Positions 1 to 64,000 of a stretch of 64,000 nucleotides of DNA are shown piece after piece (within the stretch, counting starts at the first letter, position 1; the number at the start of each line of letters is the position of its first letter). The DNA lies in contig NC_015172.1 of assembly GCF_000190635.1 (NCBI RefSeq), positions 2,046,001-2,110,000 on the forward strand, read 5' to 3'. Source of the stretch: Syntrophobotulus glycolicus DSM 8271 (lineage in GTDB: Bacteria; Bacillota; Desulfitobacteriia; Desulfitobacteriales; Syntrophobotulaceae). Position numbers and translations under genes: made by a program. The notes below the pieces were generated by a model. It did not search any database. It was not told the origin of the DNA and saw nothing but the letters and a program-made list of their open reading frames with translations.

Positions 1-234
1 CCTTGTTCATCGAAACGTTTCCTTCTTTATTTATATAGATACTCTTTACGGATACTTCGATGTTGGATTTATAACATTTCTGTTTATAAACGATTATATG
101 TTAACCATAGATCAGGTGTGCACTTGTCCGTAAACCAGATCGATAACTTGTCGCCTTTTGTCACTCCGAAGATCGAAACAGCATAACTTACAATACAAGC
201 TATCCTGAGTTTATTGGAAAGAAGGATTGATGCT
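1..234. other. Intergenic leader before the repeat-protein gene
   Basis: AT-rich stretch without a convincing open frame. It presumably carries the promoter of the repeat-protein gene: TTGTCA at 158-163 with CATAAC at 182-187 is a weak -35/-10 pair. A GAAGGA ribosome site at 221-226 precedes the ATG at 235. Nothing else is recognised. Confidence 0.3.
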
Positions 235-1479
235 ATGAATAATCTGGTTTTTAATACTAAAGCCGAAGAACTGAAAACCAGTATTTACGCCCAAGCTCCG
301 GATTTGAGCACAAAACCGTTGCAATTGGACGCTAACGATAATTTGCTGGTCGCCGGGGACTTTACCATTTCTGAAATTACCAACCCTGTTACCATTGCCA
401 ATGCTTCCCTCACCGTCGCCGGTACCGTTACTGTTTCCGAAGTCACCAACCCTGTCACCATTGCCAATGCTTCCCTCACTGTCGCCGGTACCGTCACTGT
501 TTCCGAAGTCACCAACCCTGTTACCATTGCCAATGCTTCCCTCACTGTCGCCGGCACCGTTACTGTTTCCGAAGTCACCAACCCTGTTACCATTGCCAAT
601 GCTTCCCTCACTGTCGCCGGCACCGTTACGGTTTCCGAAGTCACCAACCCTGTTACCATTGCCAATGCTTCCCTCACTGTCGCCGGTACCGTCACTGTTT
701 CCGAAGTCACCAACCCTGTTACCATTGCCAATGCTTCCCTCACTGTCGCCGGTACCGTTACGGTTTCCGAAGTCACCAACCCTGTTACCATTGCCAATGC
801 TTCCCTCACTGTCGCCGGCACCGTCACGGTTTCCGAAGTCACCAACCCTGTTACCATTGCCAATGCTTCCCTCACTGTCGCCGGTACCGTCACTGTTTCC
901 GAAGTCACCAACCCTGTTACCATTGCTAATGCTTCCCTCACCGTCGCCGGTACCGTTACTGTTTCCGAAGTCACCAACCCTGTTACCATTGCCAATGCTT
1001 CCCTCACCGTCGCCGGTACCGTTACTGTTTCCGAAGTCACCAACCCTGTTACCATTGCCAATGCTTCCCTCACTGTCGCCGGCACCGTCACTGTTTCCGA
1101 AGTCACCAACCCTGTTACCATTGCCAATGCTTCCCTCACCGTTTCAGTTGGTGGTTACCTGTTTACGTCTGACTTGGTGGCAGACAACCCTATCACCGGT
1201 ACAGGCGTATTATTTAACAATACGGATATCTCCCAGGTTAAAACGGCATCCCTGCTCTTGTATAACCAGGGAGCTGTTCCCCTAACACTTTCTCTGCAAA
1301 TCAGTCCCACAACAACAGACGGGGATTATATCGACGATCCCAGTTATACCAATGTGGTTTTAGAAGCGAATGAGAAAAAATATATGGCCATAAGCTCTTT
1401 CGCCCATTATGTCCGCCTGCAATATCTCATGGGCGGTTCCACCGGAACAATTACCGCTTACTACAACGCACAAACCTAA
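235..1479 (+). CDS. Tandem-repeat surface-type protein with DUF6385-like C-terminus
   Basis: A 414-residue protein in three parts. A short N-terminal segment (about 1-45) is followed by a repeat region (about 50-305) and a non-repetitive C-terminus of about 110 residues ending in TGTITAYYNAQT. The repeat unit is 22 residues and rich in Thr, Val, Ser and Asn, with the core NPVTIANASL occurring 12 times. Each unit contains one N-A-S tripeptide. The C-terminus resembles the DUF6385 family of Firmicutes (recalled, not searched). No signal peptide or membrane segment is visible. The ATG at 235 is chosen over an upstream TTG at 214 because GAAGGA lies 8 nt before it. A glycosyltransferase follows on the same strand, so a surface or spore-coat glycoprotein is a reasonable inference. 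Function is unproven. Confidence 0.8.
   Translation: MNNLVFNTKAEELKTSIYAQAPDLSTKPLQLDANDNLLVAGDFTISEITNPVTIANASLTVAGTVTVSEVTNPVTIANASLTVAGTVTVSEVTNPVTIANASLTVAGTVTVSEVTNPVTIANASLTVAGTVTVSEVTNPVTIANASLTVAGTVTVSEVTNPVTIANASLTVAGTVTVSEVTNPVTIANASLTVAGTVTVSEVTNPVTIANASLTVAGTVTVSEVTNPVTIANASLTVAGTVTVSEVTNPVTIANASLTVAGTVTVSEVTNPVTIANASLTVAGTVTVSEVTNPVTIANASLTVSVGGYLFTSDLVADNPITGTGVLFNNTDISQVKTASLLLYNQGAVPLTLSLQISPTTTDGDYIDDPSYTNVVLEANEKKYMAISSFAHYVRLQYLMGGSTGTITAYYNAQT
421..1146 (+). repeat. 66-bp tandem repeat array, 11 full units plus one diverged unit
   Basis: Eleven consecutive 66-bp units fill 421-1146 exactly (11 x 66 = 726). A diverged twelfth copy (EIT in place of EVT) lies just upstream at about 355-420. 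Units differ only at a few third-codon positions: GGT/GGC, GTT/GTC, ACT/ACG, GCC/GCT, ACC/ACT. The encoded peptide is therefore identical in all 11 full units apart from the very end of the last. Because the unit is a multiple of three, gain or loss of a unit keeps the frame. Confidence 0.97.
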
Positions 1480-1511
1480 GAACAACCACTGGTCAGACAC
1501 AATTCTCTTTC

Positions 1512-1555
1512 TGTCTGTATGGAATTCCATCAGTTCATCAAGATCCATACAGACA
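1512..1555 (+). other. Perfect 12-bp hairpin between repeat protein and glycosyltransferase
   Basis: TGTCTGTATGGA at 1512-1523 pairs perfectly with TCCATACAGACA at 1544-1555 around a 20-nt loop. No T-tract follows. It is more likely an mRNA-processing, stability or attenuation element between the two genes than a simple intrinsic terminator. Confidence 0.6.
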
Positions 1556-1623
1556 TCCTATACCTGGGCTCAGCCGCCCTACCATCTATTCTCCATAATA
1601 AATAGAAAGCACGAGGGATTCTT

Positions 1624-3456
1624 ATGGAAAAACAAAAAACCGTCAGCCTCTGCATGATTGTCAGAAATGAAGCCTTACTGCTAGAACGTTGTTTAAACAG
1701 TGTTCAGGGCCTGGTAGATGAAATCATCGTTGTCGACACAGGCTCAACCGATAACACGAAAGAAATCGCCCTGCGCTTTGATGCCAAAATCTATGATTAC
1801 CCATGGAACGACAATTTCAGTGAAGCCAGAAACTACTCGCTCGCGAAAGCGGCTTGCGACTGGATTCTGCTGCTGGATGCGGACGAAGCGTTGTGCCCGC
1901 GGGACAGAGATAAATTCATTCACTTAATCAACACTTGCCCTTATGATGGGTGCCATTTCACCATCTGCAATCATATGAGCAGAGGAAATGAGTATAACCT
2001 TCATCAGGCTTTTCGCTTGCTGAAAAACAACGGACAATATGAATTTTGCGGCGAAATCCATGAACAGATCACCAGAAAAGATCGCCAACCGGCCTTTAGC
2101 CGGCTTTCAGTGGAAGAGATCACGATTGATCATTACGGCTACCTGCCTGAAATCGTAGCCGCTCAAAAAAAGAGGGAGCGTAACCTGCCAATTTTACTCA
2201 AACAAATCGAAGCCGATCCGGAAAACGCCTTTTCTTTATTTAATCTCGGAAATGAATATCTGGCGCAAAACAAAATTGACGATGCCCTAAGCTGGTATGA
2301 AAAAGCATATACCCGTATGGACAAAGGTCAGGCCTATGCTCCTCATTTGTATTATCGCCTGATTATTTGCCTAAACGCGAAACAGGAGTTCCTCAAAGCT
2401 CTCCGCCTGGCGGAGGAAGCTTTACTGGTTTACCCTCGTTGTACAGATATCGCCTACTGCAAAGGATTGATCTATGTCCAGCAATACAATCATCTCCTGG
2501 CCGCAGATGCTTTTCGCCGGTGCCTTGATTTGGGTGATCCTCCAGGAAACTTGAAATTCCTGGAGGGCTGCGGCACTTACCGCCCCTATCTTTCTTTGGG
2601 AGAGATTTATTTACAAAATGAAGCCTATGACCAAGCCATCGAATATTTGACCAAAGCCTTCAACCTTGATCATACTCATTGCGAAGCCTTATACGCTTTA
2701 GGTAAAGCTTATGCCAAAAAGCATAACGACCCAAGCAAAGCGGCAGATGCTCTATCCCACTATTTCTCTAGCCTGGAGCATGTCCCCAACAGCATCGTAT
2801 ACACTGACATCCTGATCAAGGAAAAGATCTATGGTCCCGCCCGTGCCGTTCTGGAACGCTTCGACACCGACCCTGATCATCAAGCGGAAATCACCTTTTT
2901 GCAGAGCAAGCTTCATTTTTTCACCAAAAACTATCCCGCGGCTTACGAAGGCTTTAAGAAAGTTGCCGATGTCAGCTCTCTTCAAAGTGTGCTGCCCAAT
3001 CTTCAAGGAGAAAGCATCCGCTTCATGGCGATCATCGGCCTGCTCCTGGATTCCTTGGGAAATGAATCAATGTCCTATCTGGAGCGTGATTTTGATCCAC
3101 TTTTGTTTCAGATCTACGACCGGCTTCATTCCCTTAGGCAAAACAAGAAACCGGCCGCTTTGGATGCCGATCCCTCCCGTTGTTTACAGATTATTGATGA
3201 ATACCTGGCAATCATCTTAAAAGTGGGAGAATTTGACCTGTTTACCTGTTCCCTGGAGGTGCTGAACCTGGTCGACAGCAAAGAAGTCTTACTGCACCTT
3301 GCCAAGCTGTATCATCAAAATGGCTGTCCCGAACTCACCGTTCAAACCATCCTGTGGTCGATTAAAGAGCTGGACGCCATCGATCTGGAAAATGCCTTTT
3401 TATTGAGGAAAAATTTAATCCATCTCCCTTTTTCTCATTCCACTGTGTCTTGTTGA
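1624..3456 (+). CDS. Family 2 glycosyltransferase with C-terminal TPR repeats
   Basis: A 610-residue protein. The N-terminal GT-A domain (about 1-190) begins TVSLCMIVRNEALLLERC and contains VVDTGSTDNT and the metal-binding LLDADEAL near residue 85, as in SunS-like family 2 transferases. From about residue 190 onward the protein is a run of degenerate TPR helices (for example NAFSLFNLGNEYLAQ). No membrane segment is seen, so it should act in the cytoplasm. The start has GAGGGA 5 nt upstream. GT2-TPR enzymes of this type modify peptides or proteins in known cases, and the TPR part could bind the acceptor. The adjacent Thr/Ser/Asn-rich repeat protein is the obvious candidate acceptor (inference). 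Confidence 0.88.
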   Translation: MEKQKTVSLCMIVRNEALLLERCLNSVQGLVDEIIVVDTGSTDNTKEIALRFDAKIYDYPWNDNFSEARNYSLAKAACDWILLLDADEALCPRDRDKFIHLINTCPYDGCHFTICNHMSRGNEYNLHQAFRLLKNNGQYEFCGEIHEQITRKDRQPAFSRLSVEEITIDHYGYLPEIVAAQKKRERNLPILLKQIEADPENAFSLFNLGNEYLAQNKIDDALSWYEKAYTRMDKGQAYAPHLYYRLIICLNAKQEFLKALRLAEEALLVYPRCTDIAYCKGLIYVQQYNHLLAADAFRRCLDLGDPPGNLKFLEGCGTYRPYLSLGEIYLQNEAYDQAIEYLTKAFNLDHTHCEALYALGKAYAKKHNDPSKAADALSHYFSSLEHVPNSIVYTDILIKEKIYGPARAVLERFDTDPDHQAEITFLQSKLHFFTKNYPAAYEGFKKVADVSSLQSVLPNLQGESIRFMAIIGLLLDSLGNESMSYLERDFDPLLFQIYDRLHSLRQNKKPAALDADPSRCLQIIDEYLAIILKVGEFDLFTCSLEVLNLVDSKEVLLHLAKLYHQNGCPELTVQTILWSIKELDAIDLENAFLLRKNLIHLPFSHSTVSC

Positions 3457-3459
3457 GAC

Positions 3460-3498
3460 AAAAAAGGTGCCGCCAGAAGCTGGTTGTTTCCTGGCGGC
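3460..3498 (-). terminator. Intrinsic terminator of the glucan synthase gene
   Basis: GCCGCCAG (3469-3476) pairs with CTGGCGGC (3491-3498). Read on the minus strand the stem is followed by ACC and a run of six T. It lies about 50 nt past the stop of the minus-strand gene and separates it from the convergent glycosyltransferase. Confidence 0.85.
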
Positions 3499-3547
3499 AG
3501 AATATTACATCGAAAAATCATGCGTATATAACCGGTTCTTTTCTTGT

Positions 3548-6500
3548 TCAGATTATGATCACGATCTCATGTTCCTTCCCATCATCAGCCAAAGTTATTT
3601 GCGGCTCCAAAACAGCCTGACCATCCAGCAGGATTTTTTCTTCTGCCTTTGAGGCATTAATGACCTCGATATGATATTGCGTGCTTCGATATTTATATTT
3701 GATCTTAAACCCGGGCCAGCTTCCCGGAATACAAGGCTTGACAGATATTTTATCCCCTTCAATGCTCAGTCCCAGGATGCCTTCCAGAGCAACCTGATAC
3801 ATCCAGCCTGCGGCTCCCGTATACCAGCTCCATCCGCCGCGGCCGTTATTGGGAGGATATGAGTAAACATCTGCTGCCATAACATAAGGCTCAACCTTGT
3901 ATCTGACGGCTTCCTTGTCTGTACGGGCATGGTTAATGGGGTTAAGCATATTAAACAATTCCACAGCCTTCTCCCCGTCATGCAGTTTTGTATAGGCCCA
4001 GACGGCCCAGATGGCAGCATGAGTGTATTGTCCGCCGTTTTCTCTGACTCCCGGTACATATCCTTGAATATATCCCGGATAAACGCCTGATTGATCGAAA
4101 GGAGGGGTCAGGAGCTTCAGGATTCCCTCATTTTTATCCCATAAATAATTCTCCAAAGCGAGCATGGCGTCTTTTGCTCTGCTTTCCCTGGCAAACCCTG
4201 ATATGACCGCCCAGGACTGGGCAATGGCATCAATTTGGCATTCCATACAGGTGATTGATCCCAGCGGATCGGCATTGTCAAAAAAGGCCCGCCTGTACCA
4301 GGCTCCATCCCAACCGTGTTTTTCTATATGATCCTTTAGCTCTTCCATTACTTTTTGATATCTCTGTGTATTCTCGCTGTCATGCATTCTTTGCGTAATT
4401 GGAATCATCTTCTGCAAAACAGAGAGCAGGAACCAACCCAGCCAGACACTTTCTCCTTTTCCTTCTCTGCCCACAGCACTGAACCCGTCATTCCAGTCCC
4501 CTGTCCCAATGAGCGGGAGTCCGTGCTCCCCGAATTTGAGGCTGTAGTCTATCGCTTTTAAACAATGTTCGTAAATTGTTCCCGTAAGCCCGGACTTAGC
4601 CGGAACGGAATACCTCTCATCTTCATCCGCGGCTAAAGTCTGATCTGCCAAATATCCTGCCTGCTCATCAAGAATGGAGTAATCGGTTGTATGCTCAATA
4701 TAGTCTAGCGTGACATAAGGGAGCCATAACAGATCATCCGAAAATTTTGTTCTGATCCCTTTACCGTTTTCCTGATGCCACCAGTGCTGGACATCCCCTT
4801 CCTCAAACTGCCTTGAGGAATTTAACAATATCTGCTGTCGGGTGATTTGCGGTTCGATCGCCGTCAGCGCCATCACATCCTGCAGCTGGTCCCTGAACCC
4901 AAATGCCCCCCCTGCCTGATAGTAGGCTGAACGAGCCCAGATCCGGCAAACCAGGGTCTGGTAAAGAAGCCAGCGGTTGAATAAGAAATTGAATGATTGA
5001 TCCGGCGTCTCTATCTGAATGGTGCTCAGAAGAGTATCCCAGTAGGTTTTGACTTTGTTCAGGTCATCCTCCACGCTTTCCGGACTGAGCGTCTGAACGG
5101 CTGCTCTGGCTGCAGCGGCATCTTTTTCATCCCCGATCACAAAAAACAGTTTACTTTCTGATCCTGGCCCTATCTTTACTTCTGTTTGGAGGACACCGCA
5201 AGGGTCAATTCCCTGCAATGCTTCCAGCTTCCGTTTCCCTAAACCGGCCGGTCTCTCCAGGCTCCTGTTATTTCCGATGAATTCCTCCCGGCTGCAGGTA
5301 TAGGCAAAATTGTCCCCGCCCAGCACTGTCAGATAAGCTGTACGACCAGTAAATTCCTCCTGATAAGTATTGCGGGCAAAGATTGTTCCATTCTCCTCTT
5401 CAGAAAGAATAAATTGAGCGTTCTGATTGCGGTTTACTCCCAATACCCATTCCATATAATAGTAAACGGCTAAAGTTTTCGTTGTTTTTGTGGTATTGTT
5501 CAGCTTAAGTTCCACTACTTTACAGGATTTATCCATCGGTACATACATGATCGTCTCCTGAACAATGCCCGACCTCTCATGGCTGAATACGGAATACCCC
5601 TGTCCGTGCCTGACCAGATAGGAGCCGTTGCCCATAGCGGGCTTGGGTAAAGGAGACCAGTACTGTCCGCTTTCAATTTCCTTAATATAAACCGCTTCCC
5701 CCGTCTTATCCAATAAAGGGTCATTAAACCAGGGTGAAAGCTTATATTCCCTGCTGTTTTGCGACCAGGTCCAGCTTGAGCCCGCTTCTGACACTACAGA
5801 GCCAAAGACAGGATTGGCTATGACATTGACCCAAGGCATAGGGGTGGCCTTTTCGGGGCCAATTTCGATCACATATTCTTTTCCCTCGCATGTAAACCCA
5901 CCGAATCCGTTATAGTAAAGCAACCCGATTTTGTGATTTTGCCGGGAATGTTCAATTTTTTCAATTTCTGCTTTACTCTGCTCAGCACTCAGAGCATTTT
6001 GGTTCAGCCCAATCGTACGCTCGCCCAGTTTCACCTGCTTGAGAATCTGGTTCCTCAAGGATCCGTTTTCACCGGAAAAAACCAGTCTGGCTGTACTGAA
6101 TAAGAGATACTGGATATCTGGAGGCAATTGGTCTCTCTTCAGAAGGAATACTCCTCCGGGCTTATTCATCAGCCTGCGGGCATGACTGATTCCGATTTTT
6201 TCGTTGATTCTTTCTTGAACGGTCTGATAATAGCCGGTCTTATCCTCATTCATCACGACCAAATCAATAAACAGGCCTTTGATTTTCCAATATTCATGGA
6301 TCTTCAGCATTTGCTCAAGAATATTTAACTGGTCCAGCTCCTGCAGACGGAGAATAATGACCGGCAAATCTCCGGAAATCCCATATGCCCATAAAGATGA
6401 CTGGCCTTTACTGTTATTTTTGACAAAACCGCTTCTTTGCTGATTACTGAGAAAAACCACATGACTGGCCAGGCTCATTAGGAGGTTGGCCTCTTCAAAG

Positions 6501-9500
6501 CTGAGATCTAAGCTGGTCAACTCCATCAGGTTATGGGACCAGGATAATTCCCTTGCTTTTTTCAGCATATTGGAATTTCTGTATTTCTCACTCAAAGTCT
6601 TGATGCTTTGTTTATCTTCCGAGACTCCTGTCAGAAAAAAAACCTCTTTTGTTTTGCCTGGATGGACTCTGACTCTTACTCTCATGCTCATGATTGGGTC
6701 AAGGACAGAACCTGCTGAATTAGATAAGGGCTGATTTGTCTCTAAAGCCCTGGGATTGGCATAGTCCCTGCCCCGTCCAATAAATTTCACTCTGTCGGTT
6801 TCAAATTCCAAATCACCAATTTGCTCCCCTTCTACAAAGACCGTATGCATCAGAAAGAAATCACTGCGGTTGCAATGGTGGCGCGACCTTTTCGAAGCAT
6901 AAAGGGTCCCCTGATCAAAGCCTGTTTGGATGAACAGCTTATTGAAGGCAGGATGGGCCTGGTCTGCCGGTAATTCATCCAGGACGATTTCGGCAAAGCT
7001 TGTCAGTTCAATATCCCGATCATATTTACTTTCATTGGTCAAAGAAACCTTTCTGATTTCCACCGGATCTTCAGGTGATACAAAAATTTCGGTTTGTGTG
7101 ATCACATTTCCGTCTTTTCTGGAGTACCTGATCAAATTGGGAAAACAGGTCACTTTATACTCCTCAACTTGATGATTCAGAGGCTTGGAGAAAGCCGACC
7201 AGACACTGCCTGAATTGAGGTTATGCACATAGATATAGCTGCCGTACTCATCCATTGTCTGATCCTCTCTCCAGCGGGTCAGATACTTTTTATTGTATTT
7301 GCTGTAACCCGAACCAGAGAGAGTAAGCATAACAGAGTATTCACCATTAGATAAAAAATGGGTCCTTGGCAAAACTGTATTTGGGTTACTGTAAGTAACC
7401 GGTTTCTCCCCGAGTTTCTTGGCTTTGCTTGATAATTTTTTTTCTCTGGTTTCTTCAATGATCGGGTTAAATGTATATTCTTTGAGCGGAACCTGTTCCT
7501 GAAGAATAAGCTCCACCGCTTTGATCTGTGGTTCTCTGTGAAACCTCTCTTGCATGCTCTGGTCAAAGACAGCATTGGTTAAGGAAGCCAGGCTCATCCC
7601 CTGGTGATGGGCCATATAGCTTTTTACGATGCTGTATTGCCGTTTATACTGCACTCTGTCCGGTGTAAAATCTATCGCTTCATAGAGACCGAATTGACCG
7701 TTAAAACCGTAGCCCCGCATTTTTCGCAAATTGGCCAAGGCGGTTTTCCCGTCCACCATTAAAGCCATAAAGGTTGAATACGGAGAAATCACCATATCCC
7801 TGGTCAGTCCTCTTTTCAGTCCTAACCCCGGAACGCCGAAGGCTTTGTATTGATAGTTATTTTGAACATCAAAGAGAAAAAAACCTGATTCTGAGATACC
7901 CCATGGGATTTGGCAACTGTCTCCATAGCTTTTTTGAATTTTGACCACGGCCTGATAAGTCTCATCAAGCAAAGTATTTTTAAAATTCTTGATCAATACC
8001 AAAGGCATTAAGAATTCAAACATGGTTCCGCTCCAGGATACCAGGCATCTCTGTCCTTTAATTTTGGTCAAAGGGCGTGACAGCTTAAACCAGTGACTTT
8101 GGGGCACATCCCCTTTAGCAATCGCTAGGAGGCTGGTCTGCCGGGCTTCTGAAGCCATTAAATCATAATAGGATTTATCCAGCCTTTGCTCTGTGACATT
8201 GTAGCCAATGGCAAAAAGCTTTTTTTGCTGATCAAACAAAGGTTTAAAATCCATACTCATTGCCTGCTGGTACAGTTCTTTTTGAATCCTGCCGCTCCTG
8301 TTAAACAAGTCAATGATATTGCTCAAGCCTTCGGCAGCCTTTTGTTTGAATTCAGCGGAAAGATCCTCTTCCAGAAGTCTCCTGTATACAACTGTCAGTT
8401 CCCGGTAAGTGCAGTCTCTGAATTCCGGATCTGATCTTTCCGGCCAAGATTTTCGTTCAAGGCTGAGCCAGGGGAAAAATCTATCCATTTCCGCCTGAGT
8501 ATCCTCAATCATCTTCCAGAGACTGTATCTCCAGAACTCCTCACCGCTTCCGTCCGGCTTTTTGATTTCCCGCCGCCATTTTTTCAAGAATCCGTAAAGC
8601 TTCTGAAGATCAATTTCGACCTCAAATTGCTTTAATTCCTCCAAAAATTGAATGATTGTCTCCGTATTTTTCTTTTTTTCATCGAAGGCATTCAAGACTT
8701 GGCAAGTATCTTTGAACCCCTGAATGATTCTCCGGTCAATGACCTTCTGATCAATCAATTCCCCTAACCCGTTTTTAAGAGCCAGGTAATATCCGGCCAG
8801 ATTGCCGCTGTCTACGGTTGAGACATAGATTGGATGCAGAGGCTTCAGGGTCTCCGTATCATACCAATTGTATAGATGCCCGTTCCATTTGCCCAGCTTG
8901 CCGATAGTCTGCAGCATTTTCTCAGTCCGTTCGATCATCAGGCCGGCTGGAATATAGCCGAAATCATAAGCTGAAAGATTGGCCAAAAAAGCTAACCCGA
9001 TATTCGTTGGTGAGGTGCGGTGAGCAATTCCTTTATTTGGCTCAAGCTGGACATTATCCGGGGGCAGGTAATGATCGGCCTCATTAATGAAACGGTCGAA
9101 AAACCCCCATATTTCCCGGGCAAAAAATCTCAGTTCCTGAATTTCTTCTTGATTAAATTTTTGCTCTTTTTCCGAAGAAAGGCTTAACCTGTAAGCCGCC
9201 CAGGGTGAACCAAGCCAGCCAAACATCAAACATCCGAGCAAGATTGCCGCCGAAGTACTTAAAGAGGGGAATAAGACTGCCATCACCAGACTGACCATTA
9301 GCCCCGGCAGCATCTTACGGTAATAGGTCAGAGCATTTGTGCCAACTCTTCTCTCCGAATCCGCCGCGGTTTCCCACTCCAGCAGGTACCTCCCTGTAAT
9401 TTGCCTGACCAGACTGCGAAAAACAGCATCAAGCTGAATCAAGGCCTGATACGGCAAAACAGCCAGAGCAAACAGGATTCTGATAAACTCTATCTTTATT

Positions 9501-12049
9501 TCCCGGTTGAAAATTCGATAAGTCAGACTCCTGGTGATGATTCTTTCCGAGAGATTGATGATGAAGGGCAGCCCCATACTGAACAGGACAAGGCCCATAA
9601 TATAGGGCAAAACATTTTCGAAAACAGCAAAGCCCAAAATGATCAGGGTAAGCTGAAAGGGCTCTTCCAGACTTCGCCGCAGATTATCGAGAATCTTCCA
9701 GCGTGACACGACAGGCAGCTCACTGTGAAAAATATAGCGGGCGATCTGCCAGTCCCCTCTGATCCAGCGGTGCAAACGGCTGGTATAAGCTAAATATTTG
9801 CCCGGATAGGCATCAAAAAACTCAATATCCGTAGCCAGTGCCGTACGGGCAAATAATCCCTCAATCAGGTCATGACTTAAAATTCTGTTTTCCGGGAACC
9901 GGTTTCCCGTCACCTGATTAAAGCTTTGTAAATCATAGATTCCCTTTCCGGTAAAAATACCTTCGCCGAAAAGGTCCTGGTAAATATCTGAAATGGCACA
10001 GGTATAGGGATCTATTCCGGCATTACCGGTAAAAAGCCTGGAGAAGCCCGTTGCTGAGGCACTGCTGGCCAGAATCCCGATTCTGGGCTGGATGATGCCG
10101 TAACCGGTGTTGATCAACTTTCCTTCCGCATTTAATTTGGCACTGTGCAAAGGATGGGCCATGATCCCGACCAGCTTGATCACTGCCTGGCTGGGCAGCA
10201 CAGTATCGGCATCAGCCGTAACAACATAGCGGATATTATGCAGCTTGGAGATCGCGCCGATCCGGATATTGTAGTCTGAGTTTTGATCATTATTGATCAA
10301 CAGATTGTTAAACTGAATGAGTTTTCCGCGTTTTCTCTCCCACCCCATCCATTTTTTTTCTTTTTCATTCCAGGTTCTTTTTCGATGGAAATAATAAAAG
10401 CAATCCGTATCATACTTTTTATTCAGTTTGAGAATTTCCTTTTGGGCTGTATAGATGATTTCTTGATCATATTCTGCTTCTTCCTGGCGACAGTCCGCAA
10501 AATCACCCAGTATCGCGAAGAAGAGGTTGCTTGAACGGTTATTGAGATAATGCTGCTCCAGATGGGCAAACAATTCCTTGACCTTGGCTGCCTGCTTAAA
10601 AATTGCCGGAATCACAACGATCGTCTTATTTTCTTCGTCTAATCCCTGTTCGAAATCGATTTTCGGTAAAAAGGCAGGAGGAAGCAGCTTACAGGCAACT
10701 CGATTAATGGTATAAACCGCTATTCCGTTTCCAAGCACCAAAACAGAAAAAAAAAGCAAAACTAAAGGCAAGCCGGCGTTAAGATGCTCCGTTCCCGTGA
10801 TCTTCCAGAAAAAAATCCCTATGATCAGAAGGGTAATCGCGATAATTGCGGAGAAATATCCTGATCCAGGTTTTTGCCTGAAGAAGCAATTGATGCTGTG
10901 GAGCTTTCTTTTTACCCTGCCGAAGCTGATCGCCAGTTCTTTTTCAATTTCTATTCTCCCTGCCCCCAAGAGGTAATATCCTACATGTTTTTGGGGAAGT
11001 TCTGCTGCATCCCGGGCATACTCCCGGATCAATCTGGCCACAGATATTTCTGATACTTTATATTGATGGGCCAGGTTTTCAATTTCATGTCTGTATTTGT
11101 CCCTGGACCCGAAATCCATTTGATTAAAGACACCGGCCGGATCATTTCTCAATATTTCCTGGACCAAACTGACATCCTCAAAAAACGCCGACCAGTTTTC
11201 GGAATTGACCAATTTGATGGCAGCAATAATATTGCCCATTCCGACACCGGAGGAAGTTTGTGAATATTGTTCCGCCGCCATAATATCTTCAACCGTTTTA
11301 TTGCTGTTGGCCGCAATATTGTCCAGCCAATTCAACAGCACTTTAGCATCAGGACCATAATCCTTTAATCTCCTCGCCACTCTTTCTATGAAAACAGGTG
11401 AGTATTCCTGGCGCGGATTTTGCCTGATTCTTTGTTTTTCTTCCAGATCGCTGTTTAATATAGATTTCAGCCAATTTTCAGCCGATTCTCTCTCTCTTTG
11501 GGTGGATATGATTTTTTCTACTTGAGAATGGAGTCTTTCCAGGAGAATAATCCGCAAAATAATCGGAATGGCCCATATCTCGGCTGAGGATAATGGCGCT
11601 TCTTTCTGGTATCTGCTGACAAATAGTCTTAACGCATCAAAATCAAGCTCATCATGGGCATATTTAATATACTCTGTAATCAAAACATAAATCCTGGGGT
11701 AGCCGGAATGATCTCCTTCTTTAAAATAATTCAGCTTTGCTTCACAAGGCCTGGACAGGTCTTTTTCCGTTTCTTTCAGCAAATCATTGATCAGATAATA
11801 ATTATCCAGGTACCATTCCGCCGCCGGTATGACATCCTCGGTCATGTAATAATAATTATTGATTTCCGTGTAAGCACTTTGAATAGAGGCTTTTTTTGTT
11901 TTGATATAATCCTGAAGGCTTATTCCGTTTTTACTTAAACCCATCCAGTTATGATACTGGGCCAACTCGAACGCTTTATTCTCTAAATCTAATTTATACC
12001 CGTCCATATTTAAACTTTTTTCATTTTTGGTGGTATTTATGCTTTTCAT
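3548..12049 (-). CDS. ndvB: Cyclic beta-1,2-glucan synthase-like giant protein (NdvB/ChvB family)
   Basis: A 2833-residue multidomain enzyme. Its N-terminal region leads into membrane segments near 400-445 and a GT84-type transferase domain with ADADTVLP (about 615) and RWIRGDW (about 763), with further membrane helices to about 950. A glycoamylase-like module follows (VSTVDSGNLAGYY near 1080; YMAHHQGMSL near 1480). The C-terminal half is GH94-like and carries GTGDWNDG near 2516 followed by GKGESVW, the acid-motif region of GH94 phosphorylases. In known homologues the GT84 part builds beta-1,2-glucan from UDP-glucose and the GH94 part controls chain length. GAGGT lies about 8 nt before the ATG. 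It has its own terminator and no operon partners, so the exact glucan made is unknown. Confidence 0.9.
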   Translation of the reverse strand: MKSINTTKNEKSLNMDGYKLDLENKAFELAQYHNWMGLSKNGISLQDYIKTKKASIQSAYTEINNYYYMTEDVIPAAEWYLDNYYLINDLLKETEKDLSRPCEAKLNYFKEGDHSGYPRIYVLITEYIKYAHDELDFDALRLFVSRYQKEAPLSSAEIWAIPIILRIILLERLHSQVEKIISTQRERESAENWLKSILNSDLEEKQRIRQNPRQEYSPVFIERVARRLKDYGPDAKVLLNWLDNIAANSNKTVEDIMAAEQYSQTSSGVGMGNIIAAIKLVNSENWSAFFEDVSLVQEILRNDPAGVFNQMDFGSRDKYRHEIENLAHQYKVSEISVARLIREYARDAAELPQKHVGYYLLGAGRIEIEKELAISFGRVKRKLHSINCFFRQKPGSGYFSAIIAITLLIIGIFFWKITGTEHLNAGLPLVLLFFSVLVLGNGIAVYTINRVACKLLPPAFLPKIDFEQGLDEENKTIVVIPAIFKQAAKVKELFAHLEQHYLNNRSSNLFFAILGDFADCRQEEAEYDQEIIYTAQKEILKLNKKYDTDCFYYFHRKRTWNEKEKKWMGWERKRGKLIQFNNLLINNDQNSDYNIRIGAISKLHNIRYVVTADADTVLPSQAVIKLVGIMAHPLHSAKLNAEGKLINTGYGIIQPRIGILASSASATGFSRLFTGNAGIDPYTCAISDIYQDLFGEGIFTGKGIYDLQSFNQVTGNRFPENRILSHDLIEGLFARTALATDIEFFDAYPGKYLAYTSRLHRWIRGDWQIARYIFHSELPVVSRWKILDNLRRSLEEPFQLTLIILGFAVFENVLPYIMGLVLFSMGLPFIINLSERIITRSLTYRIFNREIKIEFIRILFALAVLPYQALIQLDAVFRSLVRQITGRYLLEWETAADSERRVGTNALTYYRKMLPGLMVSLVMAVLFPSLSTSAAILLGCLMFGWLGSPWAAYRLSLSSEKEQKFNQEEIQELRFFAREIWGFFDRFINEADHYLPPDNVQLEPNKGIAHRTSPTNIGLAFLANLSAYDFGYIPAGLMIERTEKMLQTIGKLGKWNGHLYNWYDTETLKPLHPIYVSTVDSGNLAGYYLALKNGLGELIDQKVIDRRIIQGFKDTCQVLNAFDEKKKNTETIIQFLEELKQFEVEIDLQKLYGFLKKWRREIKKPDGSGEEFWRYSLWKMIEDTQAEMDRFFPWLSLERKSWPERSDPEFRDCTYRELTVVYRRLLEEDLSAEFKQKAAEGLSNIIDLFNRSGRIQKELYQQAMSMDFKPLFDQQKKLFAIGYNVTEQRLDKSYYDLMASEARQTSLLAIAKGDVPQSHWFKLSRPLTKIKGQRCLVSWSGTMFEFLMPLVLIKNFKNTLLDETYQAVVKIQKSYGDSCQIPWGISESGFFLFDVQNNYQYKAFGVPGLGLKRGLTRDMVISPYSTFMALMVDGKTALANLRKMRGYGFNGQFGLYEAIDFTPDRVQYKRQYSIVKSYMAHHQGMSLASLTNAVFDQSMQERFHREPQIKAVELILQEQVPLKEYTFNPIIEETREKKLSSKAKKLGEKPVTYSNPNTVLPRTHFLSNGEYSVMLTLSGSGYSKYNKKYLTRWREDQTMDEYGSYIYVHNLNSGSVWSAFSKPLNHQVEEYKVTCFPNLIRYSRKDGNVITQTEIFVSPEDPVEIRKVSLTNESKYDRDIELTSFAEIVLDELPADQAHPAFNKLFIQTGFDQGTLYASKRSRHHCNRSDFFLMHTVFVEGEQIGDLEFETDRVKFIGRGRDYANPRALETNQPLSNSAGSVLDPIMSMRVRVRVHPGKTKEVFFLTGVSEDKQSIKTLSEKYRNSNMLKKARELSWSHNLMELTSLDLSFEEANLLMSLASHVVFLSNQQRSGFVKNNSKGQSSLWAYGISGDLPVIILRLQELDQLNILEQMLKIHEYWKIKGLFIDLVVMNEDKTGYYQTVQERINEKIGISHARRLMNKPGGVFLLKRDQLPPDIQYLLFSTARLVFSGENGSLRNQILKQVKLGERTIGLNQNALSAEQSKAEIEKIEHSRQNHKIGLLYYNGFGGFTCEGKEYVIEIGPEKATPMPWVNVIANPVFGSVVSEAGSSWTWSQNSREYKLSPWFNDPLLDKTGEAVYIKEIESGQYWSPLPKPAMGNGSYLVRHGQGYSVFSHERSGIVQETIMYVPMDKSCKVVELKLNNTTKTTKTLAVYYYMEWVLGVNRNQNAQFILSEEENGTIFARNTYQEEFTGRTAYLTVLGGDNFAYTCSREEFIGNNRSLERPAGLGKRKLEALQGIDPCGVLQTEVKIGPGSESKLFFVIGDEKDAAAARAAVQTLSPESVEDDLNKVKTYWDTLLSTIQIETPDQSFNFLFNRWLLYQTLVCRIWARSAYYQAGGAFGFRDQLQDVMALTAIEPQITRQQILLNSSRQFEEGDVQHWWHQENGKGIRTKFSDDLLWLPYVTLDYIEHTTDYSILDEQAGYLADQTLAADEDERYSVPAKSGLTGTIYEHCLKAIDYSLKFGEHGLPLIGTGDWNDGFSAVGREGKGESVWLGWFLLSVLQKMIPITQRMHDSENTQRYQKVMEELKDHIEKHGWDGAWYRRAFFDNADPLGSITCMECQIDAIAQSWAVISGFARESRAKDAMLALENYLWDKNEGILKLLTPPFDQSGVYPGYIQGYVPGVRENGGQYTHAAIWAVWAYTKLHDGEKAVELFNMLNPINHARTDKEAVRYKVEPYVMAADVYSYPPNNGRGGWSWYTGAAGWMYQVALEGILGLSIEGDKISVKPCIPGSWPGFKIKYKYRSTQYHIEVINASKAEEKILLDGQAVLEPQITLADDGKEHEIVIII

Positions 12050-12133
12050 TGTTCAACCTCATGTAAAATATAATCACTTTTCCATTATGTCCATTTTTTT
12101 CTGGCTAATTCGTTTTTGTATTGGAACAAAATA

Positions 12134-12170
12134 AAAACACCTTCATCCGAAAATGGATAAAGGTGTTTTT
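12134..12170 (-). terminator. Intrinsic terminator after ftsK/spoIIIE
   Basis: AAAAACACCTT at 12134-12144 pairs with AAGGTGTTTTT at 12160-12170, with an inner ATCC/GGAT pairing. The stem itself supplies the T-run on the minus strand. It lies 10 nt beyond the translocase stop codon. Confidence 0.85.
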
Positions 12171-12180
12171 GTTCTAAGAT

Positions 12181-14421
12181 TTAATCCAGAAAAGCATTTT
12201 GAAATTGCTCCATATTCATGAGGATTTGTCTCGGCTTATTTCCGTCATATCCGCCTACTATACCGCCTTCTTCCAACATATCCATCAATCTGGCTGCCCT
12301 CGAGTAACCGACTTTGAGCTTTCTCTGCAGAAAGGAAACTGAGGCGATTCCTGTGGCAATGACAATTTGAGCGGCATCCGTAAACTTATCATCATATTCT
12401 TCATTCGCCATCTCATTGGCCTGTTCCAAAACCAGTGCGTCTTCCTGAATCGCATAGACAGGGTTTCCCTGAGCTTTCCAGTGGCTGATCAGGTTCTTCT
12501 CTTCGTGATCATCAATAAAGCAACCCAGGACTCGGACGGGCTTATTCAACCCCAATGGATTAAAGAGCATATCTCCGCGTCCAAGCAGTTTTTCCGCTCC
12601 GCTCCCATCCAGAATCGTTCTTGAATCGATCTGTGAAGATACCGCAAAGGAGATTCTGCTGGGGACATTGGCCTTTATGACCCCTGTGATTACATTCACC
12701 GAAGGCCTCTGGGTGGCAATGACCAGATGAATCCCGGCTGCTCTGGCCATTTGGGCCAGTCTGCAGATCGACTGCTCAATATCATTGGCCGCTACCATCA
12801 TCAGATCAGCCAACTCGTCAATAATGACAACGATATAAGGAAGACTTTTTTCCCGGTTTTCCTGTGCTTTGTTATAGCTGTCAATATCCCTGACCCCATT
12901 GGCGGCAAAAAGCTCATATCTGTTTTCCATCTCCGAGACAATATGTTTGAGAGCGGCGGTTGCCTTTTTCGGATCCGTAACCACGGCGGCAAGCAAATGC
13001 GGTATCCCATTATACTGATTCATTTCCACCATCTTCGGATCAATCAGCAAAAATTTGACATCATCGGGGGTGGCATGATAAAGCAGTGAACAAATCAGGC
13101 TCTTAATAAACACGCTTTTTCCCGCCCCTGTCGCTCCCGCCACAAGCAGATGGGGAAGCTTATCCAGCTCAGCGGTGATTGGACTGTTTGCGATATCTTT
13201 GCCTATGGCAACTCTCAATTTTGATCCGGTTTCTACAAATTCAGGCGAAGAAAGAACTTCATAAAAGCTGACCGGTCTGGGATAAACATTAGGGATCTCT
13301 ATCCCGATAGCGGCCTTGCCGGGAATTGGCGCTTCGATCCTCACATCTTTTGAAGCCATGGCTAAAGCAATATCATCGGCCAGATTTACAATTTTACTGA
13401 TTTTCACACCCGGTGCAGGATGCAGCTCATATCTTGTTATGATTGGTCCAACTGTAACATTAATCACTTTTGCGCTTACTCCAAAACTCTCAAGCACCTC
13501 TTCCAAAATATGATCTTTCCGGGGTTCCTCCTGGACCTCTATATTTTTTTTCTCCAGTAGACTGTCATCAGGCAGTCGCCAAACCCCTGATTTTTGCTCA
13601 GCCGTATTGGTCTTATTGCTGATCTTTTGCTCATCCTGCCTCTCGTCAACAATCTTCTTTTCTATCCGTTCGCTCATCTGAAAACCGAAGTTTTCCAGGC
13701 TCTGATGATTGATGGCAGGCTTTTCTTCGCTTTGCTGATCAAAAGAGTTGTTTTGCTGACTCAAATGAATATTGATGTTTCTATCGGGACTAATCTCCGG
13801 TAACGGGGTCTTGGGAACAACATATAAGCTGCCGGCTTCCTCTTTAGCTTTCGGATGATGACTTAAAAAGTAGCCCCGGAAACCCTGTAAACGAATTGGC
13901 CTGGAAGGCAATACGATACTTTTTTTCCCTTGACCGAAATAAGTCGAAAAATCACTGCCCAGCTTTTCATCATTTCCTTCAGTCCTTCGTTCATCCAGCT
14001 CTTTAATCGATAAGCGGTCGGCAAAGTACAGAGTAAAATTATCTTCTTTCTCACTTGGTTGAGTCCTGAAAATAATATTATCAAGCTCATTTCTATTTTT
14101 ATTTTTTCCTTTTTTGGAATATCTGGCCTGTTTTTTAACTTTATTGGTTTTCTTTCTTTTTGTTGGCGGGGAAAGATCTTCATTATCCGGGAGTTCTTTG
14201 TCGGTTCCGGCTATTCCCCCGGCATACAGCCAGCTGATCGTTCCGAACAAAGCAAATAAAATAGGGATGGACATTGAATAAATCCCCAATATGTTATAAA
14301 AAAAATCATACACATTTTGAGCAAAATCAGTGATTTTCCAGTAGCCAAACAAAAACACTCCCACTACTGCAAAATAAACGAAAGCCAGACATTTCAAAAA
14401 TATTTTTCCTATGCTTGCCAT
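12181..14421 (-). CDS. FtsK/SpoIIIE-family DNA translocase
   Basis: A 746-residue AAA+ DNA pump. The N-terminus has two hydrophobic helices (about 9-27 and 48-68) instead of the usual four. A charged linker follows to about 270, then the motor with Walker A GATGAGKS near 432 and Walker B IVVIIDELADLMM. ATQRPSVNVITG is the family signature, and the C-terminal winged-helix gamma domain (YSRAARLMDMLEEGGIV) reads polarity sequences in known members. In spore formers this family moves chromosomes across division septa. GGAGG lies 6 nt before the ATG. It follows the PHP gene by about 40 nt and is probably co-transcribed. FtsK and SpoIIIE roles cannot be separated by sequence here. Confidence 0.95.
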   Translation of the reverse strand: MASIGKIFLKCLAFVYFAVVGVFLFGYWKITDFAQNVYDFFYNILGIYSMSIPILFALFGTISWLYAGGIAGTDKELPDNEDLSPPTKRKKTNKVKKQARYSKKGKNKNRNELDNIIFRTQPSEKEDNFTLYFADRLSIKELDERRTEGNDEKLGSDFSTYFGQGKKSIVLPSRPIRLQGFRGYFLSHHPKAKEEAGSLYVVPKTPLPEISPDRNINIHLSQQNNSFDQQSEEKPAINHQSLENFGFQMSERIEKKIVDERQDEQKISNKTNTAEQKSGVWRLPDDSLLEKKNIEVQEEPRKDHILEEVLESFGVSAKVINVTVGPIITRYELHPAPGVKISKIVNLADDIALAMASKDVRIEAPIPGKAAIGIEIPNVYPRPVSFYEVLSSPEFVETGSKLRVAIGKDIANSPITAELDKLPHLLVAGATGAGKSVFIKSLICSLLYHATPDDVKFLLIDPKMVEMNQYNGIPHLLAAVVTDPKKATAALKHIVSEMENRYELFAANGVRDIDSYNKAQENREKSLPYIVVIIDELADLMMVAANDIEQSICRLAQMARAAGIHLVIATQRPSVNVITGVIKANVPSRISFAVSSQIDSRTILDGSGAEKLLGRGDMLFNPLGLNKPVRVLGCFIDDHEEKNLISHWKAQGNPVYAIQEDALVLEQANEMANEEYDDKFTDAAQIVIATGIASVSFLQRKLKVGYSRAARLMDMLEEGGIVGGYDGNKPRQILMNMEQFQNAFLD

Positions 14422-14460
14422 CTATTGCCTCCATCTTCGGTCAAATCATTCATCCTCTAT

Positions 14461-15312
14461 TTAGTTTATGTCCAAATATCGTTTCAGTTTTGATACACAA
14501 TCAAAGGGCACCTCTATTTCACCGATAGCCACAGGACTAAAAAACCCGTGATAATCACTGCCTCCGGTCGCCAGAAGCGCTTTCCCCTTTGAGATTTGTT
14601 CATAATGCCCGATGATCCCCTTTTTATTTTCCCAATAGCCATAATATACTTCTAAACCTATTTTACGATAGGTCAGGAGCTCATTCACCATGCTTGGCTG
14701 TTTGATCAGCCCGGGGTGGGCCAAAACGGGCAGTCCTCCTGTCGCAAAGATAAAATCCACCGCTTGTTCAAATGGATTCCCCTCATAAGGGACATACGCA
14801 ATGCCTCCCGGACGAAACCAAGAAGCAACTTCATTCCAGTCTATTTTTTGCTGAGGCAGTTTTTCCCGGATCTTTTTTTCAAGTGCCAGCAAAATATGCG
14901 TCTTACAGACCACCCCGCGATAACTTGCCTGCAGTTCTACTTCTTCCCAAGAAATCTTCACTCCATATTCGATGAGTCTTCTGACCATTCTTTCTGTTAA
15001 GGAAATTCTGTTCCGGCGGATTTGTTCTAACTTTGTCTGAAGCTGGTCGTTATCGACGCTTTTATAATAGGCCAGCAGATGGATTTCCTGATTTTTATAA
15101 TCTGTTTCAATTTCAACTCCCGGAATAAGATTAATCTGATAAACTTCAGCAAGCTTAAAGCTTTTTTCCACACCCACAGTTGTTTCATGATCGACAAAAG
15201 CAATTGTCGAAAGTCCGGCCTGAGCGGCAGTTTGAAATGCTTCTTCAACTGAAAGCAAGCCATCTGATTCTTTTGTGTGGATATGCAGGTCCGCTTTGAA
15301 TTGTTTCTCCAT
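14461..15312 (-). CDS. PHP-domain phosphoesterase (TrpH/RNase AM-like)
   Basis: A 283-residue protein with the PHP metal-site motifs DLHIHTKESDG at the N-terminus, FVDHE, the HLLAYY region and VLAHPGL, plus GGSDYHG near the C-terminus. Members of this subfamily hydrolyse nucleoside 3',5'-bisphosphates or trim short RNA 5' ends. The ATG at 15312 is preferred to the adjoining TTG because GAGG lies 6 nt upstream. It is the first gene of a probable two-gene unit with the downstream translocase. The substrate is not determined by sequence. Confidence 0.85.
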   Translation of the reverse strand: MEKQFKADLHIHTKESDGLLSVEEAFQTAAQAGLSTIAFVDHETTVGVEKSFKLAEVYQINLIPGVEIETDYKNQEIHLLAYYKSVDNDQLQTKLEQIRRNRISLTERMVRRLIEYGVKISWEEVELQASYRGVVCKTHILLALEKKIREKLPQQKIDWNEVASWFRPGGIAYVPYEGNPFEQAVDFIFATGGLPVLAHPGLIKQPSMVNELLTYRKIGLEVYYGYWENKKGIIGHYEQISKGKALLATGGSDYHGFFSPVAIGEIEVPFDCVSKLKRYLDIN

Positions 15313-15425
15313 CAATATCCTCTCAACTCAGGCTTTCATACTATTTTATTCTTTATTTTATGAAAAAATCCTTCATTTTTGTTCTTTTAAGCTTCGCCGA
15401 AGAAGATAATTTGTTCTTGTGTTTA

Positions 15426-15454
15426 TTGACACTTGGCAGGATTTCAGCTATAAT
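15426..15454 (+). promoter_or_regulatory. Consensus sigma-A promoter of tRNA-Trp
   Basis: TTGACA at 15426-15431 and TATAAT at 15449-15454, separated by exactly 17 nt: a perfect match to the vegetative consensus. It ends 20 nt before the tRNA. Confidence 0.95.
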
Positions 15455-15474
15455 ACATCTCGTCTTTCAAATAC

Positions 15475-15548
15475 AGGGGATTAGTTTAATGGTAGAACAG
15501 CGGTCTCCAAAACCGTCAGTGCGGGTTCAACTCCTGCATCCCCTGCCA
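15475..15548 (+). tRNA. tRNA-Trp (anticodon CCA)
   Basis: The acceptor arms AGGGGAT (15475-15481) and ATCCCCT (15538-15544) pair. The anticodon stem GCGGT/ACCGT encloses loop CTCCAAA with CCA at 15507-15509. The T arm GCGGG-TTCAACT-CCTGC is intact, the discriminator is G, and the 3' CCA is encoded. Confidence 0.97.
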
Positions 15549-15573
15549 AAACGCAAAAACACAGTCAGGTTTT

Positions 15574-15609
15574 AGAGTTGGCAAGAAATTACCGGCTCTT
15601 TTGTTTTTT
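15574..15609 (+). terminator. Terminator of tRNA-Trp
   Basis: AGAGTTGG (15574-15581) pairs, with two G-U pairs, to CCGGCTCT (15592-15599) and is followed by TTTTGTTTTTT. It sits 26 nt after the tRNA and outside the IS element. Confidence 0.75.
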
Positions 15610-15741
15610 AGACCGTTCTCTTCAATGTTATAAAGGATAACCGACTTAGGTTTAAGAACAGCATAAGAGAGCGTTTCAGATTTTGTGTAAACCTTCATGT
15701 TGATGCTAAGATAAGAGCATAAACATGGAGGTTTTTTGTTA

Positions 15742-16977
15742 ATGGCAAAGAGGAGAATCACCCCCGAGAGAAGAGAACAGCGGAAAAAGTTACTGGAAAT
15801 GCTGCAGGAAGCAGGGATCAACGACGTCTCAGGCGTACAGAACTTATTCAAAGAAATGGTCAGTACCGTCCTGGAAAACGGGCTGGAAGCAGAGATGGAA
15901 GACGAACTGGGTTACAGCAAATACGACTACCGGAATAAAGAAACAGACAACAGCCGCAATGGCTACAGCGAAAAAACCATCAAAACCAGCCTAGGAGATA
16001 TGGATATTTCCGTTCCCCGTGACCGCAAAGGTCACTTCGAGCCGCAGATCATTAAAAAACAGCAGACCACACTCTCCGGAGACATCGAAGAGAAGATTCT
16101 GTCCATGTATGCCAAAGGCATGACCACAGGAGACATTGAATCCCATATTCGTGAAATTTACGGCATAGAAGTTTCAGACAGCACCATAAGCCGCGTCACC
16201 GACAAAATCCTGCCGGTAGTCAAAGAATGGCAAAGCCGCCCGTTGGAAAACATTTATGCCGTCGTATTCATGGACGCAATTCATTTTCATGTACGCAGCG
16301 AAGGTCAAATTGTCAAGAAAGCAGTCTACATCGCCATTGGCGTCCAAATGGATGGCATCAAAGACGTCCTGGGCATGTGGATCGGTGAGAACGAAAGCGC
16401 GAAATTCTGGCTTTCCGTGATGAATGGGATTAAAAACCGTGGCACAGAAGATATTCTTATTGCGTGTGTAGACGGCCTCACAGGTTTCACCAGTGCCATT
16501 GAAGCAGTGTTTCCCAAGACGGAAATTCAGCAATGCATCATCCACCAGATCCGGAACACAACAAGGTTTGTGTCCTATAAAGACATCAAAGCTCTTATGG
16601 CTGACCTGAAGAACGTTTACGCAGCTGTTGATGAACAAACCGCCCTTTATGAGCTGGATACCTTTGATGGAAGATGGGGAAACAAATACCCCAAAATAGC
16701 CCTGTCCTGGAAAGCCAACTGGGCTAATTTATCCACCTATTTCAAATATCCACAGGAAGTCCGAAAGCTGATTTATACCACCAACGCCATTGAAGGATTT
16801 AATCGTCAGCTCCGTAAAGTCACCAAAAGCAAATCCGTCTTTCCAACCGATGACAGCTTACTCAAAATGCTTTACCTGGCCATGATGGACATAACGAAAA
16901 AATGGACAGGCAGGCGGCAGGACTGGGGGCAGATTCATTCCCAGTTGCAGATTTTCTTCGGAGACCGGTTGGAATAA
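15742..16977 (+). CDS. IS256-family (mutator-type) transposase
   Basis: A 411-residue DDE transposase. The catalytic motifs are visible: VVFMDAIHFH (first Asp), ACVDGLTGF (second Asp) and TTNAIEGFNRQLRK (Glu). QQCIIHQIRNT is the family signature between the second Asp and the Glu. The helix-turn-helix region lies around SMYAKGMTTGDIESHI. GGAGG at 15727-15731 precedes the ATG at 15742 by 10 nt; a TTG at 15736 is less likely. The frame is full length and uninterrupted, so the copy may be active. Confidence 0.95.
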   Translation: MAKRRITPERREQRKKLLEMLQEAGINDVSGVQNLFKEMVSTVLENGLEAEMEDELGYSKYDYRNKETDNSRNGYSEKTIKTSLGDMDISVPRDRKGHFEPQIIKKQQTTLSGDIEEKILSMYAKGMTTGDIESHIREIYGIEVSDSTISRVTDKILPVVKEWQSRPLENIYAVVFMDAIHFHVRSEGQIVKKAVYIAIGVQMDGIKDVLGMWIGENESAKFWLSVMNGIKNRGTEDILIACVDGLTGFTSAIEAVFPKTEIQQCIIHQIRNTTRFVSYKDIKALMADLKNVYAAVDEQTALYELDTFDGRWGNKYPKIALSWKANWANLSTYFKYPQEVRKLIYTTNAIEGFNRQLRKVTKSKSVFPTDDSLLKMLYLAMMDITKKWTGRRQDWGQIHSQLQIFFGDRLE

Positions 16978-17009
16978 TTGGACTAAAACTTTGCTACCCT
17001 CGCGCCGCG

Positions 17010-17043
17010 ATTTTTGGGGTTGTCAATTGACAACCCCAAAAAT
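17010..17043 (+). terminator. 34-bp perfect palindrome after the transposase
   Basis: Each 17-nt arm (ATTTTTGGGGTTGTCAA and its complement) meets without a loop, starting 32 nt after the transposase stop. It probably terminates transcription within the IS in both directions. A second 7-bp hairpin, GGAGCAA/TTGCTCC, lies at 17065-17095. Confidence 0.75.
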
Positions 17044-17164
17044 ACTTGTATAATGCAGACAAAAGGAGCAACAGCCACATAAATTCTATTGCTCCCATAA
17101 AATATTCGCCTTATCTTTCATCAATTTTGAAGTTTACACAGAGTTCGGGATACACCCCAGCATT

Positions 17165-17208
17165 AAGTTCAAAGTATAGTTGCCTACGACCAACGATACT
17201 TTGAACTT
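17165..17208. repeat. 18-bp inverted repeat next to the IS right end
   Basis: AAGTTCAAAGTATAGTTG (17165-17182) and its complement at 17191-17208 match at 17 of 18 positions around an 8-nt loop. It begins 8 nt outside the inferred IS end. No T-run follows, so it could be an operator, a processing site or a fragment of a small mobile element. Confidence 0.7.
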
Positions 17209-17459
17209 TGTCTACCAATGGTTGCGCTTTTGATTGTCTGCGATCTTTGACTTATCCTTTTCTTTGATTTCTACAATAAAATACGATGCAAATAGACCTT
17301 AAGCAAATTTCCGGACAGATTTTGCTGAAAAAGTCCTTTTCTATTGTTCAGAACATGTCTAATTTTGAACTTATGGACATATCTTTTACTATAAATATCT
17401 TTCATTTGAAAGGTATTCCGGTAAAGCAACCAATTCTTCTGGAGAGGAGGAATTGGGGA

Positions 17460-17564
17460 ATGAAAAAAATTTATCAGTTATCGATGATCGCCCTCGGTTC
17501 CTGTTCCCTGCTGATCAGTCTTTTATCCCTGGTCATACAGATTATAAAAATATCCCATAAGTAG
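17460..17564 (+). CDS. Small hydrophobic holin-like peptide, candidate type I toxin
   Basis: A 34-residue peptide starting MKKIYQLSMIALGS with one membrane helix (about 8-30) and a basic tail ending KISHK. GGAGAGGAGG lies 6-7 nt upstream, an unusually strong ribosome site for so small a frame. The layout resembles holin-like (Hol-Tox/TxpA-type) toxins: a short one-helix peptide followed by stable hairpins at 17584-17624 and 17650-17680. A possible promoter (TTGAAC 17365, TATAAA 17390) has a long 19-nt spacer. A minus-strand TATAAT at 17699-17694 could start an antisense RNA overlapping the 3' end (inference). Confidence 0.6.
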   Translation: MKKIYQLSMIALGSCSLLISLLSLVIQIIKISHK

Positions 17565-17583
17565 GATTTTTACTCAGAAATGC

Positions 17584-17624
17584 TGTAAAAAGTAGCCGTC
17601 TGCAAAACCGAACTACTTTTTACA
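17584..17624. terminator. 12-bp hairpin after the small toxin candidate
   Basis: TGTAAAAAGTAG (17584-17595) pairs perfectly with CTACTTTTTACA (17613-17624). It could end an antisense RNA arriving from the right as well as protect the toxin mRNA 3' end. Confidence 0.6.
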
Positions 17625-17649
17625 TACTCATAAAGGTTGCTTTGCCCTT

Positions 17650-17680
17650 ATCTATAAGAATATCTCTTATAGATTTTTTG
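17650..17680 (+). terminator. Intrinsic terminator of the small toxin locus
   Basis: ATCTATAAGA (17650-17659) and TCTTATAGAT (17665-17674) form a 10-bp stem with a 5-nt loop, followed directly by a T-run. Confidence 0.85.
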
Positions 17681-17761
17681 TGCTCACAATTTTATTATAT
17701 TGAACGGATTAAACTTTTATATCAAAATAATGAACTTTTATCTGGAGATACCGGTTAAGAA

Positions 17762-18904
17762 TTATACACCCTCCAAATCAATTCTCCCATTCTCAGTCTT
17801 CAGTTCTATTCTGGGCTTCGGATCACCCAGAATACCTTTAAACTCAGTCCCGGATTCTCTTCTTTCTTCTATTCTGGGTTCCGAATCGCCCTGGATACCG
17901 TTTAAATCAGCCTCGGATTCATCAGGAGTACGTTTCAAATCATAGCCTTCACAACGGATTTCCCCATTTTGGGATACTGCCGCAAAGGTACCTTTTTGGG
18001 CCTTCGGCAAGGTTGCCCGGATATCTCCATCCCGGCTGGTTATGATGATATCCTGATCTGTAACGGAAAGATTTTTTAAGACAATACTGCCGCCATACTG
18101 CTGATCAAGCTTCAGCCTGCCTGTATTGTTTTCCACCCTGATATCTCCCGAGGAACTCTCCGCTTCAAGCTCCCCCTGATGCTCCTTGACCTGAAGATCT
18201 CCGGCCTGGGAGACAATCGTCAGCTTTCCTCTCACTCCTTCCACGAAGGTATCGCCATTTTCATTGCGAATTTTGTAATCCACCTCTTTGGGTACTCTCA
18301 CAGTATAGTTGACCTTCACCTGAAAGGTCGTATCAAAGTCTAAAATATCCTCATATTTCGTCTCAATTTTCAGGGTTTCCCCTTCTCTCACCATCACCAG
18401 CTGATCGGCAAGCTGGACAGCAGTCTGCTCCTGATTGCTTTTGATGAGCATTTCAGCATCTATCTCCACCGAGTTTCCTTCGTTTTTCTCAATATTGATA
18501 TTGCCTTTACTGTTACGGATATCAATACTTTTTACTTTAGCCGCATCAATTGTATATGATTTATTGTGCAAGGACTCGTATTTATACAGGCCGAGCCCGT
18601 TGAACAGGGCCGGGGAGTATTCACCGGCGAAGATACTCTGCGCTGCATATACCCCCGTGCTTGCCAGGATGACCAGGAGCACCAGAAAAATACTCAAGCC
18701 GTCAAATTTTAATTTTGGCTGCTCTTCCCGCGAAAAAAACAGATAAGCAAGAATCTCTGCCCCGAGGACAATCAGGATCAGCGGCCACCAGCGCATAATG
18801 AGAATTGCTCCATTAATCCCGTTAAACTGACCGCCAAGCAGCAATATTCCGGTTGCGATGAGCATACTGCCCATGGATACCGTTCCAACTCTCCACTTTC
18901 TCAT
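17762..18904 (-). CDS. DUF4097 beta-helical protein with LiaF-like membrane N-terminus
   Basis: A 380-residue protein. Two or three membrane helices in the first 100 residues (SMLIATGILLLGG, WPLILIVLGAEILAYLFF, FLVLLVILASTGVYA) resemble the LiaI/LiaF anchor. The rest is a repetitive beta-strand domain of DUF4097 type (DSEGNI/NGDTFVEG/SGDIRVENNTG-like strand repeats), which should lie outside the membrane. The C-terminal 60 residues are acidic and charged. The ATG shares one base with the upstream stop (TGATG), so translation is coupled. It is the last gene of the ECF sigma operon, which suggests a role in envelope stress sensing (inference). Confidence 0.82.
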   Translation of the reverse strand: MRKWRVGTVSMGSMLIATGILLLGGQFNGINGAILIMRWWPLILIVLGAEILAYLFFSREEQPKLKFDGLSIFLVLLVILASTGVYAAQSIFAGEYSPALFNGLGLYKYESLHNKSYTIDAAKVKSIDIRNSKGNINIEKNEGNSVEIDAEMLIKSNQEQTAVQLADQLVMVREGETLKIETKYEDILDFDTTFQVKVNYTVRVPKEVDYKIRNENGDTFVEGVRGKLTIVSQAGDLQVKEHQGELEAESSSGDIRVENNTGRLKLDQQYGGSIVLKNLSVTDQDIIITSRDGDIRATLPKAQKGTFAAVSQNGEIRCEGYDLKRTPDESEADLNGIQGDSEPRIEERRESGTEFKGILGDPKPRIELKTENGRIDLEGV

Positions 18905-19764
18905 CAAAATTTCTCCTTTTGCTCTTCTATGTTCGGTTCAGCAGCCTCATTTGCCGGGATCTTGGCCATACCGGTGATATTTGGAGCAGCTTTAACTTTG
19001 CTGCCCATTAATAGCTTGATCCCTCCGCCGATAAACAGCAGGGCGATGATTCCTGTCCGCAGATATTCTTTGATTTGCTCGCTTAACCAAAGACCGATTT
19101 GCGGCATAACAATTTTATCAAAAATCATAATGCCGCCAAGAGCGATCAAAACAATGCCTGCAACCTTTGCCCAATTGTCTGCCATCTGATGATCTTTCCA
19201 TAATTCAGTAAAGAAAACTTTCTGTTTTTCCTCAATGACAGGATCGGAAAATTTATGCAGGACATCAAATACACTATAAAACCATAAGAGCGGCGCGAAC
19301 ATCAAAAGAAACGACAGGTGCAGGAAATCGTTCAAATATAAGGTCAGAAAAAAGCCCGCCATTAGATTCAGTCCTTTTTCCATCAAACCGAGATACATAT
19401 GACCGGCCCCGGGAATCACGGAAAATACCAAGGCAAGGATTTTACGGTTCTCAAAAATAAACTCTCCGGTAAGGTCAACGGGACTGTCCCCAGCATCGAG
19501 CCCCGTTGGCTCCAGTGCTCTCCTGTTGATTTTATCCACTAAAACGAAACTGTCGACCAAGGCCGCCAGCCAAATCACAGGCACTGCGATAAGCGGAAGG
19601 GGTGCATTGAAAAAATTGACGATGGAAAAAAGCATACTCATCGCAAACACAAAACCGGTGGCCGTCAAAAATACCAGTCCTCTGGGAATCAGCTCCAGGT
19701 AAATATGACCCAAACCGGGGATAAAGGATAACATAAAGGTGATCAATTTACTCTTTTTCTTCAT
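18904..19764 (-). CDS. Multi-pass membrane protein with duplicated PGxGHxYL motif
   Basis: A 286-residue integral membrane protein. The motif FIPGLGHIYLELIPRG near the N-terminus recurs as VIPGAGHMYLGLMEKG at about residue 120, each followed by two hydrophobic helices, so it looks like an internal duplication of a TM2-like module. A further helix pair lies at about 195-250. It is encoded between the anti-sigma factor and the DUF4097 protein. The family function is not known to me; a membrane partner of the DUF4097 protein is plausible. Confidence 0.75.
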   Translation of the reverse strand: MKKKSKLITFMLSFIPGLGHIYLELIPRGLVFLTATGFVFAMSMLFSIVNFFNAPLPLIAVPVIWLAALVDSFVLVDKINRRALEPTGLDAGDSPVDLTGEFIFENRKILALVFSVIPGAGHMYLGLMEKGLNLMAGFFLTLYLNDFLHLSFLLMFAPLLWFYSVFDVLHKFSDPVIEEKQKVFFTELWKDHQMADNWAKVAGIVLIALGGIMIFDKIVMPQIGLWLSEQIKEYLRTGIIALLFIGGGIKLLMGSKVKAAPNITGMAKIPANEAAEPNIEEQKEKF

Positions 19765-19862
19765 ACAATTGCTTTACTCCTTTCACGTGTGAATCTCCAA
19801 ATTTCTGTCCGGACATTTTGATCTCTTCCTTTTTGATCTTTCATTCGCCCTGGACTCATCTT

Positions 19863-20384
19863 CTATTCCTTTTTCTTTCTAAGCTGTTCCATCAAGGATG
19901 GCCTCTGTTCAAAGACCCTCTCTGTCCAGCCGGGCCGGATAATTTTGTCCTCCCATCTCTCTGCAACGACATGATCCCGATCGCCCCCGGCAATTTGAAA
20001 GATCTGAATATCCCCGCTGAACACACCGGATAGCCCATTAAACAATCCTCCTGCCCAGAAAAGCAATGCTATACCGGCTACCGCACAGTAATAGAGAAAC
20101 AGATTATCCTTTGTTCTCCTCTGCTGCTGACGGATATCCGGCGCAATCAAATTCATGACTTTGTCCGTAAAGTCAGGCGACAAGCGGCAATCTGCAGAAT
20201 GATCCGAACTGTTTGGGGTGAGCAGAGAAGCTTGCATTGTTTGAAGATAGATTTCCAGACATTTGCCGCAAACAAGCAAATGCTCTTCCATCTTCCAGGC
20301 CAGCTGTTCATCAACTTGTCCCTGCCGGTACATCTGCCAGATATTTTTTTCATAGCACTGATTGTTTATCTGCTTCTCGCTCAT
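19863..20384 (-). CDS. Zinc-finger anti-sigma factor
   Basis: A 173-residue protein. The N-terminal zinc-binding anti-sigma motif HxxxCxxC is present (His35, Cys39, Cys42). One membrane helix lies near 97-118 and a short extracytoplasmic tail follows. Its ATG overlaps the sigma factor stop by 4 nt (ATGA), the classic arrangement for a sigma/anti-sigma pair. It should hold the ECF factor inactive at the membrane until an envelope signal releases it. The signal is not evident from sequence. Confidence 0.88.
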   Translation of the reverse strand: MSEKQINNQCYEKNIWQMYRQGQVDEQLAWKMEEHLLVCGKCLEIYLQTMQASLLTPNSSDHSADCRLSPDFTDKVMNLIAPDIRQQQRRTKDNLFLYYCAVAGIALLFWAGGLFNGLSGVFSGDIQIFQIAGGDRDHVVAERWEDKIIRPGWTERVFEQRPSLMEQLRKKKE

Positions 20385-20953
20385 GTCTTATTCATCTCCT
20401 GGAAATATTCTCTCAGTATCTTTCTTCCCCGGTACAATCTTGTTTCTACTGTTCTTGGACTGATATTTTCTTCAACGGCAATTTCCTTACAGCTTTTTCC
20501 TTCCTCGTAGCTTTTTTTTAGAACCCTCATATATGGCTCCGGGATCTTTTGCATACAGGCTTTCAGGATTCGAATTTCTTCTCTCCTGTCGATCATTTCC
20601 TGGACCGACATCCCATCATCGATTATTTCCTCAATATTTTCGAAAGACCTGATTTCTCTTTCAAGTCTTGACCGGGCTCTGCGCTTGTAATCTATGGCCT
20701 TATTGATCGCAATCCTGCTGAGCCAGGTCTTAAATCCTTTGAATTGATACTGCGGAAGGGACCGATAAACCTGTAAAAATGTTTCCTGGGCCAGGTTTTC
20801 TGCCTCAAATGAATCCTGCACAATATTCAGACATATGCTGAATACCAGCTGTTTATATTCTTCGACGAGTAAGCGAAAGGCCTCCTGATCGCCATTTGCT
20901 GCTTTTTTCACGACTAATTCAGAGTCTATTGTCCCCTCCTCCTTTCCCCTCAT
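20381..20953 (-). CDS. ECF-type RNA polymerase sigma factor
   Basis: A 190-residue sigma-70 group 4 protein. Region 2 holds SICLNIVQDSFEAENLAQETFLQVYRSL-like helices and region 4 the helix-turn-helix (CKEIAVEENISPRTVETRL). It is followed by its anti-sigma gene. The start is uncertain: the ATG at 20953 lacks an upstream ribosome site, while AAAGGAGGAGG lies inside the first codons with no standard start codon at normal spacing (GTG at codon 15 is possible). A minus-strand ECF-like promoter (TGAAGT, 17 nt, CGTC) at 20961-20987 suggests autoregulation and an almost leaderless mRNA. Confidence 0.92.
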   Translation of the reverse strand: MRGKEEGTIDSELVVKKAANGDQEAFRLLVEEYKQLVFSICLNIVQDSFEAENLAQETFLQVYRSLPQYQFKGFKTWLSRIAINKAIDYKRRARSRLEREIRSFENIEEIIDDGMSVQEMIDRREEIRILKACMQKIPEPYMRVLKKSYEEGKSCKEIAVEENISPRTVETRLYRGRKILREYFQEMNKT

Positions 20954-20960
20954 CTATATA

Positions 20961-20987
20961 GACGATAGTAAATCAACATTTACTTCA
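20961..20987 (-). promoter_or_regulatory. Candidate autoregulated ECF promoter
   Basis: On the minus strand TGAAGT (20987-20982) and CGTC (20964-20961) are separated by 17 nt, resembling ECF -35/-10 elements. The distance to the sigma gene start is very short. Tentative. Confidence 0.35.
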
Positions 20988-20998
20988 GCAAATTCGAT

Positions 20999-21029
20999 GA
21001 AAAAAGACTGTCCCTTTTCTAGACAGTCT
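20999..21029 (-). terminator. Terminator after the LpdD-like gene
   Basis: AGACTGTC (21005-21012) pairs with GACAGTCT (21022-21029). On the minus strand a T-run follows. It lies 30 nt past the stop of the LpdD-like gene. Confidence 0.85.
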
Positions 21030-21058
21030 GAAGTATGGCAATAAAGTATTGTACTGTA

Positions 21059-21448
21059 TTATTGTTGATCGCTGTTCGGGGAGCTTAAGGCCTGAATCAA
21101 TCGGGCAGTCATTTTCACAAGCATCTCTTTAACGATTGAAATCTCGTCCTTGGTTGCCTTATCAAGATGTATCCCACAGCAAACAGCAACATTTTTATTC
21201 AGGGCCGAGGAAATTTGATCGGCAACCACTCCGATCACTTCCCCCTCCCGATGTCCCGGAAGGACGATCATTTTCATATCGCCGGACCAATCTGAGCCCG
21301 GAGTGACTTGCCGGACAGCAACAGCCCCAATGTGCGGAGTATCGCCACCGGAAATAAGGATACATAAATCCTCACCCATTCGGACAGCGTAAAAAAGGAT
21401 TTCGATCCGACCCTGTTTTTCACGGAAAATCAATAGATCGTTTTCCAT
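21059..21448 (-). CDS. LpdD-like (prenylated-flavin chaperone type) small protein
   Basis: A 129-residue protein with the pattern LCILISGGDTPHIGAVAV, then VLPGHREGEVIG, and a C-terminal helix. This resembles the small LpdD-type proteins associated with UbiD-family decarboxylases, proposed to handle prenylated flavin. No UbiD or UbiX partner is present in the window, so the assignment rests on recalled motif similarity only. It follows the nitroreductase gene by about 30 nt and probably shares its transcript. Confidence 0.5.
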   Translation of the reverse strand: MENDLLIFREKQGRIEILFYAVRMGEDLCILISGGDTPHIGAVAVRQVTPGSDWSGDMKMIVLPGHREGEVIGVVADQISSALNKNVAVCCGIHLDKATKDEISIVKEMLVKMTARLIQALSSPNSDQQ

Positions 21449-21480
21449 AGGCTACCTTTGATCACATCCCGACAAGCAGG

Positions 21481-22008
21481 TCATTCCTGCTCCGCCCTGT
21501 TCGCATATACATGGTCTCTCCTCAGCCGTTCATCGGCATGGGGCTCTTTTTGTTCATCAGGATAGCCGATCCCTATGATACAAGCCAATTTGAGACACTC
21601 CGGTATGTTCAGAATTTTTCTGACATAATCCTCACTTGTGATCTCTTTACTGTGTTTTCTGTTTCTCACCTGAACCCAGCAAGACCCCAGTCCCAAAGCC
21701 TGTGCCGAGAGTTGAATATAGGTTGCCGCAATACTGCTATCCTCAATCCAGGCATCCGTCGTTTGAGGATCAGCGCTCACAACGATACACAAAGGGGCGT
21801 TTTTGAGGAAAGAAGATCCTACTTCCCTGGCCTTGGCCAGCTCAACGATCAGCTCCTTGTCATTGACAACAAAGAATCTGGTTGGATAAATTGCATTTCC
21901 GGAGGGAGCCAATAGGGCTGCCTTAATGATCGCATCAACTTTTTCCTGCTCGACGGCGATCTCTTGATATTTTCTGATGCTTCTTCGATTGGCCATGATA
22001 TCCAACAT
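21481..22008 (-). CDS. Nitroreductase-family FMN oxidoreductase
   Basis: A 175-residue protein with the family start NRRSIRKYQEIAVEQEKVDAI-type sequence, the FMN-contacting APSGNAIYPTRFFVV region and GLGSCWVQVRNRK. It is at the short end for the family and should act as a dimeric cytoplasmic flavoprotein using NAD(P)H. The physiological substrate is unknown. A GGGGG-rich ribosome site precedes the ATG. It is the first of two genes with the LpdD-like protein. Confidence 0.85.
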   Translation of the reverse strand: MLDIMANRRSIRKYQEIAVEQEKVDAIIKAALLAPSGNAIYPTRFFVVNDKELIVELAKAREVGSSFLKNAPLCIVVSADPQTTDAWIEDSSIAATYIQLSAQALGLGSCWVQVRNRKHSKEITSEDYVRKILNIPECLKLACIIGIGYPDEQKEPHADERLRRDHVYANRAEQE

Positions 22009-22177
22009 TGCAAATTCCCCCTTTTGCCTTTTTATTTCTTTATCATTATTTTAACAAATTATTGGAAAAATTTTAACTGTCAAAAATAATATCCCGGCAA
22101 TTTTAAGCAGACTATCTTCAGCTGAGAAGCTAAGCCGATCATATTGAGCCCTTCAACAGATCGGCGGTGATCAGGCT

Positions 22178-23167
22178 TTAACAGATTCTGGGGAGACCTT
22201 CCCCCTGTAAAACATCAATGATCCTGCTGCCGCCCAGTTTTGTTTTTACTGTAACCAGCTGGTTCCCCGTCTCTGTGACTTTGCCAATAACCCCTGCCAT
22301 TTTTCCCAAAGAATTCTTTCTTAGGATTTCCAGTGCTTTTTCCTCATCCCTGGAATCCACGATCACCATAAATTTGCCTTCGTTCGCCATATAAATGGGA
22401 TCTAACCCTAAAATATCACAAAAGCCTTTCACTTCCGGATCTATGGGGATCAGTTTTTCTTCTATCTGAATACTGATTTTACCGGCTTCGGCCACCTCAT
22501 TCAGGACCGTGCCCAGTCCGCCCCTTGTGATATCCCTCATGATCCTTAAGCCGAGACCGCTGTTTAATAAGGCCTCAACCATGCTGCCTAAACAAGCGCA
22601 ATCACTGGTGATTTTGTTTTCAATCTTCATTCTCTGAGCGAAGATACAGGATTGATGATTACCCAATGTGCCGCTCACAATAATGGAATCACCCGCCTTG
22701 ATCCGCTCTGCGCCCAATTGATGCCGATGTTTGATAAATCCCAGGCCGGCAGTATTAATATACAGTCCGCCGCTGCCTTCGATGACTTTTGTATCACCGG
22801 TAACGATTTTGACATTGATCTCTTTGGCCGTTTGAGCCATTGTTTTGACCGCCGCTTCCAAGACTTCCAGTTCAAGCCCTTCCTCAAGAATAAAGCCCGC
22901 TGTGATATACTGCGGCTCCGCCCCGACCATCCATAAGTCATTTGCCGTCCCGCAAACAGCCAGTTTTCCGATATTGCCCCCTGGAAAAACAATAGGGGTA
23001 ATGACATAGGAATCCGTGGTCATGGCCAAAGGATAAGCGGTCGGAGGCAAACATGCCGAATCCTCTAATCTGTCCAAAAACTCATTGGAGAAATACTTTT
23101 TAAATAAATTGCTGATAAGTTCCCTGGTGGCGTTTCCGCCGCTGCCGTGGGCTAAGTTAACCTTCAT
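22178..23167 (-). CDS. hypE: Hydrogenase maturation factor HypE
   Basis: A 329-residue PurM/ThiL-fold protein that dehydrates carbamoyl to cyanide for the [NiFe] active site. It has the N-terminal HGSGGN motif, the TTDSYVITPIVFPGG nucleotide-site region and the obligatory C-terminal cysteine in the ending LPRIC. It lies 21 nt after hypD and is last in the hypCDE unit. A weak hairpin, GCCGATC/GATCGGC at 22134-22165, follows the stop. Confidence 0.97.
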   Translation of the reverse strand: MKVNLAHGSGGNATRELISNLFKKYFSNEFLDRLEDSACLPPTAYPLAMTTDSYVITPIVFPGGNIGKLAVCGTANDLWMVGAEPQYITAGFILEEGLELEVLEAAVKTMAQTAKEINVKIVTGDTKVIEGSGGLYINTAGLGFIKHRHQLGAERIKAGDSIIVSGTLGNHQSCIFAQRMKIENKITSDCACLGSMVEALLNSGLGLRIMRDITRGGLGTVLNEVAEAGKISIQIEEKLIPIDPEVKGFCDILGLDPIYMANEGKFMVIVDSRDEEKALEILRKNSLGKMAGVIGKVTETGNQLVTVKTKLGGSRIIDVLQGEGLPRIC

Positions 23168-23188
23168 CTTGTCACCTGCTTTGAGAGA

Positions 23189-24232
23189 TTACTTTGAAAA
23201 TCTGTACCAAATCCCGCAAGAACCTTCTGCCGATACCATACAAGGGCCTTTGGCCTTTGTCGGCGTACAAACTGTTTTAAACAACGGGCACTCATCAGGA
23301 TTTATCCTGCCGATAATGACTTCCGCGCACCGGCAGGGTGATGAGGCATCAACCTGTTTATCACGAATATCAAATGATCCGGCGTCATATTCCCGGTACT
23401 CAGGACGCAAATAGAGACCTGAATCCGGAATGTCGCCCAAGCCCCGCCAGGCGGCTGTTCCCTGTTCAAAGTATTGATCAATTAAATGTAAAGCCTTAAT
23501 GTTGCCCTCTTCCCGGACTGAGGAAGAATATAAATTATGAACCTCCGCCTTGTTTTTTTCCTTTTGTTTAACCAGGTCATAAATTGCCGCTAAAATATAC
23601 TCTCCCTCAAAACCGGCGACAGCGAAGGGACGGCCATAGTTTCCGGCCAGTTCGGCATAGGCCTTGGACCCAAGGATTGAACTGACATGTCCGGGAGCGA
23701 TAAACCCGTTTATCCCCGTGTCACTGGCACAGACAAATTCCAGAGCCGGTATCACTCTGCGCAGTGCCGTCAGCAATTTAACGTTATTTAAACCGCCGGC
23801 AATGATCTGCTGCAGCACCAGCGCATAGGATGGCACCGTCGTTTCAAAGCCAACAGCGGCTATGATAAAGGTCATACCTGGTCTTTCTTTCGCTCTTTTT
23901 AAGACATCTAAAGGGGAATACATGATCTCGACTTTGGCCCCTTCCCCTTTGGCTTCACTGAGGGACTGCTTTGTTCCGGCAACCTTCATCATATCACCGA
24001 AGGTAAGCAGTAAGCAATCCGGCTTCTTTGACCATTCTATGGCCCGGTCAATATATTCAGCCGGTGTGATGCAGACCGGACATCCCGGTCCGGAAATCAG
24101 CCTGATCTTATCGGAAATCAGGCTTCTGATGCCATGACGAAAAATACTGGCGGTGTGCGTGCCGCAAACCTCCATAATATTAACCTGTTGATCATAGGCT
24201 TTGAGTTCACTGATGATCTCTTCGATATTCAT
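23189..24232 (-). CDS. hypD: Hydrogenase maturation factor HypD
   Basis: A 347-residue iron-sulfur scaffold protein that assembles Fe(CN)2CO with HypC. The conserved cysteine motifs are MEVCGTHTASIFRHG and SGPGCPVCITP, with C-terminal cluster cysteines in PCRCAEVIIG and SCGIWYRF. The ATG overlaps the hypC stop by 4 nt, indicating coupled translation. It precedes hypE. Confidence 0.97.
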   Translation of the reverse strand: MNIEEIISELKAYDQQVNIMEVCGTHTASIFRHGIRSLISDKIRLISGPGCPVCITPAEYIDRAIEWSKKPDCLLLTFGDMMKVAGTKQSLSEAKGEGAKVEIMYSPLDVLKRAKERPGMTFIIAAVGFETTVPSYALVLQQIIAGGLNNVKLLTALRRVIPALEFVCASDTGINGFIAPGHVSSILGSKAYAELAGNYGRPFAVAGFEGEYILAAIYDLVKQKEKNKAEVHNLYSSSVREEGNIKALHLIDQYFEQGTAAWRGLGDIPDSGLYLRPEYREYDAGSFDIRDKQVDASSPCRCAEVIIGRINPDECPLFKTVCTPTKAKGPCMVSAEGSCGIWYRFSK

Positions 24233-24447
24233 TTGGTTATTGACTCCAATTCAGCAAATATACTGATGATTTCTTCTGCCATATCCTTTTGTACGGTCTC
24301 TATCGCGCAGCCGGCATGAACCAGAACATAATCCCCTTCTTTGGCGTCCACCGCGCCCAGCATAATATCGACAATATTGCCGTTAAAATCCACTTTTCCC
24401 GTCATTCCATCCGTTTCAATGACTTTTCCCGGAATAGCCACACACAT
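24229..24447 (-). CDS. hypC: Hydrogenase maturation chaperone HypC
   Basis: A 72-residue protein starting MCVAIPGKV, the family signature in which Cys2 binds the iron centre. GDYVLVHAGCAIETV matches the conserved C-terminal half. The open frame extends upstream, but the start must be the ATG at 24447 to expose Cys2. It is the first gene of hypCDE, downstream of the hypB terminator. A minus-strand TATAAT at 24525-24520 could be its own -10 box, without a good -35. Confidence 0.95.
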   Translation of the reverse strand: MCVAIPGKVIETDGMTGKVDFNGNIVDIMLGAVDAKEGDYVLVHAGCAIETVQKDMAEEIISIFAELESITK

Positions 24448-24570
24448 TGACAACTCACATCCTATTTTCAAAATATAGACACGATCTCTAGATCGGCAGG
24501 CTTCCTTAGAATTATGATCATTATACCATGATCCTGTCTGCAAATAAAAAATATGAAAATTGAAATATAT

Positions 24571-24615
24571 TACAAATAAAATAAGTGTGGATATTGTCAT
24601 TGCTCATCCACACTT
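24571..24615 (-). terminator. Terminator between hypB and hypC
   Basis: AAGTGTGGAT (24583-24592) pairs perfectly with ATCCACACTT (24606-24615). On the minus strand it is followed by ATTTTATTTG. It separates the ech-hypAB transcript from hypCDE. Confidence 0.75.
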
Positions 24616-24668
24616 CAGTTTATTTACTTGCTTTCCGCAAAAGCACTTATCCCATTCCGTTGTCTTGT

Positions 24669-25319
24669 TCAGCCGACTTTTTGGCTGATCCAGTCAGCCA
24701 CTGCGTTAAACCCTTCGCCTGTCTTGGCATTGACTTCGAAAATTGGAGCAGTCTTGTTCAGCGCCTTGATTCCTTTTGTAAAGAACTCATCGTTAAAGTC
24801 GACATAAGTTTTCAGATCGCACTTCGTCAGCAAAATGATATCTGCTTTTTCAAAAGCCAGAGGATATTTATAAGGCTTGTCACTCCCCTCAGCCGCTGAA
24901 CAGATTAACATTTTTATGTGTTCACCGATCTGAAATTCGGCAGGACATACCAGATTTCCAATGTTTTCAATAAAAAGAATTCCCGACTGATCAAGGGGCA
25001 GCCCCTTCAGAGAAGTCTTAATTGTCGGCGCATCAAGGTGGCAAGCCCCGTTCGTATTGATCTGAATGGTTTCTATCCCCAGCTCTTTCAGTTTGACCGT
25101 ATCAATATCCGATTCAATATCTCCTTCGATCACATAGATCTTCTTAGAACCAAGATGTTGAACCATGCTAATGATGCTTGATGTCTTTCCAGCCCCCGGA
25201 GCACCCATGATGTTCACACAGAATATTCCCTTGCTCTCCAGTTCTTGGTTCGTTTCTGCCGCGATTTTATCATTCTCATCGTAAATATCCTGAATAACTT
25301 CAATTTCCGTATTCGCCAT
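24669..25319 (-). CDS. hypB: Hydrogenase nickel-insertion GTPase HypB
   Basis: A 216-residue SIMIBI GTPase. The P-loop is GAPGAGKTS near residue 40 and VIEGDIESDIDT is the switch region; IENIGNLVCPAEF and LLTKCDL complete the G motifs. It has neither the N-terminal CxxCGC nickel site nor a histidine-rich stretch found in some HypB proteins. The ATG at 25319, with GGGGTG 6 nt upstream, is preferred to the GTG at 25328. It follows hypA closely. Confidence 0.95.
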   Translation of the reverse strand: MANTEIEVIQDIYDENDKIAAETNQELESKGIFCVNIMGAPGAGKTSSIISMVQHLGSKKIYVIEGDIESDIDTVKLKELGIETIQINTNGACHLDAPTIKTSLKGLPLDQSGILFIENIGNLVCPAEFQIGEHIKMLICSAAEGSDKPYKYPLAFEKADIILLTKCDLKTYVDFNDEFFTKGIKALNKTAPIFEVNAKTGEGFNAVADWISQKVG

Positions 25320-25333
25320 TTGATTCACCCCAA

Positions 25334-25678
25334 TTAAGTTTCGATTTCAATATTTTTTACATAAAATTCTTTGCCGATCTCACTTGGTTCGCCGTCTTTC
25401 CCACACTCCGGACAGGCGAAGGAAAGAGGCTTTCGGACATAATAGATCTCACAGTCCGGACATCTCATCTTGGCCTTGACATTCTCTATTTCCAGAACCG
25501 CCCCTTCACAGGGCGTGTCCTTGGAAATAATGTCAAAATACATCATAATCGAATCTCCGATAAATCCGGAGTACTCCCCCACAACCAAGGCAATGCGCGT
25601 AACTTTACGCGCATTATTCTCCTTGGCTTTATCCGAAGCAATTTTAATAATTTGTTTGGTTATCGGAAACTCATGCAT
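25334..25678 (-). CDS. hypA: Hydrogenase nickel chaperone HypA
   Basis: A 114-residue protein starting MHEFPITKQI, where His2 and Glu3 bind nickel in the family. A zinc loop with RCPDC and ACPECG follows. It delivers nickel together with HypB. It overlaps the preceding ferredoxin subunit gene by 8 nt, so it is part of the ech operon. Confidence 0.95.
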   Translation of the reverse strand: MHEFPITKQIIKIASDKAKENNARKVTRIALVVGEYSGFIGDSIMMYFDIISKDTPCEGAVLEIENVKAKMRCPDCEIYYVRKPLSFACPECGKDGEPSEIGKEFYVKNIEIET

Positions 25679-26042
25679 TTTCCTGTACTGTTTCTCCGGT
25701 AATGGTCACCAAACGCTGTGTATAGTCCGTCATCGGCTCAGCATATTGTTTTCCGGTGTTTAAGCAGTTTTTCGGACAAACTTCCACACAGAAGTTGCAA
25801 ACAATGCATCTGGTTCTGTCAATTTCCCATCTTTTATCCGGTCTGCTGACAGAAATCGCATCGGCCGGACACCTCTTGTCACACATTCCGCAGAAGATGC
25901 AGTCCGCGACATTAAGCTCGATCCTTCCGCGTGTTCTGGGATAAAACTCATTTTTGATTATCGGATACATCGCTGTAGCAGGTTTGCCGAAAAGGCTCCT
26001 CATTACAGTTTTTCCAATCACATTAATGGCCACAGAGATCAC
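25671..26042 (-). CDS. echF: Ech hydrogenase ferredoxin-like subunit EchF
   Basis: A 123-residue polyferredoxin subunit homologous to NuoI. It has two complete [4Fe-4S] motifs, CIFCGMCDKRCP and CIVCNFCVEVCP. It should relay electrons between soluble ferredoxin and the small hydrogenase subunit. It lies 1 nt after echE and overlaps hypA. Confidence 0.92.
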   Translation of the reverse strand: MISVAINVIGKTVMRSLFGKPATAMYPIIKNEFYPRTRGRIELNVADCIFCGMCDKRCPADAISVSRPDKRWEIDRTRCIVCNFCVEVCPKNCLNTGKQYAEPMTDYTQRLVTITGETVQENA

Positions 26043-26043
26043 C

Positions 26044-27126
26044 TTACCTTTCTGTACAGCTGATGCACGGGTCGATTGTTAAGGCCAGAATAGGAATATC
26101 GGCCAAATCAGAGCCGGGAATCATCTTCAAAAGTGGAGGGATGTTCGCAAAGGTCGGTGTTCTTACCCGGACTCTGTCAAGGAACTTCGTCCCGTTTCCT
26201 CTCGCGTAATAAACAACCTGTCCGCGCGGCTGTTCCAAACGGGACATGTATTCTCCCTTAGGAGGATTTCCCTTGACCTTGACCTCAATCTCACCGTCAG
26301 GAATCCTTTCGACTGCCTGACGGATAAGATCTATTGCCTGGAAAAGCTCACCGATACGCACATTGCAACGCGCATAACAGTCTCCATCTTTTTCTACAAT
26401 CGGTTCAAAGCTCAAATCACTGTATGCCGCATAACCAAGTTTTCTGAGATCCATGGCAATACCGCTTCCCCTGGCCACGGGTCCGGCTGCTCCAAGCTCA
26501 AAGGCCTCCTTATAGGTTAAAACACCTACGCCCTTCGTTCTCTTCTGCACCGTAAAATCCTTGACAAAAACTTTCGTCAGTTCTTTCGTTTCGGTTTCAA
26601 CAACCTTAAGAACATTCACGATTCTCTTCAGTGTATCATTGTCAATATCTTTCCAAACACCGCCGACTTTACAAACACTGAAAATTACGCGACCGCCGGT
26701 CGTTTCCTCAAAAATATCCAGAACCTTTTCTCTTACTCTCCAGCAATGCATAAATAAGCTTTCAAAGCCAAACGCATCGGCCATCAGGCCCAGCCACAAT
26801 AGATGACTGTGGATACGAGAGAGCTCAGCCCAAATTGTCCGGAGATATTTCGCACGATCCGGTATTTCAACACCCATGATGCCTTCAACTGTCTGCACAT
26901 AGCCCTGGCCATGCATGAAGCTGCAAATGCCGCAAACACGTTCAATCACATAAGCCATTTCGTTAAAGTCTCTTTTTTCAACCAGCTTTTCCAAACCTCT
27001 ATGGACAAATCCAATCGAGGGCACGGCTCCAACCACTTTCTCATCTTCTAAAATCAGATCGAGATGGAGTGGTTCTGGCAGTACCGGATGTTGTGGTCCG
27101 AAAGGTATAATTGTGCGCTCACCCAT
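26044..27126 (-). CDS. echE: Ech hydrogenase large catalytic subunit EchE
   Basis: A 360-residue [NiFe] large subunit related to NuoD. The nickel ligands are in RVCGIC (Cys65, Cys68) and in the final residues DPCISCTER (Cys354, Cys357). The protein ends three residues after the last ligand, so there is no C-terminal extension for a maturation protease to remove. GGAGGGG lies 10 nt before the ATG. It is in the expected A-B-C-D-E-F order. Confidence 0.95.
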   Translation of the reverse strand: MGERTIIPFGPQHPVLPEPLHLDLILEDEKVVGAVPSIGFVHRGLEKLVEKRDFNEMAYVIERVCGICSFMHGQGYVQTVEGIMGVEIPDRAKYLRTIWAELSRIHSHLLWLGLMADAFGFESLFMHCWRVREKVLDIFEETTGGRVIFSVCKVGGVWKDIDNDTLKRIVNVLKVVETETKELTKVFVKDFTVQKRTKGVGVLTYKEAFELGAAGPVARGSGIAMDLRKLGYAAYSDLSFEPIVEKDGDCYARCNVRIGELFQAIDLIRQAVERIPDGEIEVKVKGNPPKGEYMSRLEQPRGQVVYYARGNGTKFLDRVRVRTPTFANIPPLLKMIPGSDLADIPILALTIDPCISCTER

Positions 27127-27146
27127 GGTTTACCAACCCCTCCCTG

Positions 27147-27512
27147 CTATTTCTTACTAGAATCCGGCGGAATTACAAAAGGATGCTTGACCGCTGTCTG
27201 ATATAAGGTCCCTTTAAAGTCAACAGCCATTCCGGCTACATTTACCCCATACAAGTCATGAATTTCATTTTCATACAGAAACGCATGAAGAAAGATTCCG
27301 CTGACACTTGGTATTGTATCCCCAACCTCTACCGGCATTTTCAGGTTTATCATTTGATAGTTTTCCTTTTCGAAGGTATAAATGATATCCATTTCGGTAG
27401 CGCTTTTTGTACAACACATCTGGATCAGGCGAAAACCTTCTTTGGCATATTGTTTTGTCCGGTTCTCGATTTCAGAAGCTGTGACTGGAAGGTAATTTTG
27501 TACTTCGATCAT
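27147..27512 (-). CDS. echD: Ech hydrogenase subunit EchD (NuoC-like)
   Basis: A 121-residue protein with the NuoC-like ending FLYENEIHDLYGVNVAG. It is the short hydrophilic subunit of group 4 hydrogenases that packs against the large subunit. It abuts echC with no gap and lies 20 nt before echE. Assignment rests on the motif and on operon position. Confidence 0.9.
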   Translation of the reverse strand: MIEVQNYLPVTASEIENRTKQYAKEGFRLIQMCCTKSATEMDIIYTFEKENYQMINLKMPVEVGDTIPSVSGIFLHAFLYENEIHDLYGVNVAGMAVDFKGTLYQTAVKHPFVIPPDSSKK

Positions 27513-27959
27513 TTATTTCGCCACCTTCCCCATATTCTTATATTTACTTTCAAGAACGGCCAATCCCTGGACAACTCCATCAATGATGGCTTCCGGTCTC
27601 GCCGCGCAGCCCGGGACGTACACATCTACGGGAATCACTTTATCTACCCCGCCCTGGACATTGTAGCACTGACGGAATACTCCGCCCGATGTCGCACATG
27701 CTCCAATAGCCACGACTACTTTGGGCTCAGGCATCTGATCATAAATATTCTTGATGACTGTTTTGTTCTGCTCATTGACTGATCCGGTTATCACGAAAAT
27801 GTCCGCATGCTTCGGATTGCCGATATTTAACACTCCAAAACGTTCAACATCATATAAGGGAGTCAGGCACGCAAGCACTTCGATGTCACAGCCGTTACAG
27901 CTCGACGCATCATAGTGTACCAGCCAAGGAGACTTCGGCAAGTAAGACATTAATTTCAC
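27513..27959 (-). CDS. echC: Ech hydrogenase small subunit EchC (NuoB-like)
   Basis: A 148-residue protein binding the proximal [4Fe-4S] cluster. Cluster cysteines are in SSCNGCDIE, AIGACATSGG and YVPGCAARPE. VITGSVNEQNK is also typical of NuoB-like subunits. It passes electrons between EchF and the nickel site. Confidence 0.94.
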   Translation of the reverse strand: MKLMSYLPKSPWLVHYDASSCNGCDIEVLACLTPLYDVERFGVLNIGNPKHADIFVITGSVNEQNKTVIKNIYDQMPEPKVVVAIGACATSGGVFRQCYNVQGGVDKVIPVDVYVPGCAARPEAIIDGVVQGLAVLESKYKNMGKVAK

Positions 27960-27998
27960 CTCTATCGCTTTAGATATATTCTTACACGCTACTGAAAA

Positions 27999-28856
27999 CT
28001 ATTTAAGAGCCAGGACCGCAATGTTGCCTACTCCTAAGATCAAAGCAACAATCCAGGCGCTCCCCAATGTGGACTGCCATTTCAGACGGGAATTGTTGTT
28101 GTCAATAAAGATTTCAAGGAAGTAGGTCAGGGCCGCAATGACAAGCGCGATAATCGGATTTGAAGCAAAGAACAGACAGACAATACCCAGTAAGAAAACA
28201 TTTTCATACCAGTGGGCAATTTCTACATAAGCAAGTTCTTTACCGGAGAATTCGGTCAGGATACCGCGGACAATTTCCTGATGGGCATGATGGGACGCGG
28301 AAATATCAAAAGGAGATTTTCTGAACTTAATGGTCAGGATAAAGAGGAACCCGAGGAAAATTCCCGGCAGACTCAGAATCAAAGGCTGACCATAGGTGGC
28401 TATGTCAAGAACGTTAAAGCTCTTGGTCACCATATACATCCCGACAATGGTCAGAATAACCATCGGTTCATAAGCCATCATCTGGATCATTTCTCTTTCC
28501 GCCCCCAGAAAGGCATAAGGAGAAAATGTCGAATAGGCGGCAATGATCAGAAATACGCTGGCCAGGGTCAAAGCAAAAATCGCTAAAAGCAGATCCCCGC
28601 CGGAAAAGAAAATGCAGCCGGTAATGATCACAAAGATCAGAAAACATAAAACATAGAACTTCTGGTGTTTGTTTACCACAATGTTCTGTTTGGAAAATAA
28701 TTTCATGACGTCATAAAAAGGCTGAAGTAAGGGAGGTCCTACCCTTCCCTGCATTCTGGCTGAAATAATACGGTCAATACCTGCGATCAATCCTCCGATA
28801 AAGGGTGCGAGAATGACGTATAAACCTACAGCCAACCATGTATTCATACCACTCAT
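27999..28856 (-). CDS. echB: Ech hydrogenase membrane subunit EchB (NuoH-like)
   Basis: A 285-residue integral membrane protein with about eight helices and the NuoH signature GIDRIISARMQGRVGPP near the N-terminus. It links the hydrophilic module to the ion pump. The ATG at 28856 (MSGMNTW) overlaps the echA stop by one base (TAATG) and has GGGAG close upstream, so the longer frame to 28898 is rejected. Confidence 0.93.
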   Translation of the reverse strand: MSGMNTWLAVGLYVILAPFIGGLIAGIDRIISARMQGRVGPPLLQPFYDVMKLFSKQNIVVNKHQKFYVLCFLIFVIITGCIFFSGGDLLLAIFALTLASVFLIIAAYSTFSPYAFLGAEREMIQMMAYEPMVILTIVGMYMVTKSFNVLDIATYGQPLILSLPGIFLGFLFILTIKFRKSPFDISASHHAHQEIVRGILTEFSGKELAYVEIAHWYENVFLLGIVCLFFASNPIIALVIAALTYFLEIFIDNNNSRLKWQSTLGSAWIVALILGVGNIAVLALK

Positions 28857-30751
28857 TATACTCCCACTCCTATCATGATGATAATTAAAAGGATACAAGA
28901 TACCACTCCAAGCTTGAACAGCTTGTCTTCACCAAAGATGCTGTCCAGGTAGAAGCTTCTCAGGCTTAAATCTCTGGTAATCCCCATTGAACCGTAGAAT
29001 TTTTCTCTCTCCGCGAGATTTGTGCCTGCCAGATATTGAGCCTTATAATTCAGCTTATTGCCATAAGTGAGCAATCTTAACGGCAGAACAATAATCAGCC
29101 CCATCATTAAGAGAAGAATGATCATATTGCCCTGACCGAGCAGATAGGTTTCTCCGTAGATTGCCTGAATGAACGGCTCTAAGGCAAAATAGGAGATGGC
29201 GGGGAACCCGATACATACCGCTACCGTGAAAAACGCCAGCAAAGATAAGGTAAAGGATTCTGTAGCCGGAATCTTGGTCGTGAAATCAGCAGGCTTGTCT
29301 TTGATCATCAGAACCTTGCCGAGCCACTTCGTCCAGAAGAACAGGGTCGCAGCACTGCCAAAGGCAATAAATACCGTCAGAATAGGATTGGCTGCCACTA
29401 TACCTTCCAGGGCGGCCCATTTGCTGATCAGCATACCGAACGGCGCCAGGAACATGCCGCAAATCCCTATGACTACGCCGATTGCCACCTTGGGCATCTT
29501 AACAATCAGACCGTCCATCGATTCAATGATCCGGTCGCCGAGATTATGCTCAATTGTTCCGACAGAAAGGAACAAGAGAGACTTCGCGATTGCGTGGAAA
29601 ATGATTAACATCACAGCGGCCCAGGCCAGCTCATAAGATCCGATCCCGGCACAGACAACGATCAGGCCCAGATTGGCAATTGTAGAGTAAGCCAGAACCC
29701 GTTTGGCGTCGGACTGGGAAATCGCCATGAATGATGTCAGGACGAACGTTACGGCGCCAACAAGCGCGACAAACAGTCCGATTGTGGAACCGCCTTCAAC
29801 AAACGCAAAAACAGGTGATAATCTGACAATCAAATAAACACCCGCTTTAACCATGGTACTGGAATGAAGAAGAGCAGAAACCGGTGTCGGAGCGACCATG
29901 GCTCCCAGAAGCCATGAAGAAAACGGCATTTGAGCCGATTTTGTAATTCCGGCAAAAGCCAGCAAGGCGGCCGGAAGGAGAACGGCGGCAGATGCCAGGG
30001 TCGGCAGCTTGTCAAGTTCAACCGTATGTGCTTGTGTGTACAGGAAAATAATTGCGACCGTAAAGCCGATTCCTCCCAGAATGTTCATCTTAGCTGCTCT
30101 AAAAGCATTTTTGATGGCAATCTCTTCACGGCTGTAGCCAATGAGGAAGAATGAGCAGAAGGTCGTGATTTCCCAGAAGAATAACAACCACATCAGGTTA
30201 TTGGAAAATACCACACCATACATCGCGCCCAAAAACGCAAAAACGATGAAGAAAAAGAAGGGTGTTCTATTCTTCATCTTAGGATGGTGATGATGATAGT
30301 CTTCCATGTAACCCAGTGCATATACTGCGATAAGCGTACCAATAATTCCGATGATCAAAGTCATAATCAATGAAAGATTATCGACAAATAAATTATGTGT
30401 TGCATGTATTTCGCTTCCATGAGCAACTTCAAACCAAATGACCAGCACAGCTCCGATCAGCATCAGAAGTGCGGCCAGAAATTGCTTATAACGAATGGAA
30501 ATCCCGATGATCAATGCAGCCAGAGCCACCTCGATCGCAAACATGCCCAAGCTGATCTCATGAGCATATTCTCCAGCCTCAAAATATACTGCCCCCGTTT
30601 GAAAATACTGTACAACTAAAAATAATGAAGCCGCAATAATGGCAATTGATGATGCTCCAACGATTATTTTCCTGATGAACAGTTGTGGCAGAATGAGCAA
30701 GAGAAACGCTACAATTATCGGAAAAAGTATTAAAAAAACCATTGTGTTCAT
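28856..30751 (-). CDS. echA: Ech hydrogenase antiporter-like subunit EchA (NuoL-like)
   Basis: A 631-residue membrane protein with about 14-16 helices, of the NuoL/Mrp antiporter family. The conserved segment LLFFWEITTFCSFFLIGY carries the key glutamate, and SAQMPFSSWLLGAMVAPTPVSALLHSS-type sequence holds the lysine and histidine pathway region. It pumps protons or sodium. It is first in the ech operon, with GAGG 8 nt before its ATG. Confidence 0.94.
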   Translation of the reverse strand: MNTMVFLILFPIIVAFLLLILPQLFIRKIIVGASSIAIIAASLFLVVQYFQTGAVYFEAGEYAHEISLGMFAIEVALAALIIGISIRYKQFLAALLMLIGAVLVIWFEVAHGSEIHATHNLFVDNLSLIMTLIIGIIGTLIAVYALGYMEDYHHHHPKMKNRTPFFFFIVFAFLGAMYGVVFSNNLMWLLFFWEITTFCSFFLIGYSREEIAIKNAFRAAKMNILGGIGFTVAIIFLYTQAHTVELDKLPTLASAAVLLPAALLAFAGITKSAQMPFSSWLLGAMVAPTPVSALLHSSTMVKAGVYLIVRLSPVFAFVEGGSTIGLFVALVGAVTFVLTSFMAISQSDAKRVLAYSTIANLGLIVVCAGIGSYELAWAAVMLIIFHAIAKSLLFLSVGTIEHNLGDRIIESMDGLIVKMPKVAIGVVIGICGMFLAPFGMLISKWAALEGIVAANPILTVFIAFGSAATLFFWTKWLGKVLMIKDKPADFTTKIPATESFTLSLLAFFTVAVCIGFPAISYFALEPFIQAIYGETYLLGQGNMIILLLMMGLIIVLPLRLLTYGNKLNYKAQYLAGTNLAEREKFYGSMGITRDLSLRSFYLDSIFGEDKLFKLGVVSCILLIIIMIGVGV

Positions 30752-31192
30752 GTTGGCATCCTCTTTCCCCTCAAGTAGAATTTAGCGTAACCATAGAATA
30801 CAGAAACCAGACACTTGAAACAGTCCAATGCTTCATATTGGACAATAAGAATCTCCTGTTTCTTCCAATCACTCCTTTCAATTCAATATCGCTCTATTCG
30901 ACGATATTACGTTTTTTATATGAAGAAAATAGGCTTACAAGTCATGTTTATTATAATGATAATCCGTCATAATAGCAACTGATATAGATAAACTTTTCAC
31001 AATGCTTTCCTAAAATTTATTGTTGTTCATCAAAACGCTCTGCCATATTCAAACTATTCTGCTAATATTATAAACAGAATCTTGCATTTCTATAAATAAC
31101 CGGATTAAATTTACAAAGATTAACGCATTTTTCCATTTACCTTCAAGGAATTCTATCCTAATCTCATTTGATCAAGCAAGCAAATCAGCAAT
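30752..31192. other. Upstream region of the ech operon
   Basis: AT-rich, without a clear gene. It holds a 7-bp inverted repeat, GTCCAAT/ATTGGAC (30823-30843), that could be an operator or leader hairpin for ech. On the minus strand an AAAGGAG ribosome-like site near 30880 precedes short frames of 21 to 40 codons running into echA; none has a convincing start. Confidence 0.4.
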
Positions 31193-31221
31193 AAAAACTG
31201 GCGGTCATCCCGTCAGTTTTT
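31193..31221 (-). terminator. Terminator after the EF-G-like gene
   Basis: AAAAACTG (31193-31200) pairs with CAGTTTTT (31214-31221), with inner partial pairing. The T-run is supplied by the stem on either strand, so it may be bidirectional. Confidence 0.8.
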
Positions 31222-31268
31222 ATTAGCTACTTTCCCTTATTTCGCGTTTGCCAGAGCCAATATCTCAG

Positions 31269-33275
31269 TTACGACGATTTCAGTTGCTTATCCCTTTCTT
31301 TCTCTTCAGCCTGATATGATTTGAGCTTAGCCACCAGAGCATCTGTCAGCCGGGAAGGAACTTCTTCATAGTTATAGAAGCGGAAGGTAAATGTCCCCCT
31401 GCCCTGGGTAATCGAGCGCAAATCTATGGCATACCGCATGAGTTCCGCTTGGGGCAAATGGGCTTTAATGACTTGCTCTTTGCCGTCAGGCTCCATGCCT
31501 AAAACCTTGCCCCGTTTCGTATTCAAATCCCCGATCACATCCCCCATGAATGCTTCCGGAACACGAACCTCAACTTCGGCCACCGGTTCCAGCAGGACAG
31601 CCCCGGCCTGTTCGGCACCTTTACGGAAAGCTAGGATCGCGGCCAGCTTGAACGCCATTTCCGAGGAATCCACACTGTGATAGGAACCGTCATAAAGTGT
31701 AAATTTGACATTTGTCATGGGATAACCGGCAAGAAATCCTTCATTCATGGCTTCGCGCAAACCCTTCTCCACAGCGGGAAAATAGTTGCGCGGCACAGAT
31801 CCTCCAAATATCTCTTCCTTAAATTCAAAATCCTTGCCGGGATTGGGCTCGATTTTTATCCATACATGTCCGTACTGCCCATGCCCGCCGCTTTGCTTCT
31901 TATGTTTGCCTTCAACCTTTACTGTCTTTTTGATGGTTTCCCGGTAAGGTACCCGGGGGACGTCCATCTCTACCGCAACCCCGAACTTGCGGAGAAGTTT
32001 TTCACTTACGATATCTAACTGGGTCTCTCCTCTGCCCGATAGGATGGTCTGTTTTGTCTCGGTATTTTTTTGGACACTGATTGTCGGGTCTTCATCCATC
32101 AGGCGATTCAGGGCTGTGCCCAGCTTATCTTCATCTCCCTTGCTTTTCGGCTTAATGGAGACCGGCAGACAGGGCAGGGGAAATTTGATCCCATCCAGTT
32201 TGACCATTTGGTCTTTACCGCAAAACGTGTTTCCGGTCTTCGCTTCCTGAAGCTTGGCGATCACAGCGATATCACCGGCAAATACCTTTGCGGTGTTTTC
32301 CTGATTTTTTCCTCTGAGGAAAAATATCTGGCCCATTTTTTCATCGGCTTCCCTTGTGGAATTATACACAAGCGTTTCGCTGGAAAATGAACCGCCATAT
32401 ACCCGAAAAAAGGACATTTTCCCCAAGTAGGGATCGGCCAGAGTCTTAAAGACCAATGCTGCTTTATCTTCAATAGGAGCCGGAGCCGGGACATAATCCA
32501 CTACAAATTGGGTAAGCTCTTGCACCCCTATATTTTTTTCCGCGGAACCAAAAAGGACCGGAACGATAATATTCTGAGCCAGGGCTTTTTGCAAAACTGT
32601 TTTCAGCTCGGCATCCGTAATCTGTTCCCCGTCAAGATATTTCATTAAAATATCATCATCGGCTTCAACTACTGTTTCCAATAAAGTATCCTTAAGAATT
32701 TCAGCCTCATCACTGTATTCCGGAGGAATCTGAGACTGTAAAATATCGATGATTCCTTTAAAGTTTTCTTCTTTTCCTACAGGTATCTGCATCTGGACAA
32801 AATGGGTCTGAGGATACGCCTGCTTGAGTTCCTCAAGAATCTTTTCGGAGGCGGCGTTTTCCCGATCCATTTTATTGACATAGATGATTCTGGGCAGTTT
32901 CTTTTCCTCCATCATGTCCCAGATCATTTCCGCCTGAACCTCCAGTCCGCTTGCCCCGCATATGACCAGGACCCCTGTTTCCGCTACCCGCATCGAGCTG
33001 ATCACTTCACCGATAAAATCCGCATAACCCGGTGTATCCAGAACATTGATTTTTACTCCGTTTGACTCAACAGGAACCAAAGATGTGCTGATCGAAATCC
33101 TGCGCTGAATTTCTTCCTGCAGATAGTCTGATACTGTGTTTCCATCAGCAACTTTGCCTATTCTGTTTATTGCGCCTGAATGAAAAACCATGACTTCAGC
33201 CAAAGAAGTTTTGCCACTGCCTCCGTGGCCCATTAGACAGATGTTACGAATATTGTTGCTTTCGTAGATCTTCAA
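31269..33275 (-). CDS. Elongation factor G-like GTPase (EF-G paralogue)
   Basis: A 668-residue translational GTPase. G1 is GHGGSGKTSL, G3 DTPGYADF and G4 NKMDREN; domains II-V of EF-G type follow (SGGHGQYGHVWIKIEP and GPEVEV-like segments). It is somewhat shorter than canonical EF-G (about 690), and the G1 and switch sequences match the EF-G-like, FusA2-type paralogues, whose exact role is unclear. It is monocistronic with its own terminator. It should not be taken as the main fusA, which normally sits with rpsL and rpsG. Confidence 0.9.
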   Translation of the reverse strand: MKIYESNNIRNICLMGHGGSGKTSLAEVMVFHSGAINRIGKVADGNTVSDYLQEEIQRRISISTSLVPVESNGVKINVLDTPGYADFIGEVISSMRVAETGVLVICGASGLEVQAEMIWDMMEEKKLPRIIYVNKMDRENAASEKILEELKQAYPQTHFVQMQIPVGKEENFKGIIDILQSQIPPEYSDEAEILKDTLLETVVEADDDILMKYLDGEQITDAELKTVLQKALAQNIIVPVLFGSAEKNIGVQELTQFVVDYVPAPAPIEDKAALVFKTLADPYLGKMSFFRVYGGSFSSETLVYNSTREADEKMGQIFFLRGKNQENTAKVFAGDIAVIAKLQEAKTGNTFCGKDQMVKLDGIKFPLPCLPVSIKPKSKGDEDKLGTALNRLMDEDPTISVQKNTETKQTILSGRGETQLDIVSEKLLRKFGVAVEMDVPRVPYRETIKKTVKVEGKHKKQSGGHGQYGHVWIKIEPNPGKDFEFKEEIFGGSVPRNYFPAVEKGLREAMNEGFLAGYPMTNVKFTLYDGSYHSVDSSEMAFKLAAILAFRKGAEQAGAVLLEPVAEVEVRVPEAFMGDVIGDLNTKRGKVLGMEPDGKEQVIKAHLPQAELMRYAIDLRSITQGRGTFTFRFYNYEEVPSRLTDALVAKLKSYQAEEKERDKQLKSS

Positions 33276-33487
33276 ATGTCATCTCCCCTTTGCTAAAATT
33301 TCTGAATATTGAAATTGATCTTATTATAGATCATTTCCCTACAATAAGATATGTTTTTTAAAAATTTGGAAAATGAGGTGTTGTCCGCTCCATTTAATTA
33401 TTCTGAACTCTTAGGTATTTGCTTTGATCCGGCCGCATAAGTTGAATAAACGCAATGCTGATTTTCATTATGCCCAAGGAGATGCCC

Positions 33488-35026
33488 ATGCCGAAGAAAA
33501 GCTTAATTCAAGGTGCCATCATTCTCTTTTTAGCGAATTTGTTTAACAGGATACTGGGCTTCATCTATCAGTACTTAATCATGAAATATGTCGGCAGCGA
33601 GGCCTATGGCTTGTACCAGATGGTCTTTCCCCTCTATATGACAATTTTAGTTTTTTCTACCGCGGGGATTCCTTTAGCGGTCTCTAAAATGATTGCGGAA
33701 AAGATTTCTTTGGGCCGGGAGGGGGATGCCGCAAGAATATTCCGGGTTGCCATCCTGCTCCTCAGCTTTTCCTCTGTTGTGGTTACCCTACTCATCTACA
33801 TCAATACTCCTGTGATTGTTGCCAAGTGCTTCCCGGACGCCAGAGTTTTTTATGTCTTCAGAATATGTATTCCCGCGATCTTCATTGTTTCGGTCTCTTC
33901 TGCTTTCCGGGGCTATTTTCAAGGTCATCAAAACATGGTCCCTTCCGCCGTCAGTCAAATCTGCGAGCAATTATTCCGGATTGTCGTCGGCTTTTATTTG
34001 GCCATCAAGTTTTTGCCTTATGGTATCGAATTCGGGGCCGCCGGTCTGGCCGTTGGTATGCTGGTCGGAGAGTTCGCCGGTCTTTTCGTGATCATGATTC
34101 ACTACCTGATCAGCCGAAGAAAGCGTACTCACCGTCCCCAAGCGGTTACCCGCTACCATGAGATCATCAGAGAAATGTTCGGTCTCTCCCTGCCTGTTAC
34201 CGGAAGCAGACTGGTTTTCAGCGGCCTTTCCGCACTCGATGCGGTAATTATCCCCCGTCAACTGCAGGCAGCCGGTTACTCTTTAAGAAAGGCAACGACA
34301 CTTTTCGGTGAACTGAACGGGACAGCCTTCACTTTGCTTGCCTTTCCCAGTGTCTTTACTTTTGCCCTGGCGACTTCTCTGGTCCCGGCCATTTCGGAAG
34401 CAGTGGCAAAAAAAGAATACAGGCTGGCCAGATCCCGCTGCTCAGACTCCATCCGCCTGACCATTCTGATTGGGCTCCCCTGTATTGTGATCATTTATTG
34501 CTTTGCCGATCTGTTTGCCGGTATTTTTAACAGCTCCGATATCGCACCGATTCTGAAACTGCTTTCTCTAGGGGGAATATTTACCTATCTTCACCAAACC
34601 ACAACAGGGATTCTGCAGGGACTTGGCAAAACCCATTTGCCCCTCGTTCATTCCGTGATTGGCGGCATGATCAGAATTCCCCTGATGATTTACCTGACTG
34701 CGATGCCGCACTTGGGTCTTACCGGCACTGCCGCCGCATATTTAATCGGGTTTTTCATCGTCGCTGTTTTGAACATGATTGCTGTCAATCATTATATTAA
34801 ATTGAATCTGGACTTCGAGAATATTATTCTCAAGCCCTTGATCGCCGGAGCCGGGATGCTCCTGCTGGTGTTTCTTTTCCTCCGGTTTGCCTTACAGACT
34901 GTTGCCGGCAGTCTTTTGATCTCAGTGGCCGGATTAATCGTTTATTTCAGTATTTTGCTTTTTAACGGCGGCATGCGTAAACAGGACCTAAACAAAATCC
35001 CCATTCTCAATAATCTTTTCAAATAG
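33488..35026 (+). CDS. SpoVB/MurJ-like polysaccharide flippase
   Basis: A 512-residue MATE-like membrane protein with about 14 helices. The start KSLIQGAIILFLANLFNRILGF and the EAYGLYQMVFPLY segment are typical of SpoVB-type lipid II or polysaccharide flippases of spore formers. AAGGAG lies 6 nt before the ATG at 33488, so two upstream in-frame ATGs are less likely. It is divergent from the EF-G-like gene and convergent with the surE unit. A role in spore cortex or cell-wall precursor export is inferred from the family. Confidence 0.87.
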   Translation: MPKKSLIQGAIILFLANLFNRILGFIYQYLIMKYVGSEAYGLYQMVFPLYMTILVFSTAGIPLAVSKMIAEKISLGREGDAARIFRVAILLLSFSSVVVTLLIYINTPVIVAKCFPDARVFYVFRICIPAIFIVSVSSAFRGYFQGHQNMVPSAVSQICEQLFRIVVGFYLAIKFLPYGIEFGAAGLAVGMLVGEFAGLFVIMIHYLISRRKRTHRPQAVTRYHEIIREMFGLSLPVTGSRLVFSGLSALDAVIIPRQLQAAGYSLRKATTLFGELNGTAFTLLAFPSVFTFALATSLVPAISEAVAKKEYRLARSRCSDSIRLTILIGLPCIVIIYCFADLFAGIFNSSDIAPILKLLSLGGIFTYLHQTTTGILQGLGKTHLPLVHSVIGGMIRIPLMIYLTAMPHLGLTGTAAAYLIGFFIVAVLNMIAVNHYIKLNLDFENIILKPLIAGAGMLLLVFLFLRFALQTVAGSLLISVAGLIVYFSILLFNGGMRKQDLNKIPILNNLFK

Positions 35027-35079
35027 AAGAAATGTTCATCACCAGCCGATGTGCTTTCCTTCATTCATTAAGGTTCCCC

Positions 35080-35328
35080 TTAGAGCCACCTTCTGAACTT
35101 GTCCTTCCATTGCCAATAGGAAAACAAAATCAAAACCGCACCGATAATGACGAACAATATCTTATAGATCACATATAGCTTGATTACCGACAGTAAAGAT
35201 AACACTAAGGCAAACAGTGCCGGTAACACAATGATGATTCTCAGATTAAGAGGCTTGCCCTTTTTTCTGGATGATAAAAAGATAAAAAATAAAACAATAA
35301 AATAGAAGAAAAAAATGCCTAATTTCAT
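35080..35328 (-). CDS. Small two-helix membrane protein after surE
   Basis: An 82-residue protein with two or three hydrophobic helices (about 3-18, 28-48 and 51-68) and a basic, Trp-containing C-terminus. Its ATG overlaps the surE stop by 4 nt, so it is translated with surE. No recognised family. Confidence 0.7.
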   Translation of the reverse strand: MKLGIFFFYFIVLFFIFLSSRKKGKPLNLRIIIVLPALFALVLSLLSVIKLYVIYKILFVIIGAVLILFSYWQWKDKFRRWL

Positions 35329-36101
35329 TCGTTACTCCGTTCCCTCCGGCTCCATTCAGACAATACCTTTATTTGCTCATCGTCTGTCAAGTCACTGTGC
35401 AAAGGCGTAATCGAGACATAACCGTCTTTTATCGCCATCAGGTCCGTATCCGGATCATCCTGAGATATGATTGAACCGCTGGTCCAGTAGTAGACCGGAC
35501 CGAAAGCGCTTTCCTGACACTCAAATTTATTATCATAGATTGTCTTTCCCAGTTTGGTGATCTTCATTCCCTTCCAGTCTTCCTGATGACTGCCGGGAAA
35601 ATTAATATTTAACAGGCTGGCTCGGCAGTTCTGAAGAAATTCCTCCTGGCCGATCCATTCCCTGATTAATCCCGCGGGTTCCGTATAATCCACCATCTCG
35701 CTTTGGGCCAGGGAAACCGCAATTGAAGGGACTCCCAATAGAACACCCTCCATGGCCGCCGCCACTGTTCCTGAATAAAAAACATCACTCCCCAGGTTCC
35801 AGCCATAATTTATGCCGGAAATCAGCAGTTCCGGCTTTTGGGAAAAAAGATCCCCCTGAAGAGCCAACTTTACGCAGTCGGTAGGTGTACCGTCAACTGC
35901 AAAACCATATACGTTTTGTCTCAGCTCATATTTTGTCACAAATAACGGCTCATGGATCGTGATTGAACGGCCTGTCGCCGATCTTTGCCCGGCAGGGGCC
36001 ACTATGGTTATTTCATGCTTATTTTCTTTGCTCAATTCCTGATACAACGCCCTTAACCCGGCCGCAAAATACCCATCATCATTCGTCAGCATGATTCTCA
36101 T
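35325..36101 (-). CDS. surE: 5'-nucleotidase SurE
   Basis: A 258-residue metal-dependent nucleoside monophosphate phosphatase. The N-terminal MRIMLTNDDGYFAAGL holds the Asp-Asp metal ligands. SISGINYGWN-type sequence (LLISGINYGWNLG) and YSGTVAAAMEG are family signatures, as is the early APAGQRSATGRSIT. It is downstream of folE by about 60 nt and coupled to a small membrane protein. Confidence 0.95.
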   Translation of the reverse strand: MRIMLTNDDGYFAAGLRALYQELSKENKHEITIVAPAGQRSATGRSITIHEPLFVTKYELRQNVYGFAVDGTPTDCVKLALQGDLFSQKPELLISGINYGWNLGSDVFYSGTVAAAMEGVLLGVPSIAVSLAQSEMVDYTEPAGLIREWIGQEEFLQNCRASLLNINFPGSHQEDWKGMKITKLGKTIYDNKFECQESAFGPVYYWTSGSIISQDDPDTDLMAIKDGYVSITPLHSDLTDDEQIKVLSEWSRRERSNE

Positions 36102-36159
36102 GAAAATCTTTAATCTCCTTGCGTCCCCTTCATTCCCCAGGGATTTTCATCACCGATTG

Positions 36160-36726
36160 TTATTTTCCCATGATCAGAGAAAAAGCTTCCGCTCTGGTTG
36201 CCGAGCTTGTTTGAAATATTCCTCTTACTGCTGAGGTTACTGTTTTGGAGCCGGGCTTTTTAATTCCCCGTAAGGTCATACACATATGTTCAGCCTCAAT
36301 GACCACCAGAACACCCCTGGCTTCCAAAGAATTCTTTATGGTATCGGCAATCTGGGTTGTCAACCTTTCCTGAAGCTGGGGCCTGCGGGCATAGCCGTCA
36401 ATCACTCTGGCCAGCTTGGATAACCCTGTCACTTTACCGTTGCGCGGGATATACGCGACATGAGCCTTTCCGAAAAAAGGAAGCAAATGATGTTCACACA
36501 TGGAATACATCGGGATATCCTTGACAATGACCATCTCTTCATGGTTTTCATCAAAAATCACTTGCAGGTGCTTACTTGGATCATCATGCAAGCCCGCAAA
36601 AGCTTCCGCATAAAACTTCGCTACTCTTTTCGGTGTATCGATCAATCCTTCTCGTTCAGGGTCTTCACCAATTGCTTCGAGCAGCATACTTACCGCCTGT
36701 TCCAGCTTCTGAGTATTGATTTCCAT
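36160..36726 (-). CDS. folE: GTP cyclohydrolase I
   Basis: A 188-residue enzyme making dihydroneopterin triphosphate, the first step of folate synthesis. The zinc site is in [20 protein letters not shown], with the third ligand in [19 protein letters not shown] and RPQLQERLT complete the fold signature. AGGAGG lies 8 nt before the ATG. The GHHLLPF-type motif shows type IA, not IB. Confidence 0.96.
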
Positions 36727-36817
36727 TCCTATTGCCTCCTGTTATTGCGTCAATGACTAAAAACCTTTCTTCATATTATAATACATCTAAGCAAATTCTA
36801 AAAATTCTTTGCTATGG

Positions 36818-38005
36818 TTAAGCTAAGCCATAAGAGGCATTGTAACAATCAACGGCAATAGAGTGCTTCTCCATATTGTCGTAAACATTCCCCAGCAGCA
36901 TCCAGGCTCCCCCATTATTGGGGTTAACATCCAGGATCTTATTCAAATGGACGATCGCTTCATCCCACATTGCCCTTTTGACCAAACACACACTTAAATT
37001 ATAGAGTATGGTCTGATCATCCGGGGACATGTTCAAAGCGGAGCGGTAATAATCGATGGCTTTCCTGAACCTGCCCATATGATAGAGGATAAAGCCCAGA
37101 TTATTCAACATAATGTAATCATGATTATTTAAGAGGTACGCTTTCTTTAATAGGGAATAAGCCTCCTCAATTTTATTGTGATTACTTAATATTCCGGCCA
37201 GATTACAAAGGACATCGTAGTTGTGCGGTTCATATTTTAAGACTTTCCGGTAAAGTCTTATTGCTTTATTTACCTTTCCGCTTTGAGCAAGACAATACGA
37301 ATTTCTGGCCAGCAGCTCTATACTCCCCCCACACCTGATTGCTTTGGCAAAGCATTTGCCGGCATAGTCTATATGATTGAGTTTAAGCAGTGTCTCCGCC
37401 TTCATCTCCCAGCAATAGGAGTCGAACGGCCTGATTCGGCAGCAGCCGCAAAAACAGTGATAAGCTTCCTGATAATCTCCTTTGGTAAAATAAAGGCTGC
37501 CCAAACGAAGATTGGCTTCAATATGCTGCGGGAAGGCTCTGATCGCTTTATTCAGGCACTCAATCGCCTCCCCTTCCTCGTCTCTTTCAAAATGAATGTT
37601 TGCCTTGATGTTCCATAGATCTGCTGTCGGTCTGTCACGGGTCAAAGCGCATTCAATGTTTTCCAGAGCTTCTCCCAGCTTTCCCAGCTCATAACAGCAT
37701 TTTGCCAAAAGGGGCCAGACCTCATTCTGATTTGCCAGCCTGTGCCCATTCTGACCTATCATCACTTTACGTGACAAGTGCTGATAAGCTTCCGCCCAAG
37801 CGTCGTTCTCGATCAAAACCTTGATTTCAAGTAGAGATAACTCCTCAGTTCCTTCTTTCATTTTACCTAAAACATTTTGGTAAACGCTTTTCTTCCTGCC
37901 GGTTAATAACCAGCGGTATTCTTCCATCTTCCCGGACAAAAATGGTTTGGTCACAAGAGCCTTGCGCTGAAGATTGGCAATGAGAGATTCGATCATCATC
38001 GTCAT
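36818..38005 (-). CDS. TPR-repeat protein
   Basis: A 395-residue protein, almost entirely TPR helices from about residue 60 (for example ADLWNIKANIHFERDEEGEAIE and DVLCNLAGILSNHNKIEEAY). No signal peptide or enzymatic domain is seen. GGAG lies 5 nt before the ATG at 38005, chosen over the GTG at 38011. A scaffold role is all that can be said. The C-terminus is a series of regular 34-residue units. Confidence 0.85.
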   Translation of the reverse strand: MTMMIESLIANLQRKALVTKPFLSGKMEEYRWLLTGRKKSVYQNVLGKMKEGTEELSLLEIKVLIENDAWAEAYQHLSRKVMIGQNGHRLANQNEVWPLLAKCCYELGKLGEALENIECALTRDRPTADLWNIKANIHFERDEEGEAIECLNKAIRAFPQHIEANLRLGSLYFTKGDYQEAYHCFCGCCRIRPFDSYCWEMKAETLLKLNHIDYAGKCFAKAIRCGGSIELLARNSYCLAQSGKVNKAIRLYRKVLKYEPHNYDVLCNLAGILSNHNKIEEAYSLLKKAYLLNNHDYIMLNNLGFILYHMGRFRKAIDYYRSALNMSPDDQTILYNLSVCLVKRAMWDEAIVHLNKILDVNPNNGGAWMLLGNVYDNMEKHSIAVDCYNASYGLA

Positions 38006-38195
38006 AAACACTCCTTTCCTCTATGGGGGATATTCTTGGAAAGGAGCTTCTATCCCTCCCTGCCATGACGATTTTCAATCCCGAAATTGTGCCTGAATCA
38101 GCGGCCAAATCAGATGATGTTTATTTTTTCGTAATTATTTACGAAAATATGTATAATAACATTAATAAGAATTTTTATCATGATTAGGAGTTTAT

Positions 38196-39218
38196 ATGTT
38201 TAAAATCAGGTTGAAGCTATTGATCTTCATTTTATTCCTGTCCTTCATCCCGCTTAACGGCTGTAACATATTTAAATCAAAGGATGCAGATATCGAAAGA
38301 ATATCCCCCTTATCACCCGACTCTGTCCTTTTTGATTCCCAAGCGATAAAAACTCTGACTATCAATATGATTAATCATGCCGCAAAATCCGTCTATCTTC
38401 AGCAGTTTGCCATGGATGACCAGGACGTGCTGAAGGCCCTTGTGGAAAAGGCCCATCAGGGAATAGACGTCAAAATTCTATTAGACCCCTGGCAAAGAGA
38501 AAATGAAAATACCCTGAATTACTTAAAAAATGAGAATCTTTCCGCCCAGCGGTATCCATCTGAAAAAGGACAGTATGACAGGGTAAAATATATGGTTGTT
38601 GACAACCAGACTGCTGTCTATTACGGGGCGCCTCTGACCTCCGCCGGGTTCAGCACCCATACGGTTGCTGTTCAATTGAGCGGTACCAGTGTGTCAACCA
38701 TTTCTAATTCTTTCAGCAAGGATTGGGAATCTACAACAACGAACAAGCTCTCGATTGACGAGAATCCTTCTCTGATCGAAGATCAGATTACCTTTTCTGT
38801 CAACGCCGGAATTAAACAAACCCTGCTCAACCGGATCAAGGCTGCCCAATCAACAATTTGGATCGAAGTAGATCAGCTTACAGACACAGAGATTAAAGAT
38901 GCCTTGATCGCCGCCCAAACACGCGGCTGCACTGTTCAGATCATTGTCAACCCTTCCTCTGCCCCCGGCGGGTCGACTTCCGTCAATGAGATGAAGAACT
39001 CCGGTATCGCTGTCCGCAGCTATAAAAACCCGGCCAACCTGCCTCTGGGCTTTAACTGGGCCATCTTTGACCAGAAGACCGTCCTCATGAGCAGCTCCGG
39101 CTGGACATATTCTGCTTTTGTCATGTGCCATGAATCCTCGATCACCATCCCGTCCCCTGATATTGCCGCTAAAGTCAGCAGTGTCTTTCAGCAGGACTGG
39201 GAGAAGGCGACTCCGTAA
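38196..39218 (+). CDS. Lipoprotein with phospholipase D fold and degenerate HKD motifs
   Basis: A 340-residue protein. The signal peptide ends in a lipobox, PLNGC, with the lipid-bearing Cys at about 23. Two PLD-like halves follow. The first motif region reads RVKYMVVD, where family members have HxKxxxxD, so His is replaced by Arg. The second reads GFNWAIFDQKTVLMSS, with neither His nor Lys. The fold is therefore probably non-catalytic. It is monocistronic with a double hairpin after the stop. An envelope binding role is possible. Confidence 0.8.
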   Translation: MFKIRLKLLIFILFLSFIPLNGCNIFKSKDADIERISPLSPDSVLFDSQAIKTLTINMINHAAKSVYLQQFAMDDQDVLKALVEKAHQGIDVKILLDPWQRENENTLNYLKNENLSAQRYPSEKGQYDRVKYMVVDNQTAVYYGAPLTSAGFSTHTVAVQLSGTSVSTISNSFSKDWESTTTNKLSIDENPSLIEDQITFSVNAGIKQTLLNRIKAAQSTIWIEVDQLTDTEIKDALIAAQTRGCTVQIIVNPSSAPGGSTSVNEMKNSGIAVRSYKNPANLPLGFNWAIFDQKTVLMSSSGWTYSAFVMCHESSITIPSPDIAAKVSSVFQQDWEKATP

Positions 39219-39233
39219 AAGACACCCACAAGA

Positions 39234-39273
39234 AAGCTAAAATGGACAGAAATTATTCTGTCCATTTTAGCTT
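39234..39273 (+). terminator. First of two hairpins after the PLD-like lipoprotein
   Basis: AAGCTAAAATGGACAGAA (39234-39251) pairs perfectly with 39256-39273: an 18-bp stem with a 4-nt loop. No T-run follows directly. Confidence 0.75.
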
Positions 39274-39276
39274 AAG

Positions 39277-39321
39277 GGGGACGTTAACGAAACTATCGTC
39301 TCGTTAACGTCCCCTTTTTTT
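39277..39321 (+). terminator. Second hairpin, intrinsic terminator
   Basis: GGGGACGTTAACGA (39277-39290) pairs with TCGTTAACGTCCCC (39301-39314) and is followed by seven T. It faces the convergent regulator gene. Confidence 0.9.
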
Positions 39322-39341
39322 CGCCCTTTTCAGGGAATTTT

Positions 39342-39782
39342 TTACTTGTTGACCAGCTTATCTTCAACATCCGCTACTCTGTCCTGCAGTACGGAAATCG
39401 TCATCTCCTGAGTCCTGATTCTTTGCCGGAGCTGTTCCAAAAGATTGGACATACTCTTAATCTGCCCGATCAGCACCTCTACATTATCTGGATCTGTCTT
39501 TATCTCAGAAAATTTATTCTTTTCCTTATCGGCTCCATCTCTGGTCTCATTTAAGTATTTAAATTTCCCGTAACGGGTATTCCTCCCTTGTTCAACGGCA
39601 ATGATCCCATCCTCTTCCAGGATCTGAATCGCTTTTTTCAGAGTTATGCTGGCGACCCCGGTTTCCATTTGTATTTCCGAATAGGCGGCTTCAAATTCCT
39701 TTCCTTCATTTTTTTTCGCTAATTTCTCAAAACAATCAATAAACTTTTTATATGTCTTATCCTTAAGTTTCAATTCCTTCAT
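39342..39782 (-). CDS. Winged-helix DNA-binding protein with C-terminal coiled coil
   Basis: A 146-residue protein. The first 70 residues form a GntR-like winged helix (ASITLKKAIQILEEDGIIAVEQGRNTRYG). A charged linker follows, then a coiled coil at about 98-142 (LIGQIKSMSNLLEQLRQRI). It should dimerise and act as a regulator; the target is unknown. AAAGG directly abuts the ATG, so the start is not well supported. Confidence 0.7.
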   Translation of the reverse strand: MKELKLKDKTYKKFIDCFEKLAKKNEGKEFEAAYSEIQMETGVASITLKKAIQILEEDGIIAVEQGRNTRYGKFKYLNETRDGADKEKNKFSEIKTDPDNVEVLIGQIKSMSNLLEQLRQRIRTQEMTISVLQDRVADVEDKLVNK

Positions 39783-39916
39783 CCTTTCACTAAAGCTGTA
39801 TTCTTTTTCACGATATTTTATGTTATTTATACTTTTTTTCTCTGATCAATATAATTATATATTCTTTGCCCCAAAAATTAAATACAAAACGATAAATATT
39901 AAATTTCAGATATTGG

Positions 39917-40756
39917 TTATTTCAATTCTTTGTCTATTCTGTTCATGATTTCTTCATCTATTTTGTAAGAATGTTCTTCTGCGGGAAAAACTCCGGTTCT
40001 TACATCTGCACAATAACGTTTTAAGGCTTCAACCGCTTTTATTCCTAACGTGTCATACTGTTTCACAAACTTGGGCACAAACTTATCGTATAAGCCCAAT
40101 AAGTCATGATAAACGAGAACCTGGCCGCTGCACTCATTGCTCGCGCCGATTCCTATTGTCGGAATATCTATGGCTTCCGTAATTTTCCCCGCCAGCTTAG
40201 CCGGAATAGCTTCTAAAACCAGCATGAAAACGCCTGCCTCTTCCAGAGCGCGGGCATCATGAAAAATCCTCCGGGCACTGTCATAGTCCTTCCCCTGAAC
40301 CTTGAATCCTCCCAATTTCGTGATGGTCTGAGGCGTTAACCCGATGTGTCCGACAATCGGAATCCCGGCTTTGACAAGGGCTGCCGCCATCTCCCTGATC
40401 TCCTCCCCGCCTTCCATTTTCACCGCGTCCGCTCCGCCTTCTTTCACCAGTCTTGCCGCATTATGCATAGCGTCCTCAATCGTCGCATAACTCATAAAGG
40501 GCAGGTCCACAACGACAAAGGTATCGTGAGCTCCCCGCCTTGCCGCTTTGGCATGGTGCAGCATTTCCTCCATGGAAACGGGCACTGTAGATTCATATCC
40601 CAGCACAACCATTCCCAAAGAATCTCCCACCAGAATCATGTCGGCCCCTGCTTTTTCTACCAAGCCGGCACTGGAATAATCATATGCGGTGACCATTGTA
40701 ATTTTTTCTTGTTGGCGGGACATCTTCCAGAAATCAAGAATCGTTTTCTTCATCAT
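39917..40756 (-). CDS. panB: 3-methyl-2-oxobutanoate hydroxymethyltransferase
   Basis: A 279-residue TIM-barrel enzyme of pantothenate synthesis that makes ketopantoate from alpha-ketoisovalerate. MVTAYDYSSAGLVEKAGAD and LVGDSLGMVVLGYESTVPV carry the metal and substrate site, and KMEGGEE and GHIGLTPQ are family signatures. The rest of the pan pathway (panC, panD) is not in the window. GAGG precedes the start. Confidence 0.96.
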   Translation of the reverse strand: MMKKTILDFWKMSRQQEKITMVTAYDYSSAGLVEKAGADMILVGDSLGMVVLGYESTVPVSMEEMLHHAKAARRGAHDTFVVVDLPFMSYATIEDAMHNAARLVKEGGADAVKMEGGEEIREMAAALVKAGIPIVGHIGLTPQTITKLGGFKVQGKDYDSARRIFHDARALEEAGVFMLVLEAIPAKLAGKITEAIDIPTIGIGASNECSGQVLVYHDLLGLYDKFVPKFVKQYDTLGIKAVEALKRYCADVRTGVFPAEEHSYKIDEEIMNRIDKELK

Positions 40757-40872
40757 CCAAACCTCTTTGTTTTTATTCTCAGATAAATATTATCCGGACC
40801 ACAAGACATAAGCCTTATCTCCCAAGCATATTTTGTATTGTTACAATGTTGCTGCGGCAAGGAGGTAACTTC

Positions 40873-41241
40873 ATGGAAAAAACATTTCAGCTTTCCTTAA
40901 TCATCAAAGGTCTTCTGGTTTCTGCCGTCATTTCGCTGATTTTGTCCCTGGTCCTTTCTTTAATCTACTATTTCTCCGATCTATCTGAGTCCGTTCTTTT
41001 CAATTTTTTGTGCACCGCCCTTGGCGTTTTTGGCGGAAGCCTCTTTATTTCTTATAAAGCAGGTTCAAAAGGCCTGTTTTACGGTCTCGCCGTCGGAATT
41101 GGTTTTGTGATCTTTACGATGATCCTTTATTTCGTGTTCAGTACAACCGCTCTATCCTGGCTGGTTTTAGGCGAAAAATCCGCTGTTTCGATTTTTTCCG
41201 GGTGCCTGGGCGGTATGACCGGGGCTGTTATCCGCCGTTAG
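40873..41241 (+). CDS. TIGR04086-type small membrane protein
   Basis: A 122-residue protein with four hydrophobic helices (about 8-32, 38-58, 63-85 and 98-118), matching in size and pattern the TIGR04086 family of Firmicutes. AAGGAGGT lies 6 nt before the ATG at 40873, so a longer upstream frame is rejected. Its 3' end overlaps the convergent lgt gene by 14 nt. Function unknown. Confidence 0.7.
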   Translation: MEKTFQLSLIIKGLLVSAVISLILSLVLSLIYYFSDLSESVLFNFLCTALGVFGGSLFISYKAGSKGLFYGLAVGIGFVIFTMILYFVFSTTALSWLVLGEKSAVSIFSGCLGGMTGAVIRR

Positions 41242-42016
41242 CCGGATGTCTGCTTTTGACTTTAAGATACCCCAGAATGATTATGGCTAAAATAATTGTT
41301 ACCGCACTGGTCCATTGGGCAGCTGTCCAGCCAAACAAGTATCTGATGCTGTCCCCTCGGAGATACTCCAGAAACATCCTGCAAAAATTATAAGAAACAA
41401 GGTAAAAGAGAAAGATAAACCCCGGAGTCCACTTTCTGATCTGTAAAATCAGAAGGATGGCAAAAATGACGATATCAATCTGCCCCTCCCATATTTCCGC
41501 CGGCCAAAGAGGCTGAGCCCCATAGGTCTCGGCTGCTATCGTCTGTGAAGGGTAGAGGATTCCAAAATTCCCTCCGGTCGGCGCTCCGAAAGCGTCTCCA
41601 TTTAACAGATTGGCATCCCTGCCGATACTCTGCCCCAAAATCACAGCCGGGGCCACTAAATCGGCAAATTCCCAAAATGGCAGCTTATTCAGCTTAACAT
41701 AGAGAAATCCGGTTATTAATGCCCCGGCAATTCCGCCCTGAATAGCCAGGCCTCCATGCCAGACAGCCAGTATTTCTCCCGGGTTTGCACTGTAATAGGC
41801 CCAATCAAAGAAAAATACTTGCCAGGCCCTTGCTCCGACCAGGCCTCCGATCAGGACTAAAGGGGCAATATCCAGAATGTGAGGAATGTACTCCTCCTTT
41901 TTTTGCACCTTGGCTAAGAAAACAGCTACACCGACACTGAGAACAAAGGCCAGAACCAGAACCGTTCCATAGGCCCGGATCGGGAAACTTCCAAGATGAA
42001 ACCAATATTGATGCAT
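41228..42016 (-). CDS. lgt: Prolipoprotein diacylglyceryl transferase
   Basis: A 262-residue membrane enzyme that transfers diacylglycerol to lipobox cysteines. The family signature appears as GQSIGRDANLLNGDAFG, and WHGGLAIQGG and FRMFLEYLRGD-like segments are also conserved. About seven helices. GGAGG lies just before the ATG at 42016, so the upstream extension is rejected. It directly follows the FtsA-like gene, with 2 nt between them. Confidence 0.95.
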   Translation of the reverse strand: MHQYWFHLGSFPIRAYGTVLVLAFVLSVGVAVFLAKVQKKEEYIPHILDIAPLVLIGGLVGARAWQVFFFDWAYYSANPGEILAVWHGGLAIQGGIAGALITGFLYVKLNKLPFWEFADLVAPAVILGQSIGRDANLLNGDAFGAPTGGNFGILYPSQTIAAETYGAQPLWPAEIWEGQIDIVIFAILLILQIRKWTPGFIFLFYLVSYNFCRMFLEYLRGDSIRYLFGWTAAQWTSAVTIILAIIILGYLKVKSRHPANGG

Positions 42017-42018
42017 GT

Positions 42019-44133
42019 TTAACCTCCAGTTGTCCAAGTCAAGGCAATCCGGTCTCCCCGATTGAGTTCGCTTGAATAATCCGCATGCTTACCATTGACC
42101 ATCATCAGCAACCTGGCATTTTCCGGTCTCTTTTCCAGATCAAGATAATGCGCCAATACATCTGCCAGAATCGGTTTTTGTTCAAAAGCCGCCGCTCTGA
42201 TCTCCATCCCGTTCTCCAGAAACTCTTCACCATTCATCTCTTGACCACGATAATAGAACTTCACTTCTTTCGGCGGCAGCAAGGTTTCCTCATTATTGAC
42301 GAAAAAGTTCATGGGCTCCGGTGTATAGTTTAATTGGTTTAAATTGATTCTTTTCGGAATATAGACAACATCGTCTTCCTCCTGCAGCAGGTATTCTTCC
42401 GTCTCAATTTCTCCGTTGACATAGTAATCAAGTTTACTGGAAATGATTTGTTCCGACCCATTAATCCAGATGCTCAGCTTTTTTTCTTTCATTTCCGGCA
42501 GCTTTTCCCGTTCGATGAGCTCTCCCAACGTCACGGTTTCTTCCAATTCAATTTTCGCGCCGTCTTCTAGCCAATCTTCCAGAGAGGCCTTTTTCTCATT
42601 AACCTTAAGGAGAGGAGCCAGCTCGATTTCCTGACCATTGACATAGACCTTCTTCTCCGGCAAGACTTCAAGAACCTCTCTCAGCCTGACCTTCGCATCA
42701 CTGCCCTGGGTAGCGGGAACAAACTCGATGACATCATTAGGGGCTAATTGCCGGTCTAAGCCTGCCGGCTCGCCATTTACCATGATTTCCGCCTGGCCGC
42801 CCAGTCTTCCCTTGATCACCTGCATATTGCCATTTACCCAAAAGAGTAATGCCAAGCCCGGTTTGCCCGAAAAAAACCTTGGATCGAGCCCCGCGGCCAA
42901 CAGGGCTTCCGCTACCGTAGCAAGATGAGTCTCAAAAATCGGAACAGATTTCTCATTTACACCGACCGTATAGTATTTTAAACCCTTATCCTCCAAGGCT
43001 GTGATCCCTATCCCTATGGGTGTAATGACATCTGCTCCCTTCAATGAGGAGTCGCCTGTAATCTGTGTCAATCTTTCTCTGATCTGAATACCTACTCTTG
43101 CTTTAGACAATTGCAGTTTCTCTGCAATGCAGTCGACCAGATTGGGAGTCAGACTCCCGCCGCCGATCAAAATGAGGGCCTGAGGCGGTTTACCGTTTAA
43201 ATCCAAAATTTCCTTGCTGATTTTTTTTGCTAATTCATGGACACAGGGCTGAATCAATTCTTCGATATCTTCTTTATTTGAAATCGTCTCCTGACCGAAA
43301 AAATTACTAAAGATAAATTCCGTGTCTGTTGATAATCTTCTTTTGACATCCTCCCCTTCCTGAAAATCCAGCAGATAATGCGTGCAAATCGCCTCTGTGA
43401 TTTCATCTCCGGCCATCGGGACCATACCGAAGGAAAAGAAGGTCCCTTCATTTGTCAAGGCAATATCTGAAGTTCCTGCCCCAATATCAACCAGAGCGAG
43501 GTTCATTCTCCGCATATCCTGTGGTATTGCTGCCTGCCCGGCCGCAATGGGCTCTAAAGTCAGGCTCTGCATTTTCAGTCCCACTTTTTCCAGAACGGAC
43601 AACAGCCCGTCGACAACTGTACGGGGTAAGAATGTTGCGATGACTTCAACACCGATCTTTTTTCCACGCTGTCCGGAAATTCTGGATAGCTGCTCATCCT
43701 CAACACTCTGGGAAACCGTACTGTAACCCGCACAATAATAAGCGGATTCTTTCGCGGGATCGATCATGGTCTCTATTTTTTTCCTGGCTTCCTGCACTGC
43801 CTCCATTTCCAGGGCCAGAATATCTTCCTGCCGCCAATGCATAATATAGGTTTCTTCCCGGACCGCGGAAGCCGATTCTGTTTTTAACGCTCTGCCGGCG
43901 GCAGCCACAGCCACCTTATCCAAAGTCATACCGGTTTTTTGCTCAAGGCTGTTCTTCACTTCTTTAACGGCCTGGGCCACTTCTTCCACATCGTGGACCT
44001 GACCATCATACATCGCCCGTTGTCGATGTTCAGTTCTGGCACTCGCCAGGATCTCATAACCCGCTAAATTTTTCTTCAGCACCAAACCCATAACCACCCT
44101 GGTGCCGATATCCAACGCAAAAACAGTATCCAT
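42019..44133 (-). CDS. FtsA/PilM-like actin-fold ATPase with repeated VNG-type C-terminus
   Basis: A 704-residue protein. Residues 1-420 are an FtsA-like actin-fold ATPase (FALDIGTRVVMGLV phosphate loop; LVDIGAGTSDIAL; LILIGGGSLTPNLVD). The remaining 280 residues are a repeated beta-rich region. Short V/I-N-G turns recur near residues 431, 453, 498, 558, 573, 611 and 679, with intervening segments such as LAPNDVIEFVPA and LNRGDRIALTW that resemble ThiS-like or beta-grasp folds. The ATG at 44133 has GAGG 8 nt upstream. Its neighbour lgt suggests an envelope role. Canonical FtsA lacks such a tail. Confidence 0.8.
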   Translation of the reverse strand: MDTVFALDIGTRVVMGLVLKKNLAGYEILASARTEHRQRAMYDGQVHDVEEVAQAVKEVKNSLEQKTGMTLDKVAVAAAGRALKTESASAVREETYIMHWRQEDILALEMEAVQEARKKIETMIDPAKESAYYCAGYSTVSQSVEDEQLSRISGQRGKKIGVEVIATFLPRTVVDGLLSVLEKVGLKMQSLTLEPIAAGQAAIPQDMRRMNLALVDIGAGTSDIALTNEGTFFSFGMVPMAGDEITEAICTHYLLDFQEGEDVKRRLSTDTEFIFSNFFGQETISNKEDIEELIQPCVHELAKKISKEILDLNGKPPQALILIGGGSLTPNLVDCIAEKLQLSKARVGIQIRERLTQITGDSSLKGADVITPIGIGITALEDKGLKYYTVGVNEKSVPIFETHLATVAEALLAAGLDPRFFSGKPGLALLFWVNGNMQVIKGRLGGQAEIMVNGEPAGLDRQLAPNDVIEFVPATQGSDAKVRLREVLEVLPEKKVYVNGQEIELAPLLKVNEKKASLEDWLEDGAKIELEETVTLGELIEREKLPEMKEKKLSIWINGSEQIISSKLDYYVNGEIETEEYLLQEEDDVVYIPKRINLNQLNYTPEPMNFFVNNEETLLPPKEVKFYYRGQEMNGEEFLENGMEIRAAAFEQKPILADVLAHYLDLEKRPENARLLMMVNGKHADYSSELNRGDRIALTWTTGG

Positions 44134-44165
44134 TTCCAACACCTCGTCTAAGAGCTCTGCTTCGT

Positions 44166-45134
44166 CTAAATTGCCAGCTCATCTGCAGTTTGATAAATCT
44201 TTTCTTTAGAGTATGGTTTGGGCGCAAAGGCAATATCCAGGCTTTTGGTGACGATTTCGTTTCCCGAAGAAGCGATCATCACTTCCGACTGTCCTTCCAG
44301 CAGGGCCTCTACGGCCTTGGCCCCCATAAGACCTGCCAGCACGGCATCCGCTGAAGAAGGAGACCCGCCCCGCTGCACATGTCCTAAGATGGTCACCCTG
44401 TTTTCAAATCCTGATTGATCTGTGAGCTGTCTGGCAATATCGATCACATTTCCAGCTCCTTCAGCCACCATAATAATGCTGTGGTTCTTCCCTCTTTGAA
44501 ATCCTCTTCGCAATTTTTCACTGATTTCTTCCAGGTCAAACGGAATTTCGGGAATTAAAATCGATTCAGCACCCGTGGCCAACCCCGCGTGCAGAGCGAT
44601 ATCCCCACAGTTCCTGCCCATTACCTCCACCACAAAGACGCGTTCATGAGAAGTGGCCGTATCCCTTAATTTACTTACGGCCTCGACGACAGTATTTACA
44701 GATGTATCGAATCCGATGGTAAAATCTGTTCCATTAATATCATTATCGATCGTACCCGGAATCCCGACGACCTTGATCCCCAATTCGGCTAATTTTTTTG
44801 CTCCCCGGTATGTACCGTCTCCGCCAATCGCCACCAAAGCGTCTATTCCTCTGGCAATAAGCTGGTCTGCCGCCAGCTTTTGCCCTTCGGGCAAAAGCAT
44901 CTCCTTGCACCTGGCGGTTTTCAGGATCGTTCCCCCGCGATGGACAATATCGGCTACAGAACCAAGTTCCATTTGCGTGATCTGACCATTGATCAAACCA
45001 GCAAAACCATGGTATACGCCAAAAATCCTCAGATTATGAAATATTCCCTTCCTGACGACAGCTCTTATCGCCGCATTCATCCCCGGAGCATCTCCTCCGC
45101 TTGTCAACACGGCAACCTTATCAACAGCCCGCAT
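44166..45134 (-). CDS. pfkA: 6-phosphofructokinase
   Basis: A 322-residue ATP-dependent PfkA. The ATP site is LTSGGDAPGMNAAIRA, with GGDGTYRGA. The substrate site PGTIDNDINGTDFTIGFDTS includes the catalytic Asp, and EVMGRNCGDIA and HVQRGGSPS are also present. The ATG at 45134 has GGAG 8 nt upstream. The GGDGT form indicates ATP, not pyrophosphate, as donor. Confidence 0.96.
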   Translation of the reverse strand: MRAVDKVAVLTSGGDAPGMNAAIRAVVRKGIFHNLRIFGVYHGFAGLINGQITQMELGSVADIVHRGGTILKTARCKEMLLPEGQKLAADQLIARGIDALVAIGGDGTYRGAKKLAELGIKVVGIPGTIDNDINGTDFTIGFDTSVNTVVEAVSKLRDTATSHERVFVVEVMGRNCGDIALHAGLATGAESILIPEIPFDLEEISEKLRRGFQRGKNHSIIMVAEGAGNVIDIARQLTDQSGFENRVTILGHVQRGGSPSSADAVLAGLMGAKAVEALLEGQSEVMIASSGNEIVTKSLDIAFAPKPYSKEKIYQTADELAI

Positions 45135-45176
45135 GCCTATCACTCCATATCTTCGTCATTTTTACTCCGGACTTCC

Positions 45177-45773
45177 CTATGAGGAATCCCGCAGAAGTTC
45201 CATGGTATTTTTCAGATTTACCGGCGATTTCAACATGATCTGATCAATATCTATTTTGCCGGAAAAAAATTGTTGATTGCAGTACCTGATGAACTCCTGT
45301 ATTTCCAGTTTTTCCGGCTGAAAAACCGGTATGCTCACCGAGCTTAATAATCTGGAAGCAAACCTTTCTCCCAGGTAAGCAAAGGACAAATGAAGGCCCG
45401 AACAGGATATGGCGAACTTTCCGCCTTGAAGAATAATTGAGTCATAGGTATAGAAAAGCTCTTCTATTGTTCTCTGTTTTCCGGTCAGTTTATGCAGATC
45501 ATCCAGAATGAAAAGATCAGCTTTCCGAACTTTGTTTCGGAAAGCTTTTATTCTCCCGGCAGATAAGGTGTAAGCAAATTCCCTGGAAAATTTTTCAGCC
45601 TGGTAATAAATTGTCCGATACGGTTCGTTTTGCATTTTATGATACAGACTTTTCAGCAGTTCACTTTTTCCGACCCCGTCATCTCCGTAAATGATCACAG
45701 TCTGCGGACCGTTCTCCATGGAGAACCTGTCCAGGGCCTTAAACGCAACTTCATTAAATGTGCTGATGAACAC
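45177..45773 (-). CDS. DnaA-like AAA+ ATPase lacking the DNA-binding domain
   Basis: A protein of about 198 residues equivalent to the AAA+ part of DnaA. It has Walker A YGDDGVGKSELL and Walker B LFILDDLHKLTGKQRTIEEL-type sequence, matching the DnaA IDD-FL-GK pattern. There is no C-terminal domain IV helix-turn-helix. The GTG at 45773 is preceded by AGGGG at 8 nt; TTG at 45791 is an alternative start. It lies between pfkA and glnA on the same strand. It may act as an Hda-like regulator of initiation, but this is inference. Confidence 0.7.
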   Translation of the reverse strand: MFISTFNEVAFKALDRFSMENGPQTVIIYGDDGVGKSELLKSLYHKMQNEPYRTIYYQAEKFSREFAYTLSAGRIKAFRNKVRKADLFILDDLHKLTGKQRTIEELFYTYDSIILQGGKFAISCSGLHLSFAYLGERFASRLLSSVSIPVFQPEKLEIQEFIRYCNQQFFSGKIDIDQIMLKSPVNLKNTMELLRDSS

Positions 45774-45821
45774 CCTTGTCACCCCTGGCAATCATTGTGC
45801 CGACGCTTTTTGACGGCAAGA

Positions 45822-47147
45822 TTAATACGTTTCCAGATAATTGTCTATTTCCCATTGATGTACGGCAATCCGGAAATTATCGTACTCTTTTTGTTTCGCT
45901 TCAATAAACCTGTTCATAATATGCTCGCCCAAAGCTTCCTTAATCACATCGTCCCGGCCCAGCTCCTCCAGCGCTTCGGCCAGATCGCCCGGCAGGGAAG
46001 AGATCCCGAGCTCTTTACGCTGACTGTCATTCATGGCAAAAATGTTCAGGTCTACGGCAGGAGGAGGAGTCAAATTATTCTTGATCCCCGCCAATCCCGC
46101 TTTCAATTGCACGGCCAAAGCCAGGTAAGGATTACAGGAAGGATCCGGGCTGCGCAATTCCACTCTGGTTGAAGCGCCTCTTTTGGCCGGAATCCTGATT
46201 AATGGACTCCGGTTTCTTCCTGACCAGGCAATATAACAAGGTGCTTCATATCCGGGAACCAGCCTCTTATAGGAATTTACGGTCGGATTGGTCACTGCGG
46301 TGAAAGAGCGGGAGTGTTTCATCAGTCCGGCTATGTAATTATAGGCAATTTTAGACAGACCCATTTCGTTTTCCGGATCATAAAAGGCATTTTTCCCGTT
46401 CTTAAACAGTGATTGATTGACATGCATGCCCGAACCATTAATGCCAAAAATGGGCTTGGGCATAAATGTGGCATGAAGGCCGTGCCTTTGAGCGATTGTG
46501 CGGACAACAAACCTGAACGTGACCATTTTGTCCGCCATATCAAGCGCATCCGAATATTTAAAATCAATTTCATGCTGGCCGGGTGCGACCTCATGATGAG
46601 AAGCCTCAATCTCATAGCCCATTTGTTCCAGATTCAGAACCATATCCCTGCGGGCATTTTCCCCTAGGTCAATCGGAGTCAAATCAAAGTACCCTGCTTT
46701 ATCGTGGGTAATTGTCGTCGGGCGGCCTTCAGAATCCACATGGAACAGAAAAAACTCCAATTCCGGACCGACAAACATTGTATATCCCAAATCGGCCGCT
46801 TCTTTCAGCGCTTTTCTCAAGGTACTTCTGGGACAGCCGGAAAACGGAGTCCCGTCAGGATGATAAACATCACAGATCAGCCTGGCAACGGCGCCATCAC
46901 CCGGACGCCAGGGGAAAACCACAAAGGTATTGGGATCCGGTCTCAGGTACATATCAGATTCTTCAATCCGCACAAAACCTTCAATGGAGGAACCGTCAAA
47001 CATAATTTCGCCGTCCAGGGCTTTTTCCAGCTGCTCAATCGTAATGGCCAGATTTTTTAATATCCCGAAAATATCCGTAAACTGCAGCCGGATAAACTTG
47101 ACTCCCTTTTCATTCGCTTCGCGCAGCACATCTTCCTTGGTCATCAT
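45822..47147 (-). CDS. glnA: Glutamine synthetase, type I
   Basis: A 441-residue enzyme in the size class of Firmicute GSI-alpha. Conserved sites are [10 protein letters not shown] (glutamate/ammonium region), GPELEFFLF (metal ligands), [11 protein letters not shown], and [17 protein letters not shown] followed by RSPLIRIP. The open frame extends upstream, but the ATG at 47147 fits the family N-terminus. No GlnR-like regulator gene lies beside it. Confidence 0.97.
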
Positions 47148-47179
47148 CAAAGTAATTACCCCTTTCAAATACGTTCCAT

Positions 47180-47719
47180 TCACTGTCCCTGAATAATTTG
47201 ACATAACATGGGATGGATATAAATCACTCCCTGGTCTTTTTGAATAGCCGAAAACTTTTTGATGGTTTGCCTGCCGAAATGCAGGGAGAAAAATAATTTT
47301 ATGATTGACTTTTCATCTTTGGAGCGCAGCTCCACTTTGTCCGGATAAAAAAAATAGTGAAAATCAATATCCCTCCAGGACAGCTCCAGATCACCGGCTT
47401 GAATATTGATTAAACCGAATTGATCTATTTTAATATTCCTGATTACTGAAAAAGGAAAATTGATATTTGACGATTCCACGGCCATTTGTCCTGATTTATC
47501 CTTTAATACTAAGACATGTTCCAGAATCATCCGGGCCGGAACAGAGATTTCCTCAATAATCCTGGCATAAGCCTGTATCTCTTCTTCAATTTCCATGATC
47601 TTTTCAACATGTATGGATTTTATCTGTTTCAGCCGGCTGATTTCAGAATCTAGTGCCCTGTAAATGCGTTCCAGGCTTTCTAACAATAACTCGTCTTCTT
47701 GCAGCAAGATAATCTCCAT
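47180..47719 (-). CDS. Uncharacterised coiled-coil protein
   Basis: A 179-residue protein. The first 60 residues form a coiled coil ([21 protein letters not shown]), and the rest looks like a mixed beta domain ([16 protein letters not shown]). It sits between a TPR protein and glnA on the same strand, about 30 nt before glnA. No recognised family. Confidence 0.6.
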
Positions 47720-47785
47720 CCTTTATATGACTTTAAAATTATTCTATACTATTCAGCCTATTTTTCCCAGCATTATTTTTATTCT

Positions 47786-49042
47786 TTACTTGTTTCTTCT
47801 TATTTTTTGTGAGAGCTCCTGAATGAATGTTTCGATTTCTTCTGTTTCATCCTCCAGCAATTTTGCCAGTTCCAAAGCCTTCCAGCCAAATTTTAACGCA
47901 TTCATGTTTTTGCCCGTTCCTTCCATGGCCAGGGCAAAATAAAACATCAATTTGTGTTTGGGCAATTTTGCGTTCTGGCTTCTTAAACTTAAAAGATCAA
48001 CAAAGTTTTCTTGAAATAAATTTTCATACTTTAAGAGATAAGTCAATTCTTCACAGATCTCCCCGATTTTTAAACTGTCCCCAAATCGCTGGTAGTACCT
48101 TAGGGCCTCGGAATAATGTTCCTTCGCTTTTTCATATTTCTTTTTCAAAATCGAGATAATGGCGATCATTTGAAAACGGATCGCATAACCCAAATCGTCG
48201 CCCCGGTAAAACTTCATGGAAGTAAAAACGGAGGCTTCCGCTTCATCAAGAAGCTTTAGGTTCTGGCAGATATTGGCGAGCAGATAATAGCTTTCACTCA
48301 ATTCCCCGGAAGCTTCCTGTTTGGCGTAAATACAGATGGCCCTGTTCAAATACAGCAGTGCCTCATGATACCTTCCCTCTTCTAAGAGAATAAAAGCCAG
48401 ATGCTGCAAAGCATTCGCCAGAAAATACCAGTCTTCAATTACGGCAAAAATCCTGGCCGCCTCAGAAAAATACTTTTTTGCTTTACTGCACTCCCCCTGA
48501 CCGTAATAGACCTCCCCCAACAGGAGCATAAGCTCTCCCTGCCCTTTACTGAAAGAAGAACGCTCACAGATTTGACAAGCCCTTTGAAACAACAATTCTG
48601 CTTTTTCCCACCTCCGCGTTTTGCTGTAAACATTTCCAAGATCGGTATACAGCATGGCCAGTCTGATCCGGGAGGCATCTTCCGGGTAGGCCTCGATTGC
48701 CCTTTCATACCACTTTTCTGCCTGATCGTACAGCTCCAAACAATAGTATACACTGCCTAACCCGGCTGTCGCTTCGGAAATCCCCTTGCGGTTCTCCAGC
48801 TTCTCACAATAAATCAGGGCTTTTCGAAACCCCTTCTCCGCCAGTTCGAACTTCCGGTTCTTCACCTGAGCCGTTGATAAGAGCCTGAGCGAAAAAGCGA
48901 TAAAGACTAAATTTCCGTACTTTTCCGCCTCTTGCAGACTTTTTTTAAAAAAGCTTTCCGCCTCAGCTGTATTTCCTTCTCCCAGATATTTTATCCCATA
49001 TTTAATATAGTTTTGCCATTCGTCAAAATTTATCCCCATCAT
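47786..49042 (-). CDS. TPR-repeat protein
   Basis: A 418-residue protein made of about ten TPR units in Rap/NprR-like style (for example AEKGFRKALIYCEKLENRKGI and YEKAKEHYSEALRYYQRFGD). No N-terminal helix-turn-helix or enzyme domain is visible, so it is not a full Rap-type regulator. GGGGGTC precedes tandem ATGs at 49042 and 49039. Confidence 0.8.
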   Translation of the reverse strand: MMGINFDEWQNYIKYGIKYLGEGNTAEAESFFKKSLQEAEKYGNLVFIAFSLRLLSTAQVKNRKFELAEKGFRKALIYCEKLENRKGISEATAGLGSVYYCLELYDQAEKWYERAIEAYPEDASRIRLAMLYTDLGNVYSKTRRWEKAELLFQRACQICERSSFSKGQGELMLLLGEVYYGQGECSKAKKYFSEAARIFAVIEDWYFLANALQHLAFILLEEGRYHEALLYLNRAICIYAKQEASGELSESYYLLANICQNLKLLDEAEASVFTSMKFYRGDDLGYAIRFQMIAIISILKKKYEKAKEHYSEALRYYQRFGDSLKIGEICEELTYLLKYENLFQENFVDLLSLRSQNAKLPKHKLMFYFALAMEGTGKNMNALKFGWKALELAKLLEDETEEIETFIQELSQKIRRNK

Positions 49043-49187
49043 CTGACCCCCTTATGTAATATTAATAATATGCAGAAGATCATGCAGGGGCTAAAAAGTT
49101 GTTTTCCGGCCAAGATAAGAGAAGATCAAACAAATCTAGACAAGATTTCAAATCTATGATACGCTCACCGATAGGAGGTGGTTGGAA

Positions 49188-49445
49188 ATGAAGAATATGA
49201 GTCATTATCGCTCAAATGTCTGGAGAACCCTATTGAAAGTATTGCTGCTGGTCTTCGGATTGTATTTGGCTTACATTGTCTTGATTCCCCTTCTGGGCTT
49301 TCTTTTAGGAATCGGTTATTGGATGATGAAAATTTTGATTTATCTTGCTGCCGGACTTTTTGTTTTCCACCTTCTTTTGAAACTGCTTTTTGGCGTTAAT
49401 TTTTCCGAGATCATCTTTGGCCCGGATTGGCGCAACCGTTTCTGA
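49188..49445 (+). CDS. Small membrane protein with two to three helices
   Basis: An 85-residue protein with hydrophobic helices at about 12-38 and 40-70 and the ending FGPDWRNRF. AGGAGGT lies 8 nt before the ATG at 49188, so TTG at 49182 is less likely. It is followed by its own terminator. No family recognised. Confidence 0.65.
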   Translation: MKNMSHYRSNVWRTLLKVLLLVFGLYLAYIVLIPLLGFLLGIGYWMMKILIYLAAGLFVFHLLLKLLFGVNFSEIIFGPDWRNRF

Positions 49446-49480
49446 GGATCATTGTTCTGTCTTTCATATCGAAGCCGATG

Positions 49481-49514
49481 AAGATGTCTCAAACTTTTGC
49501 TGAGACATCTTTTT
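49481..49514 (+). terminator. Intrinsic terminator of the small membrane protein
   Basis: AAGATGTCTCA (49481-49491) pairs with TGAGACATCTT (49501-49511) and is followed by T-rich sequence. Perfect 11-bp stem. Confidence 0.9.
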
Positions 49515-49571
49515 ATCTGCTCATAATCACCCTTTTCCGGAATACATATATTCTGAGGAGGGGTCAGATAA

Positions 49572-50345
49572 ATGAGAGTTATTGTTCTCAAACGGAAGCC
49601 CTTGATGATCATGGCTGTCATTGTTACCTTGAGTTCATTTTCATTTTTCTTAAAGCAGGAAGCGATTGTCTCGGTCTTATCCAAAAACCTTAAGCCGATT
49701 TACTCCACGAAAACCGCCACCAATAAAATTGCCCTCACTTTTGATATCAGCTGGGGGCGTACCAATGTGGTACCCATTCTGGACATCCTGGCGAAGGAAG
49801 ATGTTAAAGCAACTTTTTTTCTTTCTTCTCCCTGGTCGTCGGACAATCAGGACCTTGTGGAAAAGATCATTGCTTCCGGCAATGAGGTGGGCTCGCACGG
49901 CAGAAAGCATGTCGATATGAATAAACTCAGTGCCAATGATCTGGAGACAGAGTTAACCGCAGCCCAGGAAACTTTGGAAAAGCTCACCAATAAAAAAATC
50001 ACCGTATTTCGTCCTCCCAACGGAGCCTACGACAACAAGGTGATTCAGACTGCTTCCGCTCACGGCCAGCGCGTCATTCAGTGGAGTATAGATTCCCTGG
50101 ATTGGAAAAGGCCCGGTAAGGAAGCCGTGATCAAAAATGTTTTAGAAGGCCGTAAAAGCAATGACGGGGCCAAACCCGGCGATATTATTTTGTTCCACGC
50201 CTCTGATTCTGCTCCGGATACGCCCGGCGCCCTTCCTGAAATCATTACGGCTTTAAAACACAAAGGGTACGAACTGGTCACGGTCAGCGACCTTCTGGCC
50301 AATTCCAGCGAAACCTGGCCTCCGGAATCACAGCTTCCTGAATAA
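49572..50345 (+). CDS. PdaB-like polysaccharide deacetylase
   Basis: A 257-residue protein with an N-terminal membrane anchor (about 10-28) and a NodB (CE4) domain. The first motif is TFDISWG (Asp58), where most CE4 enzymes have TFDDG; this substitution is typical of sporulation PdaB. The metal histidines are His109 and His113 in SHGRKHVDM, and RPPNGAYD (147-154) is the third motif. PdaB acts in spore cortex maintenance in Bacillus. GGAGGGG precedes the start. Assignment to PdaB rests on the DIS motif and size. Confidence 0.85.
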   Translation: MRVIVLKRKPLMIMAVIVTLSSFSFFLKQEAIVSVLSKNLKPIYSTKTATNKIALTFDISWGRTNVVPILDILAKEDVKATFFLSSPWSSDNQDLVEKIIASGNEVGSHGRKHVDMNKLSANDLETELTAAQETLEKLTNKKITVFRPPNGAYDNKVIQTASAHGQRVIQWSIDSLDWKRPGKEAVIKNVLEGRKSNDGAKPGDIILFHASDSAPDTPGALPEIITALKHKGYELVTVSDLLANSSETWPPESQLPE

Positions 50346-50355
50346 GTCCTGCAAA

Positions 50356-51213
50356 TCAGTGGCCTTTCCAAGCGGAAAACCCCTCGCCGACAACCTCGGC
50401 AACCTCTCCGATCGCGACAAAGGCTTGGGGATCATGTTGATGAATAATATCCTTCAGCTGGGACAGCTGGGTTCGGTTCACAATGCTGTATACAACTTTT
50501 TTGTCCTGCTTGGAATACGCTCCTTCAGCCTGAAAGTACGTCACGCCTCTTTCCAAATTCAGAATAATATCTTCCGCAATCTGCTCAGGTTTGTCTGTAA
50601 TCACCATAACACTTTTGGAATAATCCAGCCCCACCTGCACCAAATCAATGACCCTGGCCGCAGTATAGGCATAGATCATGGCAAACATCCCCATCTCAGG
50701 CTCAAAAATTATTGCTGCACAAAGGAGAATCAGCGCGTCCATCCCTAAGAGAATCTGACCCACACTGAATGAGATCCTTTTCGTCAGGATCAGAGCCAGA
50801 ATATCGGTGCCGCCTAAAGACCCGTGAAACCTGAAGATGATGCCCATTCCGATCCCGGTGACCAGCCCGCCGAAAATCGAGGCTAATAATTGATTATCCG
50901 TAACCGCCGGGAGCTGGCTGGTGAACTTTAACGATACGGAGAGCGCGGTTACTCCCAATATGCTGTTCAAGAGCATTCTTCTGCCGATAATCTTATAACC
51001 CAGCATAAACAGGGGAATATTGATGATAAAGATGGCTAATCCCGTGTCCCAGCGGAACAAGTAATGAAGGATAATGGCAATGCCTGTTATGCCCCCGTCG
51101 GCGATCTTATTGGAAATAATAAAGATGTTAATACTGGTTGCCACAATGACGGCCCCGATCAAAATACCGAGACTTTGTTTGAATACTTTCCAAACTTTTA
51201 ACAATATCGTCAT
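50356..51213 (-). CDS. YitT/DUF2179-family membrane protein
   Basis: A 285-residue protein with five or six N-terminal helices followed by a cytoplasmic DUF2179 domain of about 100 residues. GGLVTGIGMGIIFRFHGSLGGTDI is the family signature and RGVTYFQAEGAYSKQDKKV marks the C-terminal domain. Family members are widespread in Firmicutes with no firm function. Its 3' end faces the pdaB-like gene across 10 nt. Confidence 0.88.
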   Translation of the reverse strand: MTILLKVWKVFKQSLGILIGAVIVATSINIFIISNKIADGGITGIAIILHYLFRWDTGLAIFIINIPLFMLGYKIIGRRMLLNSILGVTALSVSLKFTSQLPAVTDNQLLASIFGGLVTGIGMGIIFRFHGSLGGTDILALILTKRISFSVGQILLGMDALILLCAAIIFEPEMGMFAMIYAYTAARVIDLVQVGLDYSKSVMVITDKPEQIAEDIILNLERGVTYFQAEGAYSKQDKKVVYSIVNRTQLSQLKDIIHQHDPQAFVAIGEVAEVVGEGFSAWKGH

Positions 51214-51241
51214 TTTAATGATCTCCCTGCTATGATTTACC

Positions 51242-51270
51242 TTGACAAAAAAACCGGTTTCTAGTACATT
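51242..51270 (+). promoter_or_regulatory. Promoter of tRNA-Arg
   Basis: TTGACA at 51242-51247 and TACATT at 51265-51270 with a 17-nt spacer, ending 17 nt before the tRNA. Confidence 0.85.
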
Positions 51271-51287
51271 AATCTAGCAGTTTAAAT

Positions 51288-51363
51288 GCGCTCGTAGCTC
51301 AGGGGATAGAGTGACGGTTTCCGAGGCCGGAGGTCGCAGGTTCAAATCCTGCCGGGCGCACCA
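51288..51363 (+). tRNA. tRNA-Arg (anticodon CCG)
   Basis: The acceptor GCGCTCG pairs with CGGGCGC (one G-U pair). The anticodon loop TTCCGAG carries CCG, and the T arm GCAGG-TTCAAAT-CCTGC is intact. The 3' CCA is encoded at 51361-51363. The first anticodon-stem pair is an A-G mismatch, unusual but tolerable. Confidence 0.93.
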
Positions 51364-51375
51364 TTCTAGATATCG

Positions 51376-51405
51376 ATACCGCAAGGGATTGCGGTATTTT
51401 TTTTT
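51376..51405 (+). terminator. Terminator of tRNA-Arg
   Basis: ATACCGCAA (51376-51384) pairs with TTGCGGTAT (51389-51397) and is followed by a long T-run. Confidence 0.93.
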
Positions 51406-52213
51406 ACTCACTTCATTATACTATGCACCGACAGAATACCGGCACTCACCCGTGAATTTGATTTTCTCAACTAAAAGGGAAACGTATAACAGACCATTTA
51501 AAGTATACCATTGATTACTGTTTACTTAAATTTTATCCAGTTTAATTCCTTTTTAACAGCATCATTAACTTAAAAAAGCTAAAGCCATCTTTTGATCATT
51601 CCTTACGAAGAGACTTTTTGATTATGTATGATGATTGATCGTCATGATAAATGGTTTGTTTTTTAAAAATCAAATGTAAATTACCCAGGAGTATTATTGT
51701 ATTTCTACTTCATGTTCTTCAATTTTAATTTAGATAACGGATTTTGTAAGTATTCTTGCCAATAATCATCCCCAACTATCCAGAAATTTGGATTATTTCA
51801 TATGCAGATAAACAGGATTTGCCGATCAGTCTTTGAGAATACCCTGCCTTATCGTTAGGGCTGATACATTTTCCGCAGCAAAGTGTGCAAAAATTGAAGT
51901 AATGTTTAAGTATATGGAAATATATTCTAAATAACCGCGCAATAATTAAAAATTTGCACAGATTTAGCCGGAAAACTGGTTTTTAATCTGGGATATTTGC
52001 ACAATACTTGAAATTTTGCACACCTCACAGTATGATTCTTAGATGAAAGAGTATTTTAGTTATTTTTCAGCTGCCGCCTTTTGGAATATCCCATATATTG
52101 AAGCCGTGCTCGGTTCTGAAATCGCCGGAACAGACTCGGTCGATTTTACATTAGAAACTTCGGGTAAACGAGGATACACTAAATAAGAGGACAAAAACTG
52201 TGAGGATCAAAAA
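51406..52213. other. Gene-poor stretch after tRNA-Arg
   Basis: AT-rich region with many stops in all frames. It contains three direct copies of TTTGCACA (51952, 51995 and 52014) and one inverted copy (51884-51891). A 47-codon frame at 52043-52186 (MKEYFSYFSAAAFWNIPYI...) lacks a ribosome site and is probably a relic. No other gene is supported. Confidence 0.5.
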
Positions 52214-52315
52214 TTAGGTCCAGCCTTTAATAAAAAAGGTGATAATTCCGGTCGCACCAAGAGCAAGCCAACCCATGCCTTTATAAAACCGTACCATCTG
52301 CAAAATATTTTTCAT
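52214..52315 (-). CDS. Possible 33-residue membrane peptide
   Basis: The frame starts MKNILQMVRFYKGMGW and ends FFIKGWT, with one helix (GWLALGATGIITFFIK) and basic flanks. A stop lies two codons upstream of the ATG. No ribosome site is visible, which lowers confidence. It is divergent to the sigma factor gene. Confidence 0.35.
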   Translation of the reverse strand: MKNILQMVRFYKGMGWLALGATGIITFFIKGWT

Positions 52316-52366
52316 ATTGTGTCACACACACATGGAAATGTTGTCTAATTATACGGAGGAACAAAA

Positions 52367-53209
52367 ATGGGGAAAAATGAAATTGACAATTTAATTGAGC
52401 ATGCCATTTCCGGTGACAAAAAAGATCTCGAAGAACTTTTACTTAGTGTTCAGGATATTGTGTTTAATTTATCCCTCCGGATGTTGGGAACCTTAACCGA
52501 TGCCGAGGACGCGACGCAAGATATTCTTGTTCATATTATGACAAATTTATCATCTTTCCGAAGAGAAAGTACATTTCAAACCTGGGTTTACCGCTTATCT
52601 GTCAACTATTTAATTAACTACAAAAAGTCGATGTTTTCTCAATATCCAATGGATTTTGAATTCTACGGTAATGATATAAGATTTGCTAAAACAGATGAAG
52701 TCGAGGCTTTGACCGAAGAAATGAGCAGGGAGTTGCTGTCTGACGAATTAAAAATGTCTTGTACAAATGTGATGCTTCAATGCTTGGATTCGGAAAGCCG
52801 CTGTATTTTTATCATGGGAACAATGTTTAAAATTGACAGTCGTATTGCTGGCGAGGTATTGCATATAACTCCTGAAAATTATAGGCAACGGCTTTCAAGG
52901 ACCAGAAAAAAGGTTGCGGGGTTTTTAGCATATCACTGTGGCTTAACAGAAACCGGATTTTGCCTATGTCAAAATCGAATAAACTATGCTATTTCACAGG
53001 GGCGTGTCAATCCTAAAAAATTAGAATATACACAGCTTCGTCCGTTGGATAAGTCCGTTCTCTTTCAGTGTAAAGAGGAAATGGAGCATTTGGACGCGCT
53101 GGCTTGCTCTTTTGAAAAGCTGCCTTGTTACCAATCCACTGTTACCGCTTATGCGATAATCGAAAAGTTGTTCCACTCAAAACATCTAAAGAAAATACAG
53201 GAATTTTAG
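52367..53209 (+). CDS. ECF-like sigma factor with C-terminal extension
   Basis: A 280-residue protein. Residues 1-180 are ECF-like: region 2 LRMLGTLTDAEDATQDIL, and region 4 near RIAGEVLHITPENYRQRLSRTRKK. About 100 extra residues follow and include CGLTETGFCLC. GGAGG precedes the ATG. It heads a plus-strand group through 55627. The last gene of that group encodes a one-helix membrane protein that could act as its regulator (inference). Confidence 0.82.
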   Translation: MGKNEIDNLIEHAISGDKKDLEELLLSVQDIVFNLSLRMLGTLTDAEDATQDILVHIMTNLSSFRRESTFQTWVYRLSVNYLINYKKSMFSQYPMDFEFYGNDIRFAKTDEVEALTEEMSRELLSDELKMSCTNVMLQCLDSESRCIFIMGTMFKIDSRIAGEVLHITPENYRQRLSRTRKKVAGFLAYHCGLTETGFCLCQNRINYAISQGRVNPKKLEYTQLRPLDKSVLFQCKEEMEHLDALACSFEKLPCYQSTVTAYAIIEKLFHSKHLKKIQEF

Positions 53210-53220
53210 GAGGATAATTT

Positions 53221-53901
53221 ATGGCGAGCTCCATACTTACATATTTGGCGGCATTGGAATCCAATAATAACCGTGAATGGTATCAGGCTCATAAGGCTGA
53301 TTTTCAACAGGCTAATAGTGAATTTGAAGGTTTAATTCAATCGCTCATTTTTGAATTGGGAAAAAACGAACCAAACATACTGATGCACGAACCCAAAGAC
53401 CTGACGTTTAGATTGGTTAGGGATACCCGTTATAGCCACGACAAATCGCCCTATAATCCAACATTCCGTTGTCATATTTCTTCTGCCGGAAAATTGCCTA
53501 TACCTGTTGGCTACTATCTCTCTATCCGGCCCGGTAATCGTTCTTTCTTTGGTGGCGGGCTCTTTGCCGATATGTTCAAAGAAGCCACCAATATGATTAG
53601 AATGCACATAAATACTCATGCCGAAGAATTTAAACAAATTATTACAGAACCCGCTTTTCAGCAGAACTTTGAAGTGCGAGGTGAATCATTGCACAATGTA
53701 CCCAAAGAGTTTTGCAAAGATCATCCGCTGGCTGACTTTTTGAAATTCAAAAGTTGGTATATCGAATATTCCGTCAGTGATGATTCGATTGACCATTCGC
53801 AAAACTTTATTTCAATGGCCGTCGAGAAGTACCTGCTTATGAAGCCATTTAATGATTTTCTCAACGATGCACTACACGGCTTTACAATGCCGCAAAGATA
53901 A
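53221..53901 (+). CDS. DUF2461 family protein
   Basis: A 226-residue protein with the family signatures NNREWYQAHKADF near the N-terminus, FRLVRDTRYSHDKSPYNP, and GGGLFADM in the centre. The family is widespread and uncharacterised. It lies 11 nt after the sigma factor with AGGAGG upstream, so it is in the same transcript. Confidence 0.9.
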   Translation: MASSILTYLAALESNNNREWYQAHKADFQQANSEFEGLIQSLIFELGKNEPNILMHEPKDLTFRLVRDTRYSHDKSPYNPTFRCHISSAGKLPIPVGYYLSIRPGNRSFFGGGLFADMFKEATNMIRMHINTHAEEFKQIITEPAFQQNFEVRGESLHNVPKEFCKDHPLADFLKFKSWYIEYSVSDDSIDHSQNFISMAVEKYLLMKPFNDFLNDALHGFTMPQR

Positions 53902-53915
53902 AGGGAGAAACAAAA

Positions 53916-54143
53916 ATGGCTTCAAGCGAGGATTTTGCAAAATATGTTGCAGAGCAACTTAGTGATGCCTGGACAATTACCTAAAAGAAAATGCCTGGGG
54001 AATATGGACTTTACTGCAACGAAAAGTTTTTTGCTTGTGTCTCTGACAATCAACTTTTTGTCAAAATTACTGATAGAGGGCGAGAAGTATTGCGAACGGT
54101 TGAAAAAATTGGTGCCGTACAACACATAGATTGGAATAATGTT
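53916..54143 (+). pseudogene. TfoX N-terminal domain fragment with in-frame stop
   Basis: The frame starts MASSEDFAKYVAEQLSD, matching the start of TfoX-like N-terminal domains, with AAGGGAG upstream. A TAA at 53982-53984 interrupts it where relatives read IT-Y/x-KM. The same frame then resumes as KKMPGEYGLYCNEKFFACV and KITDRGREVLRT before running into the M23 peptidase gene without a stop. The domain is truncated at its C-terminus. Confidence 0.75.
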
Positions 54144-54992
54144 ATGTGGAAATTACTTAAAAAGTCATCTAAATTGCAATGGCTTGGCCTTATCGGAATA
54201 GTGGGCAGCGTTTTTGAAATAACCAGTCTAACCTGGTTTTACCTGTTCTGGCTATTTGCGTGGATAGACATTTTTTCGCCAGTTCGGAGCGTGACAAACA
54301 GCCTGTTGTTTTTACTGCAAAATCTGGCTATGCTGTTGAGTATTCCTCTTACTCCATTGTTGCATGGCTTTAGATTGCCAAGTAAAGAAAGCTACGTCCC
54401 CCAATGCCAATATTCCCTGCCCTTTGAGGGAAAATGGCACGTTGTAAACGGTGGCGTTGATAAGAAAACTTCCCATTCATGGTATATGTATTCTCAACGA
54501 TACGCTTACGATTTCTTTATTGTTGATGAAAAAGATAAATCGCATAGCGGAAGCAGAGACATTTTGAGCGACTACTACTGCTACAAGAAAACTGTTCTCG
54601 CACCCGCTGACGGCATTGTTGTCGCCGTAAAAGGCAAGTATTACGATACGCCAATTGTCGAAGTCGGACAGGCTGATTGCGCGGCTCCAGACGTTAGAGG
54701 CAATCATATCATTATCCGTCACAGCGAAAACGAATATAGTATGATTGCCCACTTATTAAAGGACAGCATTTGCGTGAAGCATGGCGATAAAGTTAGCAGA
54801 GGGCAAAAAATCGCTTTATGCGGGAACAGCGGGAACACAAGCGAACCTCACATACATTTTCAAATTCAGTCAGGAAAGAGTTTTCTCTTTTCTGCGGGGC
54901 TACCAATATCTTTTACAGCTATCATGATTGACGGCATGATGAAGATGAAATCTTGTTTTATTACCAATGGAACAACTGTTCAGAATATATAG
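54144..54992 (+). CDS. M23-family metallopeptidase with N-terminal membrane helices
   Basis: A 282-residue protein if started at the ATG at 54144 (MWKLLKKSSKLQW). Two or three helices (about 12-70) precede the peptidase domain. The zinc motif HIHFQ occurs as SEPHIHFQIQ, with QRYAYDFF as the partner region and LAPADGIVVAV and GNHIIIRHS typical of LytM-like folds. No ribosome site precedes 54144, and the gene is continuous with the TfoX fragment. Its translation start is therefore uncertain. It probably acts on peptidoglycan. Confidence 0.72.
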   Translation: MWKLLKKSSKLQWLGLIGIVGSVFEITSLTWFYLFWLFAWIDIFSPVRSVTNSLLFLLQNLAMLLSIPLTPLLHGFRLPSKESYVPQCQYSLPFEGKWHVVNGGVDKKTSHSWYMYSQRYAYDFFIVDEKDKSHSGSRDILSDYYCYKKTVLAPADGIVVAVKGKYYDTPIVEVGQADCAAPDVRGNHIIIRHSENEYSMIAHLLKDSICVKHGDKVSRGQKIALCGNSGNTSEPHIHFQIQSGKSFLFSAGLPISFTAIMIDGMMKMKSCFITNGTTVQNI

Positions 54993-55027
54993 CCAACTTT
55001 GCTATATCTAAGACAGGAGGGAGTGGA

Positions 55028-55627
55028 ATGAACGCCAACCATATTCTCGACACATTGGAAATAATTGACGACAAATATATCATACAAGCAAAGGAGCATA
55101 ATGCTATGGATATCACTTCTACGAAAGGCACACAAAAGAGGGTTAGAAACTGGAGGCGCACCCTCGTTTTAGCTGCTGCCATTATCGCAGTCTTGGCGCT
55201 TTGCGGATTTGAGTCCTATCAATTCGGCTTGTTTGACCCGTGGTTCCAGAAGCCTTCCGCGAACCCGATAGAAACCGTCCAAAGTGCAATCGAAAATCAG
55301 ATAGACAAAGAGTACACATTAAGTGTGCAAATTGAAGAAATAAAGGTGGATGATGAAGAAACTATGCGCGTCGTTCAGATGTATTCAAGCAGTGAGTTGG
55401 CCGAGACAAGAGGCTGGACAGATGAATATTTAGCGGAGCATTTTATTGTCGTATGGGCGAAATACGCTGTCAAGTACGATCATACAAAGACTTTTTTGGA
55501 TGACGGTAATACAGAGCAGTATTTCTATTTGACGCAGGATGAAGATAGCGGAGACTGGACGATTGTAGACAATACCAGTCCAAATATTTCCAACGATATT
55601 CACCCCCATGATGTACCAGTTCAATGA
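55028..55627 (+). CDS. Single-helix membrane protein, possible sigma regulator
   Basis: A 199-residue protein. The cytoplasmic N-terminus (MNANHILDTLEIIDDKYI) is of a type often encoded beside ECF factors in Firmicutes (recalled). One helix lies near 47-66, and the rest is an acidic extracytoplasmic domain. GGAGG precedes the ATG at 55028. It is the last gene of the sigma-factor group, followed by a terminator. Confidence 0.65.
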   Translation: MNANHILDTLEIIDDKYIIQAKEHNAMDITSTKGTQKRVRNWRRTLVLAAAIIAVLALCGFESYQFGLFDPWFQKPSANPIETVQSAIENQIDKEYTLSVQIEEIKVDDEETMRVVQMYSSSELAETRGWTDEYLAEHFIVVWAKYAVKYDHTKTFLDDGNTEQYFYLTQDEDSGDWTIVDNTSPNISNDIHPHDVPVQ

Positions 55628-55690
55628 GATGTTTTCATAAAGAATGGTATAATTTATACGACAAACCCACAAGGCGGTATTATCAAAGCT

Positions 55691-55738
55691 GGAACAGCCG
55701 ACAGATGCTCAAGAAGAGTATCCGTCGGCTGTTCCTTT
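55691..55738 (+). terminator. Terminator of the sigma-factor gene group
   Basis: GGAACAGCCGAC (55691-55702) pairs perfectly with GTCGGCTGTTCC (55724-55735), with a short T-run after it. Confidence 0.8.
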
Positions 55739-55820
55739 CTCACAGAGATAATCTGGATAACTTGGAACGATTCTGAAAATGATGGATATGGAGAAAATTG
55801 CTCATTTTTCGCAGCAAAAA

Positions 55821-56351
55821 TCACTCGAACAAATTGCGCTGCTTTTGCAAATTGCGTTTTTTTCGGTATACTTGTAAAAAACCAAAAGTAATAAATAAAC
55901 CAAGAATTAGGCTTGTTATACCGAAAATAAGATTAGCGGTCGTTTGGGTTCCAATATTACCCAAGCCAGTGCATATACTTGTAATGCCGATACATCCAAC
56001 AAGTGTCAACACGCGGTTCAAAAGTTTGATACGAGATGCATTATCGGAATACAGGTTAAATTCACCGTTATCTGTTTTCCTTCTAAAATATACCCAGCGC
56101 ATAACAGATCCCAAATACTCAGCACCGCTTTCCTCAAGGAATTTTATATATTGTTGGCTTTCTGCGTTTGTGGGAACGTTATTCAAAAGCTCAAGACGAA
56201 CGTTATATTCACCTGGCAAGCACTCTTCAAAAGTATATCTGCAAAAGCCTATCGCCACAAGTACAAGACCCTTGGCTGCCATTTCATTGAGCCAAATTTC
56301 TTCTTTTTCAAAATCCCATGCCCAAAAGCATTTACTGATTGTTCTTCTCAT
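55821..56351 (-). CDS. DUF2812 domain membrane protein
   Basis: A 176-residue protein. The N-terminal DUF2812 domain (KCFWAWDFEKEEIWLNEMAAKGL) is followed by two helices near 112-160. DUF2812 proteins are commonly encoded next to PadR regulators, as here, where the genes overlap by 20 nt. It is probably controlled by that regulator. Function unknown. Confidence 0.85.
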   Translation of the reverse strand: MRRTISKCFWAWDFEKEEIWLNEMAAKGLVLVAIGFCRYTFEECLPGEYNVRLELLNNVPTNAESQQYIKFLEESGAEYLGSVMRWVYFRRKTDNGEFNLYSDNASRIKLLNRVLTLVGCIGITSICTGLGNIGTQTTANLIFGITSLILGLFITFGFLQVYRKKRNLQKQRNLFE

Positions 56352-56673
56352 AATCGCTTACCCCCAGTATTATCTTTCCATTTTTTAAAAGCTCTTCGAG
56401 TCTGCACATTTCTACTGCAACAATTTCTTTGCCCAAGGAAGTTATTTGATATTCTTTTTTTCTACTATCTTTTTCTCCGGGAATTGCAGTAATCCACCCC
56501 TTTTCAAGCATTGTACTGATTGCACCATATAACGTTCCTGCTGCAAGCCTTACTCTTCCGCTGGATAGTTGCTCGATATTTTGCATAATTCCATACCCAT
56601 GAAGTGGTGTTTGTATCGAAAGCAATATATAATATACCGCTTCGGTTAGTGCTCCATTTTGATTTGCTGACAT
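56332..56673 (-). CDS. PadR-family transcriptional regulator
   Basis: A 113-residue winged-helix regulator. The motifs AVYYILLSIQTPLHGYGI and GTLYGAISTMLEKGWI, with the wing KKEYQITSLGKEI, are typical of PadR. The ATG at 56673 has GGAGG 10 nt upstream, so the frame extending to 56796 is rejected. A near-consensus promoter and an inverted repeat lie just upstream, suggesting self-repression. It overlaps the DUF2812 gene. Confidence 0.92.
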   Translation of the reverse strand: MSANQNGALTEAVYYILLSIQTPLHGYGIMQNIEQLSSGRVRLAAGTLYGAISTMLEKGWITAIPGEKDSRKKEYQITSLGKEIVAVEMCRLEELLKNGKIILGVSDYEKNNQ

Positions 56674-56705
56674 ATTAGCTCGTCCTCCTTTATATCCTTC
56701 TACGT

Positions 56706-56756
56706 TATATCGTCTAACGGTATATTCATAATAACAGTTGACTCTATAATTGTCAA
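56706..56756 (-). promoter_or_regulatory. PadR promoter with overlapping operator-like palindrome
   Basis: On the minus strand TTGACA (56756-56751) and TATTAT (56733-56728) have a 17-nt spacer. At the expected start point, TATATCGT (56706-56713) and ACGGTATA (56717-56724) form an inverted repeat with one mismatch and a 3-nt centre, the usual form of a PadR operator. Confidence 0.7.
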
Positions 56757-56902
56757 GATATAAACAAAATTGCAGACATTCGATAAATGCCTGCAATTTG
56801 CAAAATATGAAATTTACTTATCCCACACTGGTGTAATAAAAACAGAATATCACTCTACATATCCAAGATACCACAATTCTTTATTCTGATAAAATAAGTG
56901 GT

Positions 56903-57180
56903 TTAGAGTTCTTTCAGCCACTCAGTAAACTCCTGCAAGCCGATCTCCCCGGCATCGCACATGGCTTTTCTTCTCTTGCTTTTTCGCTCCAAGCGTAGAA
57001 TTCCTCCTGCTCAATTTTCCCGGCCCTAATCCAGCCAAAGCGCTTCTTGTATTCCCGGCGGTAGACCTTGAAAATGAGTGGTATGGCAAAAATACCAGCA
57101 AGAAAATCCGTGCTGTGTAGCAGGCCAAAGGAAAAAGCGGCGAACACCTTGCCGCCCCGCCTTGATGGGTTTAGGGGCAT
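56903..57180 (-). pseudogene. Frameshifted remnant, mobile-element-like
   Basis: One frame reads FKVYRREYKKRFGWIRAGKI...YAWSEKAREEK, then loses the pattern. The next frame continues as AMCDAGEIGLQEFTEWLKEL to a stop at 56903. The join falls at GAAGAAAAG, consistent with loss of one A. The N-terminal end runs upstream in frame without a start. Short helices of this type are familiar to me from conjugative elements of Clostridia, but the family is not certain. Confidence 0.5.
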
Positions 57181-57315
57181 AAAAACTGAATATGTGGGCC
57201 CAGTGCCGTTACTATAACGCCGCCGCCCGCCATGAGTTTATGCTTCCCTTAGGACACTGTCCTAAGGGGCAGGGCGGAAAATTCAAAAATAATTCTAAAG
57301 GTACCAGGCACGGTT
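57181..57315. other. Relic region with a 23-bp palindrome
   Basis: CCCTTAGGACA (57246-57256) and TGTCCTAAGGG (57258-57268) form an almost perfect palindrome with one central base. A minus-strand reading of the flank gives KLMAGGGVIVTALG, which resembles the C-terminal part of Maff2-type membrane peptides of conjugative elements. This supports a decayed element. Confidence 0.4.
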
Positions 57316-57960
57316 TTATTTATTGATCAGGAGAGAATCAACTTTCTTGCTTATCCTATCGGCGATATTCTCAACCGTATCCTCTCCATCCAGCTCTAAA
57401 ATATTTTCCCCCTGGCTGCCCCAGGCCTCCTTGATTTTGATGTAGTTGGCCATCACTTCCTTTAAGATCACTTCTTGCTCAAATACATCGATTTGAAACC
57501 TGTTCTGCCTGATTCGCTCCATCGATACCTGAGGTCTGACCTTGACAAAAATCGTCAGATCAGGTTTGAGCGCATATTTATTCGTTTCCAGTATCCACTG
57601 TTCATCGATTTTTATCCCCTGATAAGCAAAGGAAGACCAGACATATCTGTCGCAAATGACAAGAGCCCCCTGCTCAAGGGCAGGAATAATTTTATGCTGG
57701 AGATGATCCATCCGGTCGGCCGCGAACATCAGGGTCAGGCTTTCCTCCCGAATTCCCTGCACCCGGTGGGTCAAAACCTGGCGGATCAGTGTCCCTATCG
57801 GCCCTTCACTCGGTTCTTTCGCTAATAGGACTTTTTTTCCATGCTTATTCTCTATATACCTTTTCAACAGAGCGGACTGGGTACTGATCCCTGAGCCGTC
57901 CGTACCTTCCAGAACGATAAATTTTCCCGAAAATTGCTGTGTTTGCATTGATTTCTTCAC
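57316..57960 (-). CDS. tmk: Thymidylate kinase with atypical P-loop
   Basis: A 214-residue dTMP kinase. The P-loop reads EGTDGSGISTQ, with Ile (codon ATC) where most enzymes have Lys. ICDRYVWSSFAYQG is the DRx substrate motif, and EPSEGPIGTLIRQVL is the early substrate loop of the variant subfamily in which the Lys is often replaced by Thr. The LID region is RIRQNRFQIDVFEQE. It is monocistronic on the minus strand. Whether it is active cannot be told from sequence. Confidence 0.85.
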   Translation of the reverse strand: MKKSMQTQQFSGKFIVLEGTDGSGISTQSALLKRYIENKHGKKVLLAKEPSEGPIGTLIRQVLTHRVQGIREESLTLMFAADRMDHLQHKIIPALEQGALVICDRYVWSSFAYQGIKIDEQWILETNKYALKPDLTIFVKVRPQVSMERIRQNRFQIDVFEQEVILKEVMANYIKIKEAWGSQGENILELDGEDTVENIADRISKKVDSLLINK

Positions 57961-58186
57961 TCCTTCCTTTTATTTTATCACAAAATACCCGTATACAATT
58001 AGGAGGAAATCTACTTGTATACGGGTATTCTCTTGATGATTTAAACAGGATGACCTGTTCAAATAAACCATTTATTTTCAATCTTGATTTTTTCCGGATC
58101 AATTCAATCTCCTGAACTGGTGATTGATTTTTTTCTCATCCCGATTGATTAAATAAAATATTATTAATAAAAAGATTTCGTATCAT

Positions 58187-58981
58187 TTAGCCTACTTTAC
58201 TCATGACCCTTAATTTATCCGCGAGGAGAGCAATAAATTCCGAGTTGGTCGGCTTTTGCCTTTCTATGTTCATGGAATAGCCAAAAATTCTTTTGAGGGT
58301 TTCCATATGTCCTCTTTCCCAGGCCAGCTCGATCGCATGCCTGATCCCCCGTTCAACTCTGCTCGGCGCTGTGTTGTATTTCTTGGCAATTGCCGGATAG
58401 AGTTCCTTTGTTACGGCCCCAAGCAACGAGACATCCTCAATCACCATCATTATGGCATCCCTGATATATTGATATCCTTTGACATGAGCCGGAATTCCCA
58501 GCTGATGCATCATGGTTGTTACCTCAACATTGAGATTGATTGCCTTACCTGCGGTCGCAATTGAGGTGCACACCTGCAAGGGAGGGGTATTTGTCACTTC
58601 GATATCCTGGGTAAGAGTGCGGATTCTCTTGCCAAGGATTTCAAGGTCAAATGGTTTAAGAATAAAATAATCCACTCCCATGACCATTGCCTGATGGGTC
58701 AGGGTTTCATGCCCAAATGCCGTCAGCATGATAATTTTAGGCCTATTTATCGAAGCTCTGCCATTAATCCTTTCCAATACCTCCAACCCGTCAAGATTTG
58801 GCATGACTAAATCCATAATAACAAGATCAGGATCCTGCTTTTGAATTTGCTCCCAAGCCTCCAGTCCATTGTAAGCCATCCCAACTAATTCAAAATTATC
58901 ATCTCTTTGGATATAATCCTGAAGTATTTGGCATAAATTCTTATTATCTTCCGCGACAATAATCTTAACCTTGTTTGTCAT
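58187..58981 (-). CDS. spo0A: Sporulation master regulator Spo0A
   Basis: A 264-residue response regulator. The receiver domain has the acidic pair Glu11/Asp12, the phosphorylated Asp57 in VIMDLVMP, and Lys in ILKPFD. The DNA-binding domain contains GIPAHVKGYQYIRDAI and PSRVERGIRHAIELAW, the Spo0A signature that contacts 0A boxes. The ATG at 58981 is used. It confirms an endospore-forming lineage. spoIVB, its usual neighbour, is not in this window. Confidence 0.97.
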   Translation of the reverse strand: MTNKVKIIVAEDNKNLCQILQDYIQRDDNFELVGMAYNGLEAWEQIQKQDPDLVIMDLVMPNLDGLEVLERINGRASINRPKIIMLTAFGHETLTHQAMVMGVDYFILKPFDLEILGKRIRTLTQDIEVTNTPPLQVCTSIATAGKAINLNVEVTTMMHQLGIPAHVKGYQYIRDAIMMVIEDVSLLGAVTKELYPAIAKKYNTAPSRVERGIRHAIELAWERGHMETLKRIFGYSMNIERQKPTNSEFIALLADKLRVMSKVG

Positions 58982-59039
58982 TTTCACTTATCCCGCCTTA
59001 TTTATTTTTTCTGGTCCTTTATCCCCGGCCAGTGACTAA

Positions 59040-59064
59040 ATTATAAAACAATCCGAGTGTCGAA
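59040..59064 (-). promoter_or_regulatory. spo0A promoter region with a 0A box
   Basis: TGTCGAA at 59058-59064 (TTCGACA on the minus strand) matches the Spo0A binding site. A minus-strand TATAAT lies at 59045-59040, so the box falls between the -10 and -35 positions. This suggests autoregulation. The -35 is weak. Confidence 0.5.
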
Positions 59065-59269
59065 TTCTTAAAAAATAAGTAATCCCGTACTTTATTGGCA
59101 ATTTATTCTACTCCAGCATTTCCAATACCTGACTCTGTTCTCCGATTATTTTTTTTAACGTCAAATTTTTTTCATTTTTACAAAACCTGTGAATCCGATC
59201 GCTTCCTGCCAGTAAATTTGGCTTCCTTAGAAACCCTGTCTTCTTGGGGCGAGTATTGGACAATAAAAT

Positions 59270-59307
59270 AAAAAACAGCAAAGTCCGCTCCGGCCTTGCT
59301 GTTTTTT
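59270..59307 (-). terminator. Terminator of the ferredoxin gene
   Basis: AAAAAACAGCAA (59270-59281) pairs perfectly with TTGCTGTTTTTT (59296-59307). The T-run on the minus strand is part of the stem. Confidence 0.9.
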
Positions 59308-59362
59308 GCCCGATTTTATTCTGTTTCGTCGTAATTATCCTTTCCTTCGTTCTTTTCTTGAT

Positions 59363-59551
59363 TTAGTTGATGATGATTGCTTCAGTCGGACAATTCTCCG
59401 CCGCTTCCTGAGCGGTTTCCTCCAGCTCTTCCGGCACATGCTCATTTAACGTTATGGCCAGCCCGTCATCATCCATTTGATAAATTTCCGGACAAATTAC
59501 CGGACAGTTTCCGCATCCTATACATGCGTCTTTTTCTATTGTTGTGATCAT
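59363..59551 (-). CDS. Small [4Fe-4S] ferredoxin
   Basis: A 62-residue ferredoxin. Cluster cysteines are in CIGCGNCPVICP and ENCPTEAI, the single-cluster (Fer4_13-like) pattern, with a highly acidic C-terminal half. It could serve the Ech hydrogenase or other low-potential electron carriers. Monocistronic with its own terminator. Confidence 0.92.
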   Translation of the reverse strand: MITTIEKDACIGCGNCPVICPEIYQMDDDGLAITLNEHVPEELEETAQEAAENCPTEAIIIN

Positions 59552-59609
59552 GTTCTCACCTCATTAAAAAAGTTAGTTTATTTTACCCATTCCGGATGAT
59601 GATATGCAT

Positions 59610-59732
59610 TTACGGGTTGAAGATCAGCCTGACGAATGCTGAAACAGAAGCATCCGGTTTGCGCCAGAGAACAATTGTACTGATGAATAAAATCGCGGTT
59701 ATGGCAAAAATAAAGTGGCGGTTGTAAAACAT
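59610..59732 (-). CDS. Small single-helix membrane peptide
   Basis: A 40-residue peptide starting MFYNRHFIFAITAILFISTI with one membrane helix (7-24) and a basic C-terminal half. GGAGGG lies 5 nt before the ATG, giving good support for translation. It lies upstream of the ferredoxin gene on the same strand. No family recognised. Confidence 0.55.
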   Translation of the reverse strand: MFYNRHFIFAITAILFISTIVLWRKPDASVSAFVRLIFNP

Positions 59733-60024
59733 AATTTCCCTCCTTACATTTTTTACTAATGATTATGCAAGGAGGGCTTAGAATATTTAGTCCAAACAGT
59801 TTTTATGGATTATTTTCTCTTTAATCCGCCGGTTGTTTTCTTATCCCTGTTTTTATCTTCTTTTATTTTTGGCTCAGAGAACTTTTCTCCATATTTTTAT
59901 GGATCTGCAATCGTCTTTAGTTTTGTCGGCTTGACTTTTATTTATTTTTAAATACTTTTCTCAATATGTTTAGAAACGGTTCCGGTAATCTGAAATAATA
60001 GATTCTCATTTTCTTCCCTCCCTT
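59733..60024. other. Spacer with a hydrophobic plus-strand frame
   Basis: T-rich plus-strand sequence. A 48-codon frame at 59805-59951 (MDYFLFNPPVVFLSLF...) is hydrophobic but has no ribosome site at normal distance; the nearby AAGGAGGG lies about 30 nt upstream. It is probably a by-product of base composition. Nothing else is seen. Confidence 0.3.
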
Positions 60025-60378
60025 CTAACCGATTTGGTAACTGCTTACGGCGGCTTCCAATTGCTTGATCAATTCTATCTCCTCGGCAGTTTTTGCGGTA
60101 AAGTAGAGTTTTCCAATGATTGAGGTAATCATTTTAATCACATCTTCAAATTTCATATTATCTTTCATGGCAATTTTTTCACTGGTTTCAATCATTGCTA
60201 CGCCGAATTGATGCCCCACCCCCTCTTTAATCATTCTGGTGCATGTTTTGCCTAACAATTTCATGACCAGGGCTGCTTCTTGATTGTCCAACTGCCTTAC
60301 AGCATCTATTGTGGTATTTAGTCCTTGTACTATTCTTACCCCAATACCCATCCAATCGACCGGCTGAGTCATATTCAT
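60025..60378 (-). CDS. Uncharacterised helical protein
   Basis: A 117-residue, largely helical soluble protein (VRIVQGLNTTIDAVRQLDNQEAALV and FEDVIKMITSIIGKLYFT). It contains a short CTRM segment but no clear metal motif. It lies between the pssA terminator and the 40-residue peptide. No family recognised. Confidence 0.6.
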   Translation of the reverse strand: MNMTQPVDWMGIGVRIVQGLNTTIDAVRQLDNQEAALVMKLLGKTCTRMIKEGVGHQFGVAMIETSEKIAMKDNMKFEDVIKMITSIIGKLYFTAKTAEEIELIKQLEAAVSSYQIG

Positions 60379-60392
60379 CCTCCCTCTAAACT

Positions 60393-60430
60393 AAAATCAC
60401 CTGTGCCATACTATATGCACAGGTGATTTT
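60393..60430 (-). terminator. Terminator of pssA
   Basis: AAAATCACCTGTGC (60393-60406) pairs perfectly with GCACAGGTGATTTT (60417-60430): a 14-bp stem with a 10-nt loop, 25 nt past the pssA stop. Confidence 0.85.
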
Positions 60431-60454
60431 GGGGGTGAAAAAGATGAGATGTTG

Positions 60455-61033
60455 TTATTTTCCAAGTTTGGGTACTTGCAGGGATGAAATCATCAATACA
60501 CTCAGTAAGAGCATCATTACAGGAAAGACCTGCCAGGGAATAGTCTGGGCAAACAGCAGCAGGAGAGCCATAAATCCACCGGCAAAAGTAATGGGAACGC
60601 CGATAAAGTAATCCGAAACATTTAAAACATTAAACCTGGCCAGCCTGAGCGCCCCGCAGATGGCAAAAAAAGCCGACAGCCACAGGCCCCAGAAGGGAAG
60701 ATGCGTTTGGTATACCACCACATAGATCATCACAGCGGGAGCCAGACCAAAGGAAACAATATCACTGAGGGAATCAAGCTCCTTGCCGAAATCTGAGTTT
60801 GCTTTTAATTTGCGGGCAATCTTGCCGTCCATTGAATCCATCAACACAGATAATAACACCATGCCTGCCCCAAGATTGACCTGAGAATCAATAATAAAAA
60901 TAATTGCTAAGAAACCAAAAAGCAGATTGGCAACCGTCACCAGACAAGGCAATACCCTTGTATAATCGATTTTGGACAAATCGTTCACTCTCCCCGTTAA
61001 ATTCACAAATCGTCTTTTTTCTTTATGCGTCAT
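60455..61033 (-). CDS. pssA: CDP-diacylglycerol-serine O-phosphatidyltransferase
   Basis: A 192-residue integral membrane enzyme making phosphatidylserine. The CDP-alcohol transferase motif appears as DSMDGKIARKL followed by GKELDSLSDIVSFG, with all three Asp of the DG(x2)AR(x8)G(x3)D(x3)D pattern. About six helices. It starts 15 nt after the helicase stop. No psd gene is seen in the window. Confidence 0.94.
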   Translation of the reverse strand: MTHKEKRRFVNLTGRVNDLSKIDYTRVLPCLVTVANLLFGFLAIIFIIDSQVNLGAGMVLLSVLMDSMDGKIARKLKANSDFGKELDSLSDIVSFGLAPAVMIYVVVYQTHLPFWGLWLSAFFAICGALRLARFNVLNVSDYFIGVPITFAGGFMALLLLFAQTIPWQVFPVMMLLLSVLMISSLQVPKLGK

Positions 61034-61048
61034 TTAACACACAGCTGA

Positions 61049-63676
61049 TTATTCCGCAACCAGCTTGTTCATCTTTGCTAATACTTCCTCACTTCTTCCT
61101 GTAAAATATTGTTCGATCGGCAGCGCGTCCAAAAAGTATCGTCCATAATACTTTTTCAATACCCTGTCATCAAGTAAAATCATTACTCCGCTGTCCGTCC
61201 CGGAACGGATCAGTCTGCCGAACCCCTGGCGAAACCTGATGACAGCTTCCGGCAATAAAAGCTCGATAAATGGATTCCTTCCCTCTTCCTCCAGCTTGTT
61301 CGATCTGGCTTGAACCAAAGGCATTGAAGGGGACATAAACGGCAATTTGACGATAATCACACAAGACAGTTTTTCTCCCGGCACATCTATCCCTTCCCAG
61401 AAGCTGTTTGTGCCCATCAGAACACTGCGGGGATTCTCCATAAAGCTCCTCAAAATGGATTCCCTTCTCCCGTTGATGCCCTGGGCCAGGAGATCCAAGC
61501 CTTCCGCAGCCGCCCAGTGTTCTGATTGATGATAGACATGCTGCATGAGCTGATATGAGGTGAATAAGACCAGGGTCCGCCCCTTCAGCAGCGCGGCCGC
61601 CCTGCCGATAAAGCCGGCGATTTCTCCGGCCATCAAAGACCCGGGCGCCGAGCTGACATCGAGCCCTTTGACAATGCAAAAGGTCACATTTTCTTTGTAA
61701 TCAAATGGAGAATGATAAATGACGGTCTGGAAATTTTCTGTCAGACCAATATCTTTCGTAAAGTAATCAAAATTCCCGTTGACACTTAATGTTGCCGAAG
61801 TCAGCACCGTAGAGGCGTTTTTCTCCAGAATACGTTCCCTGATGATCGAGCTCACATCAATACAGGAATGTTTTAAATATATACCGTTGTTTTTTTCAAG
61901 ATATGTTACTCTGCCCTGCCTGTCCTGCTTTAAAATATCCTCTAAACCCTTGATCATCTCTCCAAGTTCTACGATATTTTTAATCATATCATATTTTATG
62001 GTGCTGATCTGATCATTATCGCTAAATAAAAGTTTATTTATGGACTCCAGAACCATTTTCAGTGTTCTGAACCTTTCCAGATAGTTTTCCAAGCCGACGT
62101 AGAAAAAGGAAAGGTCTTCTGATCCGACATATGCTTCCTCAAGGATGATCCCATTTTGGTTTCCCATCACTGAAGCAAAAAAAGAAAATAACTCGGCGGA
62201 TTGTTCATGCAAGCTCAAACAGCTTTGAGAAACAGACTGGATCTTATCTCTGAGTTCTGAACCGTTCAGATTGAACTGTTCTCCTCTGAGCAGGCCGGTC
62301 AACGCAGCGACCAGGCTCAATCGGCCTGTACCGGCGATTCCATTCAGCAGCCAGTCGATACTCCTTGCCGATAATTCAAAGCCAAGCTGGCTGATTGCGG
62401 TCTGATACAGGTTATGGGCCTCATCAATAATCAAATAACTGTATTCGGGAATAATCTGGTTGTCTGTTTTTACATCAGAAAAAAGCAAAGAATGGTTAAT
62501 GATGATCAGATCAGCCTTTTCGGCCCTTCTTCTGGCCATCAGCAGATAACAGCTCTTGGCGTAAGGACAGCGGCCGGGTTCACATAGAGAATCCGCCCCC
62601 AAACTGCTCCAAACGGACGTCATTCCCGGCTGCTGAGGCAGTTCGCTCAAATCCCCTGTCCTTGTTTCCAGGCGCCACACGAACAGGCTTAAAAACGCCG
62701 TTTTTTCCTCTCCCGTAAAGTGGGTCCTCTTTTGGCGTTCCAGCTGGTCATTCCTTCTGCAGTAATAATTGCCTTTTCCTTTCAGCACACAGCCGCGGAA
62801 TGAAAACGGCAATATTTTATGGAGAAAAGGCAGGTCTTTCTGATCAAGCTGAGTTTGCAGGGGTATGGTATGGGTGGCGACAACAACCTTTTGCTGATTT
62901 TTTCTTGCCCACCATACTGCCGGAAGCAAATACGCGATAGACTTGCCTGTTCCTGTACCCGCTTCGATCACGGTATTCCTGGACTGCAAGAATCCGTCGA
63001 TCACCTTGCCGGCCATCTCCACCTGCAGGTCCCTGCTTTCGTATCCGGGCATTGCCGCCGCCAACAGCCCGTCCTGCCGAAAACACTCCAGCACCCAGTT
63101 TTTATCCTCAAGAATCTGTTCCTTTCTCGGCTGATAAAACAGCCCTTCCTCCGGGAAATCATTTTGATCGATGACCCTCAGTGGTCTGTCCGGATAATCT
63201 TTGAGGACAGCGCTCTTCAGCATTTGAAAAAAGCAGGCTAATTCGGGGTGATCCAGCCAATCTGCCGTTTCCGAAAAAAAAGTAAGATCAAAGGTTCTCC
63301 CTTTTTCCTCACATTTTTGTAAAATACCGCTGATCAGATCCAATTCGTTTTCGCTCTTTGCTATCCCCAGTTTTTCCGCCAGCTGATACAGGCGGTAATT
63401 CCCTTCCCGGGGAAAAAGAATCATCGCCAGTTTTTTTACATTGATCCGGGTCTGGGGAATGCCCCCCATTTTCCTGAAGTACCCGAGATCGGCCTCCTCA
63501 TAGTAAGCAAAAACATCCGCTGCGGAAATTAAGCCCTGGAGCTCTTCTGCCTGATCAGGATCAGAATAACCGTACTGCGGTTCCAGATCCTCTTTGATCA
63601 GCAGTGCTCCAATGCTGTCCCCATCGGACAAAACAGGACGTACAAGTTTGATGATCATTACCGCATGTCCAAACAT
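61049..63676 (-). CDS. DinG/XPD-family iron-sulfur helicase
   Basis: An 875-residue superfamily 2 helicase. Walker A is EAGTGTGKS near residue 240 and the DEAH box is IIDEAHN near 417. The cluster cysteines between them are in YYCRRND, SLCEPGRCPYAKSC. The C-terminal motor includes GTNSFWEGIDVPGE and the final motif QGFGRLIRSGTDSGV. The first 190 residues do not look like an exonuclease with clear DEDD motifs, so it differs from Bacillus DinG, which carries one. AGAGG lies just before the ATG. Role in DNA repair inferred. Confidence 0.92.
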   Translation of the reverse strand: MFGHAVMIIKLVRPVLSDGDSIGALLIKEDLEPQYGYSDPDQAEELQGLISAADVFAYYEEADLGYFRKMGGIPQTRINVKKLAMILFPREGNYRLYQLAEKLGIAKSENELDLISGILQKCEEKGRTFDLTFFSETADWLDHPELACFFQMLKSAVLKDYPDRPLRVIDQNDFPEEGLFYQPRKEQILEDKNWVLECFRQDGLLAAAMPGYESRDLQVEMAGKVIDGFLQSRNTVIEAGTGTGKSIAYLLPAVWWARKNQQKVVVATHTIPLQTQLDQKDLPFLHKILPFSFRGCVLKGKGNYYCRRNDQLERQKRTHFTGEEKTAFLSLFVWRLETRTGDLSELPQQPGMTSVWSSLGADSLCEPGRCPYAKSCYLLMARRRAEKADLIIINHSLLFSDVKTDNQIIPEYSYLIIDEAHNLYQTAISQLGFELSARSIDWLLNGIAGTGRLSLVAALTGLLRGEQFNLNGSELRDKIQSVSQSCLSLHEQSAELFSFFASVMGNQNGIILEEAYVGSEDLSFFYVGLENYLERFRTLKMVLESINKLLFSDNDQISTIKYDMIKNIVELGEMIKGLEDILKQDRQGRVTYLEKNNGIYLKHSCIDVSSIIRERILEKNASTVLTSATLSVNGNFDYFTKDIGLTENFQTVIYHSPFDYKENVTFCIVKGLDVSSAPGSLMAGEIAGFIGRAAALLKGRTLVLFTSYQLMQHVYHQSEHWAAAEGLDLLAQGINGRRESILRSFMENPRSVLMGTNSFWEGIDVPGEKLSCVIIVKLPFMSPSMPLVQARSNKLEEEGRNPFIELLLPEAVIRFRQGFGRLIRSGTDSGVMILLDDRVLKKYYGRYFLDALPIEQYFTGRSEEVLAKMNKLVAE

Positions 63677-63859
63677 TCAGACCCTCTCGCTTATTGGCTC
63701 GAATTGTTACGCTATCCAGAAAAATGATCATGTATTTTGGTGATCATCAGGTATAATTAAAGAGATAAAAAAGATCATTGAACAAACTTTTTACATCACG
63801 ATACCTGAGTTCATGATATACTTTTATTGTCATCCTAAAGGTATTCGGAGGAGAATAAG

Positions 63860-64000
63860 ATGAGACTTCATTTTTTACAGACGAATTTCCCCAGTGGGAG
63901 ATCCCATATCCTCATGCGCAATGCAGATCATTCAAATACAGAACTTTATCATTATATCATGGTTTTAAGCAACAGGGGAGAACTATGGGTAGACGTTTTT
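63860..64000 (+). CDS. Partial gene cut by the window end
   Basis: The first 47 codons of a protein starting MRLHFLQTNFPSGRSHILM. GGAGGAG lies just before the ATG, and a TATACT -10 box occurs at 63817-63822. The frame is open to the end of the window. The product is not recognised. Confidence 0.6.
   Translation, partial: MRLHFLQTNFPSGRSHILMRNADHSNTELYHYIMVLSNRGELWVDVF

Follow-up and report, generated by a model that had tools for sequence, protein, structure and literature searches.

The window, a stretch of 64,000 nucleotides from the genome of Syntrophobotulus glycolicus DSM 8271 (NC_015172.1, positions 2,046,001 to 2,110,000), opens with a gene that carries a long 66-bp tandem array, and a glycosyltransferase gene follows on the same strand. 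The features are listed below in window positions unless stated otherwise.

1 to 10, minus strand: start of a divergent DUF6385 gene of 190 amino acids (whole gene at genome 2045438-2046010), its body outside the window
163 to 190, plus strand: sigma-K-like promoter (P about 0.002) of the form AC-N17-CATAACTTA, located 72 bases upstream of the ATG
235 to 1479, plus strand: open reading frame of 414 amino acids, with the ATG at 235 and a ribosome-binding site, GAAGGA, at 221-226
235 to 366, plus strand: conserved N-terminal segment beginning MNNLVFNT, its first eight residues invariant among five aligned proteins
367 to 1139, plus strand: tandem array of 11.7 units of 66 bp (22 amino acids), from Tandem Repeats Finder and set in codon register
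1141 to 1476, plus strand: C-terminal domain, from Pfam DUF6385 (PF19912) and AlphaFold2
1624 to 3456, plus strand: GT2 glycosyltransferase with TPR repeats, 610 amino acids, from Pfam matches to GT2 (3.2e-21) and TPR

The repeat protein contains no cysteine and 76 threonines, and serine and threonine together make up 32% of the array region. An alternative, longer reading frame starts from a TTG at 214 without an obvious ribosome-binding site, while a long antisense reading frame at 285-1139 was rejected as a consequence of the repetition, since the unit reads open in five of its six frames. Elsewhere in the window, a single reading frame of 2833 amino acids on the minus strand (3548-12049) combines GH94 and glucoamylase-like domains and resembles cyclic beta-glucan synthases, and a Mutator-family transposase gene (PF00872, 1.9e-121) occupies 15736-16977 on the plus strand.

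Upstream of the window, the divergent gene is followed by a second DUF6385 gene, and the same region contains two CBM96-collagen genes, one of which has a C1q match, and a gene with a sub-threshold match to the BclA C-terminal domain. A collagen-like gene just upstream of the window (genome 2041960-2043636; 5960-7636 of the upstream locus, L035) carries 26.6 nearly perfect 27-bp units (GNTGPTGPT), in which the DNA is more uniform (pS 0.021) than in the 66-bp array. A second collagen-like gene (L035 3778-5793) combines an N-terminal CBM96 domain with an array of 54-bp repeats.

Tandem Repeats Finder placed the array at 368-1139 (period 66, 11.7 copies, 96% matches, no indels, score 1404), one base inside the codon register that starts at 367, and returned no second noteworthy array in the window. 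The initial annotation had described eleven 66-bp units at 421-1146, all encoding the same peptide and differing only at synonymous positions. The array is real, but it is a little longer than first described, extending over 367-1139 and including a further upstream copy at 367-432. Identity of the peptide, VSEVTNPVTIANASLTVAGTVT, holds for the ten complete units 2-11 (433-1092), and the restriction of differences to synonymous positions likewise holds for this core and not for the edges: unit 1 (367-432) has two isoleucines in place of valine, unit 12 (from 1093) is truncated, and the eleventh unit as first delimited (1081-1146) ends in serine rather than alanine, as it extends into the unique C-terminal sequence. 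The codon alternations that had been pointed out (GGT/GGC, GTT/GTC, ACT/ACG) are correct. Long repeats were also seen in another protein type, as two genomes of one genus in the same order (L037, L041) encode a protein resembling translation initiation factor IF-2 whose N-terminal part contains a long GPRQGYQGQSQ repeat.

A single scan of genome contigs recovered four full-length relatives of the repeat protein, in a Bacillota MAG (L042), Clostridium sartagoforme (L043), a Lachnospiraceae MAG (L044) and Acetanaerobacterium elongatum (L045). All four begin with MNNLVFNT and end in a DUF6385-type C-terminal domain. Between these ends, the type and number of units vary from genus to genus, with five units of 28 amino acids in the Bacillota MAG, irregular units of 15-21 amino acids in C. 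sartagoforme, 6.6 units of 13 amino acids in the Lachnospiraceae MAG and 2.3 units of 26 amino acids in A. elongatum. A residue pattern of the type V-T-I-x-N-x-x-L-T-V is nevertheless common to the units of S. glycolicus and its relatives. Comparison of these sequences indicates that the ends are old and that the arrays were replaced or re-expanded lineage by lineage.

Across units 2-11 of S. glycolicus, the variable sites are six third-codon positions (codons 8, 11, 16, 19, 21 and 22), and the 45 unit pairs show 104 synonymous and no non-synonymous differences (pS 0.118, pN 0). With about 30% of random changes expected to be silent in this 22-residue unit, six silent codons out of six would arise by chance with P of about 0.001. 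Strong selection on the repeat peptide, as the initial annotation had proposed together with a comparison of the dN/dS type between units, is therefore upheld by that comparison in S. glycolicus and much more strongly in the Bacillota MAG, where all 18 variable codons of the five units are silent (pS 0.385, pN 0; chance 0.3^18, about 4e-10). Amino acid changes as frequent as silent ones in relatives would have spoken against this view; they are not seen in the Bacillota MAG or in A. elongatum, whose two units give pS 0.66 and pN 0.018. In the Lachnospiraceae MAG, selection looks weaker (pN/pS 0.23). Values computed for two other arrays, L060 and the first collagen gene, were left aside because their units had been out of register or frame. 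The repeat peptide is under strong purifying selection.

These figures also bear on the possibility that the units are identical only because duplication and gene conversion were very recent, with no special constraint on the peptide. Low divergence between the units and the shuffling of their haplotypes would agree with such a history, as would the still greater uniformity of the neighboring collagen array. However, the exclusively silent variation in S. glycolicus argues against it, as do the units of the Bacillota MAG, which differ from one another at as many as 14 of 84 bases, and the excess of pS over pN in A. elongatum. Identical peptides therefore persist even in arrays whose DNA is not of recent origin, and recency alone, already disfavored, is improbable.

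Recent duplication or gene conversion, the other part of the original proposal, fits the data, as there are nine haplotypes among the ten core units and all four combinations occur at three site pairs within 10 bp. The two processes are indistinguishable, however, because there is no significant order along the array (lag-3 similarity, P 0.065); a higher-order structure of three units was rejected on the same value. The shuffling of haplotypes in S. glycolicus suggests exchange between units, and recurrent mutation may be another source of the site combinations. The array might also owe its length to the assembly, with copies collapsed or miscounted, given that the genome was assembled from 454 and Illumina reads only (PMC3156405), which are judged to be shorter than the 772-bp array. 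Against this stand a finished genome at 215x coverage, six variable sites whose nine combinations help to place the units, and the arrays in the relatives. A substantial assembly effect is thus quite improbable; the array certainly exists, and any doubt is limited to the exact count.

The glycosyltransferase gene is a conserved neighbor of the repeat gene. In five of five loci (S. glycolicus and the four distant relatives), a GT2-TPR gene lies directly 3' of the repeat gene, and the enzymes share 35-39% identity in alignment. In a further 25 loci of the family, a gene with the DTGSxD motif of the enzyme was found within the 1.5-kb flanks of 12 loci, whereas the remaining 60 kb of the window contained none; no DTGSxD glycosyltransferase was present in the 1.5-kb flanks of the remaining 13. 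The repeat protein and the GT2-TPR enzyme are one case of a widespread and so far undescribed gene pair. The nearest solved relatives of the enzyme include GmaR (E 8e-39), SunS (E 1e-25) and TPR proteins. GmaR and SunS act on proteins or peptides.

The C-terminal domain is assigned to DUF6385 through residues 331-414 (1225-1476; E 1.7e-13, 50.9 bits against a Pfam cut-off of 26.8). The Pfam entry gives no function, and no mention of DUF6385 was found in the full-text literature searched. AlphaFold2 predicts a confident jelly-roll-like beta sandwich for the S. glycolicus domain, and pLDDT values of 76-92 were obtained for that of C. sartagoforme. Structural comparison of the modeled domain returned XepA (Z 11.3), YomS (10.5), 7a02 (10.3), PirA (10.1), Ena2A (9.9) and BclA (7.8), scores that lie too near one another to favor any particular family.

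The fold of the stalk is less easily modeled. For the repeat of S. glycolicus, AlphaFold2 gives a solenoid with pLDDT mostly above 90, whereas the naturally varied repeat of C. sartagoforme is modeled at a pLDDT of about 30-50. For perfect repeats, AlphaFold2 has a known tendency to return confident solenoids too often (PMC11795689), and the solenoid model is probably an artifact; a beta-solenoid stalk, with its matches to tailspikes, was accordingly set aside. Sequence profiles make a trimeric triple beta-spiral a reasonable alternative, as the C. sartagoforme repeat (L043 6001-7728) matches the adenovirus shaft profile PF00608 at 5.5e-22 and PDB 3izo at 1.5e-7. PF00608 matches the repeat of the Bacillota MAG at 7e-4, below the cut-off, and a Pfam search found no such match in the S. 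glycolicus repeat.

Matches of this kind could also point to a prophage tail-fiber or tailspike-like gene. Such an origin would account for the weak Gp5_C and Adeno_shaft profile matches, a single weak PHROGs tail-fiber match in the Bacillota MAG and the alignment of the modeled stalk to tailspike beta-helices. However, the tailspike match depends on the solenoid model, the C-terminal domain has no PHROGs match, the neighbors are not phage genes, and no relative was found encoded on viral contigs. A phage gene is already disfavored, and it is the least probable of the explanations considered.

Several features of the locus point instead to the spore surface. Syntrophobotulus glycolicus sporulates (PMC3156405), and the sigma-K-like promoter before the repeat gene conforms to the consensus AC-N16/17-CATA-N3-TA, in which a spacer of 16 or 17 bases was allowed and whose significance in S. 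glycolicus was estimated against dinucleotide-shuffled versions of the upstream 100 bp. The same consensus was used, there with a 16-base spacer, for the appendage genes of Clostridium taeniosporum (PMC5749712). Similar promoters stand before the gene that opens the cassette in C. sartagoforme (P 0.0065) and in the Lachnospiraceae MAG (P 0.038), while the Bacillota MAG and A. elongatum have no perfect form, only forms with one mismatch. The two upstream CBM96-collagen genes of S. glycolicus are a further such feature. In three of the relatives, the gene preceding the repeat gene encodes a CBM96-like N-terminal part, as identified by Pfam in the Bacillota MAG and C. sartagoforme and by eye in A. 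elongatum. Of the 398 genomes sampled from the phylum, 56 encode DUF6385. SpoIVA is encoded in 55 of these 56, compared with 286 of the 342 genomes without DUF6385 (Fisher P 0.0017, not corrected for phylogeny), an association that is weak because 86% of the sampled genomes have SpoIVA.

An unlikely reading is that of a vegetative, non-spore adhesin or stalk glycoprotein, on the cell surface or secreted, whose repeats would serve as a spacer, with the reach set by their copy number. A terminal jelly-roll on a repeat stalk is common in surface proteins generally, and the DUF6385 fold also matches the non-spore domains of XepA/YomS and PirA. However, the collagen-like neighboring genes, the sigma-K-like promoters and the near restriction of DUF6385 to genomes with SpoIVA argue against this reading, as does the result of Pfam searches, which found no sorting or anchoring domain in the S. 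glycolicus protein.

On balance, the repeat protein more probably than not belongs to the spore surface as a glycosylated stalk of repeats that ends in a jelly-roll, expressed under sigma-K, modified by the GT2-TPR enzyme and with its units held by selection. The location on the spore is suggested by the spore-gene-like surroundings, and the control by sigma-K and the fiber shape of the stalk are likewise presumed. The protein would consist of the conserved N-terminal segment, an elongated, beta-rich and Thr/Ser-rich stalk of 22-residue repeats, and the C-terminal jelly-roll of DUF6385. The sigma-K-type promoter would place its production in the mother cell and late in sporulation, and by analogy with the action of SgtA on BclA3, the adjoining GT2-TPR enzyme may O-glycosylate the Thr and Ser residues of the stalk. 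Purifying selection would hold the peptide unit identical because, as proposed here, each unit serves as a structural module and an enzyme substrate alike. In-frame duplication and exchange between units would create, lengthen and homogenize the array, separately in each lineage.

A broader reading is possible, though doubtful: DUF6385 proteins might be undescribed subunits of clostridial spore-surface fibers, in which an Ena-like jelly-roll ends a glycosylated beta-repeat stalk served by a dedicated GT-TPR enzyme, with the stalk units replaced or re-expanded between lineages and both ends conserved. In some lineages, silent divergence between units of identical peptide may itself be favored, limiting recombination within the array. 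The conserved pairing with a protein-type glycosyltransferase gives DUF6385 a testable function, in glycosylated spore-surface fibers of non-pathogenic clostridia, and the arrays provide a clean natural case of peptide-level selection on tandem repeats with silently drifting DNA.

Among known systems, the adenovirus-type shaft repeat (triple beta-spiral, PF00608) is matched by the repeat of C. sartagoforme and not by that of S. glycolicus, and the likeness is probably one of convergence. The Ena subunits of the Bacillus cereus group resemble the modeled C-terminal domain (7a02, Z 10.3, rmsd 2.6 over 97 residues; 9i0y, 9.9; 8pdz, 8.9), but XepA and YomS score as high, and the comparison is attractive for biological reasons only. 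A sequence link from DUF6385 to Ena was tried and rejected, since a profile search of PDB sequences returned no Ena and its best match was an unrelated module (9e-4). Furthermore, the N-terminal connector of Ena contains cysteines for disulfide links (PMC8619143), whereas the S. glycolicus protein is free of them. The appendage locus of C. taeniosporum (P29a/b, GP85, CL2) is comparable in that this clostridial cluster encodes spore-surface proteins, collagen-like glycoproteins and repeat proteins among them, and that its predicted sigma-K promoters follow the consensus given above; in the part of its published description considered here, however, the repeats are of 65-127 residues with DUF11, and DUF6385 was not seen (PMC5749712). 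The collagen GXX repeat of BclA is absent from the S. glycolicus protein, which has no Pfam Collagen match, but is present in two upstream neighbors.

The BclA3/SgtA pair of the Clostridioides difficile exosporium differs in that the BclA3 stalk is a collagen-like GPT repeat rather than a beta-type 22-residue repeat with a DUF6385 end, and in that SgtA has 358 residues compared with 610 in the GT2-TPR enzyme. SgtA, encoded beside bclA3 and built of a glycosyltransferase domain and TPR repeats, adds O-GlcNAc to threonines of the BclA3 repeat (PMC7157674), a modification that has been shown for that pair and would be expected of the S. glycolicus pair. In both systems, a repeat-rich protein, presumably also of the surface in S. 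glycolicus, is encoded beside a GT-A glycosyltransferase with TPR repeats (PMC7157674), and a Thr-rich repeat is the likely acceptor.

Follow-up and report, generated by a model that had tools for sequence, protein, structure and literature searches.

A probable tfoX remnant joined ahead of a conserved M23 peptidase gene in a genomic insert of Syntrophobotulus glycolicus

The locus described here is closest to the TfoX/Sxy family, to the M23 peptidases and to termination–reinitiation coupling. Canonical M23 peptidases carry the zinc motifs HxGxD and HxH. With regard to coupling, PMC10666635 considers stop-to-start distances between –8 and +10 nt to predict termination–reinitiation, describes a gap of ~20 nt as almost abolishing reinitiation, and reports that in three E. 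coli pairs a 2-nt gap lowered it by 5, 20 and 70%; the measurements were made in E. coli and Haloferax, outside the bacterial group considered here.

We analyzed 64,000 nucleotides of Syntrophobotulus glycolicus DSM 8271 (the window; genome positions 2046001–2110000), in which one reading frame, 53916–54992, bears a resemblance to each of these systems. Its first part (53916 to about 54092) resembles the TfoX/Sxy family in matching PF04993 positions 1–47 and in having a good ribosome site at its start, and differs in the absence of the second half of the domain, in one nonsense codon and in the change of three otherwise invariant positions. The remainder resembles a subgroup of M23 peptidases (PF01551) with a hydrophobic N-terminus, from which it has the SHSW...QRYAYD block and all of the invariant columns; however, the relatives are separate genes, whereas the window copy is without their ribosome site and has a TfoX-derived leader. 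The likeness to termination–reinitiation coupling is that a start codon lies 6 nt past a stop, within the range given in PMC10666635, but here the stop looks accidental rather than a conserved gene boundary, and no ribosome site is near the start. We regard the locus as probably a decayed tfoX remnant joined ahead of a complete and conserved M23 gene, by ordinary gene decay in a genomic island.

Composition of the frame

The features considered are listed below by position in the window.

51288–51363, + strand: tRNA-Arg (CCG), identified with ARAGORN; left edge of a lineage-specific stretch
51364–57315, edges approximate: low-G+C stretch of about 6.0 kb (39.3% G+C vs 44.6% in the rest of the window)
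53221–53901, + strand: intact DUF2461 gene, upstream neighbour on the same strand (Pfam PF09365, 194.6 bits)
53902–53915, + strand: tfoX ribosome-binding region (–8.6 kcal/mol with the anti-Shine-Dalgarno sequence)
53916–54110, + strand, right edge approximate (about 54092–54110): tfoX-like fragment, first half of TfoX_N, Pfam match up to residue 59
53982–53984, + strand: in-frame TAA, the sole break of the open frame on translation
53991–53993, + strand: first in-frame ATG past the stop, 6 nt downstream; a reinitiation product would have 333 aa
54090–54092, + strand: in-frame TTG whose ribosome site would be weak (–6.3 kcal/mol)
54144–54992, + strand: M23-type peptidase, 282 aa, homologous from ATG 54144 on to separate genes of relatives

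Translation of 53916–54992 gave 22 residues, the TAA at 53982–53984, and then an open frame until the stop codon at 54990–54992, and two Pfam families were found in this one frame, a fragment of TfoX_N followed by Peptidase_M23. The TfoX_N match (PF04993) scored 40.2 bits against a cut-off of 30.1 over residues 13–59 of the 75-aa leader, in which the stop was written as X. It covered profile positions 1–47 of 91, and a complete domain in one open frame was not found there, the TAA lying inside it; the part of the leader after the stop, taken alone, scored 25.4 bits for TfoX_N, below the cut-off. In the remainder of the frame, Peptidase_M23 scored 59 bits (cut-off 28.7). The initial annotation had described a TfoX-like N-terminal domain interrupted by the TAA at 53982 and deprived of its C-terminal part, whose frame then runs without a stop into the peptidase; translation and Pfam agree with it on the interruption, on the absence of the second half of the domain and on the open frame through 54990–54992. 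The word membrane, applied there to the peptidase, reflects an apparently hydrophobic N-terminus.

We compared both parts with their relatives at invariant alignment columns. Among 13 complete TfoX sequences, which are few, related and drawn from two subfamilies, 14 columns were invariant over residues 1–59, not counting one further column that falls in the doubtful tail, and the fragment keeps 11 of them (changed at positions 19, 27 and 43). When each relative was left out in turn, with the fragment excluded, 12 of the 13 lost no column and one lost 1. For the peptidase, we aligned 17 homologues (6 from the order, 10 phylum loci and 1 Thermus plasmid protein), omitting seven weaker phylum matches without a locus and one order match that runs off its contig (G052). 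The window protein keeps 33 of the 33 invariant columns of this likewise small and related set, in which 9 of the 17 homologues lose none on leave-one-out and the others lose 1 to 6. By this comparison only the tfoX part shows decay and the peptidase is conserved; the tfoX part, given its nonsense codon, missing half and changed invariant positions, has probably lost its function.

Of the two zinc motifs, the peptidase has HxH, and no HxGxD was found, the profile match beginning at position 13. All 18 aligned members keep HxH; in place of HxGxD they have SHSW and then a QRYA.D-like block, whose D is found in 17 of the 18, whereas HxGxD was found in 9 of 10 ordinary M23 proteins checked. The zinc site of this subgroup may have a different architecture or may have degenerated.

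Relatives of the two parts and the junction

Searches with the leader (E <= 1e-10) matched 4 of 398 phylum genomes besides the window's own, at 50–61% identity. One of the four holds three separate TfoX copies, and the other three belong to one genus; the two of these that were read encode TfoX with another domain fused at its C-terminus, and a 337-aa open frame is present in the third. The TfoX query also matched 23 of 73 genomes of the order, own included (E <= 1e-3), and a named-relative search returned one match, a Candidatus Staskawiczbacteria MAG with 48% identity over residues 1–52. The M23 query matched 8 of 82 class genomes (E <= 1e-20) and 19 of the 398 drawn from the phylum (E <= 1e-25), own included in both; the seven best matches are 51–56% identical to the window peptidase, and the named-relative search with this query found no relative. 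Plasmid searches gave 120 M23 and 12 TfoX records, all with <60% identity.

At the loci searched, the two parts were not found together in the present order. Relatives with the two parts fused as here but with an amino-acid codon in place of the stop at 53982, which the initial annotation had named as the finding that would refute its reading, were looked for in 73 genomes of the order (TfoX query), 82 of the class (M23 query) and 398 of the phylum (both queries), and none was found; the phylum set is a sample, 11 of its 18 other M23-bearing genomes were opened, most loci were read for 1.5 kb per side, and the M23 start of the contig-edge match in the order runs off its contig. A TfoX search covered 16 of the 17 M23 loci in the alignment and detected no TfoX sharing the frame of M23; its matches were confined to four of these loci, each convergent to M23. 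The 17th, on the Thermus plasmid, has none among its 5 annotated features. At the limits used, no genome other than the window's own was in both phylum lists. In the relatives read, the comparison that the initial annotation had proposed gave TfoX and M23 as separate genes, with TfoX fused only to another domain, in one genus.

In four relatives (L058–L061), a TfoX of another subfamily is convergent to the M23 gene at about 0.2, 1.6, 1.7 and 2.5 kb, an arrangement that may count as one event, the four sharing one genus; in two further relatives (L062 and L063), no TfoX was found in 13–14 kb of sequence at the M23 locus. The window's genome itself has a second TfoX of the other subfamily (1159684–1159875, full length, 29.1 bits, just below the Pfam cut-off), which shares 45% identity with the fragment and 84–87% with the TfoX that lies near M23 in those four relatives. 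We considered the convergent layout as a direct ancestor of the present one and rejected it on the grounds of its orientation and subfamily.

The layout is probably explained by a rearrangement, most simply a deletion, that fused the first half of tfoX to sequence immediately preceding the start codon of the peptidase and in doing so removed the ribosome-binding site of the peptidase; the tfoX part would have decayed, and the peptidase is conserved. The initial annotation had proposed a deletion fusion followed by a nonsense mutation. Its junction, with the loss to tfoX of its 3' part and to the peptidase of its ribosome site, is well supported by the sequence comparisons. The event may have been a simple deletion between former tandem neighbours, and the stop may have arisen either after or before the junction. 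No relative with separate tfoX and M23 genes in tandem was found in these searches, and therefore the state before the junction is a reconstruction.

We also asked where the TfoX-derived sequence ends. One candidate was an eroded TfoX C-terminus in the stretch from residue 60 to ATG 54144, and BLAST extended across this tail with gaps in some pairs. The candidate was rejected, the tail aligning no better than its own shuffles: 1245 of 2000 shuffles scored as well with standard gap costs, 372 of 2000 did so with cheap gaps, and 362 of 2000 when scores were averaged across the 13 relatives. This sequence may derive from the former leader of the peptidase gene.

Start codons and translation of the peptidase

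We computed the interaction energies of candidate start regions with the anti-Shine-Dalgarno sequence and compared them with 3000 random positions, of which 0.7% reach –8.6 kcal/mol, 5% reach –5.8 and 21% reach –3.3. The values were –8.6 kcal/mol for the tfoX start, –6.3 for TTG 54090, –3.3 for ATG 54144 and –3.0 for ATG 53991. The best starts of the 32 long ORFs in the window had a median of –7.65 kcal/mol, and 31 of them were at –3.3 or better. In the M23 homologues, start-site energies ranged from –6.3 to –12.9 kcal/mol, values biased to the strong side because starts were picked by the best ribosome site. Of the 17, 10 have the start so picked aligned with ATG 54144 and 1 has it a single residue upstream of that position; the N-terminus of the other 6 is not comparable. 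Judged by these homologues, the peptidase proper probably begins at ATG 54144, which is without the ribosome site that they have. The same best-site rule, applied to the window after the stop, selects TTG 54090 and not ATG 54144; this site is weak evidence, however, because several candidate starts were tried. The statement of the initial annotation that the peptidase has no ribosome site of its own therefore holds for ATG 54144 and ATG 53991 and is to be qualified by the weak site at TTG 54090. RNA accessibility did not discriminate among the three starts examined (mean unpaired 0.54 for tfoX, 0.51 for 53991 and 0.46 for 54144, against 0.49 with an sd of 0.10 at 300 random positions).

Should the peptidase still be produced, ribosomes would most likely load at the tfoX start, stop at 53982 and resume at ATG 53991, six bases downstream, a spacing within the –8 to +10 nt range given in PMC10666635; the losses reported there for a 2-nt gap speak against this route. 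ATG 54144 lies 159 nt past the stop and would need independent initiation, and direct weak initiation at TTG 54090 or ATG 54144 would be the alternative. Reinitiation at 53991 would mean that an accidental stop had turned a chance fusion into a coupled unit, producing a peptidase with a 51-residue, mostly TfoX-derived N-terminus; we put this forward as a speculative and rather unlikely outcome. Were the peptidase made in any of these ways, the locus would be a natural test of how a gene without a ribosome site survives on the initiation signal of a decaying upstream gene, and of short-gap reinitiation in this bacterial group; failing that, it documents routine decay within a small genomic island.

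The peptidase could instead have been silenced recently by the loss of its ribosome site, so that both parts are dead and give no protein product. The lack of a ribosome site at 54144 and 53991 is consistent with this, as is the fact that the sole strong start of the frame leads into a nonsense codon, and conservation of the M23 residues would also fit a loss that happened very recently. However, the peptidase has retained 282 stop-free codons with every family-invariant column kept, and reinitiation at a 6-nt spacing or a start at the weak-site TTG is possible. We consider such silencing possible, if on the unlikely side.

A much less probable reading is that of a former working TfoX–M23 two-domain protein, in which the TAA is read through or bypassed and the long product is still made. 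It would account for the single frame that passes through both parts with no other stop, but an in-frame join is not rare by chance: by our own estimate, a chance of about 1/3 that the frame matches and of about half that some 13 additional codons are all sense codons gives roughly 1/6. Moreover, no fused homologue was found in the order, class and phylum sets at the limits used, invariant TfoX positions have been lost, and the base after the stop is A, an unfavourable context for readthrough. This explanation is thus very improbable.

The genome is a single contig of 3,406,739 bases. According to PMC3156405, it was finished from 167x Illumina and 48x 454 data (215x in total), with a stated error of <1 in 100,000 and 119 annotated pseudogenes. 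The sets searched held no other genome of the genus with which the codon could be compared, but a sequencing or assembly error is scarcely credible as the origin of the TAA, because a miscall at 53982 is unlikely in a finished genome with the coverage stated there and a single-base miscall would leave the absence of half the domain unexplained, to which three changed invariant positions are added.

The low-G+C insert beside tRNA-Arg

The probable remnant and the peptidase lie within the low-G+C stretch, whose G+C content is below that of every equal-size segment in the rest of the window (lowest 41.9% among 261 overlapping segments). We searched 8 of 24 family genomes, chosen by the analyst, for the genes that flank it, which from their sequences we take to be kinase-like and YitT-like. 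At the limits used, each was found in 7 of the 8, and both were on one contig in 6, with gaps between the matches of 263, 341, 398, 1031, 1044 and 1051 bp vs 6102 bp here. The 6-kb stretch, with tRNA-Arg on one side and the kinase-like gene on the other, is absent in these six family relatives. As in the window, tRNA-Arg (CCG) stands beside the YitT-like gene in all 7 relatives scanned.

Besides the tfoX fragment and the M23 gene, the stretch contains a sigma-factor-like gene, DUF2461, a DUF4829-like ORF (weak, below the cut-off), DUF2812 and a PadR regulator. No integrase was found among the part of its ORFs that was scanned, and no direct repeat of at least 14 nt was found at the far side of the insert in 50000–58000. 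A pattern search of the window for a second tRNA 3' end (att site), with 3 mismatches allowed, found the tRNA only; the pattern was a guess, 2 bases off the tRNA, with which a weak copy could be missed. Just past the downstream ORF, an inverted repeat was observed at 55691–55735 (20-nt arms, 90% complementary, with 5 nt between); it is absent from the terminator scan list and is perhaps a transcription terminator. The start region of the sigma-factor-like gene (52350–52370) and that of tfoX (53899–53919) have 18 of 21 bases in common around the ribosome site and the start codon.
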